Shown: one piece after another, positions 1 through 64,000 of the stretch
Layout: each line of letters begins with the position of its first letter
Position numbering within the stretch: position 1 is the stretch's first letter
From: Periconia sp. R9002
Taxonomy: Eukaryota; Ascomycota; Dothideomycetes; Pleosporales; Periconiaceae
Assembly (NCBI GenBank): GCA_023627715.1
Contig: JAMAHW010000066.1
Span: 173,697 to 237,696, forward strand
Reading direction: 5' to 3'
DNA length: 64,000 nt
Position numbers and translations under genes: made by a program
Notes under the pieces: generated by a model
Databases searched by the model: none
The model's input: only the letters and a program-made list of their open reading frames with translations
What the model was told of the DNA's origin: nothing

Positions 1-369
1 TTCGGGGTCGTGGGGGGTTGCTGTTGAGGGGGTGGGTGAGTGTCTACGGAAGCGTGAGGTTGAGGATGTGAAGGTTCGCACGGAGGAGAGTGTGTAAGGT
101 GTGCTGAAGCGCGTCCATTGCGTGGTGGAGGCGAGGATCGTGTGGTTACGGGCTTGGTATGGGGGCGCTGGGTGGGTGGGAGACGGTGGAGACGGTGGTC
201 GTTGTTGTTGTTGTTGGTGTAGTAGTTGCTGATGTTGCTGCGGGCTGTTGCTGCTGTTGTTGTTAAATTGTGGGAGGAATTGCGTGTGCAGTTGGGTGTT
301 GGTTGAGCGGAGGGTCGTGGGTGCGCTGCGGAGAACGAGGGTACGGAGGGATGGGGCCAACGCTGGCAT
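1..369 (-). CDS. N-terminal part of a probable mitochondrial protein, cut by the window edge
   Basis: An open frame of 123 codons runs from an ATG at 369-367 to the left edge without a stop, so only the N-terminus is present. It begins MPALAPSLRTLVLRSAPTTL, rich in Arg, Ser, Thr and Leu and lacking acidic residues, which fits a mitochondrial presequence. A Gln/Asn-rich tract follows (about residues 35-60, encoded by CAA/CAG/AAC runs), then a second Ser/Arg-rich piece (SSVRTFTSSTSRFRR) that also looks like import signal. No catalytic domain lies in the visible part, so the product is unknown. The mitochondrial location is inferred from composition only. Confidence 0.55.
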   Translation of the reverse strand, partial: MPALAPSLRTLVLRSAPTTLRSTNTQLHTQFLPQFNNNSSNSPQQHQQLLHQQQQQRPPSPPSPTHPAPPYQARNHTILASTTQWTRFSTPYTLSSVRTFTSSTSRFRRHSPTPSTATPHDPE

Positions 370-1293
370 GGTTTTTTTCTTTTTCTTTTTTTAAAGGATA
401 GGATTGAGTGGGGGACAATTGTTTGTTGTATAGTGTGTGCGAGGTGTCGAGGAGTCCCCGGTTGGGGTTTGTGGAGTGGAGGAGGAAGGAGGGATGTCAG
501 ATGGAGTGGGATTGGTGTGTTGGCGTCATTGCTGCGGGAAGGAGCCGCACCCACTCGGATTTGTGTACTTCTTGTAAGGTATTCTGTGTCTTTATTGAAG
601 ATATTCTTAAGTATTAACATTATGGGAGAAAGAACAAAAATTTTGTATCGAAATACTCTCCTGGTATTCGACTTACTCCAATACAAATTCTCTTGCAAGA
701 AGAAAGTCCGCAAAGCGTCGTACATGGAGCGGTAAGTGTAGTGAGTGCGTGCTATTCCGACGCCTGGGTGACAGTATAAATATATATATCAAAAGGCTCT
801 TGTTCCTCCTTACACCGTTTGACCGGCGTTGAATATCTCTATTTAATATATCTCGCAATACTTTGAAGACGAAAATACCCCTTTTTTCCCATGTCCTACA
901 CGCGCTGCTACGAATACAAGCCGCAACACACAGTGATGCCGTAGCTCTTTCTTGATGAAACTTGACCTTCGCATACTTTCAAATGCGCTGATTATTCTCA
1001 GGCTATAAAATATATGAAATGAATGCGTTGTGTGGTTCATGTTCCATGGTACAAAATGACCTCATGATAGAACATGTGTTCCCACGCCCATGCCCAATTA
1101 AGATGCTGAAACTGAAGTCTGCGGTGACCCACATGCTTCCTAGCCCCCGCTACTAGTTGATGCTTATCCCCTAGCTGTCTGAGCCATGGTATTGGCGGCG
1201 AACTTCGCTTACCTCTCGAACAAACTTGCCGTCCGGTCAAAAATTGTCTGCTATATAAATTATTTACGGTCGGTAAAAACTCATAATTAAGAA
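370..1293. other. Intergenic, 5' side of the truncated gene
   Basis: I see no convincing gene here. The open frames are short, overlap on both strands and have no recognisable protein character. A pyrimidine-rich stretch directly follows the start codon of the left-edge gene and an AT-rich patch lies near 775-795. Confidence 0.5.
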
Positions 1294-1380
1294 GCGAGAG
1301 TAGTCTAGTGGTTATGATGTCTGCTTTACATGTCTAAATGTAGAGCGCAGAAGGTCGGGAGTTCGATCCTCCCCTCTCGT
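1294..1380 (+). tRNA. tRNA-Val (anticodon UAC), with a 15-nt intron
   Basis: A full cloverleaf can be folded. The acceptor stem is 1294-1300 with 1374-1380 (one G-U pair). The D arm is 1303-1318. The anticodon stem is TCTGC 1320-1324 with GCAGA 1347-1351. The T arm is GGGAG/CTCCC (1357-1373) around a TTCGATC loop. Between the anticodon stem halves lie 22 nt instead of 7. Removing 1331-1345 (15 nt, directly after position 37, the canonical eukaryotic site) leaves loop TTTACAC with anticodon TAC, which reads valine GUA codons. The A box (TAGTCTAGTGGTTATG) and B box (GTTCGATCC) serve as internal Pol III promoters. Confidence 0.93.
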
Positions 1381-2003
1381 AAGAGTACAGCATCATTTTT
1401 TTCCTTTTTTGATGTCTAAGGGTCTTTGACGGCGCTACGAGCGCTGTAGAGAGTTTTCCTGACTCCTACGAGTCTCTACTATGCTAGAGATATATCAGCT
1501 TAGCTTAGTTTTGCTCTAGGGCTGCAGAATGTGTTTCCATGTAATTTTTCATTTTTTGCCGTCCTGCGTGCATTCAGGTATATGCGGCGGCGACAACAGC
1601 GGAACGCCAGGATTTTCAAATTGCACGAGTCTGACTTGAACCGGAGACGCAAGATCTAGGCCCGATTTTATTTCTGGGGCGCGGAATGCGCGGGAAATGT
1701 CGCATACTTGGTTCGTCAAAAGTGGCGTCTTTCATGGAGGCGGATCTTTGGGAAATCGTGTCATGCATCGCGTTTCGTTCCATCAGTATCACATGAACAT
1801 ACAGCGGAGAGTGAAGAGAACATGAACGAAAACATGAACGAAAACATTACTGTCTCCGTTTGACAGCAAATCGTGTCATGATTTTACAGAATACCTATAT
1901 AGGATGATGGGCGAATCCGGCGCCGTCCAAGCAAGAGCATTGGCTCAAAAGTCACAACCAACACCAAAACTCCAATGTACACTTATCAATATATAGAATA
2001 AGC
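1381..2003. other. Intergenic between tRNA-Val and the Srs2 gene
   Basis: No gene is seen. A T-rich run just after the tRNA (about 1396-1410) can act as the Pol III terminator. Around 1820-1845 a 12-bp unit (AACATGAACGAA) is repeated in tandem about twice. The right part must hold the 3' UTR of the minus-strand helicase gene. Confidence 0.5.
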
Positions 2004-5000
2004 TCAACCTAGCCGTGGTCGAGGCGTATTTTGGTGCTTAACAGTCCATCCCTGCACATTCCTCCGCACACCCAAAGTCTTTTTTTGTGTTCCCGCAGGT
2101 CGATTCTGTAGCTGTTCCATTGATGTTGTGTGGAATGTAGAGGCGGTCCGAGACACACTTGTCGACGTTAATGAGAAAGAAGTTTTTATGGTAGGACTTT
2201 TTGCTTCAAAATCCTGGGGCTTCGAGGGACTTCCGGGTTTTGGAGGCACACTCGACAGATCTACCAATCGCTGATCTTCCGGCTCAACTCTCTTCGGTTT
2301 GCTGGCTATTCGCGCATTTTGCACTTTGTAGTTCGGAAATGATGGTGCTTGGTACGGGCGCGACGGGGGTAACGGTTGAGGCTTTAGATTTGAGATATCC
2401 GCAAGAGCAGAGCTCTCTGTAAGTGACGATGACGACCGTTTTAGCAAGGGTGCCTTTACTGGCAAATCCTCTGCTTCTTCTGTCACGGTTGATTGGGTTC
2501 GAGAAAAGAAGCTGGTAATAGCTCCTTGTCCTGCGGCACGTGGTTTAACCTTCCTCGGCTGTACGGCTTTCTTTTCAAACAATTTCGTCTCCTTGTACGC
2601 AGATTTGCCGGTCGCTGCATCTCGGGCGGTTGCGAGCATGCGGATGGCCTCAGCCTCTTCTTGCATTTGCTTTATATCGCCGAGATCTTTGGCACTTGTG
2701 AAACCACCATTAGTACTTTTCATAGTGGTGTTTGCCACTGAGTAGTTTGTGCTTTGCTGCATGGTGACAGAGACGGAGCCACCTGCGAAAGAAGATGATT
2801 TCTCCAGCTTCCTTCGCTTAGAAAATTGCTCAGACTGCTCATTGCTGGCTCTTGGTTCATTCCACGAAGGTTCTTCCCCGTCGATTGCTTCTCGCGTCAA
2901 TGGGTATTGGACATCTTCAGGAAACTCCGTTATTGCACGGGCTGCTTCAATCGCTTCAACAGACGGGCATTCCCGACCCAAAATCGTCGCAATATCATTA
3001 AGCACTGTACACCCTTCCGCGGGGTTTCCAATCGTTGGCCCGCTCAGAGTAAACAGCTTTTGAATATCTGGCTCGGAGATGAATTTGGAAAGCACCGTAT
3101 CCTGTTGCCTAGATTCCCTGACGGGACAACTCAGATACAGCAAAGCCTGGGCTCGCGTCATGCCAACGTAGAGCAATCGTCGCTCCTCATCATGGTCCTC
3201 AGCCCTGGAATGAGGAATAGAACCATCATATACCGCAGGTATGAACGTGACAGGCCATTCAAGGCCCTTGGCAGCGTGGATAGTAGATATGGTGACTTGG
3301 GATAGCTCCTCGCCTTCATTCTTCTCGGCATCAGTCGAAAGAGCTACGTTCATAAGAAATTTTGATAATATGTCGGCAGCGGTATCTTCCCTTTGCTCAA
3401 CTCCATCAACCACTGGAAGTGCATCATCTTCCGTATTGATAAGTGTGCTTGCCAATTGAGTTGCTTGAAGCACAAGCTCCTCAACGTTAGCCCACCGATC
3501 TCTCCAGGAGTCCTTGTATTGGCCTTTGAGGTATGTTTCGAAGTGTATCTTGGTAAGCAAGTAGCTGATCAGTTCGACAATTGAACATCCCTCGCCGTCG
3601 TGGGCGAAAAGCTTTTGGCGCGAAGTGATGATCAGATGAACAAAGATATCGATACCATTCTGGGCTGGTGATGAAATCTTACTCTCCGGCCTTCTCTTCC
3701 CCTGCGCGAAGTCCAGAATCAGTTTCCACAATGTCACCTTTTTCTTGTCCGCTTCTGCAAGAAGAGCCTTGACTGTAGCTTCTCCGATCTTCCGAGAGGG
3801 TAGATTAATCACTCTAACAAGTGCTTCATTGTGGTCTGGCATGTTAATGACCTTTAAATAGTCCAATACAATTTTGATCTCTGCTCGATCGAAGAATCGT
3901 TTCCCTCCAACCATTCGATAAGGTATACCGGCGTTGCCCAACGCTCTCTCAATAGACAATGATAAAGCAGCTGATCGCAGAAGAATAGAGTAATCATTAT
4001 GTTTAAGCAGGCCGGCTGCGAGGGTCCTGGTTCGATTGATCTCTTCGACGACCCATTTCGCCTCGAGTTGTGCGTTAGCCAGATGACGCAATGTTGGAAT
4101 CGACCCTGCACAGTGTGTTGCTACCAGTGGTTTGTTAGGCCGAGCATCATCTTGCTCTATAACAGCCTTGGCAGCCTGAATAATACAGCCAGAAGATCGA
4201 TAGTTGTTCTCAAGGTGGATGGCGATGGAGCTTGGGTAGTCATCCCGCATACGCAAAAGATTCTTAATCTCCGCGGAGCGAAAACTGTATATGCTCTGAT
4301 CCGGATCACCCACGATGGTGATTCGGCCCTGCCTCTGTGCCATGAGCTTCATGAGGTCGTACTGAATATTATTGGTATCCTGGTACTCATCGATAAGAAC
4401 AGCCTGTATGCTCGAGACACAAGCAGGATGATTGCGGAGCAGTTCGACGGTTCGGACCAACATGTCATCAAAGTCGAGTAACTTTTGCTCTTTTAGATAC
4501 TCCTCGTACTCCGCATAAACGCAGGCGAATTCGTGTTGTTCAGCCTTTTTTTGTGTTGCGGCAAATTGCTCGACGGAAACGCCTTTTGATTTCAGTCCAG
4601 ATATTCGACCCCGTGCTTGTGAGGGTTCCACGTTGTATCTTTGCCGTTGTATGATTCGTTTCAGTATGCTGAGGGTCTCATTAGCGTCCGCAATGCCGAA
4701 GTTTTTGGGCAATCCGATGAGTTGGCCGTAGCGGAACAGAAAACGACGGGCCACCGAATGGAAAGTTCCGAGAATCAACTTCGATGCGATCTCCTCCCCG
4801 ACAAAACCGCGTATGCGCTCTCGCATTTCTCGCGCCGCTTTGATCGTAAAGGTACAAACAATGATATTCCATGGTTGGAGACACTCATGGTTGATATGAT
4901 ACGCGACGCGTGCCGTGAGGGTCTTCGTCTTCCCTGAACCTGGGGGAGCCAGGACTTGGACAACAGAGGCAGGACTTGTGACAGCACTTCTCTGTGCGTC

Positions 5001-5027
5001 ATTGAGCCCGTCCAAAAGGGTCTCCAT
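2004..5027 (-). CDS. SRS2: Srs2-type ATP-dependent 3'-5' DNA helicase (UvrD/Rep superfamily 1A)
   Basis: A single exon of 1007 aa. Srs2 strips Rad51 from single-stranded DNA and restrains recombination at replication forks in the nucleus. All SF1A motifs are visible in order: Walker A APPGSGKT at residues 27-34, VLIDEYQDTN (Walker B), GDPDQSIYSFRSAE, NYRSS, TIHAAKGLEWPVTFIP and EERRLLYVGMTRAQ. The helicase core fills about residues 1-650; the tail is Ser/Lys-rich and probably disordered. The tail holds QGAITSFF (residues 834-841), a perfect PCNA-interacting (PIP) box, and ends in a basic NVQGWTVKHQNTPRPRLG segment. The open frame extends 26 codons upstream to 5105, but I chose the ATG at 5027 because the conserved start (METLLDGLNDAQRSAV) begins there. 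The family assignment is strong; the Rad51-removal role is transferred from yeast. Confidence 0.92.
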   Translation of the reverse strand: METLLDGLNDAQRSAVTSPASVVQVLAPPGSGKTKTLTARVAYHINHECLQPWNIIVCTFTIKAAREMRERIRGFVGEEIASKLILGTFHSVARRFLFRYGQLIGLPKNFGIADANETLSILKRIIQRQRYNVEPSQARGRISGLKSKGVSVEQFAATQKKAEQHEFACVYAEYEEYLKEQKLLDFDDMLVRTVELLRNHPACVSSIQAVLIDEYQDTNNIQYDLMKLMAQRQGRITIVGDPDQSIYSFRSAEIKNLLRMRDDYPSSIAIHLENNYRSSGCIIQAAKAVIEQDDARPNKPLVATHCAGSIPTLRHLANAQLEAKWVVEEINRTRTLAAGLLKHNDYSILLRSAALSLSIERALGNAGIPYRMVGGKRFFDRAEIKIVLDYLKVINMPDHNEALVRVINLPSRKIGEATVKALLAEADKKKVTLWKLILDFAQGKRRPESKISSPAQNGIDIFVHLIITSRQKLFAHDGEGCSIVELISYLLTKIHFETYLKGQYKDSWRDRWANVEELVLQATQLASTLINTEDDALPVVDGVEQREDTAADILSKFLMNVALSTDAEKNEGEELSQVTISTIHAAKGLEWPVTFIPAVYDGSIPHSRAEDHDEERRLLYVGMTRAQALLYLSCPVRESRQQDTVLSKFISEPDIQKLFTLSGPTIGNPAEGCTVLNDIATILGRECPSVEAIEAARAITEFPEDVQYPLTREAIDGEEPSWNEPRASNEQSEQFSKRRKLEKSSSFAGGSVSVTMQQSTNYSVANTTMKSTNGGFTSAKDLGDIKQMQEEAEAIRMLATARDAATGKSAYKETKLFEKKAVQPRKVKPRAAGQGAITSFFSRTQSTVTEEAEDLPVKAPLLKRSSSSLTESSALADISNLKPQPLPPSRPYQAPSFPNYKVQNARIASKPKRVEPEDQRLVDLSSVPPKPGSPSKPQDFEAKSPTIKTSFSLTSTSVSRTASTFHTTSMEQLQNRPAGTQKKTLGVRRNVQGWTVKHQNTPRPRLG

Positions 5028-6109
5028 AGTTGCGGTCGTCAACAGAGACCGCCGAAAATGAGGGCGGCGGGATGAAAGTACAAATTCACGGTGGCACCTC
5101 ACCAACGCCGCTAAGACGCGTTTCCACGTGATCGAATCCCACCAATCATGTCATCTAGACCATCTCCTTCGATCATTCAACATGGAACGATACGGCCTCA
5201 TTCACAACAAATGTTACAGAAACACTATGTAATCTTCTAGTACATGTAAAAAATAATTCAATCTCCAAATTTGATGACGGGCAAGCATGTTGCCTCATGC
5301 TGTCCTCGAGTGTGTGGGAAAGTGAGTGAAAATGAAAGTGAAGGGATTGATCGGAAGCACACGAATGATTAATAGCACTTGTCGCAATACGGAAGCTCCT
5401 GTTGGTTTGAAGTAGGTTTTATTCTCATTATCATCGCAAATTCTCTGATGATGTAGGAGAAATTGAGTACAAACTTTAAACAAACATTGAATGCAGTCAG
5501 CAAATCTACTGTCCTCTAGAGTGGCAATCTTGCGACAAGGTGGGCCTACATTATGGCAATGCAACGGGGTCGTATTTTGTAACGGACTAATGTACCACTG
5601 CATCTTGGTGTATTACCTAAATGATGATCGTTTGGGGGCTTAAACCGAAACCCATAAATCTTGGTAACATCTCATTTGCTCAATCTGAGGCTCGTTGCTG
5701 ATGTGCGTTCGTATTCGGACATTGCGCACAAGTTTCGTGTCCAACTACTCTTCATCTACCAGCGAAATAGAGACATGAATGCGAAAAACGACTTAACGGC
5801 GACTATTCCTGTTCATGTTATTCACAAACTGACTACTTGGTACGGCTTTGGAAAGGATAGCCATGTGGTTTTTCTGGGCATCATAAGGTAACGAGAGGAA
5901 TACGAGCCGGCATGCGGCTCTTTACGGTTTCTAATTCAGCTTCACAGGCGCACATCCCCTGATGCACTGATCTGCAAATACTACATATACTCTATTAGCA
6001 TGCACGATGTAGACTCTCCTGCACCGGGAAGCCTTCGTTCACCTCATTCATTCTTTTAGAAATCCTGGTGGTAGATTGGCCATTCCATCCACTCGTTTAC
6101 TCAATCAAG
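5028..6109. other. Divergent promoter region between SRS2 and the NlpC/P60 gene
   Basis: About 1.1 kb separates two genes transcribed away from each other, so it must hold both promoters. Short open frames (for example 5295-5603 on the minus strand) show no domain or signal. No repeats of note. Confidence 0.5.
5116..5121. promoter_or_regulatory. ACGCGT (MluI cell-cycle box-like) upstream of the Srs2 gene
   Basis: The palindrome ACGCGT lies 89 bp upstream of the chosen SRS2 start. In yeasts this is the core of the MCB element bound by MBF, which switches on DNA-replication genes at G1/S. A CACGTG E-box (5125-5130) and a CCAAT box (about 5142-5146) sit next to it. Function here is inference; a six-base site can occur by chance. 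Confidence 0.35.
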
Positions 6110-7135
6110 ATGCGCGTCCAATTTGTCGCTACTTTATTCCTTACTGCCGTGTCAACGGTCACAGCAACTGTCGCTTTTCCCCGTTCAGTTCTCAACGGCC
6201 CTTGCACTGGCAAAGACGGAGCCTCTGGCGTGTGCGTTCCTACAAGCGACTGCAGTCGCGACAACGGCACCTACATCGACGATGCCTGTCCCGGCACACC
6301 AGAGAACATTAAGTGCTGCACGAAGCCTTCTTGCCAGCTCGAAGCCAAGAAAGGAGATTGTCGCTGGGTAGATAAGTGTACTGGAGGCAAAGAGCTCGTG
6401 CAGAATCTCTGCCCAGGTCCAAATGCTTTTCGATGCTGTATCACAAACGATGGTACACCCGCCAGTAGCTCGTTGCCCACAGTTACTAGCAACGCAACCT
6501 CTTCCGCTAAGCCCAGTTCAAAGCCGAGCGCAACATCCAAAACTTCAGCAAAGCCGGAACCTACAAAAAAGCCGGAGCCAGAAACAAGTCTTGGAGAGAA
6601 GGTCTTGAAGAAAGCGAAAGAGGCTGAAGGCATTGACTGTAAGTTCTTACGACCAGTAGCTGTCTATGAGAAGAAGAGACACTAACGCGGTTGTAGATCA
6701 TTGGGCTGGAGGAAGCTGTAAAGGTCCCACAGGCGGTGGTTTCGACTGCTCCGGCCTCGTTTCATGGGCCCTCTGTCAAGTCACTGGCCGTGATCTATTT
6801 AGCGAAGGCCTTCGTGTCACCCGCAGCATGTATTGTGCAAGCGAAAAGAAACTGAAATATGAGTACGACATCCTCAACCCCTGCCCATCTCTTTCAATAA
6901 ACTAATATCTCATCTTAGCAAAATCAAGTGGGAAGACCGCCGTGTTGGAGATGCTGTTTTCTTTGGTGGCAAATGTGATTGTGAAAACAACCCCAAAAGT
7001 ATTCACCACGTTGGCTTAATGATGGATAGTGGGCATACCATGTTCAACGCGCTGAAGACGGGTACTAAGATTAGGGTGGATAACTTCAAGAACTGGGATG
7101 AGAGCGCTTGTCCCTACGTTATCCGCTTCAAATAG
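6110..7135 (+). CDS. Secreted NlpC/P60 (CHAP-like) cysteine peptidase/amidase with Cys-rich N-terminal repeats
   Basis: Three exons: 6110-6638, 6697-6862, 6919-7135, giving 303 aa. Both introns (58 and 56 bp) have GT-AG ends and CTAAC/CTAAT branch sites. Residues 1-22 or so form a signal peptide (MRVQFVATLFLTAVSTVTAT). Two similar Cys-rich modules follow (about 29-77 and 78-115), each running C...C...DC/KC...CPG...CC, then a Ser/Thr/Lys/Pro linker (about 120-165). The C-terminal domain has the NlpC/P60 nucleophile in FDCSGLVSWAL (Cys194) and the partner His262 in SIHHVGLMM. Such enzymes cut peptidoglycan stem peptides or related amide bonds outside the cell; fungi lack peptidoglycan, so an antibacterial or bacterial-wall-scavenging role is inferred. 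The family call is good; substrate is unknown. Confidence 0.85.
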
Positions 7136-7248
7136 ATACCGGCTTGGAGTTACAGGGGCTAGCTGAAGAAGCCGTAATCTAATTTCATGGTGGTAACAGT
7201 CTCGTCAGCCTATCACTTAACGACATATTTTATTCATATTGTGTATTA

Positions 7249-8472
7249 TCACTCTTCTACAAGCTCCATATCTGTGGTATTTTTTTGAAACCATTCAACG
7301 CTTCTTTTGATTCCTTCCTCAGTGTCACAGACAGGAACATATCCTAGCCTCCTTCTGGCTTTCTTTATTGAGAACCAACACCCACCCGACATGAATTCGA
7401 AATGATCCACCGTCATGGATGGTCTCTTGCTTCCAAATGTAACAACCCAACACAGCCATTCACTTATCCATGCAAGTGTGATCATGACCCAGAAAGGTAT
7501 GACGATGAACCTTTGCTGCTCTATTGGCCTATTGCAAAAACGGTCACCAGCAGCCTGCAATACTTTTCTGGTGAAATCCCATAGTTTCATAGGGGACGGA
7601 TCAGCAATAAAGAAAGCCTCCCCATCCACACGCATGTCGGGACGTAAATGCGCACCATCCAGTAGCGCTTTCGCAGCCTTCAAATGGGCTTGAGCGCCAT
7701 TTTCTACATAGCACATTGAATGTACAAGCTGATTTGGTCCGATCTGAATTCGTGCAGCAAGAGTATTGCTTACGCTCATCATTTGTCCGATTGTCACTTT
7801 ATCTCTTGGGCCGTATAATCCAGTAATCCTTATACTAGTCGTGAGTAGCTTTCCATGCCAGTCTGCTTTCTCGGAGAAATCGACAGTTGTGGCGTCTGTA
7901 TTCGATCCTAATACGAAAGTTTCTGTGGCACCTTTGGCTCGACTGTAAGCCGAAGCCGAAGAATTCCAGTTGTTTACAATGGTTTCCGTCTCGTCTACCG
8001 GTCTTTTATTTGTGTTTGGGTCCAAATGTACGCAATTGACCGAACCAGTCCAGACAAAAGCTCGTACACTTGGATGGCGTTTTGCCAGCTCCAGAAGGTT
8101 TTTGGTCCCTAGATATGATACGCGATAATGTCTTGTAGAAGTCCATAATCAGTACAACATATTCGCACCGTTGTTGCTAACTACTTACTGGCTTGGTAAA
8201 GCAAATGCGCCTGGCGAAACAGTGTGCACGATGACCCTCGGCTCAATTTCATTTAACAAATTCTCGACTTGATTCAAGTCCATAAGGTCACATGGTCGGT
8301 ACTCTACCCCTGGGATCCTAAATTTGTTTGGGTTGCGCGATACAACTACAACTCGTGTGCAAGACGACTCTGCCGCAAAAGCTTCGGTAATAAAAGATCC
8401 GACAAAGCCACAGCCGCCGGTAACGAGAACTGTTCCTAGGAATCCAAGGCTCGGTTCGCTGAGCTCTGCCAT
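7249..8472 (-). CDS. 3-beta-hydroxysteroid dehydrogenase/sterol-4-alpha-carboxylate dehydrogenase-like NAD(P) enzyme
   Basis: Two exons: 8472-8189 and 8131-7249; the 57-bp intron starts GTAAGT and has a TACTGAT branch site. The product is 388 aa. The N-terminus carries the Rossmann dinucleotide motif TGGCGFVG (residues 18-25), and the extended-SDR active pair is Tyr157/Lys161 in AYSRAK, with a typical TGSV stretch at 123-126. A hydrophobic segment (FIVIPFWVMITLAWISEWL) in the C-terminal half suggests membrane association, as in Erg26-like enzymes. It probably oxidises a 3-beta-hydroxyl on a sterol or similar lipid. Whether it is the true ERG26 of ergosterol synthesis or one of several fungal paralogues cannot be decided here; divergence from the core family makes a paralogue more likely. 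It is transcribed away from the decayed CorA-like gene across 459 bp. Confidence 0.85.
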
Positions 8473-8931
8473 GGCTGTGCTAGAGCTTCGAGAACGATAT
8501 TTGGCGGGGAGGAGTGTAAATCACAAAAAGGCTAGTTGGTTAAAGTGAAAAGACTATGCTTGATTAAGCTAGCTCGGATCCCCTCCCTTCCCTACATTTT
8601 CCTGACTGTAACTCTAATTACAGTCTTCGAGTTGCATCAACCATCATTTTTCGTGAGCATTATCTCATTTATTCGATGGTTCAAAATTCATTTTTTTATC
8701 GCTCGAAGAGCAGCCTATTGCCCTTCTTTCAACTCTGAATCCGCCATGAGGGCCAAGATGTTAGGCTGTCCGTATCACAAACAATCGCAGATTTAATTGG
8801 TCGCAATACGAATTTGTCGTGGCGCAAACTCCAGCTGAACTCTGATCTGTGCTTTCGATACGGCGTCAATTCTCTCCTCATGTACCAGCAGGCAGCTTTA
8901 TTGAGCAATTCACCGCTAATACATATCTATC

Positions 8932-10588
8932 ATGTCGTCAGATTTTACTCACAGATTACGTTATGTTGAAGCTTGGGAAGATAGAGTATGTACGACGTCT
9001 TTGTTAGAAATGTATAACGCTCTGACTCGAATATAGGGGACAATCAAAACGAGAAGTGGCATCATTTTTCAAGAAAACTATGATGACTGGTTGGTTTTGA
9101 AGGTGATCACCAATCACACATCCAAAGCATTATTGAGCCAACAAACATCAAGGGTCCTAACACGATCACACTCTCCACTGGAGAAAATTTAACTACCAAA
9201 GATTTGATGTTGCGCTTGGTGTACGTTGTGAGTTATCAGAAACTTAGGCAAGTCTTAACATCTGCACCGTAGTACTTGCCACAATCCAGGACATCCGTAT
9301 GCGACTGGATGCAGTAAAGCGGTATTCGATCGATTGTGTGAGAGTTTTGACCTCCATAGAACCACGGATGAAGTCTTTATTAACAACAACGGCGCTTTCG
9401 TAAGATATATTTGTAGAAGCAACGAGTTGTCAGATATACAAAGCCTCGGTGGGTGACATCTTGAACAGAAGGAAAACATACTCAACCTTCATAGCTTTGA
9501 TAGTCAAGATTCCGGTTTGGATGAAGGGCTGCCAGGCTCTATCGTTGTCTTATTCCCCAGAAACTGGATCTACACGAGCTTTTATGGGTTGGTTTCCGGA
9601 TAGGGAGCACGCTGGTTTGGTTGAGTACCTTTGCTCTTCACGGCACAAGCAAGCTCTCAGAAATCCTCTCTTTTTACCGGTATATTTGTTACGAATCCAT
9701 CGGAAAGCTGTTGAATCATACCGCCATGACGTTGACGAATCCCTCTTGAAGATTGAGAACCGTATCGGCTACGCAGTCCCTGGCCTATTGTATTAGTAAG
9801 TCACCCATTCACAGAACCCCTCGAGCTTAAATACTGATTCTATTTATTTGTAATAGTAGACCCATCACGGAACAATTACGTAGAGAGTCGACTGAAGGAT
9901 ATGGACTCCAAGATCTTGTGCGCCGACTTCACGCTTGCAGTACCGAACTTGGCGCGCTTTCTATGGAGGCAAAGTATGGCCGAGAACTTGGAGTATTCCT
10001 GAAGAAAACTTCCGTGAAACTCAACGAATGGGGCATCTTGTACAGAGCGAAAACTTTTGTCAAGGCTTCAGAGGGACTGTACCACGATACACAGCTGGCG
10101 ACAAACCTCTACTATACCATGGAAGCTCAGATCGCAGTGTTGAAAGAACGTGTGTCGAGCCACATCAATCTGGTAGGTTCTAAACAACTTCAATCTTCCT
10201 CGCGGACACTGACAGGATGAAGAGCTTTAGCATAATTGCCCAGGAAGAGAACAGACTCAGTAGAGCCGTCGCGCATAACAGCAAAAAGGACAGTGCGGCT
10301 ATGAAAACTATTGCTCTCGTGACTTTGCTGTTCCTCCCTCCGACATTTGTTGCCGTTAGTATATGTTTACAACTACATAACAGTTTTACTAACCGTCTTC
10401 AGACTTTGTTTGGCATGTCAATGTTTGATTGGAATGGTGAAAAGCCAGGGAGTGACCCACTCTCTTCCTACTTCTGGCTGTACTGGGTAGTTTCCGCTCC
10501 TTTGACGTTTGCTGTGTGGTTTGTATGGCGCATTTGGTGGAGGATGGAAGAGAAAAAGTACATGGCTGAGCTACGAAAGCCAGCATGA
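8932..10588 (+). pseudogene. CorA-like Mg2+ transporter-family gene, apparently inactivated
   Basis: The 3' half is clean. Codons up to 9795 join 9857-10172, then 10223-10354, then 10403-10588, ending in two membrane spans (AMKTIALVTLLFLPPTFVA and YFWLYWVVSAPLTFAVWFVW) around a CorA-like loop that reads GMSMF rather than GMN. The 5' half cannot be read as one protein. Exons 8932-8985 and 9037 onward read MSSDFTHRLRYVEAWEDR then GTIKTRSGIIFQ, but frame is lost near 9102. A TAG lies at 9270-9272, frame shifts again near 9310, a TGA lies at 9454-9456, and frame shifts once more near 9580. Protein-like sequence continues across each break, so these look like lesions and not introns (no suitable splice sites nearby). 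The TAG could alternatively fall in a 45-bp intron (9228-9272). Sequencing error is the main rival explanation. Confidence 0.7.
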
Positions 10589-13500
10589 ACAAAGTTGGTG
10601 GATAGAATGAATGCATGTATTGAGTACTTTGTCAGGTCACTTCGAATTTATTCTTTCCCTTCTCAACACATTAGACGTGCTAGAGAATGCCTCGAAATTC
10701 CCCTAACTCGATATGAGCATCATATACTCGATTAAGATCGTGTCCTATATCCAGCCCTCTCCAAGAGCCACTATACAATACTACCGTTTGATCTTAGGAA
10801 ATATACTCTCTATAAGTACGTTATATTTTTTCTTCCTTCCTTATGTCTTGTATACATTTCATCTGGACTTTACGTATGCTCACATCTCCACTTCATGTCT
10901 CCCTGTGTTACGTGCTACAGTACGATCAGCCCACAAATGGGCCCATTAGATACAGATCTACATTAGTCAAACCGAAAGCGGATCTCATAAGCGCAAATAC
11001 TCGATGACACCCATGTGCTACATTTCGGCTACCATTCGAATGTTGCATTAAGCATTGCTGGATAAATACTATACTTAGTCTATCAGGAGTCTTTGAGTGA
11101 CGGTTCCTCCCACCCTGGGGTTGAAGCGGAGTGTTATCAAGGGTATATCATTGGTTCATATTAAACAAAACATAATGTTTCTATACACAAAGACCCCTGT
11201 CTAACCTTAGTCAACTCCCCTGTGTACCACAAGGGGGTCAGTCAATTCTGATAGTGTATAGTAGGCGAGGGGTAAAACCAATGATTTCAAGAGCGAGAAG
11301 AAAGAGACGAAGGGTACCTATATTATCGGATCAGCCCATGGATTCGTAAGCTCCAACTTTCTTACTGTCTTGATATATTGCGTCATGTTTCAGTTAAGCT
11401 ATCCTCAAGCTCCAGGTATGACTTCACGGCTGCCTCGGAACCAAGGGGGTCAGCATTAGTACTGGAATAGGGCTGTATATATCAGATCGACTTTTCCCTC
11501 TCCAGCTCTTTCTATTCGCTGCGCCATTTTGTTTTATCATTAGGTGTTGACTCAATGTTTCTTCACGTTAATACGTTGTAGTCAACGGTCGTTGTGGGAC
11601 GCACTAGATGCTTGTCTCATATGTCGTACTGCACAACTCATAATTGCCGATCGTCGATCGTAAGCTCTTTCCCGTACACCCGCAGACCCGCGAAACCCAA
11701 TGTATGTTCCTCTCAACCCCACTCGCTCCGGTTGATGCTTTATATAAAAATTATCTTTCACCCCCGGCACCTCGACCTGCAATAGAGATGAGCAAAACTT
11801 GATGGAAATATTCTTTTAGGTAAGAATCAACATGTCCAATGCTGATCAGATCCGCAAATTACCCCCATACACGGTGCCACGGTGCGCCTGTATGAAATAT
11901 TGCTGATATCACACTTAGAAGAGTGGACAGGATGGCGCAGCAGTTGTTGGCGATAAGCACACCCTAGTAATATCAGTGAAATGCTGACACCCCCGTCCTG
12001 CCTCTGGAGTATTAACTATATCCGCATGTGAAATTGAATACCAGAACAGCTCTGTGCACAAATAAATGAGAGTTTTTGAACAGTTTTAAATATAGGTTGA
12101 AGTGCAAAGAACTATGGGCGACCCCCACACCAGGTCTATGATTTTTCGAATCTAGGGAATTCCACTGATGTTGTCTTGTTCTAGGGTGGTGGGTGCAAGA
12201 GTGTCTCTGCTAGACATAAACGTATTATTCTCACGGTGTCACCTACTTATTAGCATTTGCAACCGATACCTTGACACGGATATCATTTGATTTGCGAATA
12301 GTGCCGACTTCGGAACAACTGAATCAAGTTTTCACCGATAATAACTTGATCATGACACGACACGAATTTCAGCCTTCAGTCCAACGAATTTTGGAGCCTA
12401 GACCCTGTCAACGACGACCAAAAGGGAGTTCTTGCTCCGCCTTAAGCAAAAACAGAAAGATCTACGGCTACTCATGTGTCAGGGAACCTGATGGGACATG
12501 TTAACTTCGTGGGATTGCTGCATAGATCACAATTTGTACCTTTGCAGCAAGCCCTATGTAGGTCTTCTCGCTTGTTTGAACCAGAAACATGCGACTTCGC
12601 CTGGACTTGTTAATCCAGATTTGGCAATGTCCAAAAGTAGAAACTAACTCCATAGAAGTGGTCTGATCCAGCCGGTGTACACTTGGTCGCGGGAATAAAG
12701 TCAGTATTTAAGGGACCCTAATAAAATTGTACGGGGATAATTCATAATGTCCCACTTAAAACGAATTCCCCATGAAATTGAAACGAAGGACGATTATACT
12801 GCTGGTTGCTGTATTCAATCTCGCTTGCGAATGTTTACGAAAATCACGAATAGCTACCTAGCTTCTGAATTCTCGACATTGAAAAATCTAAATGTTGGTT
12901 AGCTCCATATACTGAAAATCATGCTGTAAATTCACCAAACTCTTTGTACTAACCATCTTGTGGTTGGTCACTGAAGTGTCTGCTCCTAAGCGCCTTACCC
13001 GACGCTAACTCCAGCGCTCCCCTGTATCGGAACTCCACGAGTCAGTTTCGCGTGGTTGACTATTAGGTACCTTTCACCGTCTTGTATGGATGATCAATTC
13101 GGCAAACCCGTCCGGGGAAGCAGGGTAGGAGGCTGTGTTCACTGGGATGTTCGTCAACTATTTCAAAGCAAATAATGGCCTAAGCACTGTATCTACTAAG
13201 ATACAGGTAGGTATTGCGGTTTTGAGACAGACAGTCGTCGTATTCGTTTACTAATGTGATAATATTCTTCTTCTTTGAAGACAGTGTTCAGATGTGAATG
13301 GCTGCCTGGGGAGAACACAGTCCGTCCCTAACCCCAGAAGTAGGCTGATCAATAAATAACTCACATTCACGCTCTCCAAATCTTGAAAGGATTGACTGAT
13401 GCCCGTCGTACGATCAGGTCTTCAAATACGTTTGCCTGTATCACAAGCCCATTGTATCTCTATTGTTGGTACAACATGCTCAACATGTCACAAATGCTAT

Positions 13501-15233
13501 GGACTCTGCCTTGTGCATAGTCGATGGCGGCCTTGAAACAGGTCCCATAGAATTGGTCACCATGGCGCCTTCTTGGGCAACTAGTGGGACAATACTCGAA
13601 TAAAGAACAGTTAATGGCACGTGGTACAATACCCAATGAATAGGTTCAAAGTAGGGCCGTTTACCGCATTGCTGAGTTGTCAGCTTCCCCGTAATGTTGA
13701 TTGTCCATTTTTGTCTTTCGGAAATTCCTTTCTGTGAAGGAGCCAATGACAGATCCGTTCAAACGCAAAGCTAGCTCACGTCAGAACAGGTGTTTGTGAT
13801 TTAAGAAAGAGGGAAGCACGGGAAGATGTCAGGGTGTTGTCTAGCGTCAATAAAATGCAAAGTCTTAGAATGTCAGGGTGCAGTATACTCACCGTTCAGG
13901 GTGCTAGCCAAAGCTCACTCTTTCAATCGGAACGTCTGCCGCATCTGCGTTGTCATCAAATAATTTCTTTGTGCACTGTCCAATCCGATTCCAGAGGATG
14001 CCGGCGCCGACCAATCCCACAAGTCTCTTCGGAAGGATGAGTATCTATGCGCTTCAGATTAATATGACAAAACTCTGAACAAACTCCACCTTTTCAGCTA
14101 TTCGATAGGATAAACCTCTCTCGGGGAACAGGGAAGGCAAAATCGCCGATCAAAATGTAGGTCTGAGCAATCCCGGCACCCGGCTCGTCGTGTTCGGTTG
14201 CAACTGACGCTTCAATTTACACGCACACGCATGTTCTACTGTTGTGCGGGACGGATGTCTTCCCCGTCGCATCAGCCTCGATTGAGTGCAGGCATGGCTT
14301 GCTATTGCTCGGCACTTCATCCTGGCTGTAGCTATCCTTACGTAGTTGCCAAGTTTCCCTTTTCAGCTTCTTTCGAGAGTTCGATTTCACATCAATCCTC
14401 GCGTTGCGATTTGTAGTTGACTTGTTTCGGCCTCTATCAGGACGCGCAGGGGTATCGGAACTGACTTGCGTCTCGTGTTGTTTGGGAGTTATGATTATGT
14501 CCAGTGTTGTGTTCGATCCATCGCCGCCCTTATGCGAGCCCTGTATGTAGAGCCACGACATGAACGCTTTGCCTGATAGAGCATACAAAGCATCGTCATC
14601 GTTTGAATCTTGCGTATCACCTCAGGTGACACAAATAACTGATCTTTGGTCACGTCTAATCTTTTCCGTGCGTTATCTGTACACTATGAAGTTACAAGGC
14701 TCATTCCGAAATGTCTCCAATTGAACAGGCGGCGTGGTGAATGGAAGGCCTATACCCGGCACGCTGGAACAGGGTCAAGAGCTGTTTTAACCCTGCTTCC
14801 AGGTTGCATCACGTCAGGAGCCAGCTGATGTTTTATCGTGTTGGATACCGGGGGGTCCGATCTTAGAGATGCACCGGGTCTGTGCCGTCCAGGCCCGCCC
14901 ACGTGCATATGGAGGACTACCATGGCTCCTTTACCGTCCCGATTATTAGAGGCAAGGTTCCCAGCCTGAGCTAAAAATCTCTCGACAGGCACTACTCGGA
15001 TTCCGCTTTCAGCATCAGTTTCCAGAAACCACTTCAATATATCTGTATTTGTTTATTCTGTAGTACTCCGGATTGACGGAGCTCTTCGACGTCTTCGTAG
15101 TGGGCTTCTTAGCCAAGATTGGTTGACTATGCCTTGGAATTACGCTTTGCACCAAATTAACCGGTCCTTCGAACAGCTCGCACAATGGTAGTAAGTTGTT
15201 TCTCTTCCTCACTCTTTAGATATCGAGTTACTG
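10589..15233. other. Gene-poor 4.6-kb stretch
   Basis: I find no gene with recognisable domains. Open frames are under 130 codons, on both strands, and lack biased codon use or family motifs; the longest are minus-strand 14217-14588 and 14750-15037. No terminal repeats, tandem arrays, tRNA or rRNA were seen. The stretch could be diverged relic sequence, untranslated or non-coding RNA sequence, or simply spacer. Confidence 0.45.
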
Positions 15234-15602
15234 ATGCCCCGTAGCCGTGAGTTCATCCTGCGTTCTGAAGCGTCTTTTCAGGCTCTGCATCAAAGGATAG
15301 ACTATCTAGAGAAACGGCAAGCTCAACAGGACGATGAGCAGATGGAACGCATCCTTCGAAAAATACTCGCAGAGAAGTTTGGTGATTCTCCAACTACTCA
15401 ACAAACAGCCCACTCGCATACCCTGAAAAAGCCAGAGTCAGAGGCTCCCATTCCCAAATACGTCAGTATTGATCCAGCCAAACTGTTAGTTGAACCCGAC
15501 GCTGTACCATCCAAGGCCTACGGACAAACACTTGAGATGCTGGAAGGAAAGTTGCGCAACTACCCCAACTTAGATCAAAACGGCGGGACAAACTCGAGCT
15601 GA
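15234..15602 (+). CDS. Small hypothetical protein with predicted coiled coil
   Basis: An ORF of 122 aa that I do not recognise. Residues about 10-45 (SFQALHQRIDYLEKRQAQQD and the following EQMERILRKILAEKF) form a charged heptad-like helix, followed by a Pro/Thr/Lys-rich linker and an acidic-basic tail. The frame stays open upstream for about 40 bases and is preceded by a pyrimidine tract ending TTTAG, so it could be the last exon of a longer gene whose other exons I could not find. It could also be the remnant of a decayed gene, given the empty surroundings. Confidence 0.35.
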   Translation: MPRSREFILRSEASFQALHQRIDYLEKRQAQQDDEQMERILRKILAEKFGDSPTTQQTAHSHTLKKPESEAPIPKYVSIDPAKLLVEPDAVPSKAYGQTLEMLEGKLRNYPNLDQNGGTNSS

Positions 15603-16637
15603 AAAGCTCGGAAGGATATCGACTAAGAGTACCAACTCCGATCACGCCGGCGGAGCGAGTTTGGTACCGGATCTATGAGGGATGGAAGCATATCAATTCG
15701 ATGCTCGCATGCGTCCCACGCCCATAAGGTTACATTCCGGATGCCTTGTCGCATGCTTCTCATTGACACTTGACGAATGAAAACGACTTTATCAGTACAA
15801 ACCCAGATGCAACACGTCTTTTTGAAGACCATTACCTTCCGGTGATGTTCGTAGTTGTCCTGTGTAGCTGTGTAGCTGTCCAATGCACCTGTCCCACGAT
15901 GTATCACGGAGGTTAAAACTACGGCAAACATTGGGATCATTTTCCTCGGTACACACAACGCATCCACGCTTTCTCATACAATGAACTGGAACACATTCAA
16001 GGAAACCCTTCCAATGCACAGGACTACAGCAAGTCATTAAAAATGGACTTCAGATAGCAATCATGGTCGGGAATGCGTTGTCAACAACGAAAGTTTGTGC
16101 AGATTACAACGCTACCTCCACTGACACTATTGTAACAAAGTGCTTTACTACAAATTTCGTTCACGAGTCCGAATGCCACATGATTTAATAGCGCAAATAA
16201 TGCTGTCGTGGAATTTCCCCTAGCATATGATGAATGTGATCTAGAGTTTCAGAATGTATCGTGCGTTTGCGTTGATGTTGCCTAGCACAATCAATTACTG
16301 TCTAAACTTCATGCAATCCAGCATACATGCTTCCTAGCGGTTCTGGAAATAGCCACTGAACTCACGGCGATTGGTATCTGCCACGTGCAATGAAATATGC
16401 ATATACGTGATGAGTGAGGACCTTCTTGAATTGGTTAGCGCGTAAGGAAGACATGCGCGTCCTCTCTCTATTTGCCCACGTCCTAGCGCAATCTTCCTTC
16501 CACTCGTATCGGCAAGAAATCCTCCTGACACCTCAGCAGCGCGTTCTCTTCCACTGCTACTACTAACAAGACATTGATAATTTTACAATACTCACCATTT
16601 TCGTTTGAGCGTACTGCAGGCGCTATACTGAAGGTAT
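15603..16637. other. Intergenic, upstream of the F-box gene
   Basis: Only overlapping short frames are present, mostly minus-strand and without protein character. It must contain the promoter of the F-box gene. Confidence 0.45.
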
Positions 16638-17294
16638 ATGGAGCGTTCGTTAGAACTGGCAGAACACATTGCCCCCATCTCATGGCCAACTGCTGATCAG
16701 TCCGTTACCTTGCCTACGATGTCCTCTTCCACTGCATCTTCATCAGCTGCATTAACACTTATTCCCTACGAAATCCTTGAGAGCATATTACTTTACCTTC
16801 CCATGCAGGACCTGTTATTATGTCAACGGGTCTCTCTATGTTTTAGAAATATAGTGGCTTCGTCGAAACCTATTCGACGCGCACTTTTCCTAGAGCCTTC
16901 GCACTCCCCGAAAAACGTCTCAGAGTGGGTACCCTTACGGTGGAATCCACTCTTCGAAGAAAAGCTGGCGTCTTCTCTCATCATTCGCATACTCGCTATT
17001 CACCGCACCGAGGATGGGCTGGTTAAGATGGTTGCCCAAGTGAGGCTCCAAGAAGAGATATTTTCAAACCGAGGGTGGTCTGATATACTTCTCCACGATG
17101 ATGCATCTTGGAAATCTATGCTGGTCACTCAGCCTCCTGCAACTATGCTCTTGCACCCAGGTGCTAGCTTGTTCTGGAAGACGTCGATGGAATCTCAGGC
17201 TCAATATTTTCAAAACTCAGCTGGTTTCAAAATCTCCGAACTCATCATCGGGGTGAATGGCACTGGCGAAAAGAATTCCACACTCATGCTATAG
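16638..17294 (+). CDS. F-box domain protein
   Basis: A single exon of 218 aa. After a Ser/Ala-rich leader, an F-box spans about residues 41-82 (LIPYEILESILLYLPMQDLL, then CQRVSLCFRNIVASSKPIRR). F-box proteins dock substrates to the Skp1-Cullin-F-box ubiquitin ligase. Downstream the protein matches the layout of the large fungal F-box family with a NPLFEEKL segment and a conserved SWKSMLVTQPPATML motif (about 155-170). The second ATG (MSSSTASSS, 16719) is an equally good start. The C-terminal half is short for the family, and the stop follows GVNGTGEKNSTLML, a region where relatives often continue, so slight truncation is possible. Substrate unknown. Confidence 0.8.
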   Translation: MERSLELAEHIAPISWPTADQSVTLPTMSSSTASSSAALTLIPYEILESILLYLPMQDLLLCQRVSLCFRNIVASSKPIRRALFLEPSHSPKNVSEWVPLRWNPLFEEKLASSLIIRILAIHRTEDGLVKMVAQVRLQEEIFSNRGWSDILLHDDASWKSMLVTQPPATMLLHPGASLFWKTSMESQAQYFQNSAGFKISELIIGVNGTGEKNSTLML

Positions 17295-18465
17295 AGAGGC
17301 GGTACTCATAGCACGATATTGCGATGGTGGTAGAAGGACTATATTACAATTGGTAATACAAGGCTCTATATATCAAGCTTGCCTTTCGATTCAGTATGTG
17401 GCTCTTGACGACTACTACTCAATGTTAGTAATAACACCGTACACTTGATTCAGCAATTTAGAGTCATCGAACCGAAAGAACAGCTGAATTGGACGGACCT
17501 GCTTAACGAAACTTAAGGAAAATGGTGGTTTCCAGATCCTTGGGCATTTTGTATGTGATATAAGGAGGCTCACTACGTGGGTAAAACTCAAAAGGTTCAT
17601 TATGGGGAGAACTTCGACAGGAGCGATCCAGTCATATTCTGAAGAGACCTCTACCCCCTAGAGGACTGAGTTATGATCTGAAGAATTGTGGAACATAGTT
17701 CCGAGGGACTTTTTCCAAGGAGTAACGAAAGCTAGGTTGAAGACTGACGAGTGGGGAGATCTAAGCAAGGTTTAACTCTAGGTCAACAATAGAAACAGCG
17801 AAAAAGCATGATTGGTGAATATAGTGTAAGAGTGGTGTGCTATAACGAAATTGGGGTTGGAATCCGTGGTTTTCAGGTCGATCGCTGATGCTCGATAGAA
17901 CTATCTCGATAAGACTTCATCTAATTTGTGTATCCACCAATCACACTCCAACTGCCCCTACACTTTCTATACAAACCCGCATTATACCTTGCTTATCTCA
18001 TTGGATGATCAGGCTTTGATCCAACTATTCCAAGGCTTACGCGCCAGCATTTAGATCTTGTGACCTTATCGCAACGCAACGCTGTGTTTGTCCCTGCGTA
18101 TTTTGACAGGACATTGACCGATGCATTGGAAAGCACTAACCACACCAGGCAGCTCAAAGGTAAATGCAGGTGTGAAGCCATTTTCCTACACCATCACATC
18201 AGCCAACATACCTTTTTCAAGTCTGATCAGGCGCTGATGTCTGCCATCATCTTACTAGAAGAAGAAGCTGTATAGCTTGGGGCGTGGTTGTTTGTGCATT
18301 ATCAGTAGCAGCATCACTAGGTTTTATGGCGCGATGGTGATCCTTCGTATCCAGAACATGCATATGTTCGGAATAGGAAGGTAAAGTGCCCATTTGCCAC
18401 GACACAAAGGCACACATTCACTCCTTGGCAATGCTTAGCAAGTACTCTGAACTTCGTGGTTGGAG
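17295..18465. other. Intergenic, promoter of the eqolisin gene at its right end
   Basis: No gene is seen. The right end holds upstream elements of the protease gene, including CTTGGC at 18424-18429, the reverse of the PacC consensus GCCARG that activates alkaline-pH genes in Aspergillus. That site is short and its function is unproven. Confidence 0.4.
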
Positions 18466-18473
18466 TATATAAG
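18466..18473 (+). promoter_or_regulatory. TATA box of the eqolisin protease gene
   Basis: TATATAAG lies about 120 bp upstream of the start codon, with a purine-rich then CA-rich leader between. This spacing suits a strongly inducible secreted-enzyme promoter. Confidence 0.6.
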
Positions 18474-18593
18474 GGTACCAAGAATCATGGCAAAAGCTTG
18501 GTACAGACAACAGTAGAACTTCAGTCTTGATCAGAAAAACCAAAGCTACGAAGACCTATCTTCACACTTGTTTGTCTACACCACTTCTTCAAT

Positions 18594-19415
18594 ATGAAGC
18601 TGAGCAACCTTCTCCCCTTCGTTCTCTCCATCGCCGCCACAAGTGCAGGCCCCACCCGACTAGCAGACCGAGTTCGCGCCCGAGCAGCCCGTTCGCATAG
18701 AACTCAGCCACTCGTCAAGGTCGACGAAGGCAAAGAGTTTATCGCTGAGAACGAAAACGGTACCGCTCATGTGGCGTATTCGAGCAACTGGTCAGGCGCC
18801 GTCCTCGAAAGTCCACCATCCGGCACTACATTTACAAACGCTCATGGCCGCTTCACGGTCCCGACCCCCAAGCACGTAGGGTCGGCTGGAACCGAGTCCT
18901 CTTCCGCCTGGGTCGGCATCGACGGCGACACTTATGGCAATGCTATCCTGCAGTCTGGAGTGGACTTCACTGTCACCAGCTCTGGCGCGGTGTCGTACGA
19001 CTCGTGGTATGAATGGTACCCGGACTATGCCTACGACTTCACTGGCTTCTCCGTCAAGGCGGGAGATGTCATTCAGATAGACATCGTGGCCACCACTACC
19101 AGCAGGGGCACCGTCACCTTGACGAACGAGTCTACGGGCAAATCGGTCAGCAAGACGCTCAGCGCTCCCAGCTCTTCTTCCCACCTTGGAGGTCAGAATG
19201 CGGAATGGATTGTCGAGGATTTCGAGTCCGGCGGAAGTTTGGTGCCACTTAGCAACTTTGGCACGGTCGTCTTCACTGGAGCAACGGCTGGCACCAGTTC
19301 TGGCACCAGTGTTGGTTTGAGTGGAGCTACCGTGATCGATTTGAAGCAGGGCAATACTGTTTACACTGATGTGACGATTGACAGTACCTCGCAGGTCACT
19401 GTCAAATACGTCTAA
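18594..19415 (+). CDS. Secreted glutamic peptidase (eqolisin, family G1; aspergillopepsin II/scytalidoglutamic peptidase type)
   Basis: A single exon of 273 aa. Residues 1-19 are a signal peptide, residues about 20-60 a basic propeptide (RVRARAARSHR), and the mature beta-sandwich starts near YSSNWSGAVL. The catalytic pair of the family is recognisable: Gln120 in GDTYGNAILQSGVDF and Glu204 in QNAEWIVEDFESG. Their spacing (84) is close to that of Gln53 and Glu136 in the scytalidium enzyme (83). These proteases work at acid pH outside the cell in nutrient supply. Unlike many family members there is not a single cysteine in the whole protein, so no disulphides. A TATA box lies about 120 bp upstream. 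The assignment is firm. Confidence 0.93.
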   Translation: MKLSNLLPFVLSIAATSAGPTRLADRVRARAARSHRTQPLVKVDEGKEFIAENENGTAHVAYSSNWSGAVLESPPSGTTFTNAHGRFTVPTPKHVGSAGTESSSAWVGIDGDTYGNAILQSGVDFTVTSSGAVSYDSWYEWYPDYAYDFTGFSVKAGDVIQIDIVATTTSRGTVTLTNESTGKSVSKTLSAPSSSSHLGGQNAEWIVEDFESGGSLVPLSNFGTVVFTGATAGTSSGTSVGLSGATVIDLKQGNTVYTDVTIDSTSQVTVKYV

Positions 19416-21718
19416 ATTAAAGTCGGGAACTATAGCACGATAAATCGAGGAACGTTGACGCGGGTTGAAGGTCGGGATAGGGGGCCCTAGACGGTGATCA
19501 GCAGTAGAACTTAAGTCAATGAAATGAACACTGCCTTACCTTCGATTGTTTTCCCGCGTGCACGGATTTTGTGAAGAACAGCTGTGAGATGTTTCATGAG
19601 AGCTATACAGAGATCTTTAGGCAATTTAGAAGACAGCAAATAGAAACGAAAGCCTAACTCAACTAAGCAAAAAATCTTGTCTCCACTGAATGGTGATCCA
19701 ATGTTATCTTACCTGAAGTGATGCATTATTAGCATCATCAAGGCCTTCAAGGCTTCAAGGCAGACATAAGAAATGAGGTAATTGCTAGACACGCATGAAA
19801 GACATAACCTAGTGCACCTCGGTATCGATGTACACAATCAGTATATACTCTGTTTGGCGGCCTAGGGTTTCAAGGGTGTACAGTGGTCCAGTTGGAAAAT
19901 CAGATGATCCAAAAGACGGTCAAGTTGGATCTATATTAGTGGAAGATACATGAGGCCTCCGCTTTCAAAGGTACCTTTCGTCAGATCTGGTGGCAGCTTT
20001 TGGTCGGTTTGTCAGGAAGTCCTCCTCGTTGGCAGTTGAATAGAAATGATGAAATGAAAGTGAAAAAGGGAATCATATCCCCTATAGTACCTCAAAACTG
20101 CCGAGCTTGAGATTGAAGAAATAGAGACGCGTCTTCATTTGCGGAGGTTGAAACAAACAAGGCCGTTGCTGTGTGGCTATGTATGCGTGCGTGTAGGCTC
20201 AGCGAAATTTAGTGGGGAGGTGGTGCAACACAACAGGGCCAGCCGCAGCACGCTGCGCTTTGCGGCAATGTCATGCACAGCGAATTCTACGTTGTCTCTA
20301 AATCTGTAAATTCCTTTCCCAAATGAAAAGAATAATATCAATGTGGAATTAGCGAGTCAAGTATGATGAGGGAACAGGCGAATGCTCCTATTTTGACATC
20401 AATCCCAATCCTGAGTGAGGCCCCCAGGTCGCCTAACGATCGCCTTGCTCACAACAAACCCATCTCGTACCACTACGCCCGCGACAAAAGAAGCATCACT
20501 CCATGTTATTACCAGCGCAAGGCTCGGACTCGTGAAATATCACTGAGCAAATCTTCCCGAGACCCATTTATCTCGTGATGCAGTCGGAAATCGAGGTAGG
20601 GTATTCACCTCGCTCGGTAGCCGCCTTGAAGTTGCAAACCGGAACATGAGCGCTGTCTCAGGTTTCCGGGGGACTCTGGCTTAGAGTGCAGGAGAGATCG
20701 ACTCTTGGGAGATCCGCGCACGAGGCTGGCCTCGAAGAGTGATGAGCCTTAGTTGTAAGGCGCGACTTACTTCGCGGCGTCGTGTATTAGATAATACCAT
20801 GTGCGGTAAATGAAGAGTGAGAAATGAATCGTGGGAATAAAAATAGTTCTTTGAAGTGAACCTCATTTTATCTTGGAGTTTATGGAAGGTTACCGAGAAG
20901 GTTGAACACGGTGCACAGGTCTTTGCTGGGGGAGGAAAGACTTTGTTTTCTCGACTGTTCATTTTTAGCTGGTCAATTCTTCTGTGCGGTAGATAACACC
21001 ATAAACAACACCACATGTGCAGCACGAAAACTTTATTCTATTGACGAGGCTGACATTGCCAGCACCCGAGCCGCAAAAAGAAGCCAGCAGGGCCAAAAAC
21101 TAACGAAGGATGTAAATGTCAGGAAGCAAGGGGCGCAGTCACCTAACCAGACGTGAACTCCGCCCCCCTCGCAAGTCTAAAACTCCGCCCGCATGCGTGT
21201 GATGCGCGGACAATTTCGCAATGGGGTCAGGACTTTGACATGGCCTCTCCAACCAGAATAAGCACCGTTCTGTCCTGTCCTGTCCATGTCCTGTCATTTG
21301 TTTCGCGGCACTGCGGCACTGCCTGCCTGCCTGCCCTGCATCCCATTTCATTTTGCAACAAGGCTGGGGCGCCCAGTGAGACCCTTGGTGAGGCAGACAT
21401 CCGAGATCTTCGTTGTGTTGTGGGTTTTCTTTTTGGGTATTTGTTAGCTGTAGGCCCTGTGCTGCCACGCAGCGGTCGGATGGCATCTCTCTAGATTTCT
21501 TCATTCTATCAAATATCAATAAAACGGGTGTGCCGATCCACGTCTCGAGAGAATATCACATACACGTACACATATCTGACTTCTTCCATCATCAATACAA
21601 ACACATCTACCACACCAATACAAACAAAAACACAAACCACAACAACCTACATCGCGACACCTACATCATATCAAAACACACAATAAAAAACTCACCAACG
21701 AATCCCATAAACCAAAAA
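19416..21718. other. Intergenic, 2.3 kb
   Basis: No convincing gene. Minus-strand frames at 20681-21025 and 21139-21519 have no protein character. Simple repeats occur near 21270-21345 (tandem GTCCT and CTGC units). From about 21600 to 21718 the plus strand is very A/C-rich (AAACACA-type), which looks like the 5' leader of the next gene. Confidence 0.5.
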
Positions 21719-22207
21719 ATGCCACCATTCCTCCCATACCGTTTCCACATCCCTTCCCAGACAGCCTCCTCCACCACACCGTCCTCCTCAAACCCTCCAT
21801 CAACCGCAACCTTCAAACCAACCCACTTCACCTTCCTCCACCGCCGCGACACGTCCTGCAACTCCTCCATCCCCTCGTCACCAGAAACAACATGCACAAC
21901 CCGTACCGACCGCACGATCCTGCTCAGCATCATCTGCGTAGCAGCGCTCCTCACCATCCTCACCCTGACTGCGTTGTACGTGCGGAATCGAAAGCGGATG
22001 GCATTAAAGAAGACGAGGAGTTTGGACTTGGAGGATGGGAATGGGAAAGCGGGGAAGATGGAGGAGGAGGAGGATGAAGGGATGGGGAAGCGGAGGGATT
22101 GGGTTTACGGGCATTTGGTGAGCGGGGAGAAGAAGGGGAGGAAGGGGGATGATGTGGCGGTGGAAGTGCCGTTGAAGGCGTTTGTGAAGGATGGGAGAAA
22201 GGGGTGA
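21719..22207 (+). CDS. Small single-pass membrane protein, unknown function
   Basis: 162 aa from the ATG at 21719; the frame is open much further upstream, but that part is leader-like A/C-rich sequence. The N-terminal 65 residues are Ser/Thr/Pro-rich with two Cys near the membrane (about residues 47-60). One membrane span follows (about 69-91, TILLSIICVAALLTILTLTA), then a strongly charged cytosolic tail with a run of Glu, a basic patch and the end RRDWVYGHLVSGEK onward. No signal peptide, so likely a type III or tail-proximal topology. Similar small Ser/Thr-rich one-span proteins are common in ascomycetes, but I cannot name a family. A change of base composition (C-rich first half, G-rich second half) is visible. 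Confidence 0.6.
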   Translation: MPPFLPYRFHIPSQTASSTTPSSSNPPSTATFKPTHFTFLHRRDTSCNSSIPSSPETTCTTRTDRTILLSIICVAALLTILTLTALYVRNRKRMALKKTRSLDLEDGNGKAGKMEEEEDEGMGKRRDWVYGHLVSGEKKGRKGDDVAVEVPLKAFVKDGRKG

Positions 22208-22690
22208 AGGGGGCGCTTGGGGTTTGAACGAAGAGGGAGAGGGAGTTCAGTGTGCTCATAAGCGTACGCGTGCGCACTGCTTTCCTCCCCCAGCGACACA
22301 AATTGAACGATACACGTCACTCAGTTGACGAAAGTCACAAGATTGGACGAGATGAGCCTTGGAAAGGCCGAATCCGTTGGCTACTTTTCCACACACTTCC
22401 TTTTCTTGAGAGAAGATAGACAGGAAAATTATACCTCGGACATCATATGTCATATCTCACCAGGGAAGACCGCGATTGCGCTCGAGGAAGCTAGCGAAGA
22501 AGCAAAACAAGAAGATGTCCAAAGAATACTCAAACGAGAGAAAGACGAAGCCACACAAAGAGGGAAAAAGGAAGCTAACTGTGCAAGGTAGAGGTAGACA
22601 TAGATATCTACTCCAATCTGCTGTAAAGCCACGTAAAGAAGTTTTTTACATTTCTGTAAATTGTGCAATTCACGAGCATATTCTCATGCG
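22208..22690. other. Convergent 3' intergenic region
   Basis: It lies between the 3' ends of the small membrane-protein gene (+) and the Rrn9-like gene (-). Short frames on both strands (for example 22325-22591) show no family features. Confidence 0.5.
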
Positions 22691-24628
22691 TTACAACCAG
22701 GTATCTGGATCTTTAGCATCATCATAATCCACCTTCTGCTTCTTCCTCGTGACCCGCTCAGCAGTCTCCGCATTCTTATCCGCCGATTTCGACCTTCCCC
22801 GGATCCATCCAGGCTTTGCAGTAATCGGTTGCAAAAACCCGTCGATGTGTACCCCTCCACACATGCGCTCTTCATTCTCTTCGGTATTCGTCCGCGGATC
22901 GTACCCATGAATACGCATGACATGTTCGATAGTGCGATAGGAGCGTTCAAACTCTTTCTTACTGCCCCAGCAATCTTGATGTGGACAGGAAAGCGTTCCT
23001 GGGTTGAAAAAGGGCCGCTTGGAGGATGCGCTGGCTCCGATCCCTAGCGTCTCGTAGTCTGGAATGGTAGATGGTGTGTACTGTACAGGGTCGGGGGGAG
23101 GTTTAGAAGTTGCGCCTTCATCAAATTTGCGAAAATTCATCTGCTCTTTGAAGAGGGCTGCGCAGCGTTGAGCAGTCCGTGCGACTGCGGTTTCGTTCCA
23201 GCCAATTGTAGCTGCTATGCCGAGCACTTCGCTCCAGTCCATGAGGCCTGTCTCACCTTTGAAACCGGGCGTGAGGGAAGCACTGCTGCTTCTTCTAGAT
23301 CGATTCAATGGGGTTTTTGTCTTTCTTGGTAAGGATGGTAGGGGTGAGCTGGATGTGTCATCGTTTTCGTCTGGATGATCGTCGTGGTAGTCTGAGGCAG
23401 AGTTATCGTCCCCTAGGGGCTTGGGAGAATGATTTGCCGCGCTTTTCTCTGGCCCAGATCGAGAGCTAGCCCGAGACTTCGGTGGCCTCTTCGCTGCCTT
23501 TTTTGGCGGTCTCTTGGATCGAACTCTTGAGGAACGTCTGGATCCTGCTGTTGAGGACCGGGCGTCTGATGTGAATTCACTACCCGACGTGTCACTATAT
23601 GTGCCTCGCCCGCCGTGATTGAGTCGGCTTCTACGAACGGATAGCGCGAGATCGTTTAACCGTGAAAGCAATGAATCGACGTTAGGCCCCAGGATCTGCC
23701 AGGCCCTATCATCATCAGCAAGAAAGACGGGCTTTGTGGATGGCCTATCCTGCTGATAAGCACGCCATTTTCCCCGTCTCTCATTAGGCAACCCTCTACC
23801 GGTCCCATTATTCTCGTCGCCTTGCATCTCCACGTCGGACGCTGGAGCTGACTGTAACTTTGGCGGTTTACCATTTTCAGTGTCCGATTCGGTCGGATTA
23901 GCCTTTGTCTTTCCGCCAGTTTCGTCCTCGTCCTCCTCACCTTCTTCTCGAGAAAGCCATTGCTCCTTTGCTTTTCGTAGAAACATAGCCAGAACTTCTT
24001 CTCTCATTTTCTCTCCTGCATCATGTACAGCCGCAGCCTCAATATACCAAGCATCCTCATCATTATCTAACCGTCTCAGGTCTGCATCTTTCTTCCATAT
24101 CTGACCAGGTGGCAATGGCCAGGCTGACCAAAACTTTGAGGGAATCAGTTCCGCCTCAGTTTCGCCAAATGGGTTCTTGAACAGCAATTCCTCGCCCTTC
24201 TTCAACCACGAATCCTTATAATGCCAATCTTTGACCTCCGCAAGCTGTTCAGCAGACCGTCGTACTCGGTATTTCAGATTGTGCGTGTTGTAGAGGTGGA
24301 CCGAGAGGTCGGAAGCTTCGAGGGTTTCTAAAGACGCGGCAATTTGTCTCTCTGCTTCTGTGTAGCCCCGCCATGTTCTTGCGCTGCCGGTGAATTTGTT
24401 CGGTCGCGAGAGGTTTGGGTCATCGTCGTCGTCATCTTCGTCGTAATCATATAAATCATCCTCGTACTCAGAATCGTCTTCGTCTGCATCGAGTGAAGTG
24501 GTAGGTTGCACGGGTATTTGCGCGTATTGTAGATCTGCGGGCTCGTCGACAGGAGCTGTGGATTGTGGCGGTAGTGATGGCGATATTGATAGTGAAGGTC
24601 GAGCACTGTCACCACCAAATAATGACAT
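22691..24628 (-). CDS. Rrn9-like RNA polymerase I initiation factor subunit
   Basis: A single exon of 645 aa, starting at the ATG at 24628 (MSLFGGDSARPSLSISPS); the frame is open 39 codons further but that part is not protein-like. After an acidic region (DEDDSEYEDDLYDYDEDDDD, about 55-75), residues about 80-190 match the Rrn9 domain pattern: RTWRGYTEAERQIAASLETL, LSVHLYNTHNLK, then KDWHYKDSWLKKGEELLFKN and KFWSAWPLPPGQIW. Rrn9 belongs to the upstream activation factor at rDNA promoters. A basic Ser/Arg/Lys-rich middle (about 365-470) is followed by a Myb/SANT-like helix set (LMDWSEVLGIAATIGWNETA) and a C2H2-like finger C-x4-C-x15-H-x4-H (from CPHQDC). It ends with a basic nuclear-type tail. 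The Rrn9 assignment rests on motif pattern and is good but not certain. Confidence 0.75.
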   Translation of the reverse strand: MSLFGGDSARPSLSISPSLPPQSTAPVDEPADLQYAQIPVQPTTSLDADEDDSEYEDDLYDYDEDDDDDDPNLSRPNKFTGSARTWRGYTEAERQIAASLETLEASDLSVHLYNTHNLKYRVRRSAEQLAEVKDWHYKDSWLKKGEELLFKNPFGETEAELIPSKFWSAWPLPPGQIWKKDADLRRLDNDEDAWYIEAAAVHDAGEKMREEVLAMFLRKAKEQWLSREEGEEDEDETGGKTKANPTESDTENGKPPKLQSAPASDVEMQGDENNGTGRGLPNERRGKWRAYQQDRPSTKPVFLADDDRAWQILGPNVDSLLSRLNDLALSVRRSRLNHGGRGTYSDTSGSEFTSDARSSTAGSRRSSRVRSKRPPKKAAKRPPKSRASSRSGPEKSAANHSPKPLGDDNSASDYHDDHPDENDDTSSSPLPSLPRKTKTPLNRSRRSSSASLTPGFKGETGLMDWSEVLGIAATIGWNETAVARTAQRCAALFKEQMNFRKFDEGATSKPPPDPVQYTPSTIPDYETLGIGASASSKRPFFNPGTLSCPHQDCWGSKKEFERSYRTIEHVMRIHGYDPRTNTEENEERMCGGVHIDGFLQPITAKPGWIRGRSKSADKNAETAERVTRKKQKVDYDDAKDPDTWL

Positions 24629-25089
24629 CTTGATTTCGGTATATGCTGAAGAGGATGGGTGCAGACATGGTCGTCGTGGACAACGCGAGGAGGGGAATTT
24701 GACAACGAGCGTGCCAACATTTGAAAATCGAGTGCACGAAGTCACGTGAAGACGCGACCAATCATCAACGTTTAAACATTTTGAACATTCAACATTGAGT
24801 TGATTTCAAATTCTATTGTCCTTAATCCCACTTCAAGTTATAAAACTGCTTGTATTAAGACGGTTCTAAAGACGCTAGTGTTTTTCTATTCGTATAACTA
24901 TTCAAAAACTAGGATTTATTGCAAAGCATGTTAGATGCATACTACATAGTATCTAACTATACGTTATTGTTAAGTTGATAAAGCTAAGGGGTTAAGATTA
25001 TATACATCACTAGGAAAACTAAATTTAGGTAGATCTGTAATAGTGGGTAGAGTTGTAGGGGGCTGTACATCTTTTCATTGTGCTTAACC
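24629..25089. other. Intergenic, AT-rich
   Basis: It holds the promoter of the Rrn9-like gene at its left end and the 3' end of the membrane-protein gene at its right. From about 24780 to 25080 it is markedly AT-rich. No gene seen. Confidence 0.5.
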
Positions 25090-26670
25090 CTAGCGCCCCC
25101 CTCCAGAGATCTCTATATCGTGAACCATTCTAGCGTTATCTCCCAGCTCTCCGTCCTCAGATCTTAGTAGAGGACTGGATTGAATACCGACTGAATGGCG
25201 GCGAACTTTGGAGTCCCGCGACCCTTCTACCCGCCCAGATCCCATCGAAGATGTCCGAAGCTCTAGCAGTTCATCACCTGATAAATCGCCTGCGCAGTCT
25301 TTGCATTTCATTGCGTCTGGATGCGCACGCACTAAATACGCCTCAGTGGACAATTTGAATAGCTGCCATACTGTCTGTAGAAAAACCAAGTTGGCAATAA
25401 GAATAGCTACGATCAGATTCCCGGTAGACTTCATCTGTGACACCTGGCACAGGTATCTCACAGAGATGACAGAGGGAAGAACACGCAGTGGCCCTGTAGT
25501 AGCGCGCTGCTGGGAATCAAAGGGTTCGCGTTCTGGCCCAGGCTCGGCATTTGCCATGTGTTTCTGCATGGCGGTGAAGTTGGCTGTGAAGTATTCAAGT
25601 GCTGTCGTATTGGTCAAAATATTTGGTTTGTTGATCTGTCCAAGGTCTGCGAGGACAGTAGAGTATGCAGACTTGGCCAAGGTATCTACGGGTATCCATA
25701 TATTGGGATATATTTTCTTCTCTTCTAGCTGGCCGATTGTCGCATTCTTCAGGGCACTGTCCGGCGCGATGACATCGAAGTTGCCGCCCCCCATATCCAC
25801 GATGAACCGGTAATCAGGGGTTAAGAAGTCGAGATTGACCACGTCAGTTGGGGTTCCCATAGGCGTGAAGGATATAAAGCCCTTTCGGATTCCCAGTTGA
25901 CCATCACCTGTCTTGTTCACGCGGATGTCCTGCATCAACCGTGTCGAATAGACCCAGTAGTTTGACATTAACGACTCGCCCCACCAAAGGCTGCCTCGTG
26001 CTTGTTTGTCACGGGAGAGGAACTCGGTTCCAAGAAATCCATTGTTGACCCATGAGAATGATATCGTTGGTGGGACGTAGTCGTATGTTTGTGTAATATT
26101 GAAGAAAACGGTGCCAAACGCATTGAGAATTCGGCACGTTGCGAATGTGCGAACGACAGCGTTCCACTCAGAGTACGATATTTGATTTCCACCTTGGTCT
26201 AAAGCTTGGAACTCTACTCCGATAGAGGTAATAGAACAATTCTCTAGGATGTTATTATGGTAGGTCAACGAAGGTAGGATGGTTATATGCCCATCTTGTT
26301 GTTGCCAGACAGCCGTCAGTACATACCATAGCGCGGTTTGATTCGTGAAAAACCTGCCGTTAACGGACAGATCGATAGACTGGCATATTGGTTTTATTTT
26401 GGAGGTGAAATAGGATGGATAGCGTTGTAGCCACGAATCCTGCGAGATCGTTGCGTTTGGGTCGAGTGTTGTTGGCAAAACTAGGTTGTAACCACTGGAG
26501 GCAAGGTTTAGAATAGTGAAAAGCACGGTGAAGATTATACCACCGAGAATAACTGTTGGCGTGTACCATCTGAGCGGCAACGGTCGCATTAGAGGGTATG
26601 TGAAGAACGACTGGTGCCCCTTCGTCATCTTCTGGTTTCTAAGTAGAAAGAAGGGTGTAAGATTTACCAT
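25090..26670 (-). CDS. Glycosylated two-span membrane protein, unknown family
   Basis: A single exon of 526 aa (a second Met at residue 15 is also possible). One membrane span lies near residues 38-60 (TVILGGIIFTVLFTILNLAS) and another near 415-437 (STGNLIVAILIANLVFLQTV). The roughly 350 residues between them carry at least eight N-glycosylation sequons (NATIS, NQTAL, NCSIT, NITQT, NKTG, NATIG, NTTAL, NFTAM) and several Cys, so they are probably extracellular or lumenal. The cytosolic tail holds MKCKDCAGDLSGDEL and then a Ser/Arg-rich stretch. This layout recurs in fungal proteins of unknown role that start with a W-Y-x-P-T segment before the first span. I do not assign a function. Confidence 0.75.
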   Translation of the reverse strand: MVNLTPFFLLRNQKMTKGHQSFFTYPLMRPLPLRWYTPTVILGGIIFTVLFTILNLASSGYNLVLPTTLDPNATISQDSWLQRYPSYFTSKIKPICQSIDLSVNGRFFTNQTALWYVLTAVWQQQDGHITILPSLTYHNNILENCSITSIGVEFQALDQGGNQISYSEWNAVVRTFATCRILNAFGTVFFNITQTYDYVPPTISFSWVNNGFLGTEFLSRDKQARGSLWWGESLMSNYWVYSTRLMQDIRVNKTGDGQLGIRKGFISFTPMGTPTDVVNLDFLTPDYRFIVDMGGGNFDVIAPDSALKNATIGQLEEKKIYPNIWIPVDTLAKSAYSTVLADLGQINKPNILTNTTALEYFTANFTAMQKHMANAEPGPEREPFDSQQRATTGPLRVLPSVISVRYLCQVSQMKSTGNLIVAILIANLVFLQTVWQLFKLSTEAYLVRAHPDAMKCKDCAGDLSGDELLELRTSSMGSGRVEGSRDSKVRRHSVGIQSSPLLRSEDGELGDNARMVHDIEISGGGR

Positions 26671-26893
26671 GTTTGGTTCAGAGGAAAGCTAGGCTTATAT
26701 CAATACTATTAACAAATTTAGGCCTCCTATATCTATCCTATTGATTCGTTAGAGACTATCCATGTAAGCTAAGCCACCCCCAGCTGAAAAACATTACTTT
26801 TCCACTCAGAAGGTTGACTTCTTGTCACGTACGTTTACATTTATCATTTGTACGTCTTAGCTAAGAACAATATAGTCGTGTTCAATATTCCAA

Positions 26894-28235
26894 TCAAACA
26901 TGTCTCCACCCCGCAGCATGAATGACCTGCATTTCATTTACCACACAAAAGCTCCCCGGTTCCCACTCCCCCTGATGCAATCTCATCCACTCCTGCACCC
27001 TCCTCCAAACCATCCGCTCCTCGCACATCGTCCTGATTGCCAACACCCACCGCAAGACCCTATTCACCCAAACACCCCTGAACAGCTCAAACATAGTCAT
27101 CGGTCTATCATTCGCATGGATCGCATCAAACGCTGACCCATTATACCCTATCCTAACAACCGGATTCACAAAAACGCCCATCTTCTTCGACCACCGATTA
27201 TCAGCGTGAATCAAGCAGCACTCGGACGCTTCTAAATGGTACGCCCCTAATGAGTCGGGGATACCGCGGAACGAGAGCGGGTGAGAGGCGATGAACGGTG
27301 CGGCGGGCATCGCGACCATGCCGTTCCAGCATGAAGTAACAGGGACCGGGAGCAGGCGCTGTGCAGCGTAGCGCGATGCTGAAGAGCGGAAGTACGGCCA
27401 TGTTTGCATCACGGCTTGGTGGCCTTCGGAGTCGCGCAGCGCGAAGGTGTCGTAGAAGAGGGGGAAGTGGGCGAAGTCGAGGGAGCAGGCTGCGGAGTAG
27501 GTGCCGTTGTTTGTGTTGAGGAGGGTGAGGACGTCTTGGGGCTGGTGGGTGTTAATGATGTGCTTCATTTATGCTTTTAAGGTGGTATCGAAATCACTCG
27601 TGCATAACTTGTGTAGAAATAGGGGGCGAAAGACAAAAGAGAGGGAGATTCCATACCGTGAACACAACATCATTTAAAAAAAGAACCATATCAAACCGCA
27701 TTCCCTTCTCCCTCGACACCTTCCTCAGCGACTCCACCAACCGATTCCTCTGCCTCGCAAGAAACGGAATCCTCCTCACCGCCATCTCCCCTTTCCCCCC
27801 AGGAACCTCAATCCACCCTTCCCCTCTCGGCCTCCGCGCAATCTCATCCGCATGCGACACCTCATCCATCACTATCTCCCGCTCCACCCCTACCTCCCCT
27901 AACGCAGCATCCAGCTCCCTCAACGCAACCTTCGTGTCGTCGTAACTCCCACTTTCGTATATACTGACATATACGTTCCCGATGCCGAGTTCTTTTACGA
28001 GGGCGAGGACGGCGTTGTTCCAGTGCGAGCGGAGCAGTGGGGCGGAGTTCCAGTGGTTTGCGGCTATGAAGATGCGTTTAGTGTTGCGTGGTGGCGGGGG
28101 TGCATTGTGGACGGTGACATGGTGGGAGTGGATATTGCAAATGTGAAGAATATCCAACGCGAAAAGAAGTACAACGACGACGCGAAACAGTGGTTTACGG
28201 AGCGCGCGGGAGAGGGATTGGGGTTTGAGGAGCAT
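26894..28235 (-). CDS. Alpha-1,3-mannosyltransferase, GT69 (CMT1/CAP59 family)
   Basis: Two exons: 28235-27657 and 27541-26894, joined through a 115-bp intron (GTATGG...CACCAG), giving 408 aa. Residues about 16-36 are a signal anchor (FRVVVVLLFALDILHICNIH), so this is a type II Golgi protein. The Cryptococcus mannosyltransferase pattern is clear: RIFIAANHWNSAPLL, NVYVSIYESGSYDDTK, then FDMVLFLNDVVFTPQDVLTL across the exon join, NNGTYSAACSLDF, FYDTFALRDSEG, and ASECCLIHADN. The acidic residues of FLND are the probable metal/donor site. Family members add alpha-1,3-mannose to glycans or capsule/wall polymers. The acceptor is unknown here. The splice site is set by frame and by the TPQDVLTLLNT join; a nearer AG (GAAG before CACATC) would add six residues. 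Confidence 0.85.
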
Positions 28236-29220
28236 TTAACGTGGTGGAGAAAACAGACCCCATATATGTCTGAGAGAGTGAGTAAGACGAACGGACAAGT
28301 AAATGAACGAATGAAGGAATGAATGATACAAAAAAGAAGAGTTGAGCATTGCAAAACCAGAATAAACGACCAGGTTGCCTAAAATAGGAGGCATGAGGAA
28401 GTTTCGGACCTGAAATAGCCCAACGTTTTACTGCGGTCTGCGCATTACGTTGTTCACCGACGGCCGCGCTTAATCCATGACAGGATGCCATGCTTCTCTC
28501 TGGAAGGACGCGTACAAGAGATGCAAGTGAGCTACACGCACTCACTAACACCCTTTCCGACTCAATACATCTCCGTTCTTCTCACCACGACGCCTTGCGC
28601 CGGTATAGCATCTCACCACCAACCAAACTGGAGAAATATCTCTTTCTGAACTCACTTCTATGTTTTTGCGTCGAGACTCATAATGGATCCGGGACGCGAA
28701 GTGGAGCCAGATAAAAATGCAAAACTACTCTCCTCCGTCCCCTTAAAGATGCTATCGGCCGCTCGTCGGCTGGACGCGAGTCTCGCTAACACTGCTTCGA
28801 CCTAGCTAGCTAGCTAGCTAGCATCCCTAAAACAGAGACAGGCTCGAATATGTATTAGGGAAGTAGGTCCTGCGTGCCCCCTAGGTTGGTAATGGGGTAT
28901 ATACGTAAGTGTGTATGGTGTGTGTGGTGTGTGTAAGGTTGGGTGCAGATGAGGTATTATATTGTATAATTGGCTCGACGGCTGGGAAACAGTGCGCCTG
29001 TCGAGTTATCTAAAAAGGGTGTCAGGTATGCCGAGTCAAGAAGCTTACGACAACGTCGAGTCGTACCAAAGGCAAACATCTTTACACGAATGTCAGCCTT
29101 GAACAAATTGAAAAAGGTTGGGTTCCTCATCGAGAAGATGTATGATCCGTGATAGTTTTCTTTCGCAGTCACCAAACCCTCAACCCCATAAAAAAACAAA
29201 CACCTCATCTTGCAGCCCCC
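28236..29220. other. Intergenic between the mannosyltransferase and chromate transporter genes
   Basis: No gene seen. It contains a palindromic tetranucleotide tract at 28802-28821 and GT-rich sequence near 28910-28940. The left part is the promoter of the mannosyltransferase, the right part the 3' UTR of the transporter. Confidence 0.5.
28802..28821. repeat. (CTAG)5 palindromic microsatellite
   Basis: Five tandem CTAG units. Each unit is its own reverse complement, so the tract can form a perfect hairpin or cruciform. Confidence 0.85.
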
Positions 29221-31145
29221 CTACCTCCCCACAGCACCATACCACCCCAAGCCCAAAACCGCTCCAACCACAATAGCCACCGCCGGCGGAACCCCAAACC
29301 AAGCACTCTCCGCATACGTCAACGCAGCAACAACCACCCACCAAGGATTCTCCGCAAGCGACTTCCCATCCCCCGATTCCGGGGTCAAATACCCAATCCC
29401 CCAAAGCCGGTACACAGCCGTGAATACCAACCCCACAGCCGCAGCGTTAATCCCCCTCAACAAGCTCGTGAAGAGCGGCTTCGTCCTCAACTTGCGCCAC
29501 AGACCCTGCACACCGACCGTGCCGCCAATGAGGCCGGGCGAAAAGATGCCAATGTAGCCCAGTATGGCGCCGACGATGGACGGCGTGCTCGTGGGGGCGA
29601 TGGCGAGCGCGCCAAGGTAGACGCCGAAGTTGAAGTTGGGGCCTGGGAAAGCTTGGATGATGGCGAGGCCGATCAGGAAGTCCCGGGGCGATACCCAGCC
29701 GGGTTCTACGACGTATTCGCGGAGTAAGGGGATGACGACGGGCCCGCCGCCGAAGATGATGGTGCCGGCTAGGAACATGTTGGCGTAGAGGTCGAAAATG
29801 AGACTACGGGCCGGGAGGGTGCCGCGGATGGTCATTACGATTATAAAGGCGACTGTTTGGTGGTTGGTATCTTCTGAGCGGGGGGGTTTTTTTGGTTGTG
29901 GAGACGGTACTTACTGAGTATGCTTGCGATGATTGCGAGACTTACTTTACCCGATATTTTGTGTGTCTGCGTATCTGTTCCATTCTCGGGTGTTGATCCA
30001 TCCTCTTCAGTCTGGAGAGTTTCTGTGGGGCTAGAAGATGGTCCAGCTTGCGTTCTGTCATTTGTCTCGTTGCCCTTCACATTGACCGCGTTGTTGCGTC
30101 TCTGCAGTCCGGCGCCCCCGGGACGAATGTCAGACGTTCCTTCTATGGCAATGCTGTCCGCATTGCTCTCTTCTGCAATCCTCTCGCTATTCGCCGCCCG
30201 TTGCTTCATCTTACGTTTAGCTTGGATCTTGGCGATCTTTTGCCGCAGCCACATATCCCATATCACGGTCGAGATGCCGCCGGCGACTACTAGCACGGGA
30301 AAATACCACAGCGCACCGTAGCAGATACCTGCACATGCGCCGAAGATGACTAGGATCCGCGAGAGACGGTCCTTGATTGCTTTGTCGGCGAGCTGGAAGT
30401 CTTCGAGTCAGTTGTACATCGTGGGAACGATCGCTGGGGAATGCACCTGAACTGCTGCTAATGCAATGATTCCTACTGTACTTGCATTCATACCGCTGAG
30501 TAGAGCGTACACGATGGGAGGAAGCTTATCCGGCATCTTCTGAACACCCAAGCTGAGCGCATACATACCTGTAGCATTGAAGGGAGGTGGATTAGTAAAT
30601 GATCACCTTACAATGAAGGAGGGAGGATGTCATATCATACCGATTGCGCCTGGAAGACTCCAGAGCAAAAAGACAAAGATAGCCGGTATCAAACCTGCGT
30701 GTATCAAGGCGACCCAAAACACCATTTTCGTACTCGCTGGACCTGGTAGCGCTTGACATATCGCGAAGATCTCCTGATACTGGACTCGAATTGTCAGACG
30801 AAGAAGTTCATTTACACATGCAAACAATTGATTCGGTGAGGAAGAAACCCACAGTCTGTTCATCCAACCATTTAGTCTTCCCATCACCGCCGTCGACGAA
30901 ACGGTGATGCACGATCTGGAAATGAACTGGAGGTCCTCCAAATGCAGCTGTTCCATTCTAATCAGATTATCTGATGCTGTAATATTCGCGAGACTGGACT
31001 AGATAGACATACTGAAGCCGAGATCCCATGTTCTCACAAACACTTCACCCAGACGCCACAAGAGGCTCTTATCATTGGCCTTGAGGGAATACCGCTGGTC
31101 ACGCGTAAGGTCGCGCAACGAGCGGTATATATCCAGCAAAGGCAT
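29221..31145 (-). CDS. Chromate transporter, ChrA/CHR family (two-domain fungal type)
   Basis: Six exons: 31145-31013, 30947-30853, 30779-30641, 30568-30447, 30392-29915 and 29852-29221, giving 532 aa; introns are 54-73 bp with consistent phases. The two ChrA halves both carry the family hallmarks. The first half has AFGGPPVHFQI, EIFAICQALPGPASTKM and FVFLLWSLPGAIGM. The second has GTIIFGGGPVVIPLLREYVV, FLIGLAIIQAFPGPNFNF and a following GYIGIFSPGL. Between them lies a hydrophilic linker of about 110 residues, basic first (RQKIAKIQAKRKMKQRAANS) and then acidic/Ser-rich. About ten membrane spans are expected. CHR proteins export chromate in bacteria, while the Neurospora homologue acts in uptake, so direction is not predicted. 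It shares a 483-bp divergent promoter with the NatB subunit gene. Confidence 0.92.
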
Positions 31146-31628
31146 GCTTCCTTTCCTTGAACTTTATGAACGCAATTGATGTGAGATTGATGCCGACGGT
31201 ACTCGTTGGGTGAGGAGAAAAGACATTGAGTGAAATCGTACAAAGAACAACCCAGACGTCTAACGCTATGCTTTTTAAGTACGTGAACGATTAGTTGTGG
31301 CTTTTTGCCAGCAATCCAATCACAGTCCCCGTCGGAATCACGACATTCGCTAGGAGGGGAGCCAAGGCATGGCGGGCTCTCAGCTCTCTCCCGTGTCTCC
31401 TCCGCAATTGAAGGAGGTTTGGCCAGGACTCAGGGAGGAAAGTTTAGGCGAGCCGACCACAACTCTACCCCACTGCATCACCAAGCTTCTCCCCGCGGCC
31501 ATCATAATTACAGAAAAAGACCCATGTGAGCCAATTCACCATCCACACATCATCCAAGCACGGAATCACCAATTTTCACACGTCAGATAAGCAACCCTTA
31601 AATCATCGAGGAAGAAAGGGTTCCAAAA
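31146..31628. other. Divergent promoter between chromate transporter and Naa20 genes
   Basis: 483 bp between two start codons pointing away from each other. No gene. Only short shadow frames at 31305-31590. Confidence 0.55.
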
Positions 31629-32272
31629 ATGTCCACGATCCGCCCCATGCGCGCCTCGGACCTCCTGCGCATGTCCACCACGAACCTCGACCACCTCACC
31701 GAAACCTACAACATCGGCTTCTACCAAGAGTACCTAACCAAATGGCCGGACCTATGCCGCATCATCGAAGGCGTGGACGGTGAGATTGAAGGATACAGTA
31801 CATTGCCCTCTACTCCCCTCATCTTCTACTCAAAAACGGCTACTAAATCCATCCCGTAAAAAAAGTCCTAGGCAAACTCGAATCCTCACCCTTCCCTTCC
31901 CCCGTGACCCCTTACACACCAAGCACCTGCCCCGACCCGCGCTACCTCCCTTGGCATGGCCACATAACGGCGCTGACCGTGTCCCCCACGGCGCGGCGCC
32001 TCGGACACGCGACATCGCTCTCGTCGGCCCTCGAAGCCGCGTCCGACGCTGCCGACGCATGGTTCGTGGATTTGTTTGTACGTGAGAGTAATGATGTGGC
32101 CAAGGAGCTGTATAGGAAGATGGGGTATAGTGTGTTTAGGAAGGTGCTGGAGTATTATAATGATGGGGAGGATGCGTTGGATATGAGGAAGAGTTTGAGC
32201 AGGGATGCGAAGGGGGAGTGTGTGAGGGAGAGGGGGGAGGAGGTTGAGGTTCGGCCGGAGGATGTTTGGTAG
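31629..32272 (+). CDS. NAT3: NatB N-terminal acetyltransferase catalytic subunit (Naa20/Nat3)
   Basis: Two exons: 31629-31797 and 31866-32272 (68-bp intron, GTACAT donor, AAAAAAG acceptor), giving 191 aa. It opens with the Naa20 signature MSTIRPMRASDLLRM, NLDHLTETYNIGFYQEYLTKWPDL split across the first 45 residues, and then EGVDGEIEGYI. The GNAT acetyl-CoA loop appears as HITALTVSPTARRLGHA (R-x-x-G-x-A), followed by DLFVRESNDVAKELYRKMGY and YYNDGEDALDMRKSLSRD. NatB acetylates proteins starting Met-Asp, Met-Glu or Met-Asn on the ribosome, with Naa25/Mdm20 as partner. Length and motifs match the family closely. The donor site GTACAT is weak, but the resulting join is in frame and conserved. Confidence 0.93.
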
Positions 32273-32745
32273 GTTGGGTGGTTGAGGAGAAGGGTGGGTT
32301 TTGGGTTTTTTGATAAAGGGATATTCAGAACATTCTTTTTGAAGCAGGCGCAAGATATACCGATTCCATGAAACTCTCACGCATACCACGTACGTTGATG
32401 GTAAGTCCGTCCACTCTATGATTCCTCATTTTTCATCCAACTGACCAAAGCAAGCACAGTACAATCACAAACACCAAACACAACCCCGCTCGCTCATCCG
32501 CTCTATACGCTTCACAAACAAACAGAATACCACCCCAATTACATGACCCTCTAAATAAGAGATAATGCAACCATCACAGAAAGACCTTATTACCACCGCT
32601 CCCAGGACAAAAAGGGGAAGGGAAAGGTATCCAAAGCGAACAATACAACGCAACCTCCCAGAAAGCAAGGAATCCACCCGCAAAAACAAAAAAGAGGAAC
32701 AAAGGTATCGACGGGTGGAAAACACCAACCATCCACCAGCACCAT
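32273..32745. other. Convergent 3' intergenic region
   Basis: It lies between the 3' ends of Naa20 (+) and a small acidic ORF (-). Purine-rich plus strand near 32600-32710. No gene seen. Confidence 0.5.
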
Positions 32746-33099
32746 TCAGACCTCCTCCACCTCCCTCCCCCCAACCTCCCTAACGACCCTCGCCGCCCTC
32801 GCCGTCTCCGTCACCGGCGTCTCCACATACTCCAACACATCCCCTCCTCCATCCCGACTCTTCTCACCACTACCCACCACCTCCTCCTCTGCGTCGACAT
32901 TCTCGACCACAATCTCCGTCGTGCACACGATACCGTGGTCCCCCGCCGTTGCTAGGGACGAGGACGAGGATGAGGAGGGGTCGTCGTCGTTGTGGTCGTC
33001 GTTGTCGTTGGATTTGGGACGGAGCGCGGTTATGGAGGTTGATGGGGGGACGACGGCGTTGCGCTCGTGCGGTTGTTGGGGTTTGTCATTCGCGCTCAT
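32746..33099 (-). CDS. Small acidic hypothetical protein
   Basis: 117 aa from the ATG at 33099 (MSANDKPQQPHERNAVVPPS); the frame is open further upstream through repetitive Arg/Lys/Glu sequence that looks like leader. It contains an Asp/Asn run, a seven-Ser run, and an acidic Val/Glu-rich half (EIVVENVDAEEEVVGSGEKS). No membrane span or signal peptide. It is low in complexity and probably disordered. I do not recognise it. It is real only if expressed; composition differs from random because of G-rich minus-strand bias in this area. Confidence 0.4.
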   Translation of the reverse strand: MSANDKPQQPHERNAVVPPSTSITALRPKSNDNDDHNDDDPSSSSSSSLATAGDHGIVCTTEIVVENVDAEEEVVGSGEKSRDGGGDVLEYVETPVTETARAARVVREVGGREVEEV

Positions 33100-33400
33100 T
33101 GTGGTTTTTTCTGTGGATCGCGACGGATGATGGGCGGGGGGTAAGTCAGTCTCTTCTTCTTGTTGTTGTTTTTCTTTGGTTCTTGAGCGGCGAGACGGTG
33201 CGGGCGCGCGCGCGGGGAAACGTTTCTTTGCGACTAACAAAAAGGAGAGAGAGAAGGGGAGAGACAACAGGAGAAAACCAGCAAATATTTCGGGAAAAAG
33301 GGATAGGGAAAAGAAAGGGAAAAGGGGAAACGGTGTGTTTCAAGCGTGCATATCCTAGCGTGTGCAATATCGCAAAAAAAAAAAAAACGATGTGTCTTTT
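33100..33400. other. Purine-rich spacer between the small acidic ORF and the RGS-LOV gene
   Basis: The plus strand is AG-rich (about 33235-33340) with an A13 run near 33374. It would hold the 3' UTR of the photoreceptor gene. No gene seen. Confidence 0.5.
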
Positions 33401-36400
33401 TCAAAGCGCAAAAGAGTTGATACTTGGCTCTGCGGACCCATTCTTGCGCCTCGCCAGCGCAGGACTGTACGATCGCTGCTGTGCATGCTGTTGCTGCAAC
33501 AGCACATCCCCTCGGAGACCCGCTCCACCAGCACCACTAGCACCTCCACTACCGCCGGGACCGGCGCGATCCATAGAGGCCCGCCGCGAGGAAGACGAAG
33601 GGTGTCGATACCCGCCGGCGCTGCCGCCGTTCCGCGAGTGCGCCCGCGGCGGCACATCGATGTCAAAGTCCGGATTCGCGTTCGCGTTGCCGCTCTCGAG
33701 ACCTACCGCCGTCGCTGTCGTTGGTCGTGCACTCCCACTCCCACCACCCTTCTCCTTCTCCCTCCTCAAAACACTCGCCACAGGCGGCGCAGGCCGAAAC
33801 CTTCTCGTATTCACCATCGCGCCCTTCTCGTCATCGACGAGCACCACCATCCACACGCCGACGGCACCGGACGCACCGAGCAGAGGCGTGCAGTGGATCC
33901 AGCGTGGACGCCCTTCCTCGGGGCGCTCGACGTCGAGGCTCGCGGCTGCGGAGGAGAGCCAGCGCACTTTGGCGGTTACGCCGCGTGACCCGTCGGCGAG
34001 GGCGTCGCTGAGGGAGTCGCGCACGCGGTGCGAGCCCCCGATGCGGTCGAGGAAGCGGGATTGGAGGATCCCGGGGACTCGCAGGGAAGGTGAGACGAAG
34101 AGGATGCGGAGGGAGGGGTAGGGGCGGAGGATTAGGTACTGTTTGCGGGGTGTTAGAGGGTGGGTTGGAGGTTGGAGGTGAGGTGGGATGGGATGGGATG
34201 AAAAGGGGGGGAAGGGGGATAAGGGGAAAGGGGAGGAAGTAGACATCGAAACACAACAACAAAAAACGCCCCCAGCAGAAACAAAAAAGAAAAAGAAAAT
34301 CCAAAACCCACATTCTTATACACCCCCGCCAACTTTCCATTCGCCCTGGGATCCGCTCCTCCCCCAACACCACCCCCTCCTACACCACCAAACCCAAACT
34401 CCTCATCATCCTCCTCATCCTCATCCCCCTCAACATCCCCAATCAAAACCCTCGGCCGATGCTCCTTCCTCCCCACCCTCCCCCTCACAACGCCTTCCTC
34501 GACCCCATCATCTACATACCGCTGATGCATGCTCCCTCCAAACCGCCTCACCGTGTCGAGCTCGACGTTGTTGAACATTTCGCTTAGGGCGTGGAATTCG
34601 TCTTTTGGTGGGGTGATTCTAACATCTTCTTTTCTATCCTCTTCTTGCTCGGAGGAGGGTGAGGAGGAGTTTCGAACAGCAACGAGTTGCTGTAACGCGT
34701 CGAGCCCGGAACTATCTTTTACCAGGCCTGAAACGTCGATTTGCGCGCCGATGTGGTACCGCGTGTTTCCCCTGGAATCGAGGAGCGGGGCGAGCATGAG
34801 GAGGTTCATGAAGGGGGAGCCGTCGCGGCGACTGATTTTTGGTTTTCATGTAAGCTAGGTTTCTTTCTAACGTTTTGATGGAACAGAAGAGATGGCGAGG
34901 GGGAAAGGGAGGGAGAGAGAGATGGGACTCACTAGTTGAGGAATACTTCATTGATTTCCTTATTCTCGGCTATAGCCTTCGCGAGCCGCGCCACGCTGCT
35001 GCGGTTGGTTTTGGGGCCCTGCAGGAAGCGGCAGTTGCGGCCGATGGCGTAGTTTACGCCGTATTGCGTTGTGCGGTGGAATTCTGGGGGTAGGGGAGAG
35101 GGTGGAGTTAGTGGGTTTTTCGTAAATGGAAGACGAGATGTCAGGGGCGAGGGGGAGGGGGAGGGAGAGAGAGTACGGGTGTTAGTATCTCTAGAACAAT
35201 TCGCAAATGTGTGATAAACTAAAAAATACTAGAGGAAAGAGGAATATACCTTCCGAGGCGAAAATGATGGGATTATCCGCCCGCGACGGATCAGTCAGGC
35301 AAAACACCTCCGCCAGACCTTCACTCGCCTCCCTCAGCATCGGCGGCAGGTTCCCCGTAACCCTTTTCTGCACACTGACACTGACGACCTGGATAAAAAC
35401 ATGCGCGATATACGCAGGCAAATCGTCTCTAACTAGAACCTCAAACGCCTGCCTCGCTTTATCCTCGAGGACGGCATTGACGGTCGGACGCGCGGGTGTG
35501 CTCGTGAATTCCAAACCGTCGATGGGATCCAGGGCCTCTGCGATGGCGTTGGCGTAGTTGACGGCGCGCAATGCTTTCAGCGCGTCGAGGTAGTAGATGA
35601 GGGTGGGCACGGATTTGGGGCGCGCGGCGGAGAGGAAGGTGGTGAAGCGGTGGAGGGAAGGCGGGTCGTCGAAGATGGCTTGGAGGTGGGCTTTTGAGAA
35701 GAGGAGTTCGGATTGGGCTTCGAGGCTGTAGCTGGGGTTGGATTCTGTGGCTGGCGCCGCGACGAGGTCGAAGGATTTGGGGTCATCTTCGAGTAAGGGG
35801 GACATACGACCTACGTTTTCTGAGGCCTGATTGTGTTGGAGTGGGGGGAGGGCGGAGCTGGTGGTTGATGAAGGGTTGGTTTCGTAGGATCTGATGGAGT
35901 CGGTGTCGCTCATTGTTGTGCTCCGCGCGCGGTGGGAGCCCGCGTCTGAAGCCCCGAGCATGGTAGGAGGTCGATTTGGTTGTTGTGTTTGTGTTTGTGG
36001 TGGTTGTTGGCCGCTGATGGAGCGGAGGAATTGCTTCTTCACGGCTGGACTACTGCTGTGGGGTGTGTCAGTTTGGGTTATAGAGTACATTGTTGTTTCG
36101 TTAGGAGAATGAGCGCAATGACACACCTGGTTCTCGTGGGGATATGTATGCCACGTCTAGTGAAGTCCGGGGGCGGGGGAGCAACTTCTTCTTCGTTTAA
36201 AGCAGTCTGTGGGGAATGACTTCCGAGTGGCTCGTTCATGAAAGTGTTATTCGGAGGGGCTTCTTGCGTGAATGAAGCAGGTTTGCGAAGCTGGGCAGTG
36301 TCGTCCTGTACGTCCTTATGTACTTGATGAGGATCGAAGAGCGGTTCATTGCCAATTTCTTGCCCATTCGATTCTCGAACATGCGGCGATCGGGGAGAAA

Positions 36401-36536
36401 GGTTTGACTCGTCATAATTAGCCATTCCGGGGATCTTCACCAGATGAGTAGGTTCAGATATGTTGATATGAGAAGACGAGAAGAAACCGTGACCAGAACC
36501 CCCCGAGCGTCTTTTCTTTCTTGATAATATCGGCAT
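33401..36536 (-). CDS. RGS-LOV blue-light photoreceptor (BcLOV4 type)
   Basis: Five exons: 36536-36127, 36055-35250, 35083-34933, 34831-34312 and 34138-33401, giving 874 aa; introns are 71, 166, 101 and 173 bp. After a disordered N-terminus, residues about 252-370 form an RGS-type helical domain (SELLFSKAHLQAIFDDPPSL, FTTFLSAARPKS, LEDKARQAFEVLVRDDLPAY). A LOV domain follows at about 392-495 with NPIIFASEEFHRTT, then GRNCRFLQG (photoactive Cys423 that bonds flavin) and GAQIDVSGL. A further conserved part, YLILRPYPSLRILFVSPSLR to RWIHCTPLLGASGAVG, looks like a PAS-type sheet. The tail is Gly/Ser/Gln-rich. RGS-LOV proteins such as Botrytis BcLOV4 bind flavin and move to acidic membrane lipids under blue light. 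Architecture and LOV Cys are clear; the G-protein target is unknown. Confidence 0.92.
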
Positions 36537-38267
36537 GGCTATGTATCGTGGAGGCTCACTTCCTCGGTTCCAAAGGATCAAAGGAAGGTCTCGAAAGATT
36601 ATGGGCTCGAAAGAGTGAGACCTTGAATGGTAACTGAACTCATATGAAAATGATAAGCTGCTCAATGACGAAAAGTCGCAAACAAGTCGAAACACACGTG
36701 CTAAAGGGTCCAAGCTGGCACTTAGCGCGCGCCGCAAGACGATCAACGAGACTCTACCCGCAGGATAGTGGCCCACTCTAGGGCAGTTCGAGTAGAGCGT
36801 CGCCTGTAACTCGTCGAATGCGGTAGGTCGGATCCTTAGAGGTGGCTGCTTTGACACTGGCGGCAATAGTGTCTACACCAAAGTCTTACCAGCCAATAGC
36901 ACCGGATACGGCATATACGATGGTGGAAAAATTGTATCGAACCAAAGAAATCGTCACGTCGCGTAATTGATCGGAAGATATTTTAGCATGCAGATGCAGG
37001 GGCACGAGGGCTAGCTCCAACTCTGTTTGGCCTGATAGATGCCCTGCGATTGCAACGTTAGCAGGAAGACGGTACAGATCGAGACATTTGACTGACTCTT
37101 TGTCGGACTCGAGTCGTGCAAGTGATTCAGAAGAATGATGTCAACGGACGGACAACGTAGAATGCAGTCTAGGTAGGTATTTGCAATGCCAGGTGGGTAC
37201 TACTGTACACAGTCATCCGCGCCATTAGCTGCTTTTGGCCAGCTCCAGTCCACAGAGAGGAACGTGCCAACCCAGAGTCGATCCGAATGGCACTTTGTGG
37301 CAGGTCTGGAAATCTTCGCCGATCCATGATTTTTTGACGTTTCCAAAAGCAATACTTGATAAAGGACCGGGAATATAGGGCTCGGATGGGGTTTGCGATA
37401 TGGCGATTCGTTCGCAAAGGAGAGGATGGGGACTAGCGTCAGGCACCTGCGAGCCGCTTACGACAGTGGTCTTTGGATTCAAGTCGGGCCCAGAACGCAA
37501 TCATCCTGTTGTTGGCAGCTGGGCGCGCTTGATGGGCATCGGAGGGGAAAGGGATGGTTGATACTTTGCGGTACCCTAGGAGGACCATCCGACAGCTAAC
37601 TAGCCACAGGCAAGGAGAAGTATGCACCTAAAAGGCCACGCATCCGGCACTTGGCTTGATGCACATGTGCATTGACGTAAGGGGGGAACATGTGGTTTTT
37701 GGCATCATCATCATCCCTGGCGACTGACTCTACGTCGTTTATGCACGTAGTTGACCAATACGATTGAAAAAGATAAACAAAAAAAAAAAAGGTAGGCCAG
37801 CCTACTTTAGAATGGTAGCTTCTATTTGTTGTTGCTCGTAGAATCCTCACTACTCCTCCTCTTCGCTGCTTTTGGAGACATGTCAACGTCTTCAAGAAGG
37901 TGATGATCTATACTGGACAGATCAGGATTAATGTGAAGAGGCATCAGAGGCAGCCGAGTGTCTTGAGAGATCGATAAAGAGACAACATACTCTGGGGGAA
38001 AGATTGGAAATACATTGGACTAGAACGTCTCCCCTTCCCCCAGTCGAAGCGTGCCTGTGGGGACATAAGTGCTAGCCTCTCCATGTGGTCACCGCCGATT
38101 TAGCGAACCATTATCTTCTTCTGATCGGGGTAAGTTGAGTAAATTCGTCATCACTTGTGAAGTATACGAAGCTTTGAGCTCTTCCGCTGTAACCAACTTG
38201 TCATGGTGTTAGAGACAGTCTGGCCAGATGAGTGATATGGCACTTGATTGAAACGTCAGGAGACGAC
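36537..38267. other. Intergenic, upstream of the photoreceptor gene and downstream of the cystinosin gene
   Basis: 1.7 kb without a recognisable gene. The open frame that extends the photoreceptor upstream (to 36866) has no ATG and is not protein-like. Short frames near 37169-37627 on both strands are shadows. An A12 run lies near 37779-37790. Confidence 0.5.
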
Positions 38268-39257
38268 TTATATCCGCTGTGACAAGAGACCCTCGCGCTC
38301 TTGCTCGCGCTCGCTGTCCGCACCATCCTCTTCGTCCTCGATGCTCTTGGACGGATGTCTATATAATACATAATGCTGGAGAATGAAAATGATGTCGAAA
38401 ACAATAGTGACATTGCCCAGGCCGAATTTGACTGGGTTCCCCGTGATACCGCTCCAGTCGTTCTGTAGCGACGAGTCGATGACCAACTGGCCCAGCGATA
38501 GCCATCCCCCCGCAAAATCAAGAAGCATCGGGTAGATACTCCAGCCTTGCGTTGATTTGCGCTTGTAGTTCACCCACACCTGCGGGATGTACTTGAGGAC
38601 TACAGTGAGCAGTTTCACGTAACCAAGAGTGTAAATCTGTCTTATCGTCAGATGGGTTATCTTCTTCCGGGGGACTGGGATGTACCCACCACGTCTATCC
38701 AAGCCCAACCCTCGGGATTGTACCCTTTATCAATGCCTCTAAAACGCGCAAGCAACACCACGAAGAGAAGCGCGGAAATGCAGGCCCAAAATATAGCTAC
38801 CACAGGTGTACTGGCTCTTTGCTTAGCCCCGACCCTAAAGCCCCATATTCTAGGAAAGAATTGGCTGTATATTATGACGCATAGCACGGCGCCGTGGGCA
38901 GCGAAAAGGAAATCGTTGAAGCGCATAGTAGTCTCGGGGTTCTCCGGATGACGATAGGCATATTGCGAGCGGATGGTGGGCGAGAAGAGGAAGGCAGCCG
39001 TCGAGACTGTGTAGCAAGAAAATCCCAACACATTTAGGGTAGGAAAGTCGATTGCAAGACCGAGCGTGTTTTTTCGATACCAGTTCGATATCGGCTGCGG
39101 GTAGAAAGAGGCAGACCTAGCAGAGGAGTGGGATGAGCACATGTTTTCTCATGTAGATGGGGGTAGAAACGACATACCAGGAGAGAAAGTACATCCACCC
39201 AAGCAGTCGCGATACAGCTCTGGCGAACTGCACGCCCTCGGAATCAGAATAAAACAT
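38268..39257 (-). CDS. Cystinosin-like lysosomal/vacuolar cystine transporter (PQ-loop, ERS1 type)
   Basis: Three exons: 39257-39178, 39116-38690 and 38636-38268 (introns 61 and 53 bp), giving 291 aa. The protein begins [20 protein letters not shown] and has the seven-span cystinosin plan. The first PQ loop is [20 protein letters not shown] with the following [14 protein letters not shown]; the second is [20 protein letters not shown], followed by [14 protein letters not shown]. These motifs define cystinosin, which exports cystine from the vacuole/lysosome with protons. The C-terminus is acidic and ends LLSQRI; a GY/Leu sorting signal is not obvious. The second intron join was chosen because it gives [20 protein letters not shown] without extra residues. 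Confidence 0.9.
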
Positions 39258-39601
39258 ATTGCGTCGAATCGCTCATGTCACGTCGCTATGCCCTCGATTT
39301 GTGTAGGCAACAAGCGTTGGGGTGCCGGTGGAAATGACGCGTGAAGTAGCAATGATGTCTGCGTCGCCGCAAGTGTCATCCGGGCGGAACTCGGGGCATA
39401 TATATAGAGACAAAACGTTTTTACACTGAAACAAGGTGTCATGCTCGAAAACGGCGGCTGATTCCCTCCATGGGTAGATGAGTATGGGATTGTGATTACA
39501 TGTGTGTACAGTCTTGCACGGGACCAGATGAGGTGATGATGGATCACGGTGATGCCAAGTGGGGCTGATATGCCTCCCTCTATCTCCATGTACGCGATCC
39601 T
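39258..39601. other. Promoter of the cystinosin gene and 3' end of the SRPBCC gene
   Basis: 344 bp between a minus-strand start (right to left) and the stop of the next minus-strand gene. Minus frame 39278-39589 is a shadow. No gene seen. Confidence 0.5.
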
Positions 39602-40207
39602 CTACTCCGCCACTCCCTTCTCCAATAAAAGCTTGAGACCCTCGCCTTGCGCATCGAAAGATTGCTGCAGAGACTTCGCCATGGTTGCCTCTAGGGTATA
39701 AGCCAGTATCCCCGTATACACTTCGCGACTCTCATACACGACTTTGCCGTCTCCGATATCCGTCACAGCCGACCATCTCTCCGCATCAAGTGCTACACCG
39801 GGAGCGAAGTATTTCCAGGCCACCCGCCCCAATTCAGGCTGCACGTGTGTGATATTCTCGTATGAGTACTGGGTATTCAGCGGGTTGTCTGGTGTGTTTT
39901 GGTCTACCGGTAGAGGGAGAGGCGGAATCTGGACGCGAAAAAACAAACGTTCGCCCTCGACGGGTCTTTGCACTGGCAGTGTGAAGTTCAAGGGAGAGAC
40001 GACGACGGCCTTCCGAACAAAGGGGTTCCAGGTTGAATAATTTGCGAAGTCGGTGATGGCGTCCCAAGCAGCGGCGGCAGTGCCTTGCATCTCGATGCTG
40101 GTGCTCACATTGAAGACACCTTGGGGGACGTCGGGGAGGTTGATAAACTGAGCCTTCACCCCGACTATCACGACCGATGCTAATGTGAAGACTGATGAGG
40201 CTTTCAT
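39602..40207 (-). CDS. Secreted SRPBCC/START-like lipid-binding domain protein
   Basis: A single exon of 201 aa from the ATG at 40207 (MKASSVFTLASVVIVGVKAQ, a signal peptide); an upstream Met nine codons earlier would spoil the signal. The rest fits the SRPBCC (polyketide cyclase/START-like) fold: an N-terminal strand FNVSTSIEMQGTAAAAWDAI, then FANYSTWNPFVRKAVVVSP, a long hairpin ending LGRVAWKYF, and a C-terminal helix LEATMAKSLQQSFDAQGEGL. Such domains bind hydrophobic ligands in a deep pocket. There are three N-glycosylation sites and no Cys in the mature part. Ligand unknown; secretion of this domain is uncommon. Confidence 0.75.
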   Translation of the reverse strand: MKASSVFTLASVVIVGVKAQFINLPDVPQGVFNVSTSIEMQGTAAAAWDAITDFANYSTWNPFVRKAVVVSPLNFTLPVQRPVEGERLFFRVQIPPLPLPVDQNTPDNPLNTQYSYENITHVQPELGRVAWKYFAPGVALDAERWSAVTDIGDGKVVYESREVYTGILAYTLEATMAKSLQQSFDAQGEGLKLLLEKGVAE

Positions 40208-41388
40208 GGTGATGGGCTTGACGAGCATGAACAAAAGAAGGGGTAATCATTCAAGACTATGTATAGAAGCTTGATGAAGATTGCGGCACGGCTCATGCTC
40301 ATCCAGAAGGCTGGAAACGGCAAGGTAACTACTACATGGGTATGGTGCTACATGGGTAGGAGCTCGCTTCGAGGACGATGATGCAGAGCTCATGGATCCG
40401 ATGCAGTCATGTTGGTGAGTGGGTGGATACTTGAGTATACACATATATGCCAACGAGATAATGTCAAAGGCTTGGGGTGGTAGGGATGGGGAACGCATAT
40501 TCGGACGTAGATTGATGGGATTTTCGTGTTCTGCAAAGGGCGGCAAAAATAGAGACGGCATACGAGTAGGTAAGTCGATATGTATGTATGGTGATGATGG
40601 ATTATCAAGCGCTAGCCAGCAGTAACTATGGGGAGAGGGGTGAATGGCTACGTCTCGGTCGCCGAGGAGCGGGAGAGATGCATGTGGCTCATACCTACCC
40701 CTCATTCGCCTACTATCTATGTATGTACTGTATGTACAACAGCAACAACAGTGAACAACAAGACTAACTCGATGACTCAAGACTGATGGTAATATGTCAT
40801 TGAAAGCTTTGGATATTCATATCTGATCCATTCATCCAGTTTATTGCAGATTCATTGCTCGTGAAGCAGGCAAGATAGCTGTTGCACTAGGTAGATAGCT
40901 CTGCCCGCCCCTCCAAGCGTATTGCTGCCGAGTCCCTGACTGCACAACTACGCGTCGTCCTCTTGAACAACTCGTACATACAAAGACGTATATCGCGCAC
41001 GCTGAACATCGCCGTACCGCTCATCGTCTCGTATCCCTTCGCCTGGTAGACTAGCAGCCCCCAAACATCAACGTGTCCCTTCTCAGACACCATTTCAGCT
41101 GAAAGGGCGTGACCCAAGTTCAGGGTGGTCACGGGCACTCTTGATAGTAAATCAGTCAGTCATCCAGGCACAAGTGCCAGTACAGTACCAGACCCTTCCT
41201 ACAGTACATGACGCACCCCCTTTGTCTTGAACCTCCTCCGTTGTTGCCCCTGCTTCCCTCCCACTCCACTTCACTCCATTACTTGCTGTCTACCTAATCC
41301 TTTCATCCCATACATACATACATACATACATAGTAACCACTTCTTCACAGCAACAACTTCTACCCCAATATCCCCCATCGCCATTTGA
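40208..41388. other. Divergent promoter region between the SRPBCC and BCAS3-like genes
   Basis: 1.2 kb. No gene with recognisable features; minus frames at 40247-40780 and 40887-41138 are probably chance. A CATA tandem repeat lies at about 41309-41331. Confidence 0.5.
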
Positions 41389-44300
41389 ATGACCCCCTCG
41401 CCCGACTCCGCCGACCCCGCCGCGCATCCCGTCTCCAGTCTCACGTACCTGCATCACCAGCAGCGCCAGCAACACCACGCCCGCAACAAAACCCTGGACT
41501 CCCCACACCCCCGCGGTCGCAACACGACGCGTAATGAGCTGGGAAGAAGAGATAAACATGGCGAGAGGGTCGCACGCATCTATCCCCGCGAGATGTGAGT
41601 CCCCTGGCTACCTTCGTAACCAGTCTCCGTTCCGGCCCTGGTTCCGATTCCGATTCACCACCTCCCCTGTGAGACTGTGACAACGCTGACGCCTTCCTTC
41701 CTACAGAACAAAGTCACCACCAAACGCAAAGAGGTACTCGTCCACCTCTCCTACCAACGGTCCTTACCATGCCACCACGTCTCCACTACTCTCCGCGCTC
41801 GGCGCCACCAAAACCGCCGCCCAGTATACAAATGAGTGGACAAAGTCGCTCCCCTTCTTTGCAAACCAAGCGTCTCCTGGCAACGGCGGTATACCCATCA
41901 ACCCGTCCCCGCCTGCTCTGCACAACATGTCCAACTCCCCTCCTGCTCCGGGAATGAGACCCCTCAGCCACCCGAACCACTACTCGAGTTTTGGAGGGCG
42001 ATTGCAAGGCTCACCCCATGAATCTCCCGGGCGCGATCGTAGAGCTTCTTTGTATTCGCATTCGGCTGCACGTCCTTCGTCTAAACAGTTCGTTAACAAC
42101 CCACCGCTCCCGCATCAGCCTCAAGCTCACTTCTACAACCTGCCTGATTTTGATCTGGGCTTGAACAATGCCTCGGATGGAGATATGACCGCTGGTGAAG
42201 GTGGCTATTTTTGCGGTTTTGATACGTTGGCCATGGCCGGTGATGAGGCTGCTAAGGCTGCCGAAAACGTGCTGCTGGTTGGTTACCAGGGGGGCATCGA
42301 TGTATTCCGTGTCGAGAAGACCAAAATGGATATCGTCGGTCGCCTAGAGGGTTTGAGGGGTGGAGTAATCGGTGCAAAGATTCTCCCCTGGACTTCCCGC
42401 CACGATCCATTATTTGATGCGAGACCCCTAATTGCTCTTACGATTCATGGACCAGTGGTGAGTGACAGCCGGAGCAGTAACTCTGGAAGTGTAGCGCCGT
42501 CTGTTCTGGACGATTCTGCATCCGATTCCCCAAGCCGCCCTGGCTCCAGCCACGGAAATGAGCCCGCAGACAGAGTACTTAATTACCAGACAACAGTCGA
42601 GATATATTCGTTGAAAAAGAAGACGAGAATCGCCGTTTTGTATCAAAGCCCTCTCGTTCCAATCACCAGTCGCATCGATAGCCCCATGTTCCAACCACCT
42701 CCTCCCGTAGGTGAGTTCGTTGTAGACGCAAAAGGCAAATTCGTAGTGGTAGCTTCTGGAGCAAGCGGAGAAGTGTTTATCTTCGCACCGTATCTCACCG
42801 AACAGCACAAGGATTACCAGGAAAAGTTCCGATGCATAGGCAAAGTCTGGACCTCTGTGCAATTCAGAGAGCGTACCACCCAGTCGGGTGCGTCGAGCGC
42901 GGCAGAAGGCAGCCACGAAGATCTCGTTCCCGAGAAGTACGGAGTACCCGTCTTTTCATTGTCTGATAGATGGTTGGCTGTATCGCCCCCTGCCTCGACC
43001 GCTCTGTTTCCTGTAAATGGCATCGCCTTGTTGTCTCCCTACCACGAGCGACCCCCTGGTTTGACACATCACACTGTGCCACCTCAGCCCTCAGCCAATT
43101 GTATCGTGGACGCACCCGAAGCAGATAGTCTAATCAATCGCCTGACCAGAGAAGGCACCCAGGTTGCCATCAAGGGAGCGCGATGGGCCACTGAGAAAGG
43201 CTACCAAGCGTTCAAGAGTTACATGAACAAGAATGCGCAAGCCGGCGGAGTTCAGATTAATAATGGATATGGTGCAGAGCCTGGGGTCCCATATTTCCCT
43301 CCGACTCATGGCCATAACCAAGCCCAACCAAGGCAGGAATCCTCTGTCATATCCATCTACGATCTTCAACGACTGCACGATGCAGAGGAGACCAAGAACA
43401 AAAACGCATTACACGCTGTTGCTACTATCCCTGCAGTACAAGGATGCAGTCATCTTTCGTTCTCCCCGTCAGGATTGATGATCATGACGGTAAGCAAAAA
43501 AGGCGATTTGCAGGATGTGTGGGATCTCAAGCGGATGAACTTCAGACGGGCCCGTAGAACTACGCGAGAACAGCCTCCTGGTCCGCATGTGCGGCAAATT
43601 GCTCGCTTTGCACGTATGACTGTTACCAACGTGGTAGACGTAGTCTGGTCGAGTCCTCGAATGGACAAGGTTGCCGTTATCACTGACAAGGGGACGGTGC
43701 ACATGTTTCTCATGCCAGCTTCTGCTTTCCAGTGGCCACCCCCTCGTCGACTCCGCAAACCTGCGGAAACGGCGAAGCCCAAAGAGAGTGGATCTGAAGC
43801 TGGACGGGGTGGCGCAGTCAACTCTGCAATGCAGGCCATCAACGGCACCGCTATGCCGTTCCTCAACGCCATGCGCCCACGGAACGCCAGCAACGTATCT
43901 CGCTTCACTTTGTCTAGCCTGGGTATGACCCCAGCAGCAGGTGCCAAGTCAGGAAAGGCTGTTGCTGCTGGAGTGGGCAAGTCCATCAACAATATACGCC
44001 ATGCGGGCGACAACAAGCTGACGCTGCCCACTTCTCCCAGCGGCGTCAAAGTCCACAGTGTGCGTTGGCTTACGGGTAAAGGTCGTGGTTCGATCGCCTT
44101 GGTTGCGGGTGGAGTGCTTCAGATTTATAGAGTACAGATGCGGCCTGCGACTGGCAAAGGAAAGTCTGCGAACGAGACCTTGATCTCTAAGACCAAGTCT
44201 GTTGAATTTGGCCTCGCAACGATCCGCGACACCATGTTCGCACCGTCCATTTCCATGCAATTGTACCCTACCGCAGAGGGCAATGATTACATAAATGAGT

Positions 44301-44830
44301 TTTACGGGGAGTGGATTCCCCGCTCACTGCCATCGCGATCAGGAAAGGCCGGTGCTGCAAACATGAAGGCAGTTGGCCCATCACCTGCGCCACTGAGCTT
44401 CTCGGAAATCGAAACAAATCCTCCATACCAGCCGTTCTACACCGATCGCCGAGTAACACGCTACGTCTTCTCTAGACCGAACGACATACAGGGCACTGAA
44501 AGCGAGGGCGAGTCCACAATTCCGGAAACCATCTCCAATCTACATCACAACGATGATGCCTCGCCCTGGCTTTTCGGGCAAGACATTGAAGCGATCCGTA
44601 TCTCCTCCCCGGCAACCCAACAGTACGATTTCGAGGAAGATGATGTTATTGCTGGTGTCGCTGCCCGTATCGAGAACAAAATGGTGCTCCGAGACGGCGA
44701 AGAGGAAGTCGAACAAGTCGTCGTCACCACCCGACGCAGGCGCACGCGCAAACAAGGCGCTGAGGAAGACGAGGACGGATTCTTTGAGGACGACTGCGAA
44801 GTCCTTGATTTTGCGGAGGATAGAGTCTAA
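41389..44830 (+). CDS. BCAS3-like beta-propeller (WD40/PROPPIN-related) protein
   Basis: Two exons: 41389-41594 and 41707-44830 (112-bp intron, GTGAGT...CTACAG), giving 1109 aa. The long second exon is open far beyond its first ATG and reads KSPPNAKRYSSTSPTNGPYH upstream, so the short first exon is needed. After a Ser/Pro-rich start the propeller begins near ENVLLVGYQGGIDVFRVEKT, followed by VEIYSLKKKTRIAVLYQSPL, a gap with GEFVVDAKGKFVVVASGASG, then SVISIYDLQRLHDAEETKNK and SHLSFSPSGLMIMTVSKKGD. The BCAS3-specific block is GPHVRQIARFARMTVTNVVD with VVWSSPRMDKVAVITDKGTV. The C-terminal part is acidic. In animals BCAS3 pairs with PHAF1 on phosphoinositide membranes in autophagy and cytoskeleton control; the fungal role is inferred from that. 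Confidence 0.82.
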
Positions 44831-45386
44831 CGTTGGCTTAGTTTGCATACTACCGTTCGTTTCCTCCCCCTTCAAATCTCTTTGAACTAGGGCGCATTGA
44901 AAGGGCGCTGGGATCGGATGGTTATTATGGGTTGCGGGCGCTTTGACATGTGGTTTGACCTTTTTACTTTTGAACAGCATCATGCAAAGAATACCAAGAT
45001 TCAACACCAGCACCTCTTCGGTTTGGGTTAGTTATATAGAATAGAAATCAATAAACGTGAAGCATTTGGGACTTTTGTTTCCATGGATTTTTGGGCACCT
45101 GTGTAGAATACAAAGCTTGATTCAAACCACGGTTGCTTTTGCATATAATCTCGGGGGAAGTTGAATAGCAAAGAAAAAAAGGTTTCCACTAAACATCAAG
45201 GACCAGGGACGCACGGACGGTGACAGAGTGAAAGTGTCGATCCAGGGTCTCGGTAAGCGCCAAGCCATGTACGTCAGAAACCAAACAAACCCAAAAGTTG
45301 CCCTTGAGTTTTTTACCCCCTCCTTAAACGTGTTCTTCTGTCTGACCAACTCGTCCCACGCTTCCATCCGTTCAACCCTCCCCAAC
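44831..45386. other. Intergenic between the BCAS3-like and MPDU1-like genes
   Basis: About 550 bp holding the 3' UTR of one plus-strand gene and the promoter of the next. The frame open from 45228 is upstream extension of the next gene without protein character. No other gene seen. Confidence 0.5.
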
Positions 45387-46391
45387 ATGGATTCTCTCCG
45401 CTCCGCCCTCCAGCCCATCACACAGAACCTCCCGGGCCCCATCGTGGAGACGGGACGCACGCTTCTTGGGCCATACTGCTACAAGACGCTGATCCTCGAC
45501 ATCGACCCCTTCGCATCCCCGGACTGCGTCAAGCTCGCCATCAGCAAAGGCCTCGGCATCGGCATCATCGGCGCGTCCTCCATCGTCAAAGTCCCCCAGC
45601 TCATCAAGATCATCAACTCCGAGTCCGCCTCGGGCATCTCGTTCTTGTCGTACCTCCTCGAGACGGGCTCCTACATCATAAGCCTCGCGTACAACGCGCG
45701 CCACGGGTTCCCCTTCAGCACGTACGGCGAGACGGCTCTGATCCTGGTCCAGAATGTTGTGATTGCGGCCTTGGTGTTGAAGTATGGCGGGCGTGGTGCG
45801 GGCGCTGTCGGCGCGTGGGTTGCGGGGATCGTGGCGGTTGGTGCCGCGCTCGCAAGGGAGGATGTCGTGGATTATAAGACGCTGTCTTGGTTGCAGGCTG
45901 GTGCCGGCGTGTTGAGTGTGGCGAGCAAACTGCCCCAGATTGCTACCATTTTCTCGCAGGGCGGAACGGGCCAGTTGAGCGCTTTCGCTGTAAGTTTGTT
46001 CCCATAACAATTCTCATCCCCACTTTGTACCACGGTCCCTGTGCAACTTCAAACTCCTCTATAACAAACAACCCCGCTAACCCCCCAATTCCAGGTCGTG
46101 AACTACCTCCTCGGCTCCCTCTCCCGCATCTTCACGACCCTCCAAGAAGTCCCCGACCCGCTGATCCTCTACAACTTCATCGCGGGCTTCGCGCTCAACG
46201 CCATCCTCGCCCTGCAGATGCTGTGGTACTGGAACAGTCCGACGTCCAAGAAGACGGCCAGCACCAAGCTCAACAAGCCCCGCTCCACAAAGGCCGGCGC
46301 GCAGCAGGTCAAGGAGCAAAATGCCACCACGAGCGGTGCAACGTATGCTAGGACCGCGGCTAAGAGCCCCAGCACGAGGCGTAGAGGATAG
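45387..46391 (+). CDS. MPDU1/SL15-like PQ-loop membrane protein (mannose-P-dolichol utilisation)
   Basis: Two exons: 45387-45989 and 46095-46391 (105-bp intron, GTAAGT...TTCCAG), giving 299 aa. It has two PQ loops: KVPQLIKIINSESASGISFL and SKLPQIATIFSQGGTGQLSA, with seven expected membrane spans. Further family matches are YLLETGSYIISLAYNARHGF with PFSTYGETALILVQN, and the end VPDPLILYNFIAGFALNAIL. MPDU1 is required in the ER for use of mannose- and glucose-phosphate-dolichol in N-glycans and GPI anchors. The C-terminal tail is basic with KK-type residues, which suits ER retention. The start at 45387 is well supported. Confidence 0.9.
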
Positions 46392-47406
46392 ATAGGTGGT
46401 TGGAGATGTTTGATTTTTTGTTTTTCTTTTTACAATTGGGAACGGTGGGTGAGAATAGGGGAGATGATTTGTTGGGCTTTGTATAGCTAGCTTATGATCT
46501 CTCTCTCTCTCTTTTTCACTCTCCACACCCATATAGTTTAGTTATTAATCCGTCAATCTACCTTTTTATTGAAACCATACCATCCTCATCTCACATATTC
46601 TTCTGCGTGACAAAGAATGTTGATGATAATGCCTCTTTCTGCTCGTTGAAGCATCAACGAACTGTGATTTTTAGGGGGGGGGGTGAAGCATGATATTGAA
46701 CATGATGTAAAAAAAAAAAAAAAAAAAAAAAAAATTCAAATTCCAATCTTTTCCTCTTTACGTTCATATTTTCTTTTTCTTTTTCTTTTTGGTCCTTCTT
46801 CTTCTTCTGATGATGATGATGAATTTCTCCCTTTTTCTACCTTTTTTCGAATTCGTTGCGGTTGTTGCGGTTGTTGTTTTCACCCCCCCTTTTTTTTTTT
46901 GAGCTTTTACCGTCGTCCCTCTATCACATCCAACCCTTACTCTAAATCTTTATTTTCAAAATTTTCGTGAAAACTCCTATTTTCCCTTTAGGTTTAAAAC
47001 TACACAACATAACATAAACATAGTATAGCATACATAGCATGAAACTAGAACATTAACTCGGACTAAACGCCCAAGCCCCAAATTTTCGCCTTTTCTTTTC
47101 AATGACCATTCTTAGTTGTACAAGGTTTCGATTGAGTTGATTTTGTAGGGGGGGGTATCATTCCCGAATCCTTCCTTCTTTCTATCTGGTTTTGCATACA
47201 TACATACGAAACAACAACAACAAAAAAAAACGATGCAGAACGAATAAACGGTACTGATTTGCGTACATGGGTGTTTCATATCGTAACGCCATTACTGATT
47301 TTCCCCCCCCCCCTCCAGTTTCGCGATACGAATAAAGCACAATAATCCACACCAAACCGCGTTGAAAAAAAAAAAAACAAAACGACTTCCCTAGATACCA
47401 CCCCTT
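46392..47406. other. Homopolymer-rich convergent intergenic region
   Basis: 1 kb between convergent stop codons, with no gene. It contains an A26 run (46709-46734), G- and T-runs, (GAT)n near 46810 and a C10 run near 47304. The density of homopolymers is unlike the rest of the window. Confidence 0.6.
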
Positions 47407-49394
47407 TCACTCCTCCATAATCTCCCTCGCAAACTTACTCCGCCTCCTAATCCTCGGTCCAAAAAACACCAACACCCAGGGCACCAGCGTCAACAACGCA
47501 CCAATCCCACCGAGCAAACTCGACGCACCACCATACCCCAACCTTGTATACATCTGGGTAGTAATGAGGGGAAACACGCCGCCGAGGATATTGCGACAGA
47601 AACTCTGGGCGGCGAGGGCGGAGGACGCGTAGCGGTGGTACGTGTCGGCGAGGTAGTTGAAGGTGGAGAGGTAGATGGAGAAGATGCCGATGGTGGCGAG
47701 GGCGATGGCGATGGCGGGGACGATCCAGTGGATGGAGGCGTAGGCGCCGGTCCAGCCGAACAGGAAGAGCCCGATGGGCATGAAGATGGATTCGATGCAG
47801 GCGAAGTAGAGGCGCCCCTCGGGCGCCGAGGAAGGGGACGGGAGGAGCCGGGTTAGGGGGGGAAGGGAGAGGAGGCGGTGGTGGTGGATGGAGAGGAGGG
47901 TGGCGAGGATGGCGCCGACGCACATTGCGGCGAAGATCGCGGTCGAGGTTTGGAGGGTGAAGTTGTGGGTGGTTTGGAAGACGAGGGGGATTGCGGCGAG
48001 GGTGAGGTAGAGGACCGCCCAAGAGAAGGCGACCCAGAGGGAGAAGAAGAAGACGACGGGTTCGGTGAAGAGGAGGTGGAAGGGGCGGAAGAGGGAGATG
48101 CCGATGGATTTGGTGAGGCTGGTGCGTTGTTCGTCTTCTTTGACTTTCCAGCGGATGCGTTCGGGTTTTGGGGCGGGTGTTGGTTTGGATGAGATGGTGG
48201 TGGTGGAGGAGGAGGAGGTGAGGGATGGGGAGGCGGGCATGTTGAAGTTGTAGTAGCCGGCCTGCTCGCGCGCTTCGTACCATTTGTTGAGGGCGCGCGC
48301 TTTGCGGCTCAGGAGGACCGAGCCGCGGGTTTCTTTGAAGACGATGCAGATGAGGCCGACCATGACGCCGCACGAGATGGTTTGCATGTAGAAGATCCAG
48401 CGCCACGACGTGTTTTGCGCGATGAAGCCGCAAACGAGGGGGCCGAGGCCAGTGCCGAACAGAGCGCCCCCTGAGAAGATGGCCATGGGGGTGTTGCGGT
48501 CGGCTGTGTGGTAGATGTCGGACACTACGCCGCCGACTGTTGGGGACGGATGGTTAGATAGGTGTTGTAGATGGGATGGGAGTGAGGTGGGAAAGGTAAA
48601 CGCACCCATGGTGGAGAATGTAGAACCTCCTACTCCAGCGAAGAATCTCACGACCAGCATACCGGCGTACGACTGGGTCAGACCGCTACCTAGCTGGCAG
48701 ATGACGAAGAGGACGCCGGAGGCTAAGAAGACCGGCCGTCTTCCATTGATTTCGGAAAAGGGTGCTAGAACCATGGGGGCAATGGCAAAGCCTAGATACA
48801 ACGAAACAAGAACCGTCAGTCCCATACATCTTCTCGGTGACAGATTTTTTTTTTATCGACATCTCAAAACTCACCCAATGTGAACATGGTGATGCCGACC
48901 AGGGCGGCCACGTTACTTATGTGCCATTCCTCCCTCATCTGAGCAACTCCAGGACTGTACGCTCCAGCGGTGAAAGCCGTCAGAGCGGTGATGATGGACG
49001 AAATCCATATTATCAGCCTCTTCCTGCTCTCTGGCCATTCGAAAGGGGAACCGAATTGACTTATATCTGGCGGCTCTGGAGGTGATGCTTGTCCTTCCTT
49101 TGTGGGAGTGATGGATGTCGGACTTGGCAAGACAGTGGCTTCTGTGAGATAGTAATACACGATTTCGCCAGCAACATTTTGTTCTTCGTCGTCGGCTGGG
49201 GCCTTCTCGTCGTCGTCGTCACTCTTTTCTCTCGGGTTATTCACAGACAAATTGCTGCTGGTTCGGGACGTGGGGCAGGTTGAGCTTCGGCGGGATGTCT
49301 TCTCGGGAATAGCGCTTATTCCCGCCGCACTTTGGTTGTTCCTCAGCTGCAATTGGGCCGACGTCATGGGCAGCTCGATTTCGGGATCAGCCAT
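47407..49394 (-). CDS. Major facilitator superfamily exporter (DHA1, polyamine/drug type)
   Basis: Three exons: 49394-48875, 48791-48606 and 48536-47407 (introns 83 and 69 bp), giving 611 aa. A hydrophilic cytosolic N-terminus of about 120 residues (Ser-rich then acidic) precedes 12 membrane spans. The DHA1 motifs are present: motif A-like LAPFSEINGRRPVFLASGVL, motif B region MLVVRFFAGVGGSTFSTMVG, and antiporter motif C-like FSGGALFGTGLGPLVCGFIA. A central loop with KETRGSVLLSRKARALNKWY is typical of the TPO1/FLU1 group. It likely exports polyamines or toxic compounds from the plasma membrane. Substrate cannot be read from sequence. The second intron was identified from the break in the conserved STMVGGVVSDIY segment. 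Confidence 0.9.
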
Positions 49395-51113
49395 TGTACG
49401 CAGATGGGCTTCTCAAGCTGGAATTTGGAAGGGTTGATGGAGCGAGCTGGCGTACATTTCGCACAAGAATGGGGGAGGGTCGGTCAATTTGAAAGACGCC
49501 ATGGAGGGATCCCGCTGTTGGTATACCACCTAGGACGGTGATATGAATCATTGGTAAGGTGTATTTGGACGAGGGACCCACAGCGGTCAGTCGTATTAGG
49601 GACGAAAAGAGGGCTTTCCAGATTGTTTCTCGTGCTGCGGTTGGGCAGAGCAACGGGAATAACTCGGGGCGTGGCACCGGATATTATGATGTCGGCCTGG
49701 GCTTTACAGAAGGAGAGCTGTTGAAGGATCTCATCTCGGCATTGCGAGTAGATCCGCGCTGGTTCCGTCCTGGTGTACCCGTTTGCGCCATGATGGCAGC
49801 CATGGTCATGATGCACTAGAAGATGGAAGAGCGGGACGTTGACGCAGAGGCCGTCTTCACGTGATGCCGAGTGGAATCCCGTCAAATGGTCAACGATGGA
49901 CGTTTGTGAGAGATGCCCATGTTGGTGTTCATACATGGACCATGGATCGGAAGAAACCGTCATGCATTCATGTTGTATGCAAGTGTTCGAGGACAGGCCG
50001 GTAAAGCTGACGCGACGTCGAGTTACACTGCCGTTTGATTGGGATGCATTTATCACGTACATGTATCAGGAGAACGAATGCGAGCTTGGTACATTCACGA
50101 CTGCGGTTGATGATGTGTGCAAGTTACGTATGAGGAGGAGTCGAGTAGGATTCGCTTAAATGCGGTTCCGAGCAGACGGTGCTGGACAGCCATTGGGAAC
50201 TACATATGTACGTCTACACGGATCAACCCGTATTCCAGATTTGCAGATGTCAGGTGCAGCTGAGGACGAGGCCAGACCATCCTGGTCATGACGTGAACCG
50301 GCCTATAACATACAGGAGAGGGACTGGGCCAGAAAGAAAGGCAGTTTGTTGAATCGAGTCGGGAAACATCTACTCTAAGCCGTGGGTAGCAGTGGTAGAC
50401 TATTGCCAAACTTATATATTACACCACCATCACCCCGCTTCAGTAGTAGCATTCAGCTGGTAAATGGTATCCAACAGCTACAAGACATGAGGTGCAGTTG
50501 AAGATTGCTCGTCCCCTCTTGAAGAACCAATCCCACAGCTGACGTTGTTCGAGAGAAGGAGCTACATTTGTCATTTATTCAACACTGCAACGCCGTCTGA
50601 CGACTAATCAGTTGACTGGCATCGATGTTCTCTGCCCCTCTGCCCCTCTGTCGAGCTCGGCAGTAGGATAGACTTTGTGATGGCTTCTGACCGCCCTCAC
50701 ATAGAGAGCATCATTGGCCTGGCAACGCAAAGGTGGCGGCACACTGTAGGGCAGAAAACTTTTGTCTACTACACGTGAGAATTGCGCAATGCACGCCTTA
50801 CTGGATCCGATTGCGGAGAGCTGCTTGTAGTCGCTACAAAAAGCTCCACTCGTCCTTTGACACGCTGTGCCTTCTAGCGTCCCTCTATCACAATCTATTT
50901 GCTTCTCTTCTTCTCCCTCAAGTCTTGACAACTCGAAAAAATCGGTTGATTCACCTCTATTTCCATCAAACCTTTCAACAACACAAAGGTAAGCACCAGA
51001 GTTGGGAGGGTGCATGCTCCCCCGCTCTCCCCTCCCCTCCCCAAATTACCCCGCTACCCCTCGCGTTTGCACTGTTTGGCTCACATGGCGCAAATAAAGA
51101 CACATCCATCACA
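49395..51113. other. Divergent promoter region between MFS exporter and peroxiredoxin genes
   Basis: 1.7 kb between divergent genes. The frames at 49484-50062 (-) and 49839-50159 (+) overlap and lack family character. Just before the peroxiredoxin start, 50880-51060 is pyrimidine-rich as in a strong fungal promoter leader. Confidence 0.5.
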
Positions 51114-51892
51114 ATGGCCGCCGCTCTGAGACTCGGAAGCACCGCTCCCAACTTCAAGGCTGAGACCACAAAGGGTCCCATTGACTTCCACGAGTTCATT
51201 GGTGACAACTGGGTCGTTCTCTTCTCCCACCCCGAGGACTACACCCCCGTCTGCACCACCGAGTTGGGCGCCTTCGCCAAGCTCGAGCCCGAGTTCACCA
51301 AGCGCGGCGTCAAGCTCATCGGTCTCTCGGCCAACACCATCGATAGCCATGAGGGCTGGATCAAGGACATTGATGAGATTTCCGGCAGCAAGCTGAACTT
51401 CCCCATCATTGGCGACAAAGAGCGCAAGGTGGCCTTGGCATACGACATGTAAGTGTGCTTTCCTCACCATCTTTCAGGGTCGGAATCAGAATTAGATTCG
51501 CAAGTCCACGCGCAATCGTTACTTCGCAATGCTAATTGTCATTCCTCAGGATCGACCACCAGGATGCCACCAACGTCGACTCCAAGGGCATTGCCTTCAC
51601 CATCCGCTCCGTCTTCATCATCGATCCCAAGAAGACCATCCGTCTCATCCTCTCTTACCCCGCCTCCACTGGTCGCAACACCGCCGAAGTGCTCCGCGTT
51701 GTGGACTCGCTGCAGACGGGTGACAAGCACCGCGTCACCACCCCCATCAACTGGGTGCCCGGTGACGATGTCATTGTTCACCCCTCGGTCAAGAACGAGG
51801 AGGCCAAGGAGTTGTTCCCCGACTTCAAGATCGTGAAGCCCTACCTGCGATTCACTCCTCTGCCCAAGGAGAAGACTAGCGCTGCGGTATAA
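51114..51892 (+). CDS. 1-Cys peroxiredoxin (Prx6/Prx1 family)
   Basis: Two exons: 51114-51448 and 51550-51892 (101-bp intron, GTAAGT...CCTCAG), giving 225 aa. The peroxidatic site is PEDYTPVCTTELGA with Cys47; no other cysteine exists in the protein, so it is a 1-Cys enzyme that depends on glutathione or thioredoxin for recycling. The Prx6-type C-terminal dimer arm is seen in TPINWVPGDDVIVHPSVKNE. It reduces peroxides in cytosol or mitochondria. The first 20 residues do not look like a mitochondrial signal; the frame is open upstream but without protein character. Codon use is strongly C-biased, as in a highly expressed gene. Very firm assignment. Confidence 0.95.
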
Positions 51893-53903
51893 GCGGAACA
51901 TGGTGTGGCGGCTACGGACTTTCGGGTCATGCCAATGCAACGGAAAACGTGGTAGCCGAGAGGAGCATTATTACGAGCCGTAATGAGGCGGCGGGCAGCC
52001 ATGATTCTGGGGTCAGTTTCATAGCGAGTCTTGGGAGGGCAACCTGCAATAATATTGGCAATGTATAGGTAATTTGGGTGCCTGTGTGCTTCTAGAATGG
52101 CTCGATCCTTCCAGGCGATTTTGCATCGACGTCGGCCACGCGGAAGCATACATGCATTCATTTCTGTAGGGCTGAAGCCACGTCGTTAGCACAGGTGGCG
52201 AAATAATCACAACCACAATTCCCCCCAAACCATTGTCTTGCTTTGCGCAGAATCGGATTTGTGTTTTTTTGATGTGATGTATTGCGACGGATATTTTTTG
52301 TGTGTAACTGGATGCAGGCATGTGTGCTGCGACGTGACACGTGAGATGGAGACTGTGGCTCAACTCCCCATATGCAAACGGATTTCCAACTGATGACGGT
52401 GGAGATTGATTACCTATCATATTGAATCCATGTGTACCTACAGCAGAGAAAAGTGGACCGAGAACAACAGAGCAGAATCAGATGATGAGGCTGCTGCGGT
52501 GAGCACTGCACCAACACCAACCCTCCGCGGGCCGTGCGAGACCCAAGCAGATGTTAAGCAACCCAGGACGGCGGGTTTGGCGTAAGTATATGTATAGTAG
52601 GTACTATATGTATGCTCATGTGCTTATGATGCAACGCGGTATAAAATACCTCGACTGCAGGATTTGTGCGACACTGCATGAGGGTTGCTGCTGCTGCGGA
52701 GCGTGGGGAACTCTTTCGTCTTTGTCTGTCTGCCACCTAGTTCAGTACTAGCCGCACGATTCATTGTGGTTTCTTAGCAAGACGGACCTCTCCTCTCCTG
52801 CCTTGGCCTCCTCACTGCACGGCGCTGCACTGACGGACGGACGAGTCGGACTGCCGCGTGTTGCCTGCCTCTAGGGATCCGGAGAAGTTGCTGTTCTTCC
52901 CTTCTCCACCAACATCACCTCACACTGGGACCAGTACTTACTGCCCCGGGCCCTCTCCGACGACCCCCAACCGTCCGCCGCCAACATCTGTCCCACCACC
53001 GACTCCTCTGCCCCCTCTCTGGTCCTCGGTCGTTGTTCTGTTCTGTCCAGCATCGTCCTTCTGCCAGGCTGCCAGCCCGCTCGCCTGCCACCCAGCAGCA
53101 ACGCATTGCATTGCATTTTCCTTGCATTCCCCAGCAGCCTCGCCCAGACCGCCTAGCCGCATCGGGCTTCGTTCCGTAGCCAAACCTTTGCGCCCCGACA
53201 TCTTGAAGACACCGTCAACTGGCTGCCTACACCGCAGCAGTCACCACACGTCGGCCGTTGCCAGTACCACTCTTTACCATCCTCGACACCTCCATTCACT
53301 CCCTCCCTTGTTGCCCTTCCCTCTGCGCTCGCTGTGCGTGCCTGCGTCCGCTTAACGTAAGGTGCCCTTCTTTCTTTGGTTCCCGCCCCTCAGTACTCTC
53401 TCCCTCCCTCTCTCCCCTAGTCTGTGCACGTGTTCTCCCTCGATCGCATTCGCTCGCTGTGTCTCTTTCACCATCCTGTTTTTCCCCGTACCCACTTCCA
53501 CCTCACCGATCGTAGAGAGCAGGGGGCTCCGTCTCTGTTTCTACTCCTGGGCCACTTTTGTCCCCGTTGAAATGTTTTTGTCTCCTGCGGCACAGAGCCT
53601 GTCTTACCAGAGGGGTACAGCCGCAGCCGCAGTGCCCCCGTGTAACAACACTATACAGTCGCACAGCAGTCTTGTTTCCCTTCACGATGCCTGTTTCTGA
53701 ATTTCACGCCGAGCCCGATTTCCCCATTGCTGGCCGAGACCTGGTCGCATTGTCTGCATTCGGCTTTCCTCTGCAGCTGGGGTGGTTGGGACGGTTGAAA
53801 AAAAACATGGCATCCTCTACTTGAACAGGTCGACTTGCATGGTCCATGTTCTTTTTTTCGTCATTTTGTTTTTTGAGCATCGAAACGAGTTTCATAACTA
53901 ACC
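51893..53903. other. Intergenic, including a long pyrimidine-rich leader of the Kelch/BTB gene
   Basis: 2 kb without a recognisable gene. From about 52850 to 53850 the plus strand is rich in CT with many short ORFs, like a long 5' leader. GTAAGG at about 53358 and an AACTAAC branch followed by CATTAG at about 53899-53926 could bound a 5' leader intron, but the pairing is a guess. Confidence 0.45.
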
Positions 53904-56900
53904 ATGTTCCCATTAGGCGTTGTCGCCTATCCATCAGTAGGCGCCAGCACCACTCCTTTGGGCGAATCCGATACTATCTGGAGGAAGCCAAAAGTTTTCA
54001 ATCTCAAACGTGCCTGGTCGAATCAGAGGAGTCCAACGTGTGATCCTGCTCACCTCCACGTCCGCGCCAAACAAAAGACGCCTTTCCTGGCCAGTTCTGC
54101 TCTTTTTGGATCCTCGTCTCCTGTGGAAAGCAATTCTCCTGTCTGCCCACTTAAACCAAAATACGTCCCTATTGTCATTCCAGATTATGTTCCAGTGTTA
54201 AATCCTCGACTTCCTTGTAATTCTGTTGGACCCGGCTCATTGAGATCCTCGACGCTTGTTTCTAGCGGACACCCAAGCCTTTCTCTTCTTCCGTCACCTA
54301 GCTGGAAATCTGTAGGTGACTCTTCGAGCATTCGGTCGAGGCATGTTGAGATCGTAATACCGGATTGGGCAACACCGATTCAGAGATCCCCATCCTCGTC
54401 TATATCGCAATCAGTGGACACCAAAGCTCTCCCTACTTGTGCATCTCCCGCCAAGGAATTCAGTCCGGCCAGTATGGCTCGCCAGACGCCAAACCCGAGC
54501 CGGACAAACACCATTGATTCGCAAACCTCAGCTCCATCGCCGTCGCAATTATACCCCAATACATTTCAAAACGGGGCCCCTAATGGCAATTACAGTGTCA
54601 ACAGCAGTCAGTCAAGTCTTCATGAGCCGGATGGCGAACGTCCCCCCACATCGTCAGCAAGGACTCCGAATCCCGGCATTTCACCCGCCCTGATGCAAAC
54701 AGCCGGCTTAGGAACCCCCTCCAACTCCACTTCGGGGCTCTCGGGACTTGTCTGCAACGTCCATAGGACGACTGGCCGTGAACCGCATCCCTTGGTTGGA
54801 GCAACCACTACCATTTTAGGAGACAAACTCTATGTATTTGGTGGACGCCGCTTGTCAAGGACGAGACCACAACTGACCTCGGATTTGTTCGAATTGGACC
54901 TCATCAAACGACACTGGACAAAAGTGGATGCCAAGGGCGATATTCCCCCTCCACGCTACTTCCATAGTGTGTGCGCCCTCGGCGACACAAAACTCGTCTG
55001 TTATGGCGGCATGTCACCTGCCATGTCGAATGCATCACAGCAGCCCAACCAATCTGCCACAGTGATGCAGGGCAACCAGGCCGACGGTCAACCAGAGGTC
55101 ATAGTCATGTCTGATATCCACATATACGATACCCTCACGAGAACATGGATGAATATCACCACAAATGACGCTCCACAAGGGCGGTATGCTCACTGCGCTA
55201 CTATATTGCCCTCCAGTGCCTCATTCTCTTCAGAGACCGCCACACTGGCGGCTATACGGCATAATCCTTCATCGACCAACCCGAACCAAGGCTCCATCGG
55301 ACATCAAGTGGAGGGAGAAGGCGGCGCCGAAATGGTGGTTGTGGGTGGTCAGGACAGCGCAAACCATTACATTGAGCAGATTAGTGTTTTCAACTTGCGC
55401 AGTTTGAAATGGACAGCAACGAATATGCTAGGGAGGAGTTGTGGCGCCTATCGCAGTGTTGTAGCTCCTTTAACGAGCCTCGATCCTAGCAAAATCGGCA
55501 CTAGCACAAGGAAGAGAGGTGAATCAGATGCCTCAGAGGAACAAGATGTTTCATCAAGGAGTCCTGGCGCCTCTATGTTGATATATTCAAACTACAACTT
55601 TCTCGACGTTAGGCTTGAACTGCAGGTACGACATTCGGATGGTACCTTATCCGAGAAGCCGATGCAAGGGAACTTTGCACCGCCAGGTCTACGGTTTCCG
55701 AATGGGGGTGTCATCAACAATCATTTTGTCGTTAGCGGTACTTTCCTGACATCTTCGAAACAAGAATATGCTCTCTGGGCGCTTGACCTACGGACATTAA
55801 GTTGGGGCCGGATCGAGGCTGGACATAACATATTTAGCCAGGGCAGCTGGAACCGCGGTATCTTATGGAGCCGCAGGAACAGTTTCGTCGTTTTGGGCAA
55901 CCGTAAGAGGAGCCTTGTAGAAGATTACAATCATCGGCGGATCAACTTTACCAACATATGCATCGTTGAACTAGAAGCTTTTGGCTTATATGATAATCCC
56001 CGCAAGGTATCACCCTACTCTGCATTCGTTTCAGGGAGTGCACCCAGGCAACCAGACGGTGTCGATATCAATGCAGGGGGCAGATTGTTATCTCCAGCGG
56101 CCGCCGAATTAGGTCAGATAGCATTGGGCATGCGCGAGCTCGCCGACATGGATTTTCTCGCTGTGCACGGTGAGCGCATACCGGTCAACTCGCATCTCAT
56201 AGCCCGTCGATGGGGACCTTTTTTCAACCAACTGCTTCGCGAAAGCGCTACATCATCCGACATGGCAGACACAGCTACGTTACGCCCTGCCACTGGGCTG
56301 ATGCATCCTTCCCGAAATTCGAGCATCACCATCACCCCTTCCATAAGAACGGCCTACTCAGCAGCTACAACACTTACGAATAATACGGCAACTCCTTCAG
56401 AAGCCTCTACAGCAACTGTTACCTCCATCACACAACCCCCTGACCCTGTCACCCAACCACCGGCAACTCGACCTCGTACATTATACCTACCGCACACCCA
56501 CTTGACCCTCCAAGCTCTCATACACTACCTCTATACATCCTCACTGCCCCCTCAAAGCTCACCACTCTGCACTCCACAAATCCTCTGCTCTCTGCTTCAG
56601 CTTGCCCGCCCATACCACATTGACGGTCTTCTCGAAGCTGTGATTGAGCGCCTTCACGTTCTTCTCGATAATCGCAACACAGCCGCCATCTTCAATGCCG
56701 CTGCCATGGCTGCGGGCGGCGGTACCGGCGTATCCTTCCTCGGCATGAACGGTGCAAACGGCACTACAAATGGGCATCTAGATCCTTCCAGCTCGTTAGG
56801 CACCAGCTCGTCTTCGGTAGAACGTTCCCTCGACCCCGGCCTACGCGCCCTCCGCCTCAACACCGACTTTGAAGCGAACCGCGACGATGACGTCAAGTCT

Positions 56901-57140
56901 GCGACTTCGGCGACCTCATCAGCGTCTCTGTCTGACACGGGCGAGGGTAGCGGGATCGGAAGCGAGAGGGAAATTTGGAACGGTGAAGTCAGTGCGGTGG
57001 TTGGCCTGCAAAAGAGAGGATTGAGAGGATTGATGGAAGGACGTCGCATCCGGGAGATGGGAAGGGGAAGCAGCAGGAGTAGAGATGAAGGTGGACCTTC
57101 CAATGGAGATGGAGTTGGTCTGGGTTTGATGAGTGGATAG
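53904..57140 (+). CDS. Kelch-repeat/BTB regulatory protein (Mds3/Pmd1/Ral2 type)
   Basis: A single long exon of 1078 aa from the first ATG; the more conserved start is probably the ATG at 54474 (MARQTPNPSRTNTIDSQTSA), giving 888 aa. Kelch blades start at REPHPLVGATTTILGDKLYV with FGGRRLSRTRPQLTSDLFEL, then GDIPPPRYFHSVCALGDTKL, APQGRYAHCATILPS, and GAEMVVVGGQDSANHYIEQI. A BTB-like part follows at LADMDFLAVHGERIPVNSHL with ARRWGPFFNQLLRES and, after a long Thr/Ser insertion, LPHTHLTLQALIHYLYTSSL. The tail is acidic. Mds3/Pmd1 tune pH and TOR-linked development in yeasts, and Ral2 helps activate Ras1 in fission yeast. A role in such signalling is inferred. The upstream 190 codons may be coding or leader. 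Confidence 0.85.
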   Translation: MFPLGVVAYPSVGASTTPLGESDTIWRKPKVFNLKRAWSNQRSPTCDPAHLHVRAKQKTPFLASSALFGSSSPVESNSPVCPLKPKYVPIVIPDYVPVLNPRLPCNSVGPGSLRSSTLVSSGHPSLSLLPSPSWKSVGDSSSIRSRHVEIVIPDWATPIQRSPSSSISQSVDTKALPTCASPAKEFSPASMARQTPNPSRTNTIDSQTSAPSPSQLYPNTFQNGAPNGNYSVNSSQSSLHEPDGERPPTSSARTPNPGISPALMQTAGLGTPSNSTSGLSGLVCNVHRTTGREPHPLVGATTTILGDKLYVFGGRRLSRTRPQLTSDLFELDLIKRHWTKVDAKGDIPPPRYFHSVCALGDTKLVCYGGMSPAMSNASQQPNQSATVMQGNQADGQPEVIVMSDIHIYDTLTRTWMNITTNDAPQGRYAHCATILPSSASFSSETATLAAIRHNPSSTNPNQGSIGHQVEGEGGAEMVVVGGQDSANHYIEQISVFNLRSLKWTATNMLGRSCGAYRSVVAPLTSLDPSKIGTSTRKRGESDASEEQDVSSRSPGASMLIYSNYNFLDVRLELQVRHSDGTLSEKPMQGNFAPPGLRFPNGGVINNHFVVSGTFLTSSKQEYALWALDLRTLSWGRIEAGHNIFSQGSWNRGILWSRRNSFVVLGNRKRSLVEDYNHRRINFTNICIVELEAFGLYDNPRKVSPYSAFVSGSAPRQPDGVDINAGGRLLSPAAAELGQIALGMRELADMDFLAVHGERIPVNSHLIARRWGPFFNQLLRESATSSDMADTATLRPATGLMHPSRNSSITITPSIRTAYSAATTLTNNTATPSEASTATVTSITQPPDPVTQPPATRPRTLYLPHTHLTLQALIHYLYTSSLPPQSSPLCTPQILCSLLQLARPYHIDGLLEAVIERLHVLLDNRNTAAIFNAAAMAAGGGTGVSFLGMNGANGTTNGHLDPSSSLGTSSSSVERSLDPGLRALRLNTDFEANRDDDVKSATSATSSASLSDTGEGSGIGSEREIWNGEVSAVVGLQKRGLRGLMEGRRIREMGRGSSRSRDEGGPSNGDGVGLGLMSG

Positions 57141-57656
57141 AGGAGGCGCTGGTGGCGGGTTATCTTTTCTTTTTTTTTTGTTCTTGACCTCATCAGCAAG
57201 CGATCATCCTGGGTTCTATGTTTTCCGTTGCGGTGGTGGCTATTTTTTTCACTTCTCTACTTCCTTTTTCCCCCTCTCATCTTATTCTCCTCCCTACCAC
57301 TTTTTTTTCTTCTATTCTTGGAACAAAGGACAGGCCATTTGATCTGGATGGAACGGCTTGCTACAAGAGGATGCAGATTTATGTATTGGGAAAGCGCTTC
57401 GTCGAACGCCCACGCCACGCACGATATAAACTTTTTTTTATTTGGAAATGAATGTATGTATGGAATGTATAGATGAAACTGATTGACCACTTATCTTACT
57501 TTGATTGAAGTCACTCATATGCATCGCGCGCCCTTTCCAATCTCGAGAATTTCTTGTTGTCGCTCGATGATCCTTCTCGGCTTACCTTTGCTTATTCCAC
57601 TCTTCTACACTGAGCCTCCCACGCCTCCCAACTTTCAAGGTCCCATCGTGTACATA

Positions 57657-57826
57657 TACTGTAGAATTTCGATGGTAACGAACAAGCCGTCGTTCTTAGC
57701 TACAGAGAATAGCATGCTCTTGTTAGCTACAACAGTTCTTTAGAGGAGTTAGTTGGCGAATTATAAAGCGTTGCTCTCCGCAGCCAAGAACGACGGCTTG
57801 CTCGTTATCCTCGAATTTCTACGGTA
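57657..57826. mobile_element. MITE-like element with 45-bp terminal inverted repeats
   Basis: The arms 57657-57701 and 57782-57826 are reverse complements at 39 of 45 positions, with an 80-bp centre. Taking the element as 57659-57824, both ends are flanked by TA, as for Tc1/mariner (Fot1/pogo) insertions, and the ends read CTGTAGAA and TTCTACGG. There is no ORF, so it would be non-autonomous. An alternative is a strong hairpin with a regulatory role. Confidence 0.6.
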
Positions 57827-58019
57827 GGCTAAAGACTTTTTTTTACCTTTAGAATGGGAAAAGGAACAAAAACATCATCAATTCAAAAAAAAACCACCTA
57901 CTCACATCCAAAAAATTCCCCGTCATCAAACGCATAGAAAATCCCCATTGTCGCATTTCGTCATCACAGAATCCTACCTCAGAACCAGGGGCCAGGCTAG
58001 CGAGTCAGTCGTCGTGAAC

Positions 58020-58062
58020 ACGCGTGTGTTGGGGGTTCGTGCGCCCCACTTCCCCGACGCGT
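58020..58062. promoter_or_regulatory. Two ACGCGT (MCB-like) boxes upstream of the RRM-PIF1 gene
   Basis: ACGCGT occurs at 58020-58025 and 58057-58062, about 316-358 bp upstream of the start codon. Paired MCB boxes are typical of G1/S-activated DNA-synthesis genes in yeasts; the function here is inferred. Confidence 0.35.
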
Positions 58063-58184
58063 TCCCAACCCTTCCTTCCAAGGTTTTTCTATCTTCCTCT
58101 CCCCTTCTCCCTCCCAATTGTCACGCTTCCTCACACACACGCGCACACGCGCGCGGAACCAATTGCTGTTATTCTGCATCCACT

Positions 58185-58186
<2 letters not shown>

Positions 58187-58219
<33 letters not shown>
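58187..58219. repeat. Poly-T tract (33 nt)
   Basis: An unbroken run of T lies about 160 bp upstream of the RRM-PIF1 start. Poly(dA:dT) tracts of this size exclude nucleosomes in fungal promoters, so it probably marks an open promoter. Confidence 0.85.
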
Positions 58220-58220
<1 letters not shown>

Positions 58221-58377
58221 GCTGCGTCCAAGTTTTAGAGCTGTACATTATTTCCACATACCGCCCACACGCTATACCACCGATTCCTAACCTACCCCAC
58301 GAACCCCTCGCACCATACCGCGTACCTATACATACACCGTTTGGAACTACACGTCTCAAAGCCGAGATCCACGATAA

Positions 58378-61300
58378 ATGAAATTGTTGGAGTGGCTTTG
58401 GGGAACAGCGCCGCAGAAAAGCACGCCGTCGAGCTACACGACCTCGACCTCATTGGGGAAGCATTCGAGAGAGGAGGTTTTTGAGGAGATTGAGGATAGT
58501 GATTCAGATGAAGCCGTTGGGTACAAGGTATCGCCGAAGAAATTGAGGAATGACCGTGGGGGATTGACCAGCAGTTCGCAATCGTCTGCGTGTGGAGACG
58601 CGCAGAAGGGATGGCAGATCGGTCGGGGGCAACTTCCCAGCAGTTCCCAATCAGAAATATATGTGCCGTGTAGCGATGACGAAGAGGAGGCGGAGATGGC
58701 GTCGCTACCTTGCAGCTCCCAATCGGAGGTACTGGTACCGGATAGTGAGGATGAGGAGGAGGAGGATAGACATAACATGTCGCCATCACGTCATGCATAC
58801 CAATATGATGCGCGGGTCAAGCCGGATAATTACGAGCTATCCAGTTCACAGCATGGACTTGACAGGATAATGGACAGTGAGGACGAGGAAGAGGGGGAGG
58901 AGGACAGACGTGAGACATTGCCATCGCGTCATGCAGAATATGATAACTCGGGGCACGAACGCAATGTGCCACGCCAACCTGATCCTCACCGACACACTCA
59001 CGACACGAACTGTACTCGGCGACCAGGACTACCGCCTCGCCCAGCCACTCCCAAAGAGCCGCCCTACGCTCCCCAACAACTCCCTAGTCCACCTCGCAGT
59101 GCTCAAGGGTCAAAAGAAAAGCCACCAAGCAATACTTTATACGTCGGCAACCTGCCCCGAAGTGCCACAAAAGCAGATCTCAGGGACTTGTTTTGTAGAT
59201 GGGGTCATATTATAAGCATTTCTTTGCCCCGCCACAAAAAAACCGGTAAACTCAAAGTATATGGCTTTGTTGAATACGCGTCGATGAATGAAGCTAAGAC
59301 TGCCTTGGCTATCTTACAAGGGCATAAAATCGACGGCAGCCCTATGCGTGTGGGATATGCAAAAGGTCGTCCCAACCATCCCAAGAATCAGGATCCCAAC
59401 CATCCCAGGAATCAGAATCCTAACCATACGAGGAATCAGGATCCCAGCGAGTGGAATGGCATGGCCGGACACGTTCAGTTCAGCGATTCTAGTGCACAAG
59501 ATGTCGGCATTAGTCCAGACTCAAACATAACTTCCCAGTCCACAATTCCACTGGCCAACGAAACTGTCGGACAAGGTGCAGGCGTAGGTTCAGGTTTAGG
59601 CCTAAATCCTCTGCCCCAAATCCCTCCAGTTGACGAGGCTGCTGCCAACATGGTGCCTATCGCCGAGCCTTCGTTGCCGGCCCAGACACACATCGCTAAC
59701 CCTGAACTATGTCCGGAGCAACTGCACCTAGTTGATTTGATCGTTAATCAAGAAAAAAATGTATTTTATACTGGTTCTGCTGGATGCGGCAAGTCAACAG
59801 TGCTGAAAGCCTTTGTCAAGGCTTTACGAGAGCGAAAAAAGAATGTGCAGATTGTGGCGCCCACTGGTCGTGCTGCTCTCGACGTTGACGGAATCACCAC
59901 ATGGACATATTGTGGTTGGACTCCAGACCACAAGAAGAAAACATTGGACGAGGCGAAGACTGTTGTTCATAACAAACATACATGGACACGGTTGAATAAC
60001 ACACACGTTTTGGTAATCGACGAAATTAGTATGGTTGAGAATTGTCATCTTGAACGCATCGACCTTGTGATGCGAGAAGCTCGAAACTGTGGGAAACCTT
60101 TTGGCGGCGTTCAAGTTGTAGCGACAGGGGACTTCTGCCAACTGCCACCTGTTAAGCCTTTCGAGAACTGCATAGAATGCGGGAAGACAATGTTTCCGAA
60201 GCCTGGTACTACAACGAAAAGATGTGCGGATCGCAAATGTCTGAAGTTCGACAAATATTATCTTGACCGGGATAAATGGGCTTTTCACTCAAAGGCCTGG
60301 GAAGAGTGTAAATTCGAGTACGTCAATCTTAAAACGATACATCGGCAAAACGATATCATATTCATTGACATCTTGAATAAACTTCGCATGGGCGAACCAT
60401 TGGGTGAACCCAGCATCGATATGTTGTTGAACCATGAATCGGAAACAACAGATGCGATTCAGCTTTTTCCTACAAAAAAACGGGTTAACGAAATCAACAA
60501 CGAAAAATTCAGCGAAATCCCATTTGAACACCGGCCCTACAAGTGTCTAGATCATTTCGAATGGCATAAGGAATACAAGGACTTCGAGCACCTAGGAGAA
60601 GTGATACGTGATGGTTCAGTAGACGATGGTTCATTGAAGTCCTTGGGAGAACATCGCTACAGTACCTACGTAGAACTGAAACAAGACATGCTTGTCGTCC
60701 TTCAGTCCAATCTTGACATCAGCCGGGGGCTGGTAAACGGGTCACAAGGGGTAATTCAAGGTTTCCAGCCTTATGACGAAAATAGGCTACCAAAAGCTAG
60801 CAGAAATCGAGAACCTGGTACTCTTGCTGGAGAGTTGGCTAGATATCGAGAGCAACGCATTCGCGACTTTGCAAGACGCACGAATCAGCAAGGGTGGCCA
60901 ATTGTTCAGTTCCAGAATGGCCCGTTGGAGACCATATATCCGGATTGCGCGGTCACCGAGTTGGGCGATGATGACGCAAAGTGTAGATTGTCTAGAACAC
61001 AGATCCCATTGATGGCTGGTTGGGCCATGTCAATACACAAAGCCCAGGTGAGTCGAACATCTATCTAACCGGGGCACACTCATGACCACCGTGTTTGGTT
61101 CAAAGTGAAAGTCGGCTATACAATCAGGAACGAAGCTGACAGAAACACAGGGCATGACGCTGAATCGGGTTATCGTAGACTTGGCCAAATGTTTTGAAAA
61201 AGGGCAGGCATATGTAGCACGTGAGTTGTTCCTTTCCTCTGCGACGTTCAAAACCAACTAATAGATGCTTTAGTCAGTCGAGCTAGGGACCTGAGGGGCC

Positions 61301-61386
61301 TGAAGGTTCTATCGTTTCCCAAGAACCCGCAGGTCGCAGATGAGGCTGTTGTAAAGTTCCTAAAGGAAAAACTCCAAGTTGAATAA
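58378..61386 (+). CDS. PIF1-family DNA helicase fused to an RRM, with SUMO-interaction-like motifs
   Basis: Three exons: 58378-61047, 61151-61220 and 61274-61386 (introns 103 and 53 bp), giving 950 aa. The N-terminus has repeated SSSQ/CSSQ segments followed by hydrophobic-acidic motifs: EIYVPCSDDEEE (about 93-104), EVLVPDSEDEEEEDR (about 117-131), and DRIMDSEDEEEGEED (162-176). An RRM spans about 252-328 (NTLYVGNLPRSATKADLRDL, RNP1 as KVYGFVEY). Three 24-bp tandem units (59371-59442) give NHPKNQDP-like repeats. The PIF1 helicase starts near 450: Walker A GSAGCGKST (466-474), APTGRAA, DEISM, GDFCQLPPV, IHRQND, and the C-terminal GWAMSIHKAQGMTLNRVIVD with AYVALSRARDL formed across both introns. 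A Cys4 insertion (Cys598, 601, 616, 621) looks like a zinc ribbon. PIF1 enzymes unwind G-quadruplexes and R-loops. The domain joins lie within one exon. Confidence 0.88.
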
Positions 61387-62167
61387 AATCGCCCTACTGG
61401 GGTTTGTATTCTCGTGTATTATCATCTTTAGATTATGTTTACCAGGATGCTTTATCAGGAACGGTGTTTTGCGATATAGACATCATGTCAAAAGTTGTTG
61501 TTTAGTATTTTCATATCGCATTGGGGAGGCTGCATTCTCTATCGTTTATTTCCTTTGCATCATAGATACCCAGTCATCAGAGCTCAAGAGAGCGCAATTG
61601 ACACTACACGAGCGTTTGAGAATCAAAACTTCCTTTCTCTATACAGAGATACACATCCTGTCAAAATCTACACACCAACCAACCCAGTCCCTGTATCTCT
61701 GAGAAACCTGCTCAAAAAAGGTGGCAAATGCACACGGCTTTCGTGGCAAGTCCCTCATCCTCATGGCCACCACCTCAGCCACCACAATATCTCATCAACC
61801 TACGGATCTAACCTGCGATCCCATCGCAACAAGTGAAAAGAATCTAGGTTGGACCCTGCATACAGGATGAAACAAGCGACAAGTTTCTCTGCCTGAGTGG
61901 TTGATTTTAAGGGTGTGAAACCTGGTCTTTGGTGACGCCCACCCTGCACAGTGACGTATGCCGATCGGGGGAGGGGATCGCCCTCCACATCATGATCGCC
62001 CTCCACATCATGATCGCCCCCCAGAACCCACCCTGGGAACTGGAGATTTAAACTACTTACTTTACTCCTGGCGATACCGTTCTAGTATCCTTCAACTCTG
62101 TGGATTCTTTTGAAGTCTTTGCAAATTTAGGAAATTTTGAAGTTGTTAGGAATATACAATCTCGAAT
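61387..62167. other. Intergenic, promoter of the TPVKK-repeat gene
   Basis: No gene; plus frames at 61379-61836 are shadows or read-through. The right end carries an 18-bp tandem repeat and an AGGGG (STRE-like) site at 61972-61976. Confidence 0.5.
61976..62020. repeat. 18-bp tandem repeat (about 2.5 copies) in promoter
   Basis: The unit GATCGCCCTCCACATCAT occurs at 61976-61993 and 61994-62011, with a third partial copy GATCGCCCC. It lies about 150-190 bp upstream of the next gene's start. Confidence 0.85.
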
Positions 62168-63628
62168 ATGTCAGCCGTTGATCAACTCAAGCAGCAGAAT
62201 GCTGCGCTGCAATGTAAGTGACGTGAAATATAACCATTCAAGAAAACGACATAGTACATATCATGTCCCTAACAATCCAATTACCAGCCAGCGTAGGCAA
62301 CCTCCAAAAAGTAGCCCAAGGCGCCTCGCAAAACGCGAAGAAAGCCCCTTCAACGGCTGCCAAAACCACATCTACGGCTACATCCAAAGCCGCAACTCCC
62401 GTCAAGAAGGCCACCCCGGCTGCTTCCCAGGCAAAGACAGCTGCATCATCTACATCTACGCCTGTCAAGAAGGCTCCAGCAACTGCTTCCAAGACTACAA
62501 CATCACCAACTGCCGTGAAGAAAACGGTTCCTTCGACGGCATCTACCGCAACGGGGAAAACAGCTAATGCTACCCCTTCGTATAAGAAGACTCCCATCGG
62601 TACTACCAAGACTCCCGTAGCTAGCAATACTTCCACACCGGTGAAGAAAACGCCCGCTGCGAGCACAGTAAACAAAACTCCAGCCTCCACCACCCCAGTA
62701 AAAAAAACCCCCGTCTCCTCAACCTCTACCCCCAAAACACCCAGCACCGCCAAAACCCCCATCAAAAAGACCCCCGTAAAACCCTACACCACAACGACAA
62801 ACCCCGACGGCACAAAACCCACCCCCTCAAGCACCCCTAAACCAACCCCCACCACCAACAAAAAACCCCCCTCCGCCCTCTCCCAAGGCATAAACACCAC
62901 AACCTCAACCCTCAACAAAACCGTCGGTCTAACCACCGGCACCGCAAACACAATCACCGACTCGGCCACGTCGGGCCTCAACACAACCGTCAACGGCGTC
63001 ACGGGCGTCGCCGGCAAAGGCCTCGACAAGCTCCCCGCCGGCGTCGGCAAACCCGTCAAGCACGTCACCGACAACGTGGGGAAGACGGTCACGGGCGCCA
63101 CGGATAACTTGTACTACACCGCAGGCGCCGCGACGAAGGGCGTGCAGGGGACGGTGAGTAAGACTACGGGCGCGCTGGGGAAGGGCGATGTTAAGGGGAC
63201 TGTTGGTGGAGTGGGGAGTGGGGTGGGGAATACGGTTAGTGGGACTGGGAAGGTGAGTTTCTCCCCTTTTTTTGTTCACATCTTTCTCTTTTTACGTCTT
63301 CTTCGTGGTTTCCGTTGCTCTAGTGGATCATTGCTAACGCACCGCTTCCAACCAGGGTCTCGGCAACACCGTCAGCGGCGCCGTGGGCGGCGTAGGAAAT
63401 ACCGTCGGCGGACCTCTTGGAGATGTGGTCGGCGGCGTTGGAAAGGGCGCTGGGGATGCGCTGGGTGGTATCACCGGTGGGTTAGGGGATGGTGTGGGGA
63501 AGTTGGGCAAAGGCGATTTCGTGGGTGGCGTGGGGAGCACGTTGGGGGGTGTTCAGAAGGGCGTTGGAGGGTTGCTTGGGGGCGTTTTTGGGGGTGTGGG
63601 TGGTGGGAAGGGGGAGGAGGAGAAGTAA
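62168..63628 (+). CDS. TPVKK-repeat, Gly/Val-rich low-complexity protein, unknown function
   Basis: Three exons: 62168-62213, 62288-63252 and 63356-63628 (introns 74 and 103 bp), giving 427 aa. Exon 1 encodes MSAVDQLKQQNAALQ; the join gives SSVGNLQKVAQGAS. Residues about 35-225 are Lys/Thr/Pro/Ala-rich with at least six TPVKK/TPIKK-type motifs, a pattern shared with histone H1-like tails and matching the CDK site S/T-P-x-K. Residues about 240-427 switch to a repeating amphipathic Gly/Val/Asn/Thr pattern (GVGNTVSG, GVGKGAGD, GGITGGLGDGVGK, GVGSTLGG), which resembles LEA-like or lipid-coating sequence. No membrane span or signal peptide. I do not recognise a family; stress protection or surface coating is a guess. 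Proteins with this C-terminal pattern occur in other filamentous fungi. Confidence 0.75.
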
Positions 63629-64000
63629 GGCAAGGAAAGGGGGATGGACGTGTGGTTGGGTGTGGAGGTAGGTATGTTTGGATGGGTTTGATGGGTCAAT
63701 GTGGGAAGTGTTTTTCTTTTTCGGGTTATTGTATGTTTATGAGGTTTGTAATTTTAATATTTTAGTTTCTATTTTTTTAGGTTTTGATATTAGGAAAAAA
63801 AATAATTGTAACGTCTTAACACGAAATCTATATACATAGCAACCAGGGGGAGAGAAAAACCCCTACATACTTATTTCTCCACCGCAAACCAAACCCCCCC
63901 AACAAAAGAAATCTAGTCACAAACGCCAAACAACCTTCCCCCCTTTAAACAAACCAGTACGAAAAAAAAAACAATCCCAACCTTCACCCACCACCCACCC
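63629..64000. other. 3' flank at the right window edge
   Basis: A T-rich 3' UTR is followed by A/C-rich sequence (A10 run near 63968) up to the edge. No gene start or end is visible. Confidence 0.5.

What the first reader, a model, noticed from the sequence alone, without database searches (positions are those of the whole stretch)
58378..61386. One reading frame joins an RRM to a PIF1 helicase
The RRM (residues about 252-328, with RNP1 KVYGFVEY) and the PIF1 core (Walker A at 466-474) are in the same uninterrupted exon, so the join is not an artefact of splicing prediction. PIF1 resolves G-quadruplexes and R-loops; an RNA-binding module would suggest direct recognition of the RNA strand or of telomeric RNA. 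I know of no described PIF1 protein with an N-terminal RRM.
Basis: partly seen in the sequence, partly recalled or inferred. Interest (0 to 1): 0.78.

Follow-up and report, generated by a model that had tools for sequence, protein, structure and literature searches.

The report
RNA-binding domain fused to PIF1 helicase
A fungal gene joins an RNA-binding domain to a DNA-unwinding motor of the PIF1 family in one unbroken exon; some related fungi carry a different module, such as an RNA:DNA-hybrid-binding domain, at about the same place, so this helicase is probably aimed at RNA on DNA.

Summary
One exon starting at ATG 58378 encodes an RRM (RRM_1, residues 254-323, E=1.6e-17) and a PIF1 core (447-593, E=6e-28; Walker A 466-473) with no stop or intron between. 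Two short introns follow; the spliced protein has 950 residues. An in-frame TAA precedes the ATG.

The helicase belongs to an unnamed ascomycete PIF1 subfamily with a cysteine-rich insert, separate from the genome's canonical PIF1. None of the 185 relatives listed by two capped searches has an RRM. But 18 of 185 carry an RNase H1-type hybrid-binding domain (HBD), which in 14 ends 109-136 residues before Walker A; in four relatives a SUMO-like domain ends 95-141 before it. The RRM ends 143 before it: the same N-terminal slot, on a mostly disordered tether.

Best reading: an accessory RNA-recognition module aims a 5'-3' motor at R-loops or other RNA-bearing DNA. Architecture is shown, function inferred. 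Nucleolar targeting, ssDNA or protein binding remain open. No close relative of this fungus could be searched, so conservation of the fusion is untested. A new variant of a known kind, of moderate interest.

The parts
58378..61047 (+). Exon 1 (890 codons): N-terminal acidic region, RRM, linker and most of the PIF1 core
   Evidence: Open frame; in-frame TAA directly upstream of the ATG; Pfam
61048..61150 (+). Intron 1 (GTGAGT...ACACAG)
   Evidence: Removal restores SIHKAQ-GMTLNRV; no transcript data
61151..61220 (+). Exon 2 (helicase, after SIHKAQ)
61221..61273 (+). Intron 2 (GTGAGT...CTTTAG)
   Evidence: Removal restores GQAYVALSRARDL; no transcript data
61274..61386 (+). Exon 3, C-terminal end of the helicase and stop codon
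58378..59136 (+). N-terminal region (residues 1-253; residues 1-250 pI 4.83): four SQ sites (67, 90, 114, 157) within repeated SSSQ / DSEDEEE blocks
   Evidence: The SQ clustering is not clearly beyond shuffles
59137..59346 (+). RRM (Pfam residues 254-323), RNP2 LYVGNL and RNP1 KVYGFVEY; the last strand of the single-domain model lies just beyond, at about 324-327
   Evidence: Pfam RRM_1 E=1.6e-17; PDB sequence matches; model with beta-alpha-beta-beta-alpha-beta order, mean pLDDT 68.5, Foldseek hits to RRMs. In the joint model the RRM is of low confidence (blocks 42-66) and lacks the last strand
59347..59715 (+). Linker (residues 324-446); most of it predicted disordered
   Evidence: AlphaFold2 pLDDT under 50 over protein residues 316-438; pI 4.65 for 332-445
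59370..59446 (+). 24-bp tandem repeat, 3.2 copies, in frame (NHPRNQDP-like units)
59716..60156 (+). PIF1 helicase domain (Pfam residues 447-593; Walker A at 466, Walker B VIDEISM at 546, GDFCQLPP at 584)
   Evidence: Pfam PF05970 E=6e-28
60169..60240 (+). Cysteine-rich insert (residues 598-621, C-x2-C-x14-C-x4-C), probable zinc ribbon
   Evidence: Columns of C598 and C616 invariant, of C601 in 90% or more of 43 aligned rows; the fourth ligand position of the relatives is a His column (90% or more) where this protein has Arg619, with C621 nearby. Zinc binding is inferred
60676..60765 (+). Pif1 2B domain trace (residues 767-796)
   Evidence: PF21530 E=0.0016, below its cut-off (18.6 vs 23.9 bits)

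Best explanation
A single-polypeptide DNA helicase of an ascomycete PIF1 subfamily in which an N-terminal RRM, on a roughly 120-residue flexible tether, captures single-stranded RNA (nascent or displaced RNA at R-loops, or pre-rRNA) and so holds the 5'-3' motor at RNA-bearing DNA, where it strips the RNA or clears secondary structure. In some Dothideomycete relatives an RNase H1-type hybrid-binding domain sits at a similar position and would do the equivalent job by gripping the RNA:DNA duplex. Shown: one exon, domain identities, fold order, spacing, presence of HBD or SUMO-like modules in relatives. Inferred: expression, RNA binding, R-loop substrate, unwinding polarity, replacement of an HBD by the RRM.
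For: One uninterrupted exon with both domains far above the Pfam cut-offs. RNP aromatic positions kept (Y255, Y295, F297; the consensus is recalled). The RRM model matches RRMs solved with RNA or ssDNA, such as HuD, HuR and FIR. Basic RRM between acidic flanks (residues 250-332 pI 10.15). HBD in 18 of 185 relatives, in 14 ending 109-136 aa before Walker A, against 143 for the RRM. Helicase motifs intact; model matches human, Candida and yeast Pif1 structures. On the careful tree, read with the 11 outlying rows as outgroup, this protein groups at 92/92 with 15 rows, 14 of which have an HBD (one partial). Published precedent: the NTD of yeast Pif1 contributes to stimulation by RNA-DNA hybrids and its authors hypothesise that it contacts single-stranded RNA and DNA (PMC6628001, one section and passages read; PMC8998199, passages); Pif1/Rrm3 binding to tRNA genes rises when R-loops are stabilised (PMC5413955, abstract).
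Against: No transcript, protein or binding data. No close relative was available (best identity 58% over 473 columns), so selection on the RRM cannot be tested. No listed relative has the RRM (0 of 185). The HBD itself is found in a minority of relatives. RRMs can also bind ssDNA or protein (Y14/Magoh is among the fold hits). In the joint model the RRM has low confidence. The end branch of this protein is long (0.8, 0.88), which may mean relaxed or changed constraint and makes its place on the trees unsure; its nearest sister is unresolved. One review argues that the role of yeast Pif1 at R-loops may be to resolve G4 DNA on the displaced strand and not the hybrid itself (PMC8998199, passage).
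Confidence: 0.5

Rival explanations
1. The RRM is mainly an address label: a nucleolin/NSR1-type RRM that concentrates the helicase in the nucleolus or on pre-rRNA, so that it acts at rDNA replication barriers, without direct RNA handling during unwinding.
For: The nearest RRM in the genome is RRM2 of a gene (L006) with an acidic serine-rich stretch and a GAR tail like nucleolin/NSR1 (likeness recalled). Among 15 RRM segments, taken from 12 of the 22 genome places, the two are reciprocal best matches. Pif1 family helicases act at the rDNA barrier (PMC8998199, abstract). The acidic SSSQ/DSEDEEE N-terminus is nucleolin-like in composition.
Against: The tree of those 15 segments resolves nothing and puts the RRM weakly with a different gene (81/72); both RRMs have short branches, so their similarity may just be closeness to the consensus. 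PDB and NCBIfam matches are spread over PABP, nucleolin, ELAV and RBM39/CC1-like RRMs.
Confidence: 0.22
2. The RRM binds single-stranded DNA or G-quadruplex DNA, or a protein partner, rather than RNA.
For: The fold hits include FIR RRMs bound to ssDNA and the Y14-Magoh complex. Nsr1/nucleolin acts on G4 DNA in yeast (PMC7768239, abstract and passages).
Against: In Nsr1, G4 binding in vivo needs the RGG tail (same abstract), and no such tail is seen in this protein. The RNP aromatic residues are kept. Some relatives carry a hybrid-binding domain in the slot.
Confidence: 0.15
3. In vivo the two halves are made apart: the helicase starts at an internal ATG (for example residue 362 or 427), or two transcripts are used, and the fused frame is incidental.
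For: Some relatives have almost no N-terminal extension (for example P0158, 11 residues, though it comes from a short contig and may be incomplete). No transcript data.
Against: In-frame TAA directly before the ATG and 890 codons without a stop; frame 0 scores best by codon usage in the linker blocks; no intron is needed between the domains.
Confidence: 0.08
4. A recent chance fusion or assembly chimera without function.
For: Seen in one assembly; 0 of 185 listed relatives have it. Reads were not available.
Against: The frame, RNP motifs and helicase motifs are intact. The RRM is only 38% identical to its nearest match in the genome, so it is not a fresh copy of one found there. The other member of the subfamily in this genome (C164) shows stops while this one does not.
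Confidence: 0.05
5. The gene is part of a Helitron transposon, whose RepHel protein has a PIF1-type helicase.
For: Fungal Helitrons carry PIF1 domains, and one has captured a PF01693 gene as a separate gene (PMC4289320, passages).
Against: The only Helitron Rep domain match in the genome is on another contig, C151; no second intact copy of this helicase was found; the Helitron transposase is a distant structural match.
Confidence: 0.01

Closest known systems
Unnamed ascomycete PIF1 subfamily with a cysteine-rich insert (e.g. P0005 Paraphaeosphaeria minitans, P0023 Parastagonospora nodorum, P0012 Cercospora beticola; called 'ATP-dependent DNA helicase PIF1' or hypothetical protein by the sources)
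   Same: Helicase 49-56% identical by BLASTP for the 60 best rows; cysteine insert in the same place; variable N-terminal extension
   Different: None of the 185 listed has an RRM. 18 have a hybrid-binding domain and 5 list a SUMO-like domain (located upstream of the helicase in four)
RNase H1 N-terminal hybrid-binding domain (PF01693) as fused to PIF1 in some Dothideomycetes
   Same: A small nucleic-acid-binding module ending, in 14 of 18, 109-136 residues before Walker A (143 here)
   Different: Unrelated fold; HBD grips RNA:DNA duplex, RRM single strands (both recalled). No HBD found in this protein or upstream of it
Canonical PIF1 / ScPif1 and Rrm3
   Same: PIF1 core and fold; N-terminal regions that modulate nucleic-acid binding (PMC6628001, section and passages)
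   Different: This genome has its own canonical PIF1 (L001), 38% identical in the best stretch, with no RRM match there; Rrm3's name has nothing to do with the RNA recognition motif (recalled)
Nucleolin / NSR1
   Same: Nearest RRM of the genome; acidic serine-rich region before the RRM
   Different: No helicase; two RRMs and a GAR tail

Membership tests
PIF1 family helicase (PF05970) | Pfam model above the curated cut-off | tested here: met
   98.4 vs 25.9 bits
PIF1 family helicase (PF05970) | Motifs I, II, III and VI intact | tested here: met
   GSAGCGKS 466, VIDEISM 546, GDFCQLPP 584, GQAYVALSRA 908 after splicing
PIF1 family helicase (PF05970) | PIF1 signature between motifs II and III (consensus recalled: DKLExVARxIR) | tested here: inconclusive
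   ERIDLVMREAR here, DKLEQIARTIR in the canonical gene of the same genome; read by eye. A conservative variant, not the strict consensus
PIF1 family helicase (PF05970) | PIF1 fold | tested here: met
   Foldseek E 1.3e-30 to human Pif1, TM-score 0.68 by target length, 0.45 by query length
PIF1 family helicase (PF05970) | 5'-3' DNA unwinding | not testable with these tools
   Needs enzyme
RRM (PF00076) | Pfam model above the curated cut-off | tested here: met
   63.6 vs 20.7 bits
RRM (PF00076) | RNP1/RNP2 with aromatic positions | tested here: met
   LYVGNL 254, KVYGFVEY 293; Val in place of the usual Gly at RNP1 position 2 (consensus recalled)
RRM (PF00076) | Beta-alpha-beta-beta-alpha-beta fold | tested here: met
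   Model of 92 aa, mean pLDDT 68.5; Foldseek hits RRMs. Last strand missing in the joint model
RRM (PF00076) | RNA binding | not testable with these tools
   Needs protein
Canonical PIF1/Rrm3 orthologue | Being the genome's canonical PIF1 | tested here: not met
   A separate gene at C1:1143078 scores higher on PF05970 (146.1 bits) and falls outside the subfamily on the tree
HBD-PIF1 fusion of Dothideomycetes | RNase H1 HBD upstream of the helicase | tested here: not met
   No HBD match in the protein, in the linker or in 57140-59110 in six frames
Helitron RepHel | Helitron_like_N (PF14214) | tested here: not met
   The only genome match is on C151

The most novel reading that the evidence does not exclude
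Ascomycete cysteine-insert PIF1 helicases have an exchangeable N-terminal targeting slot that evolution refits with unrelated modules (RNase H1 hybrid-binding domain, SUMO-like domain, SUMO-interacting motifs, and here an RRM). In this lineage an RRM has replaced the hybrid-binding domain, shifting recognition from the RNA:DNA duplex to the free RNA strand: a natural domain-swap experiment on how a PIF1 motor is aimed at R-loops.
Probability: 0.3. Interest if true: 0.75.

Novelty: new variant of a known kind. Interest (0 to 1): 0.52.

Why it matters
PIF1 helicases act at R-loops, G-quadruplexes and rDNA (PMC8998199, abstract), but with few exceptions the role of their non-helicase domains is unknown (PMC6628001, passages). 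A PIF1 with a recognisable single-strand RNA-binding domain, beside cousins with a hybrid-binding domain in a similar position, gives clean separable constructs to test whether RNA recognition aims the motor. The HBD-PIF1 pattern may matter more than the single RRM case, because it repeats across relatives.

Tried and rejected
A third protein search with the RRM alone found 16 candidates and no hit at E<=0.001; generic RRM proteins were missed too, so it says nothing about absence. The RRM tree was unresolved, so the donor stays open. The hypothesis of a checkpoint-kinase SQ cluster was dropped: 53 of 171 extensions pass a 3-in-100 SQ/TQ rule against a shuffle mean of 47.2, and the query's four SQ are reached by 7.9% of its shuffles. 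SUMO-interacting motifs by a strict (recalled) pattern occur in 61 of 171 extensions against a shuffle mean of 6.5, maximum 13, but in none of the query; rows are related, so this is no independent count. A recent duplication from C164 was rejected: its best stretch is 47% identical to the query, and 96 of 186 rows match it better by non-overlapping tblastn pieces (an earlier sum that double-counted overlaps gave 136). Helitron origin was rejected. A telomere at the contig end was looked for by eye and not seen. The direct sister placement with the HBD clade (82, quick tree) was not upheld by the careful tree and is not claimed; only the wider 16-row group (86; 92/92 when the outlying rows are taken as outgroup) is used. 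The whole-molecule model gives no confident RRM-helicase contact (linker pLDDT about 30). A SUMO-like domain listed for P0007 was not seen at E<=1e-5 in my own scan.

Full report
What is there. The frame from 58378 is open for 896 codons and the codon before the ATG is an in-frame TAA. The final codons are intronic: taking out 61048-61150 and 61221-61273, both GT..AG, restores the PIF1 motifs HKAQGMT and GQAYVALSRA and a stop at 61386, for 950 residues. In exon 1 alone Pfam finds RRM_1 at 254-323 (63.6 bits, cut-off 20.7) and PIF1 at 447-593 (98.4 bits, cut-off 25.9). RNP2, RNP1 and Walker A fall at 254, 293 and 466. Codon scores trained on the neighbouring Kelch ORF favour frame 0 in the linker blocks; elsewhere one block of 15 (181-240) slightly favours frame 1 and one (601-660) is a tie. 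A 24-bp minisatellite in the linker keeps the frame.

Which helicase it is. Solved Pif1 chains match it by sequence and by fold. The genome has four PF05970 places: a canonical PIF1 on C1, this gene, a Helitron helicase on C151 (the contig with the only Rep domain match of the genome) and a decayed-looking copy with stops on C164. Searches of 5.8 billion proteins return many ascomycete relatives, 49-56% identical over the helicase for the 60 best rows. These share a cysteine insert after GDFCQLPP: the columns of C598 and C616 are invariant and that of C601 is 90% or more in 43 rows. On a quick 179-row tree this protein lies in a 29-row set (support 99) whose named members, Paraphaeosphaeria, Ascochyta, Alternaria, Bipolaris, Plenodomus, Parastagonospora and Neocucurbitaria, are Pleosporales (the order name is recalled); the genome's own canonical PIF1 is far outside. 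On a careful 40-row tree, read with the 11 outlying rows as outgroup, it falls in a 16-row group at 92/92 with P0009, P0089 and the 13-row Pleosporales clade; its place inside that group is open. Its branch is long on both trees.

What relatives carry instead. Of the 185 distinct relatives listed none has PF00076; a scan of all 185 with the RRM itself and with a profile of the genome's RRMs gave nothing below E=1. Both searches list only their best 120 of 3292 and 415 hits, so rarer or more distant RRM fusions could be missed. The surprise is another module. A profile made from six HBDs located finds an RNase H1-type hybrid-binding domain in 18 of 185 relatives; in 14 its end lies 109-136 residues before Walker A, in the other four 194-228. 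The weakest of the 18 (P0110, E=2.2e-4) and the partial P0101 are uncertain. Five of 185 list a SUMO-like PF11976; in the four where my scans located it, it ends 101, 101, 95 and 141 residues before Walker A (P0012, P0013, P0024, P0031). In this protein the RRM ends 143 residues before Walker A, and no HBD is left in the protein or upstream. Within the 16-row group above, 14 of the 15 other rows have an HBD (one partial; all but P0009), so an HBD in the common ancestor and its loss here is a fair reading. The HBD also occurs outside, in Verruconis (P0017), P0094 and weakly P0110, and in P0136, which was not on the tree; whether it is old and often lost or gained more than once I cannot tell.

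How it may work. The RRM, modelled alone, has the full beta-alpha-beta-beta-alpha-beta order (mean pLDDT 68.5) and matches RRMs that bind RNA or ssDNA. It is basic (residues 250-332 pI 10.15) between an acidic N-terminus and an acidic linker. In the joint model protein residues 316-438 are disordered (pLDDT about 30) and the RRM itself is of low confidence, without its last strand, probably because the alignment was nearly empty there; so the RRM is best seen as a tethered hook and not part of the motor. Yeast Pif1 offers the closest precedent: removal of its N-terminal region lessens the stimulation by RNA-DNA forks, and the authors hypothesise that this region contacts single-stranded RNA and DNA (PMC6628001, section read). 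The review PMC8998199 (passages) reports the same result more strongly, but also argues that yeast Pif1 at R-loops may mainly resolve G4 DNA on the displaced strand. I therefore commit to an R-loop or RNA-bearing-DNA helicase whose RRM holds the RNA strand, at about even odds. All of this last step is inference.

Where the RRM came from. The best genome match outside this gene is RRM2 of a nucleolin/NSR1-like protein on C88 (38% identity), reciprocal best among 15 RRM segments from 12 of the 22 genome places, but the tree has no support there. A nucleolar role is thus a live rival.

Novelty. Ten paper searches showed no listed title or abstract start on an RRM-PIF1 or HBD-PIF1 protein. Searches returned no paper; for only the top of the hit list was seen (12 of 108, 10 of 43, 15 of 32). 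Subscription papers are mostly not covered. The kind (PIF1 helicase) is known; the accessory domain is new to me. The main weakness is that the RRM fusion is known from one assembly only.

Noticed in passing
L023 (G000 C25:394505), locus 1414-3084: A 556-aa ORF with an RNase H1-type hybrid-binding domain at 30-71 and no other Pfam match at E<=0.001, followed by a low-complexity tail with two KKKRGRPPK AT-hook-like motifs (my notebook entry says three, wrongly).
   Followed up: partly
L024/L025 (G000 C24:364780-365153): Two hybrid-binding domain matches side by side, upstream of what looks by eye like the start of an RNase H fold: probably the ordinary RNase H1 gene with two HBDs.
   Followed up: partly
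relatives P0012, P0013, P0024, P0031: SUMO-like Rad60-SLD domain N-terminal to the PIF1 helicase in relatives from Cercospora and Lecanosticta; P0007 lists it too but it did not reach E<=1e-5 in my scan.
   Followed up: partly
N-terminal extensions of the PIF1 subfamily: Strict SUMO-interacting motifs in 61 of 171 extensions against a shuffle mean of 6.5.
   Followed up: partly
L026 (G000 C164:17000-26999), about 6445-8234: A decayed-looking second member of the same PIF1 subfamily, no nearer to the window gene than to many other fungi, with no RRM or HBD match.
   Followed up: partly
G000 C151:19427-22724 (L003, L028): A Helitron-like element: Rep domain and PIF1-type helicase, with DUF6570 upstream.
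   Followed up: no
62263-63765: Low-complexity Thr/Pro/Lys-rich then Gly-rich ORF with no Pfam match at E<=0.001 about 0.9 kb downstream; the window ends where contig C66 ends and no telomere repeat is visible there.
   Followed up: partly
58187-58219: Uninterrupted run of 33 T about 160 bp before the ATG.
   Followed up: no
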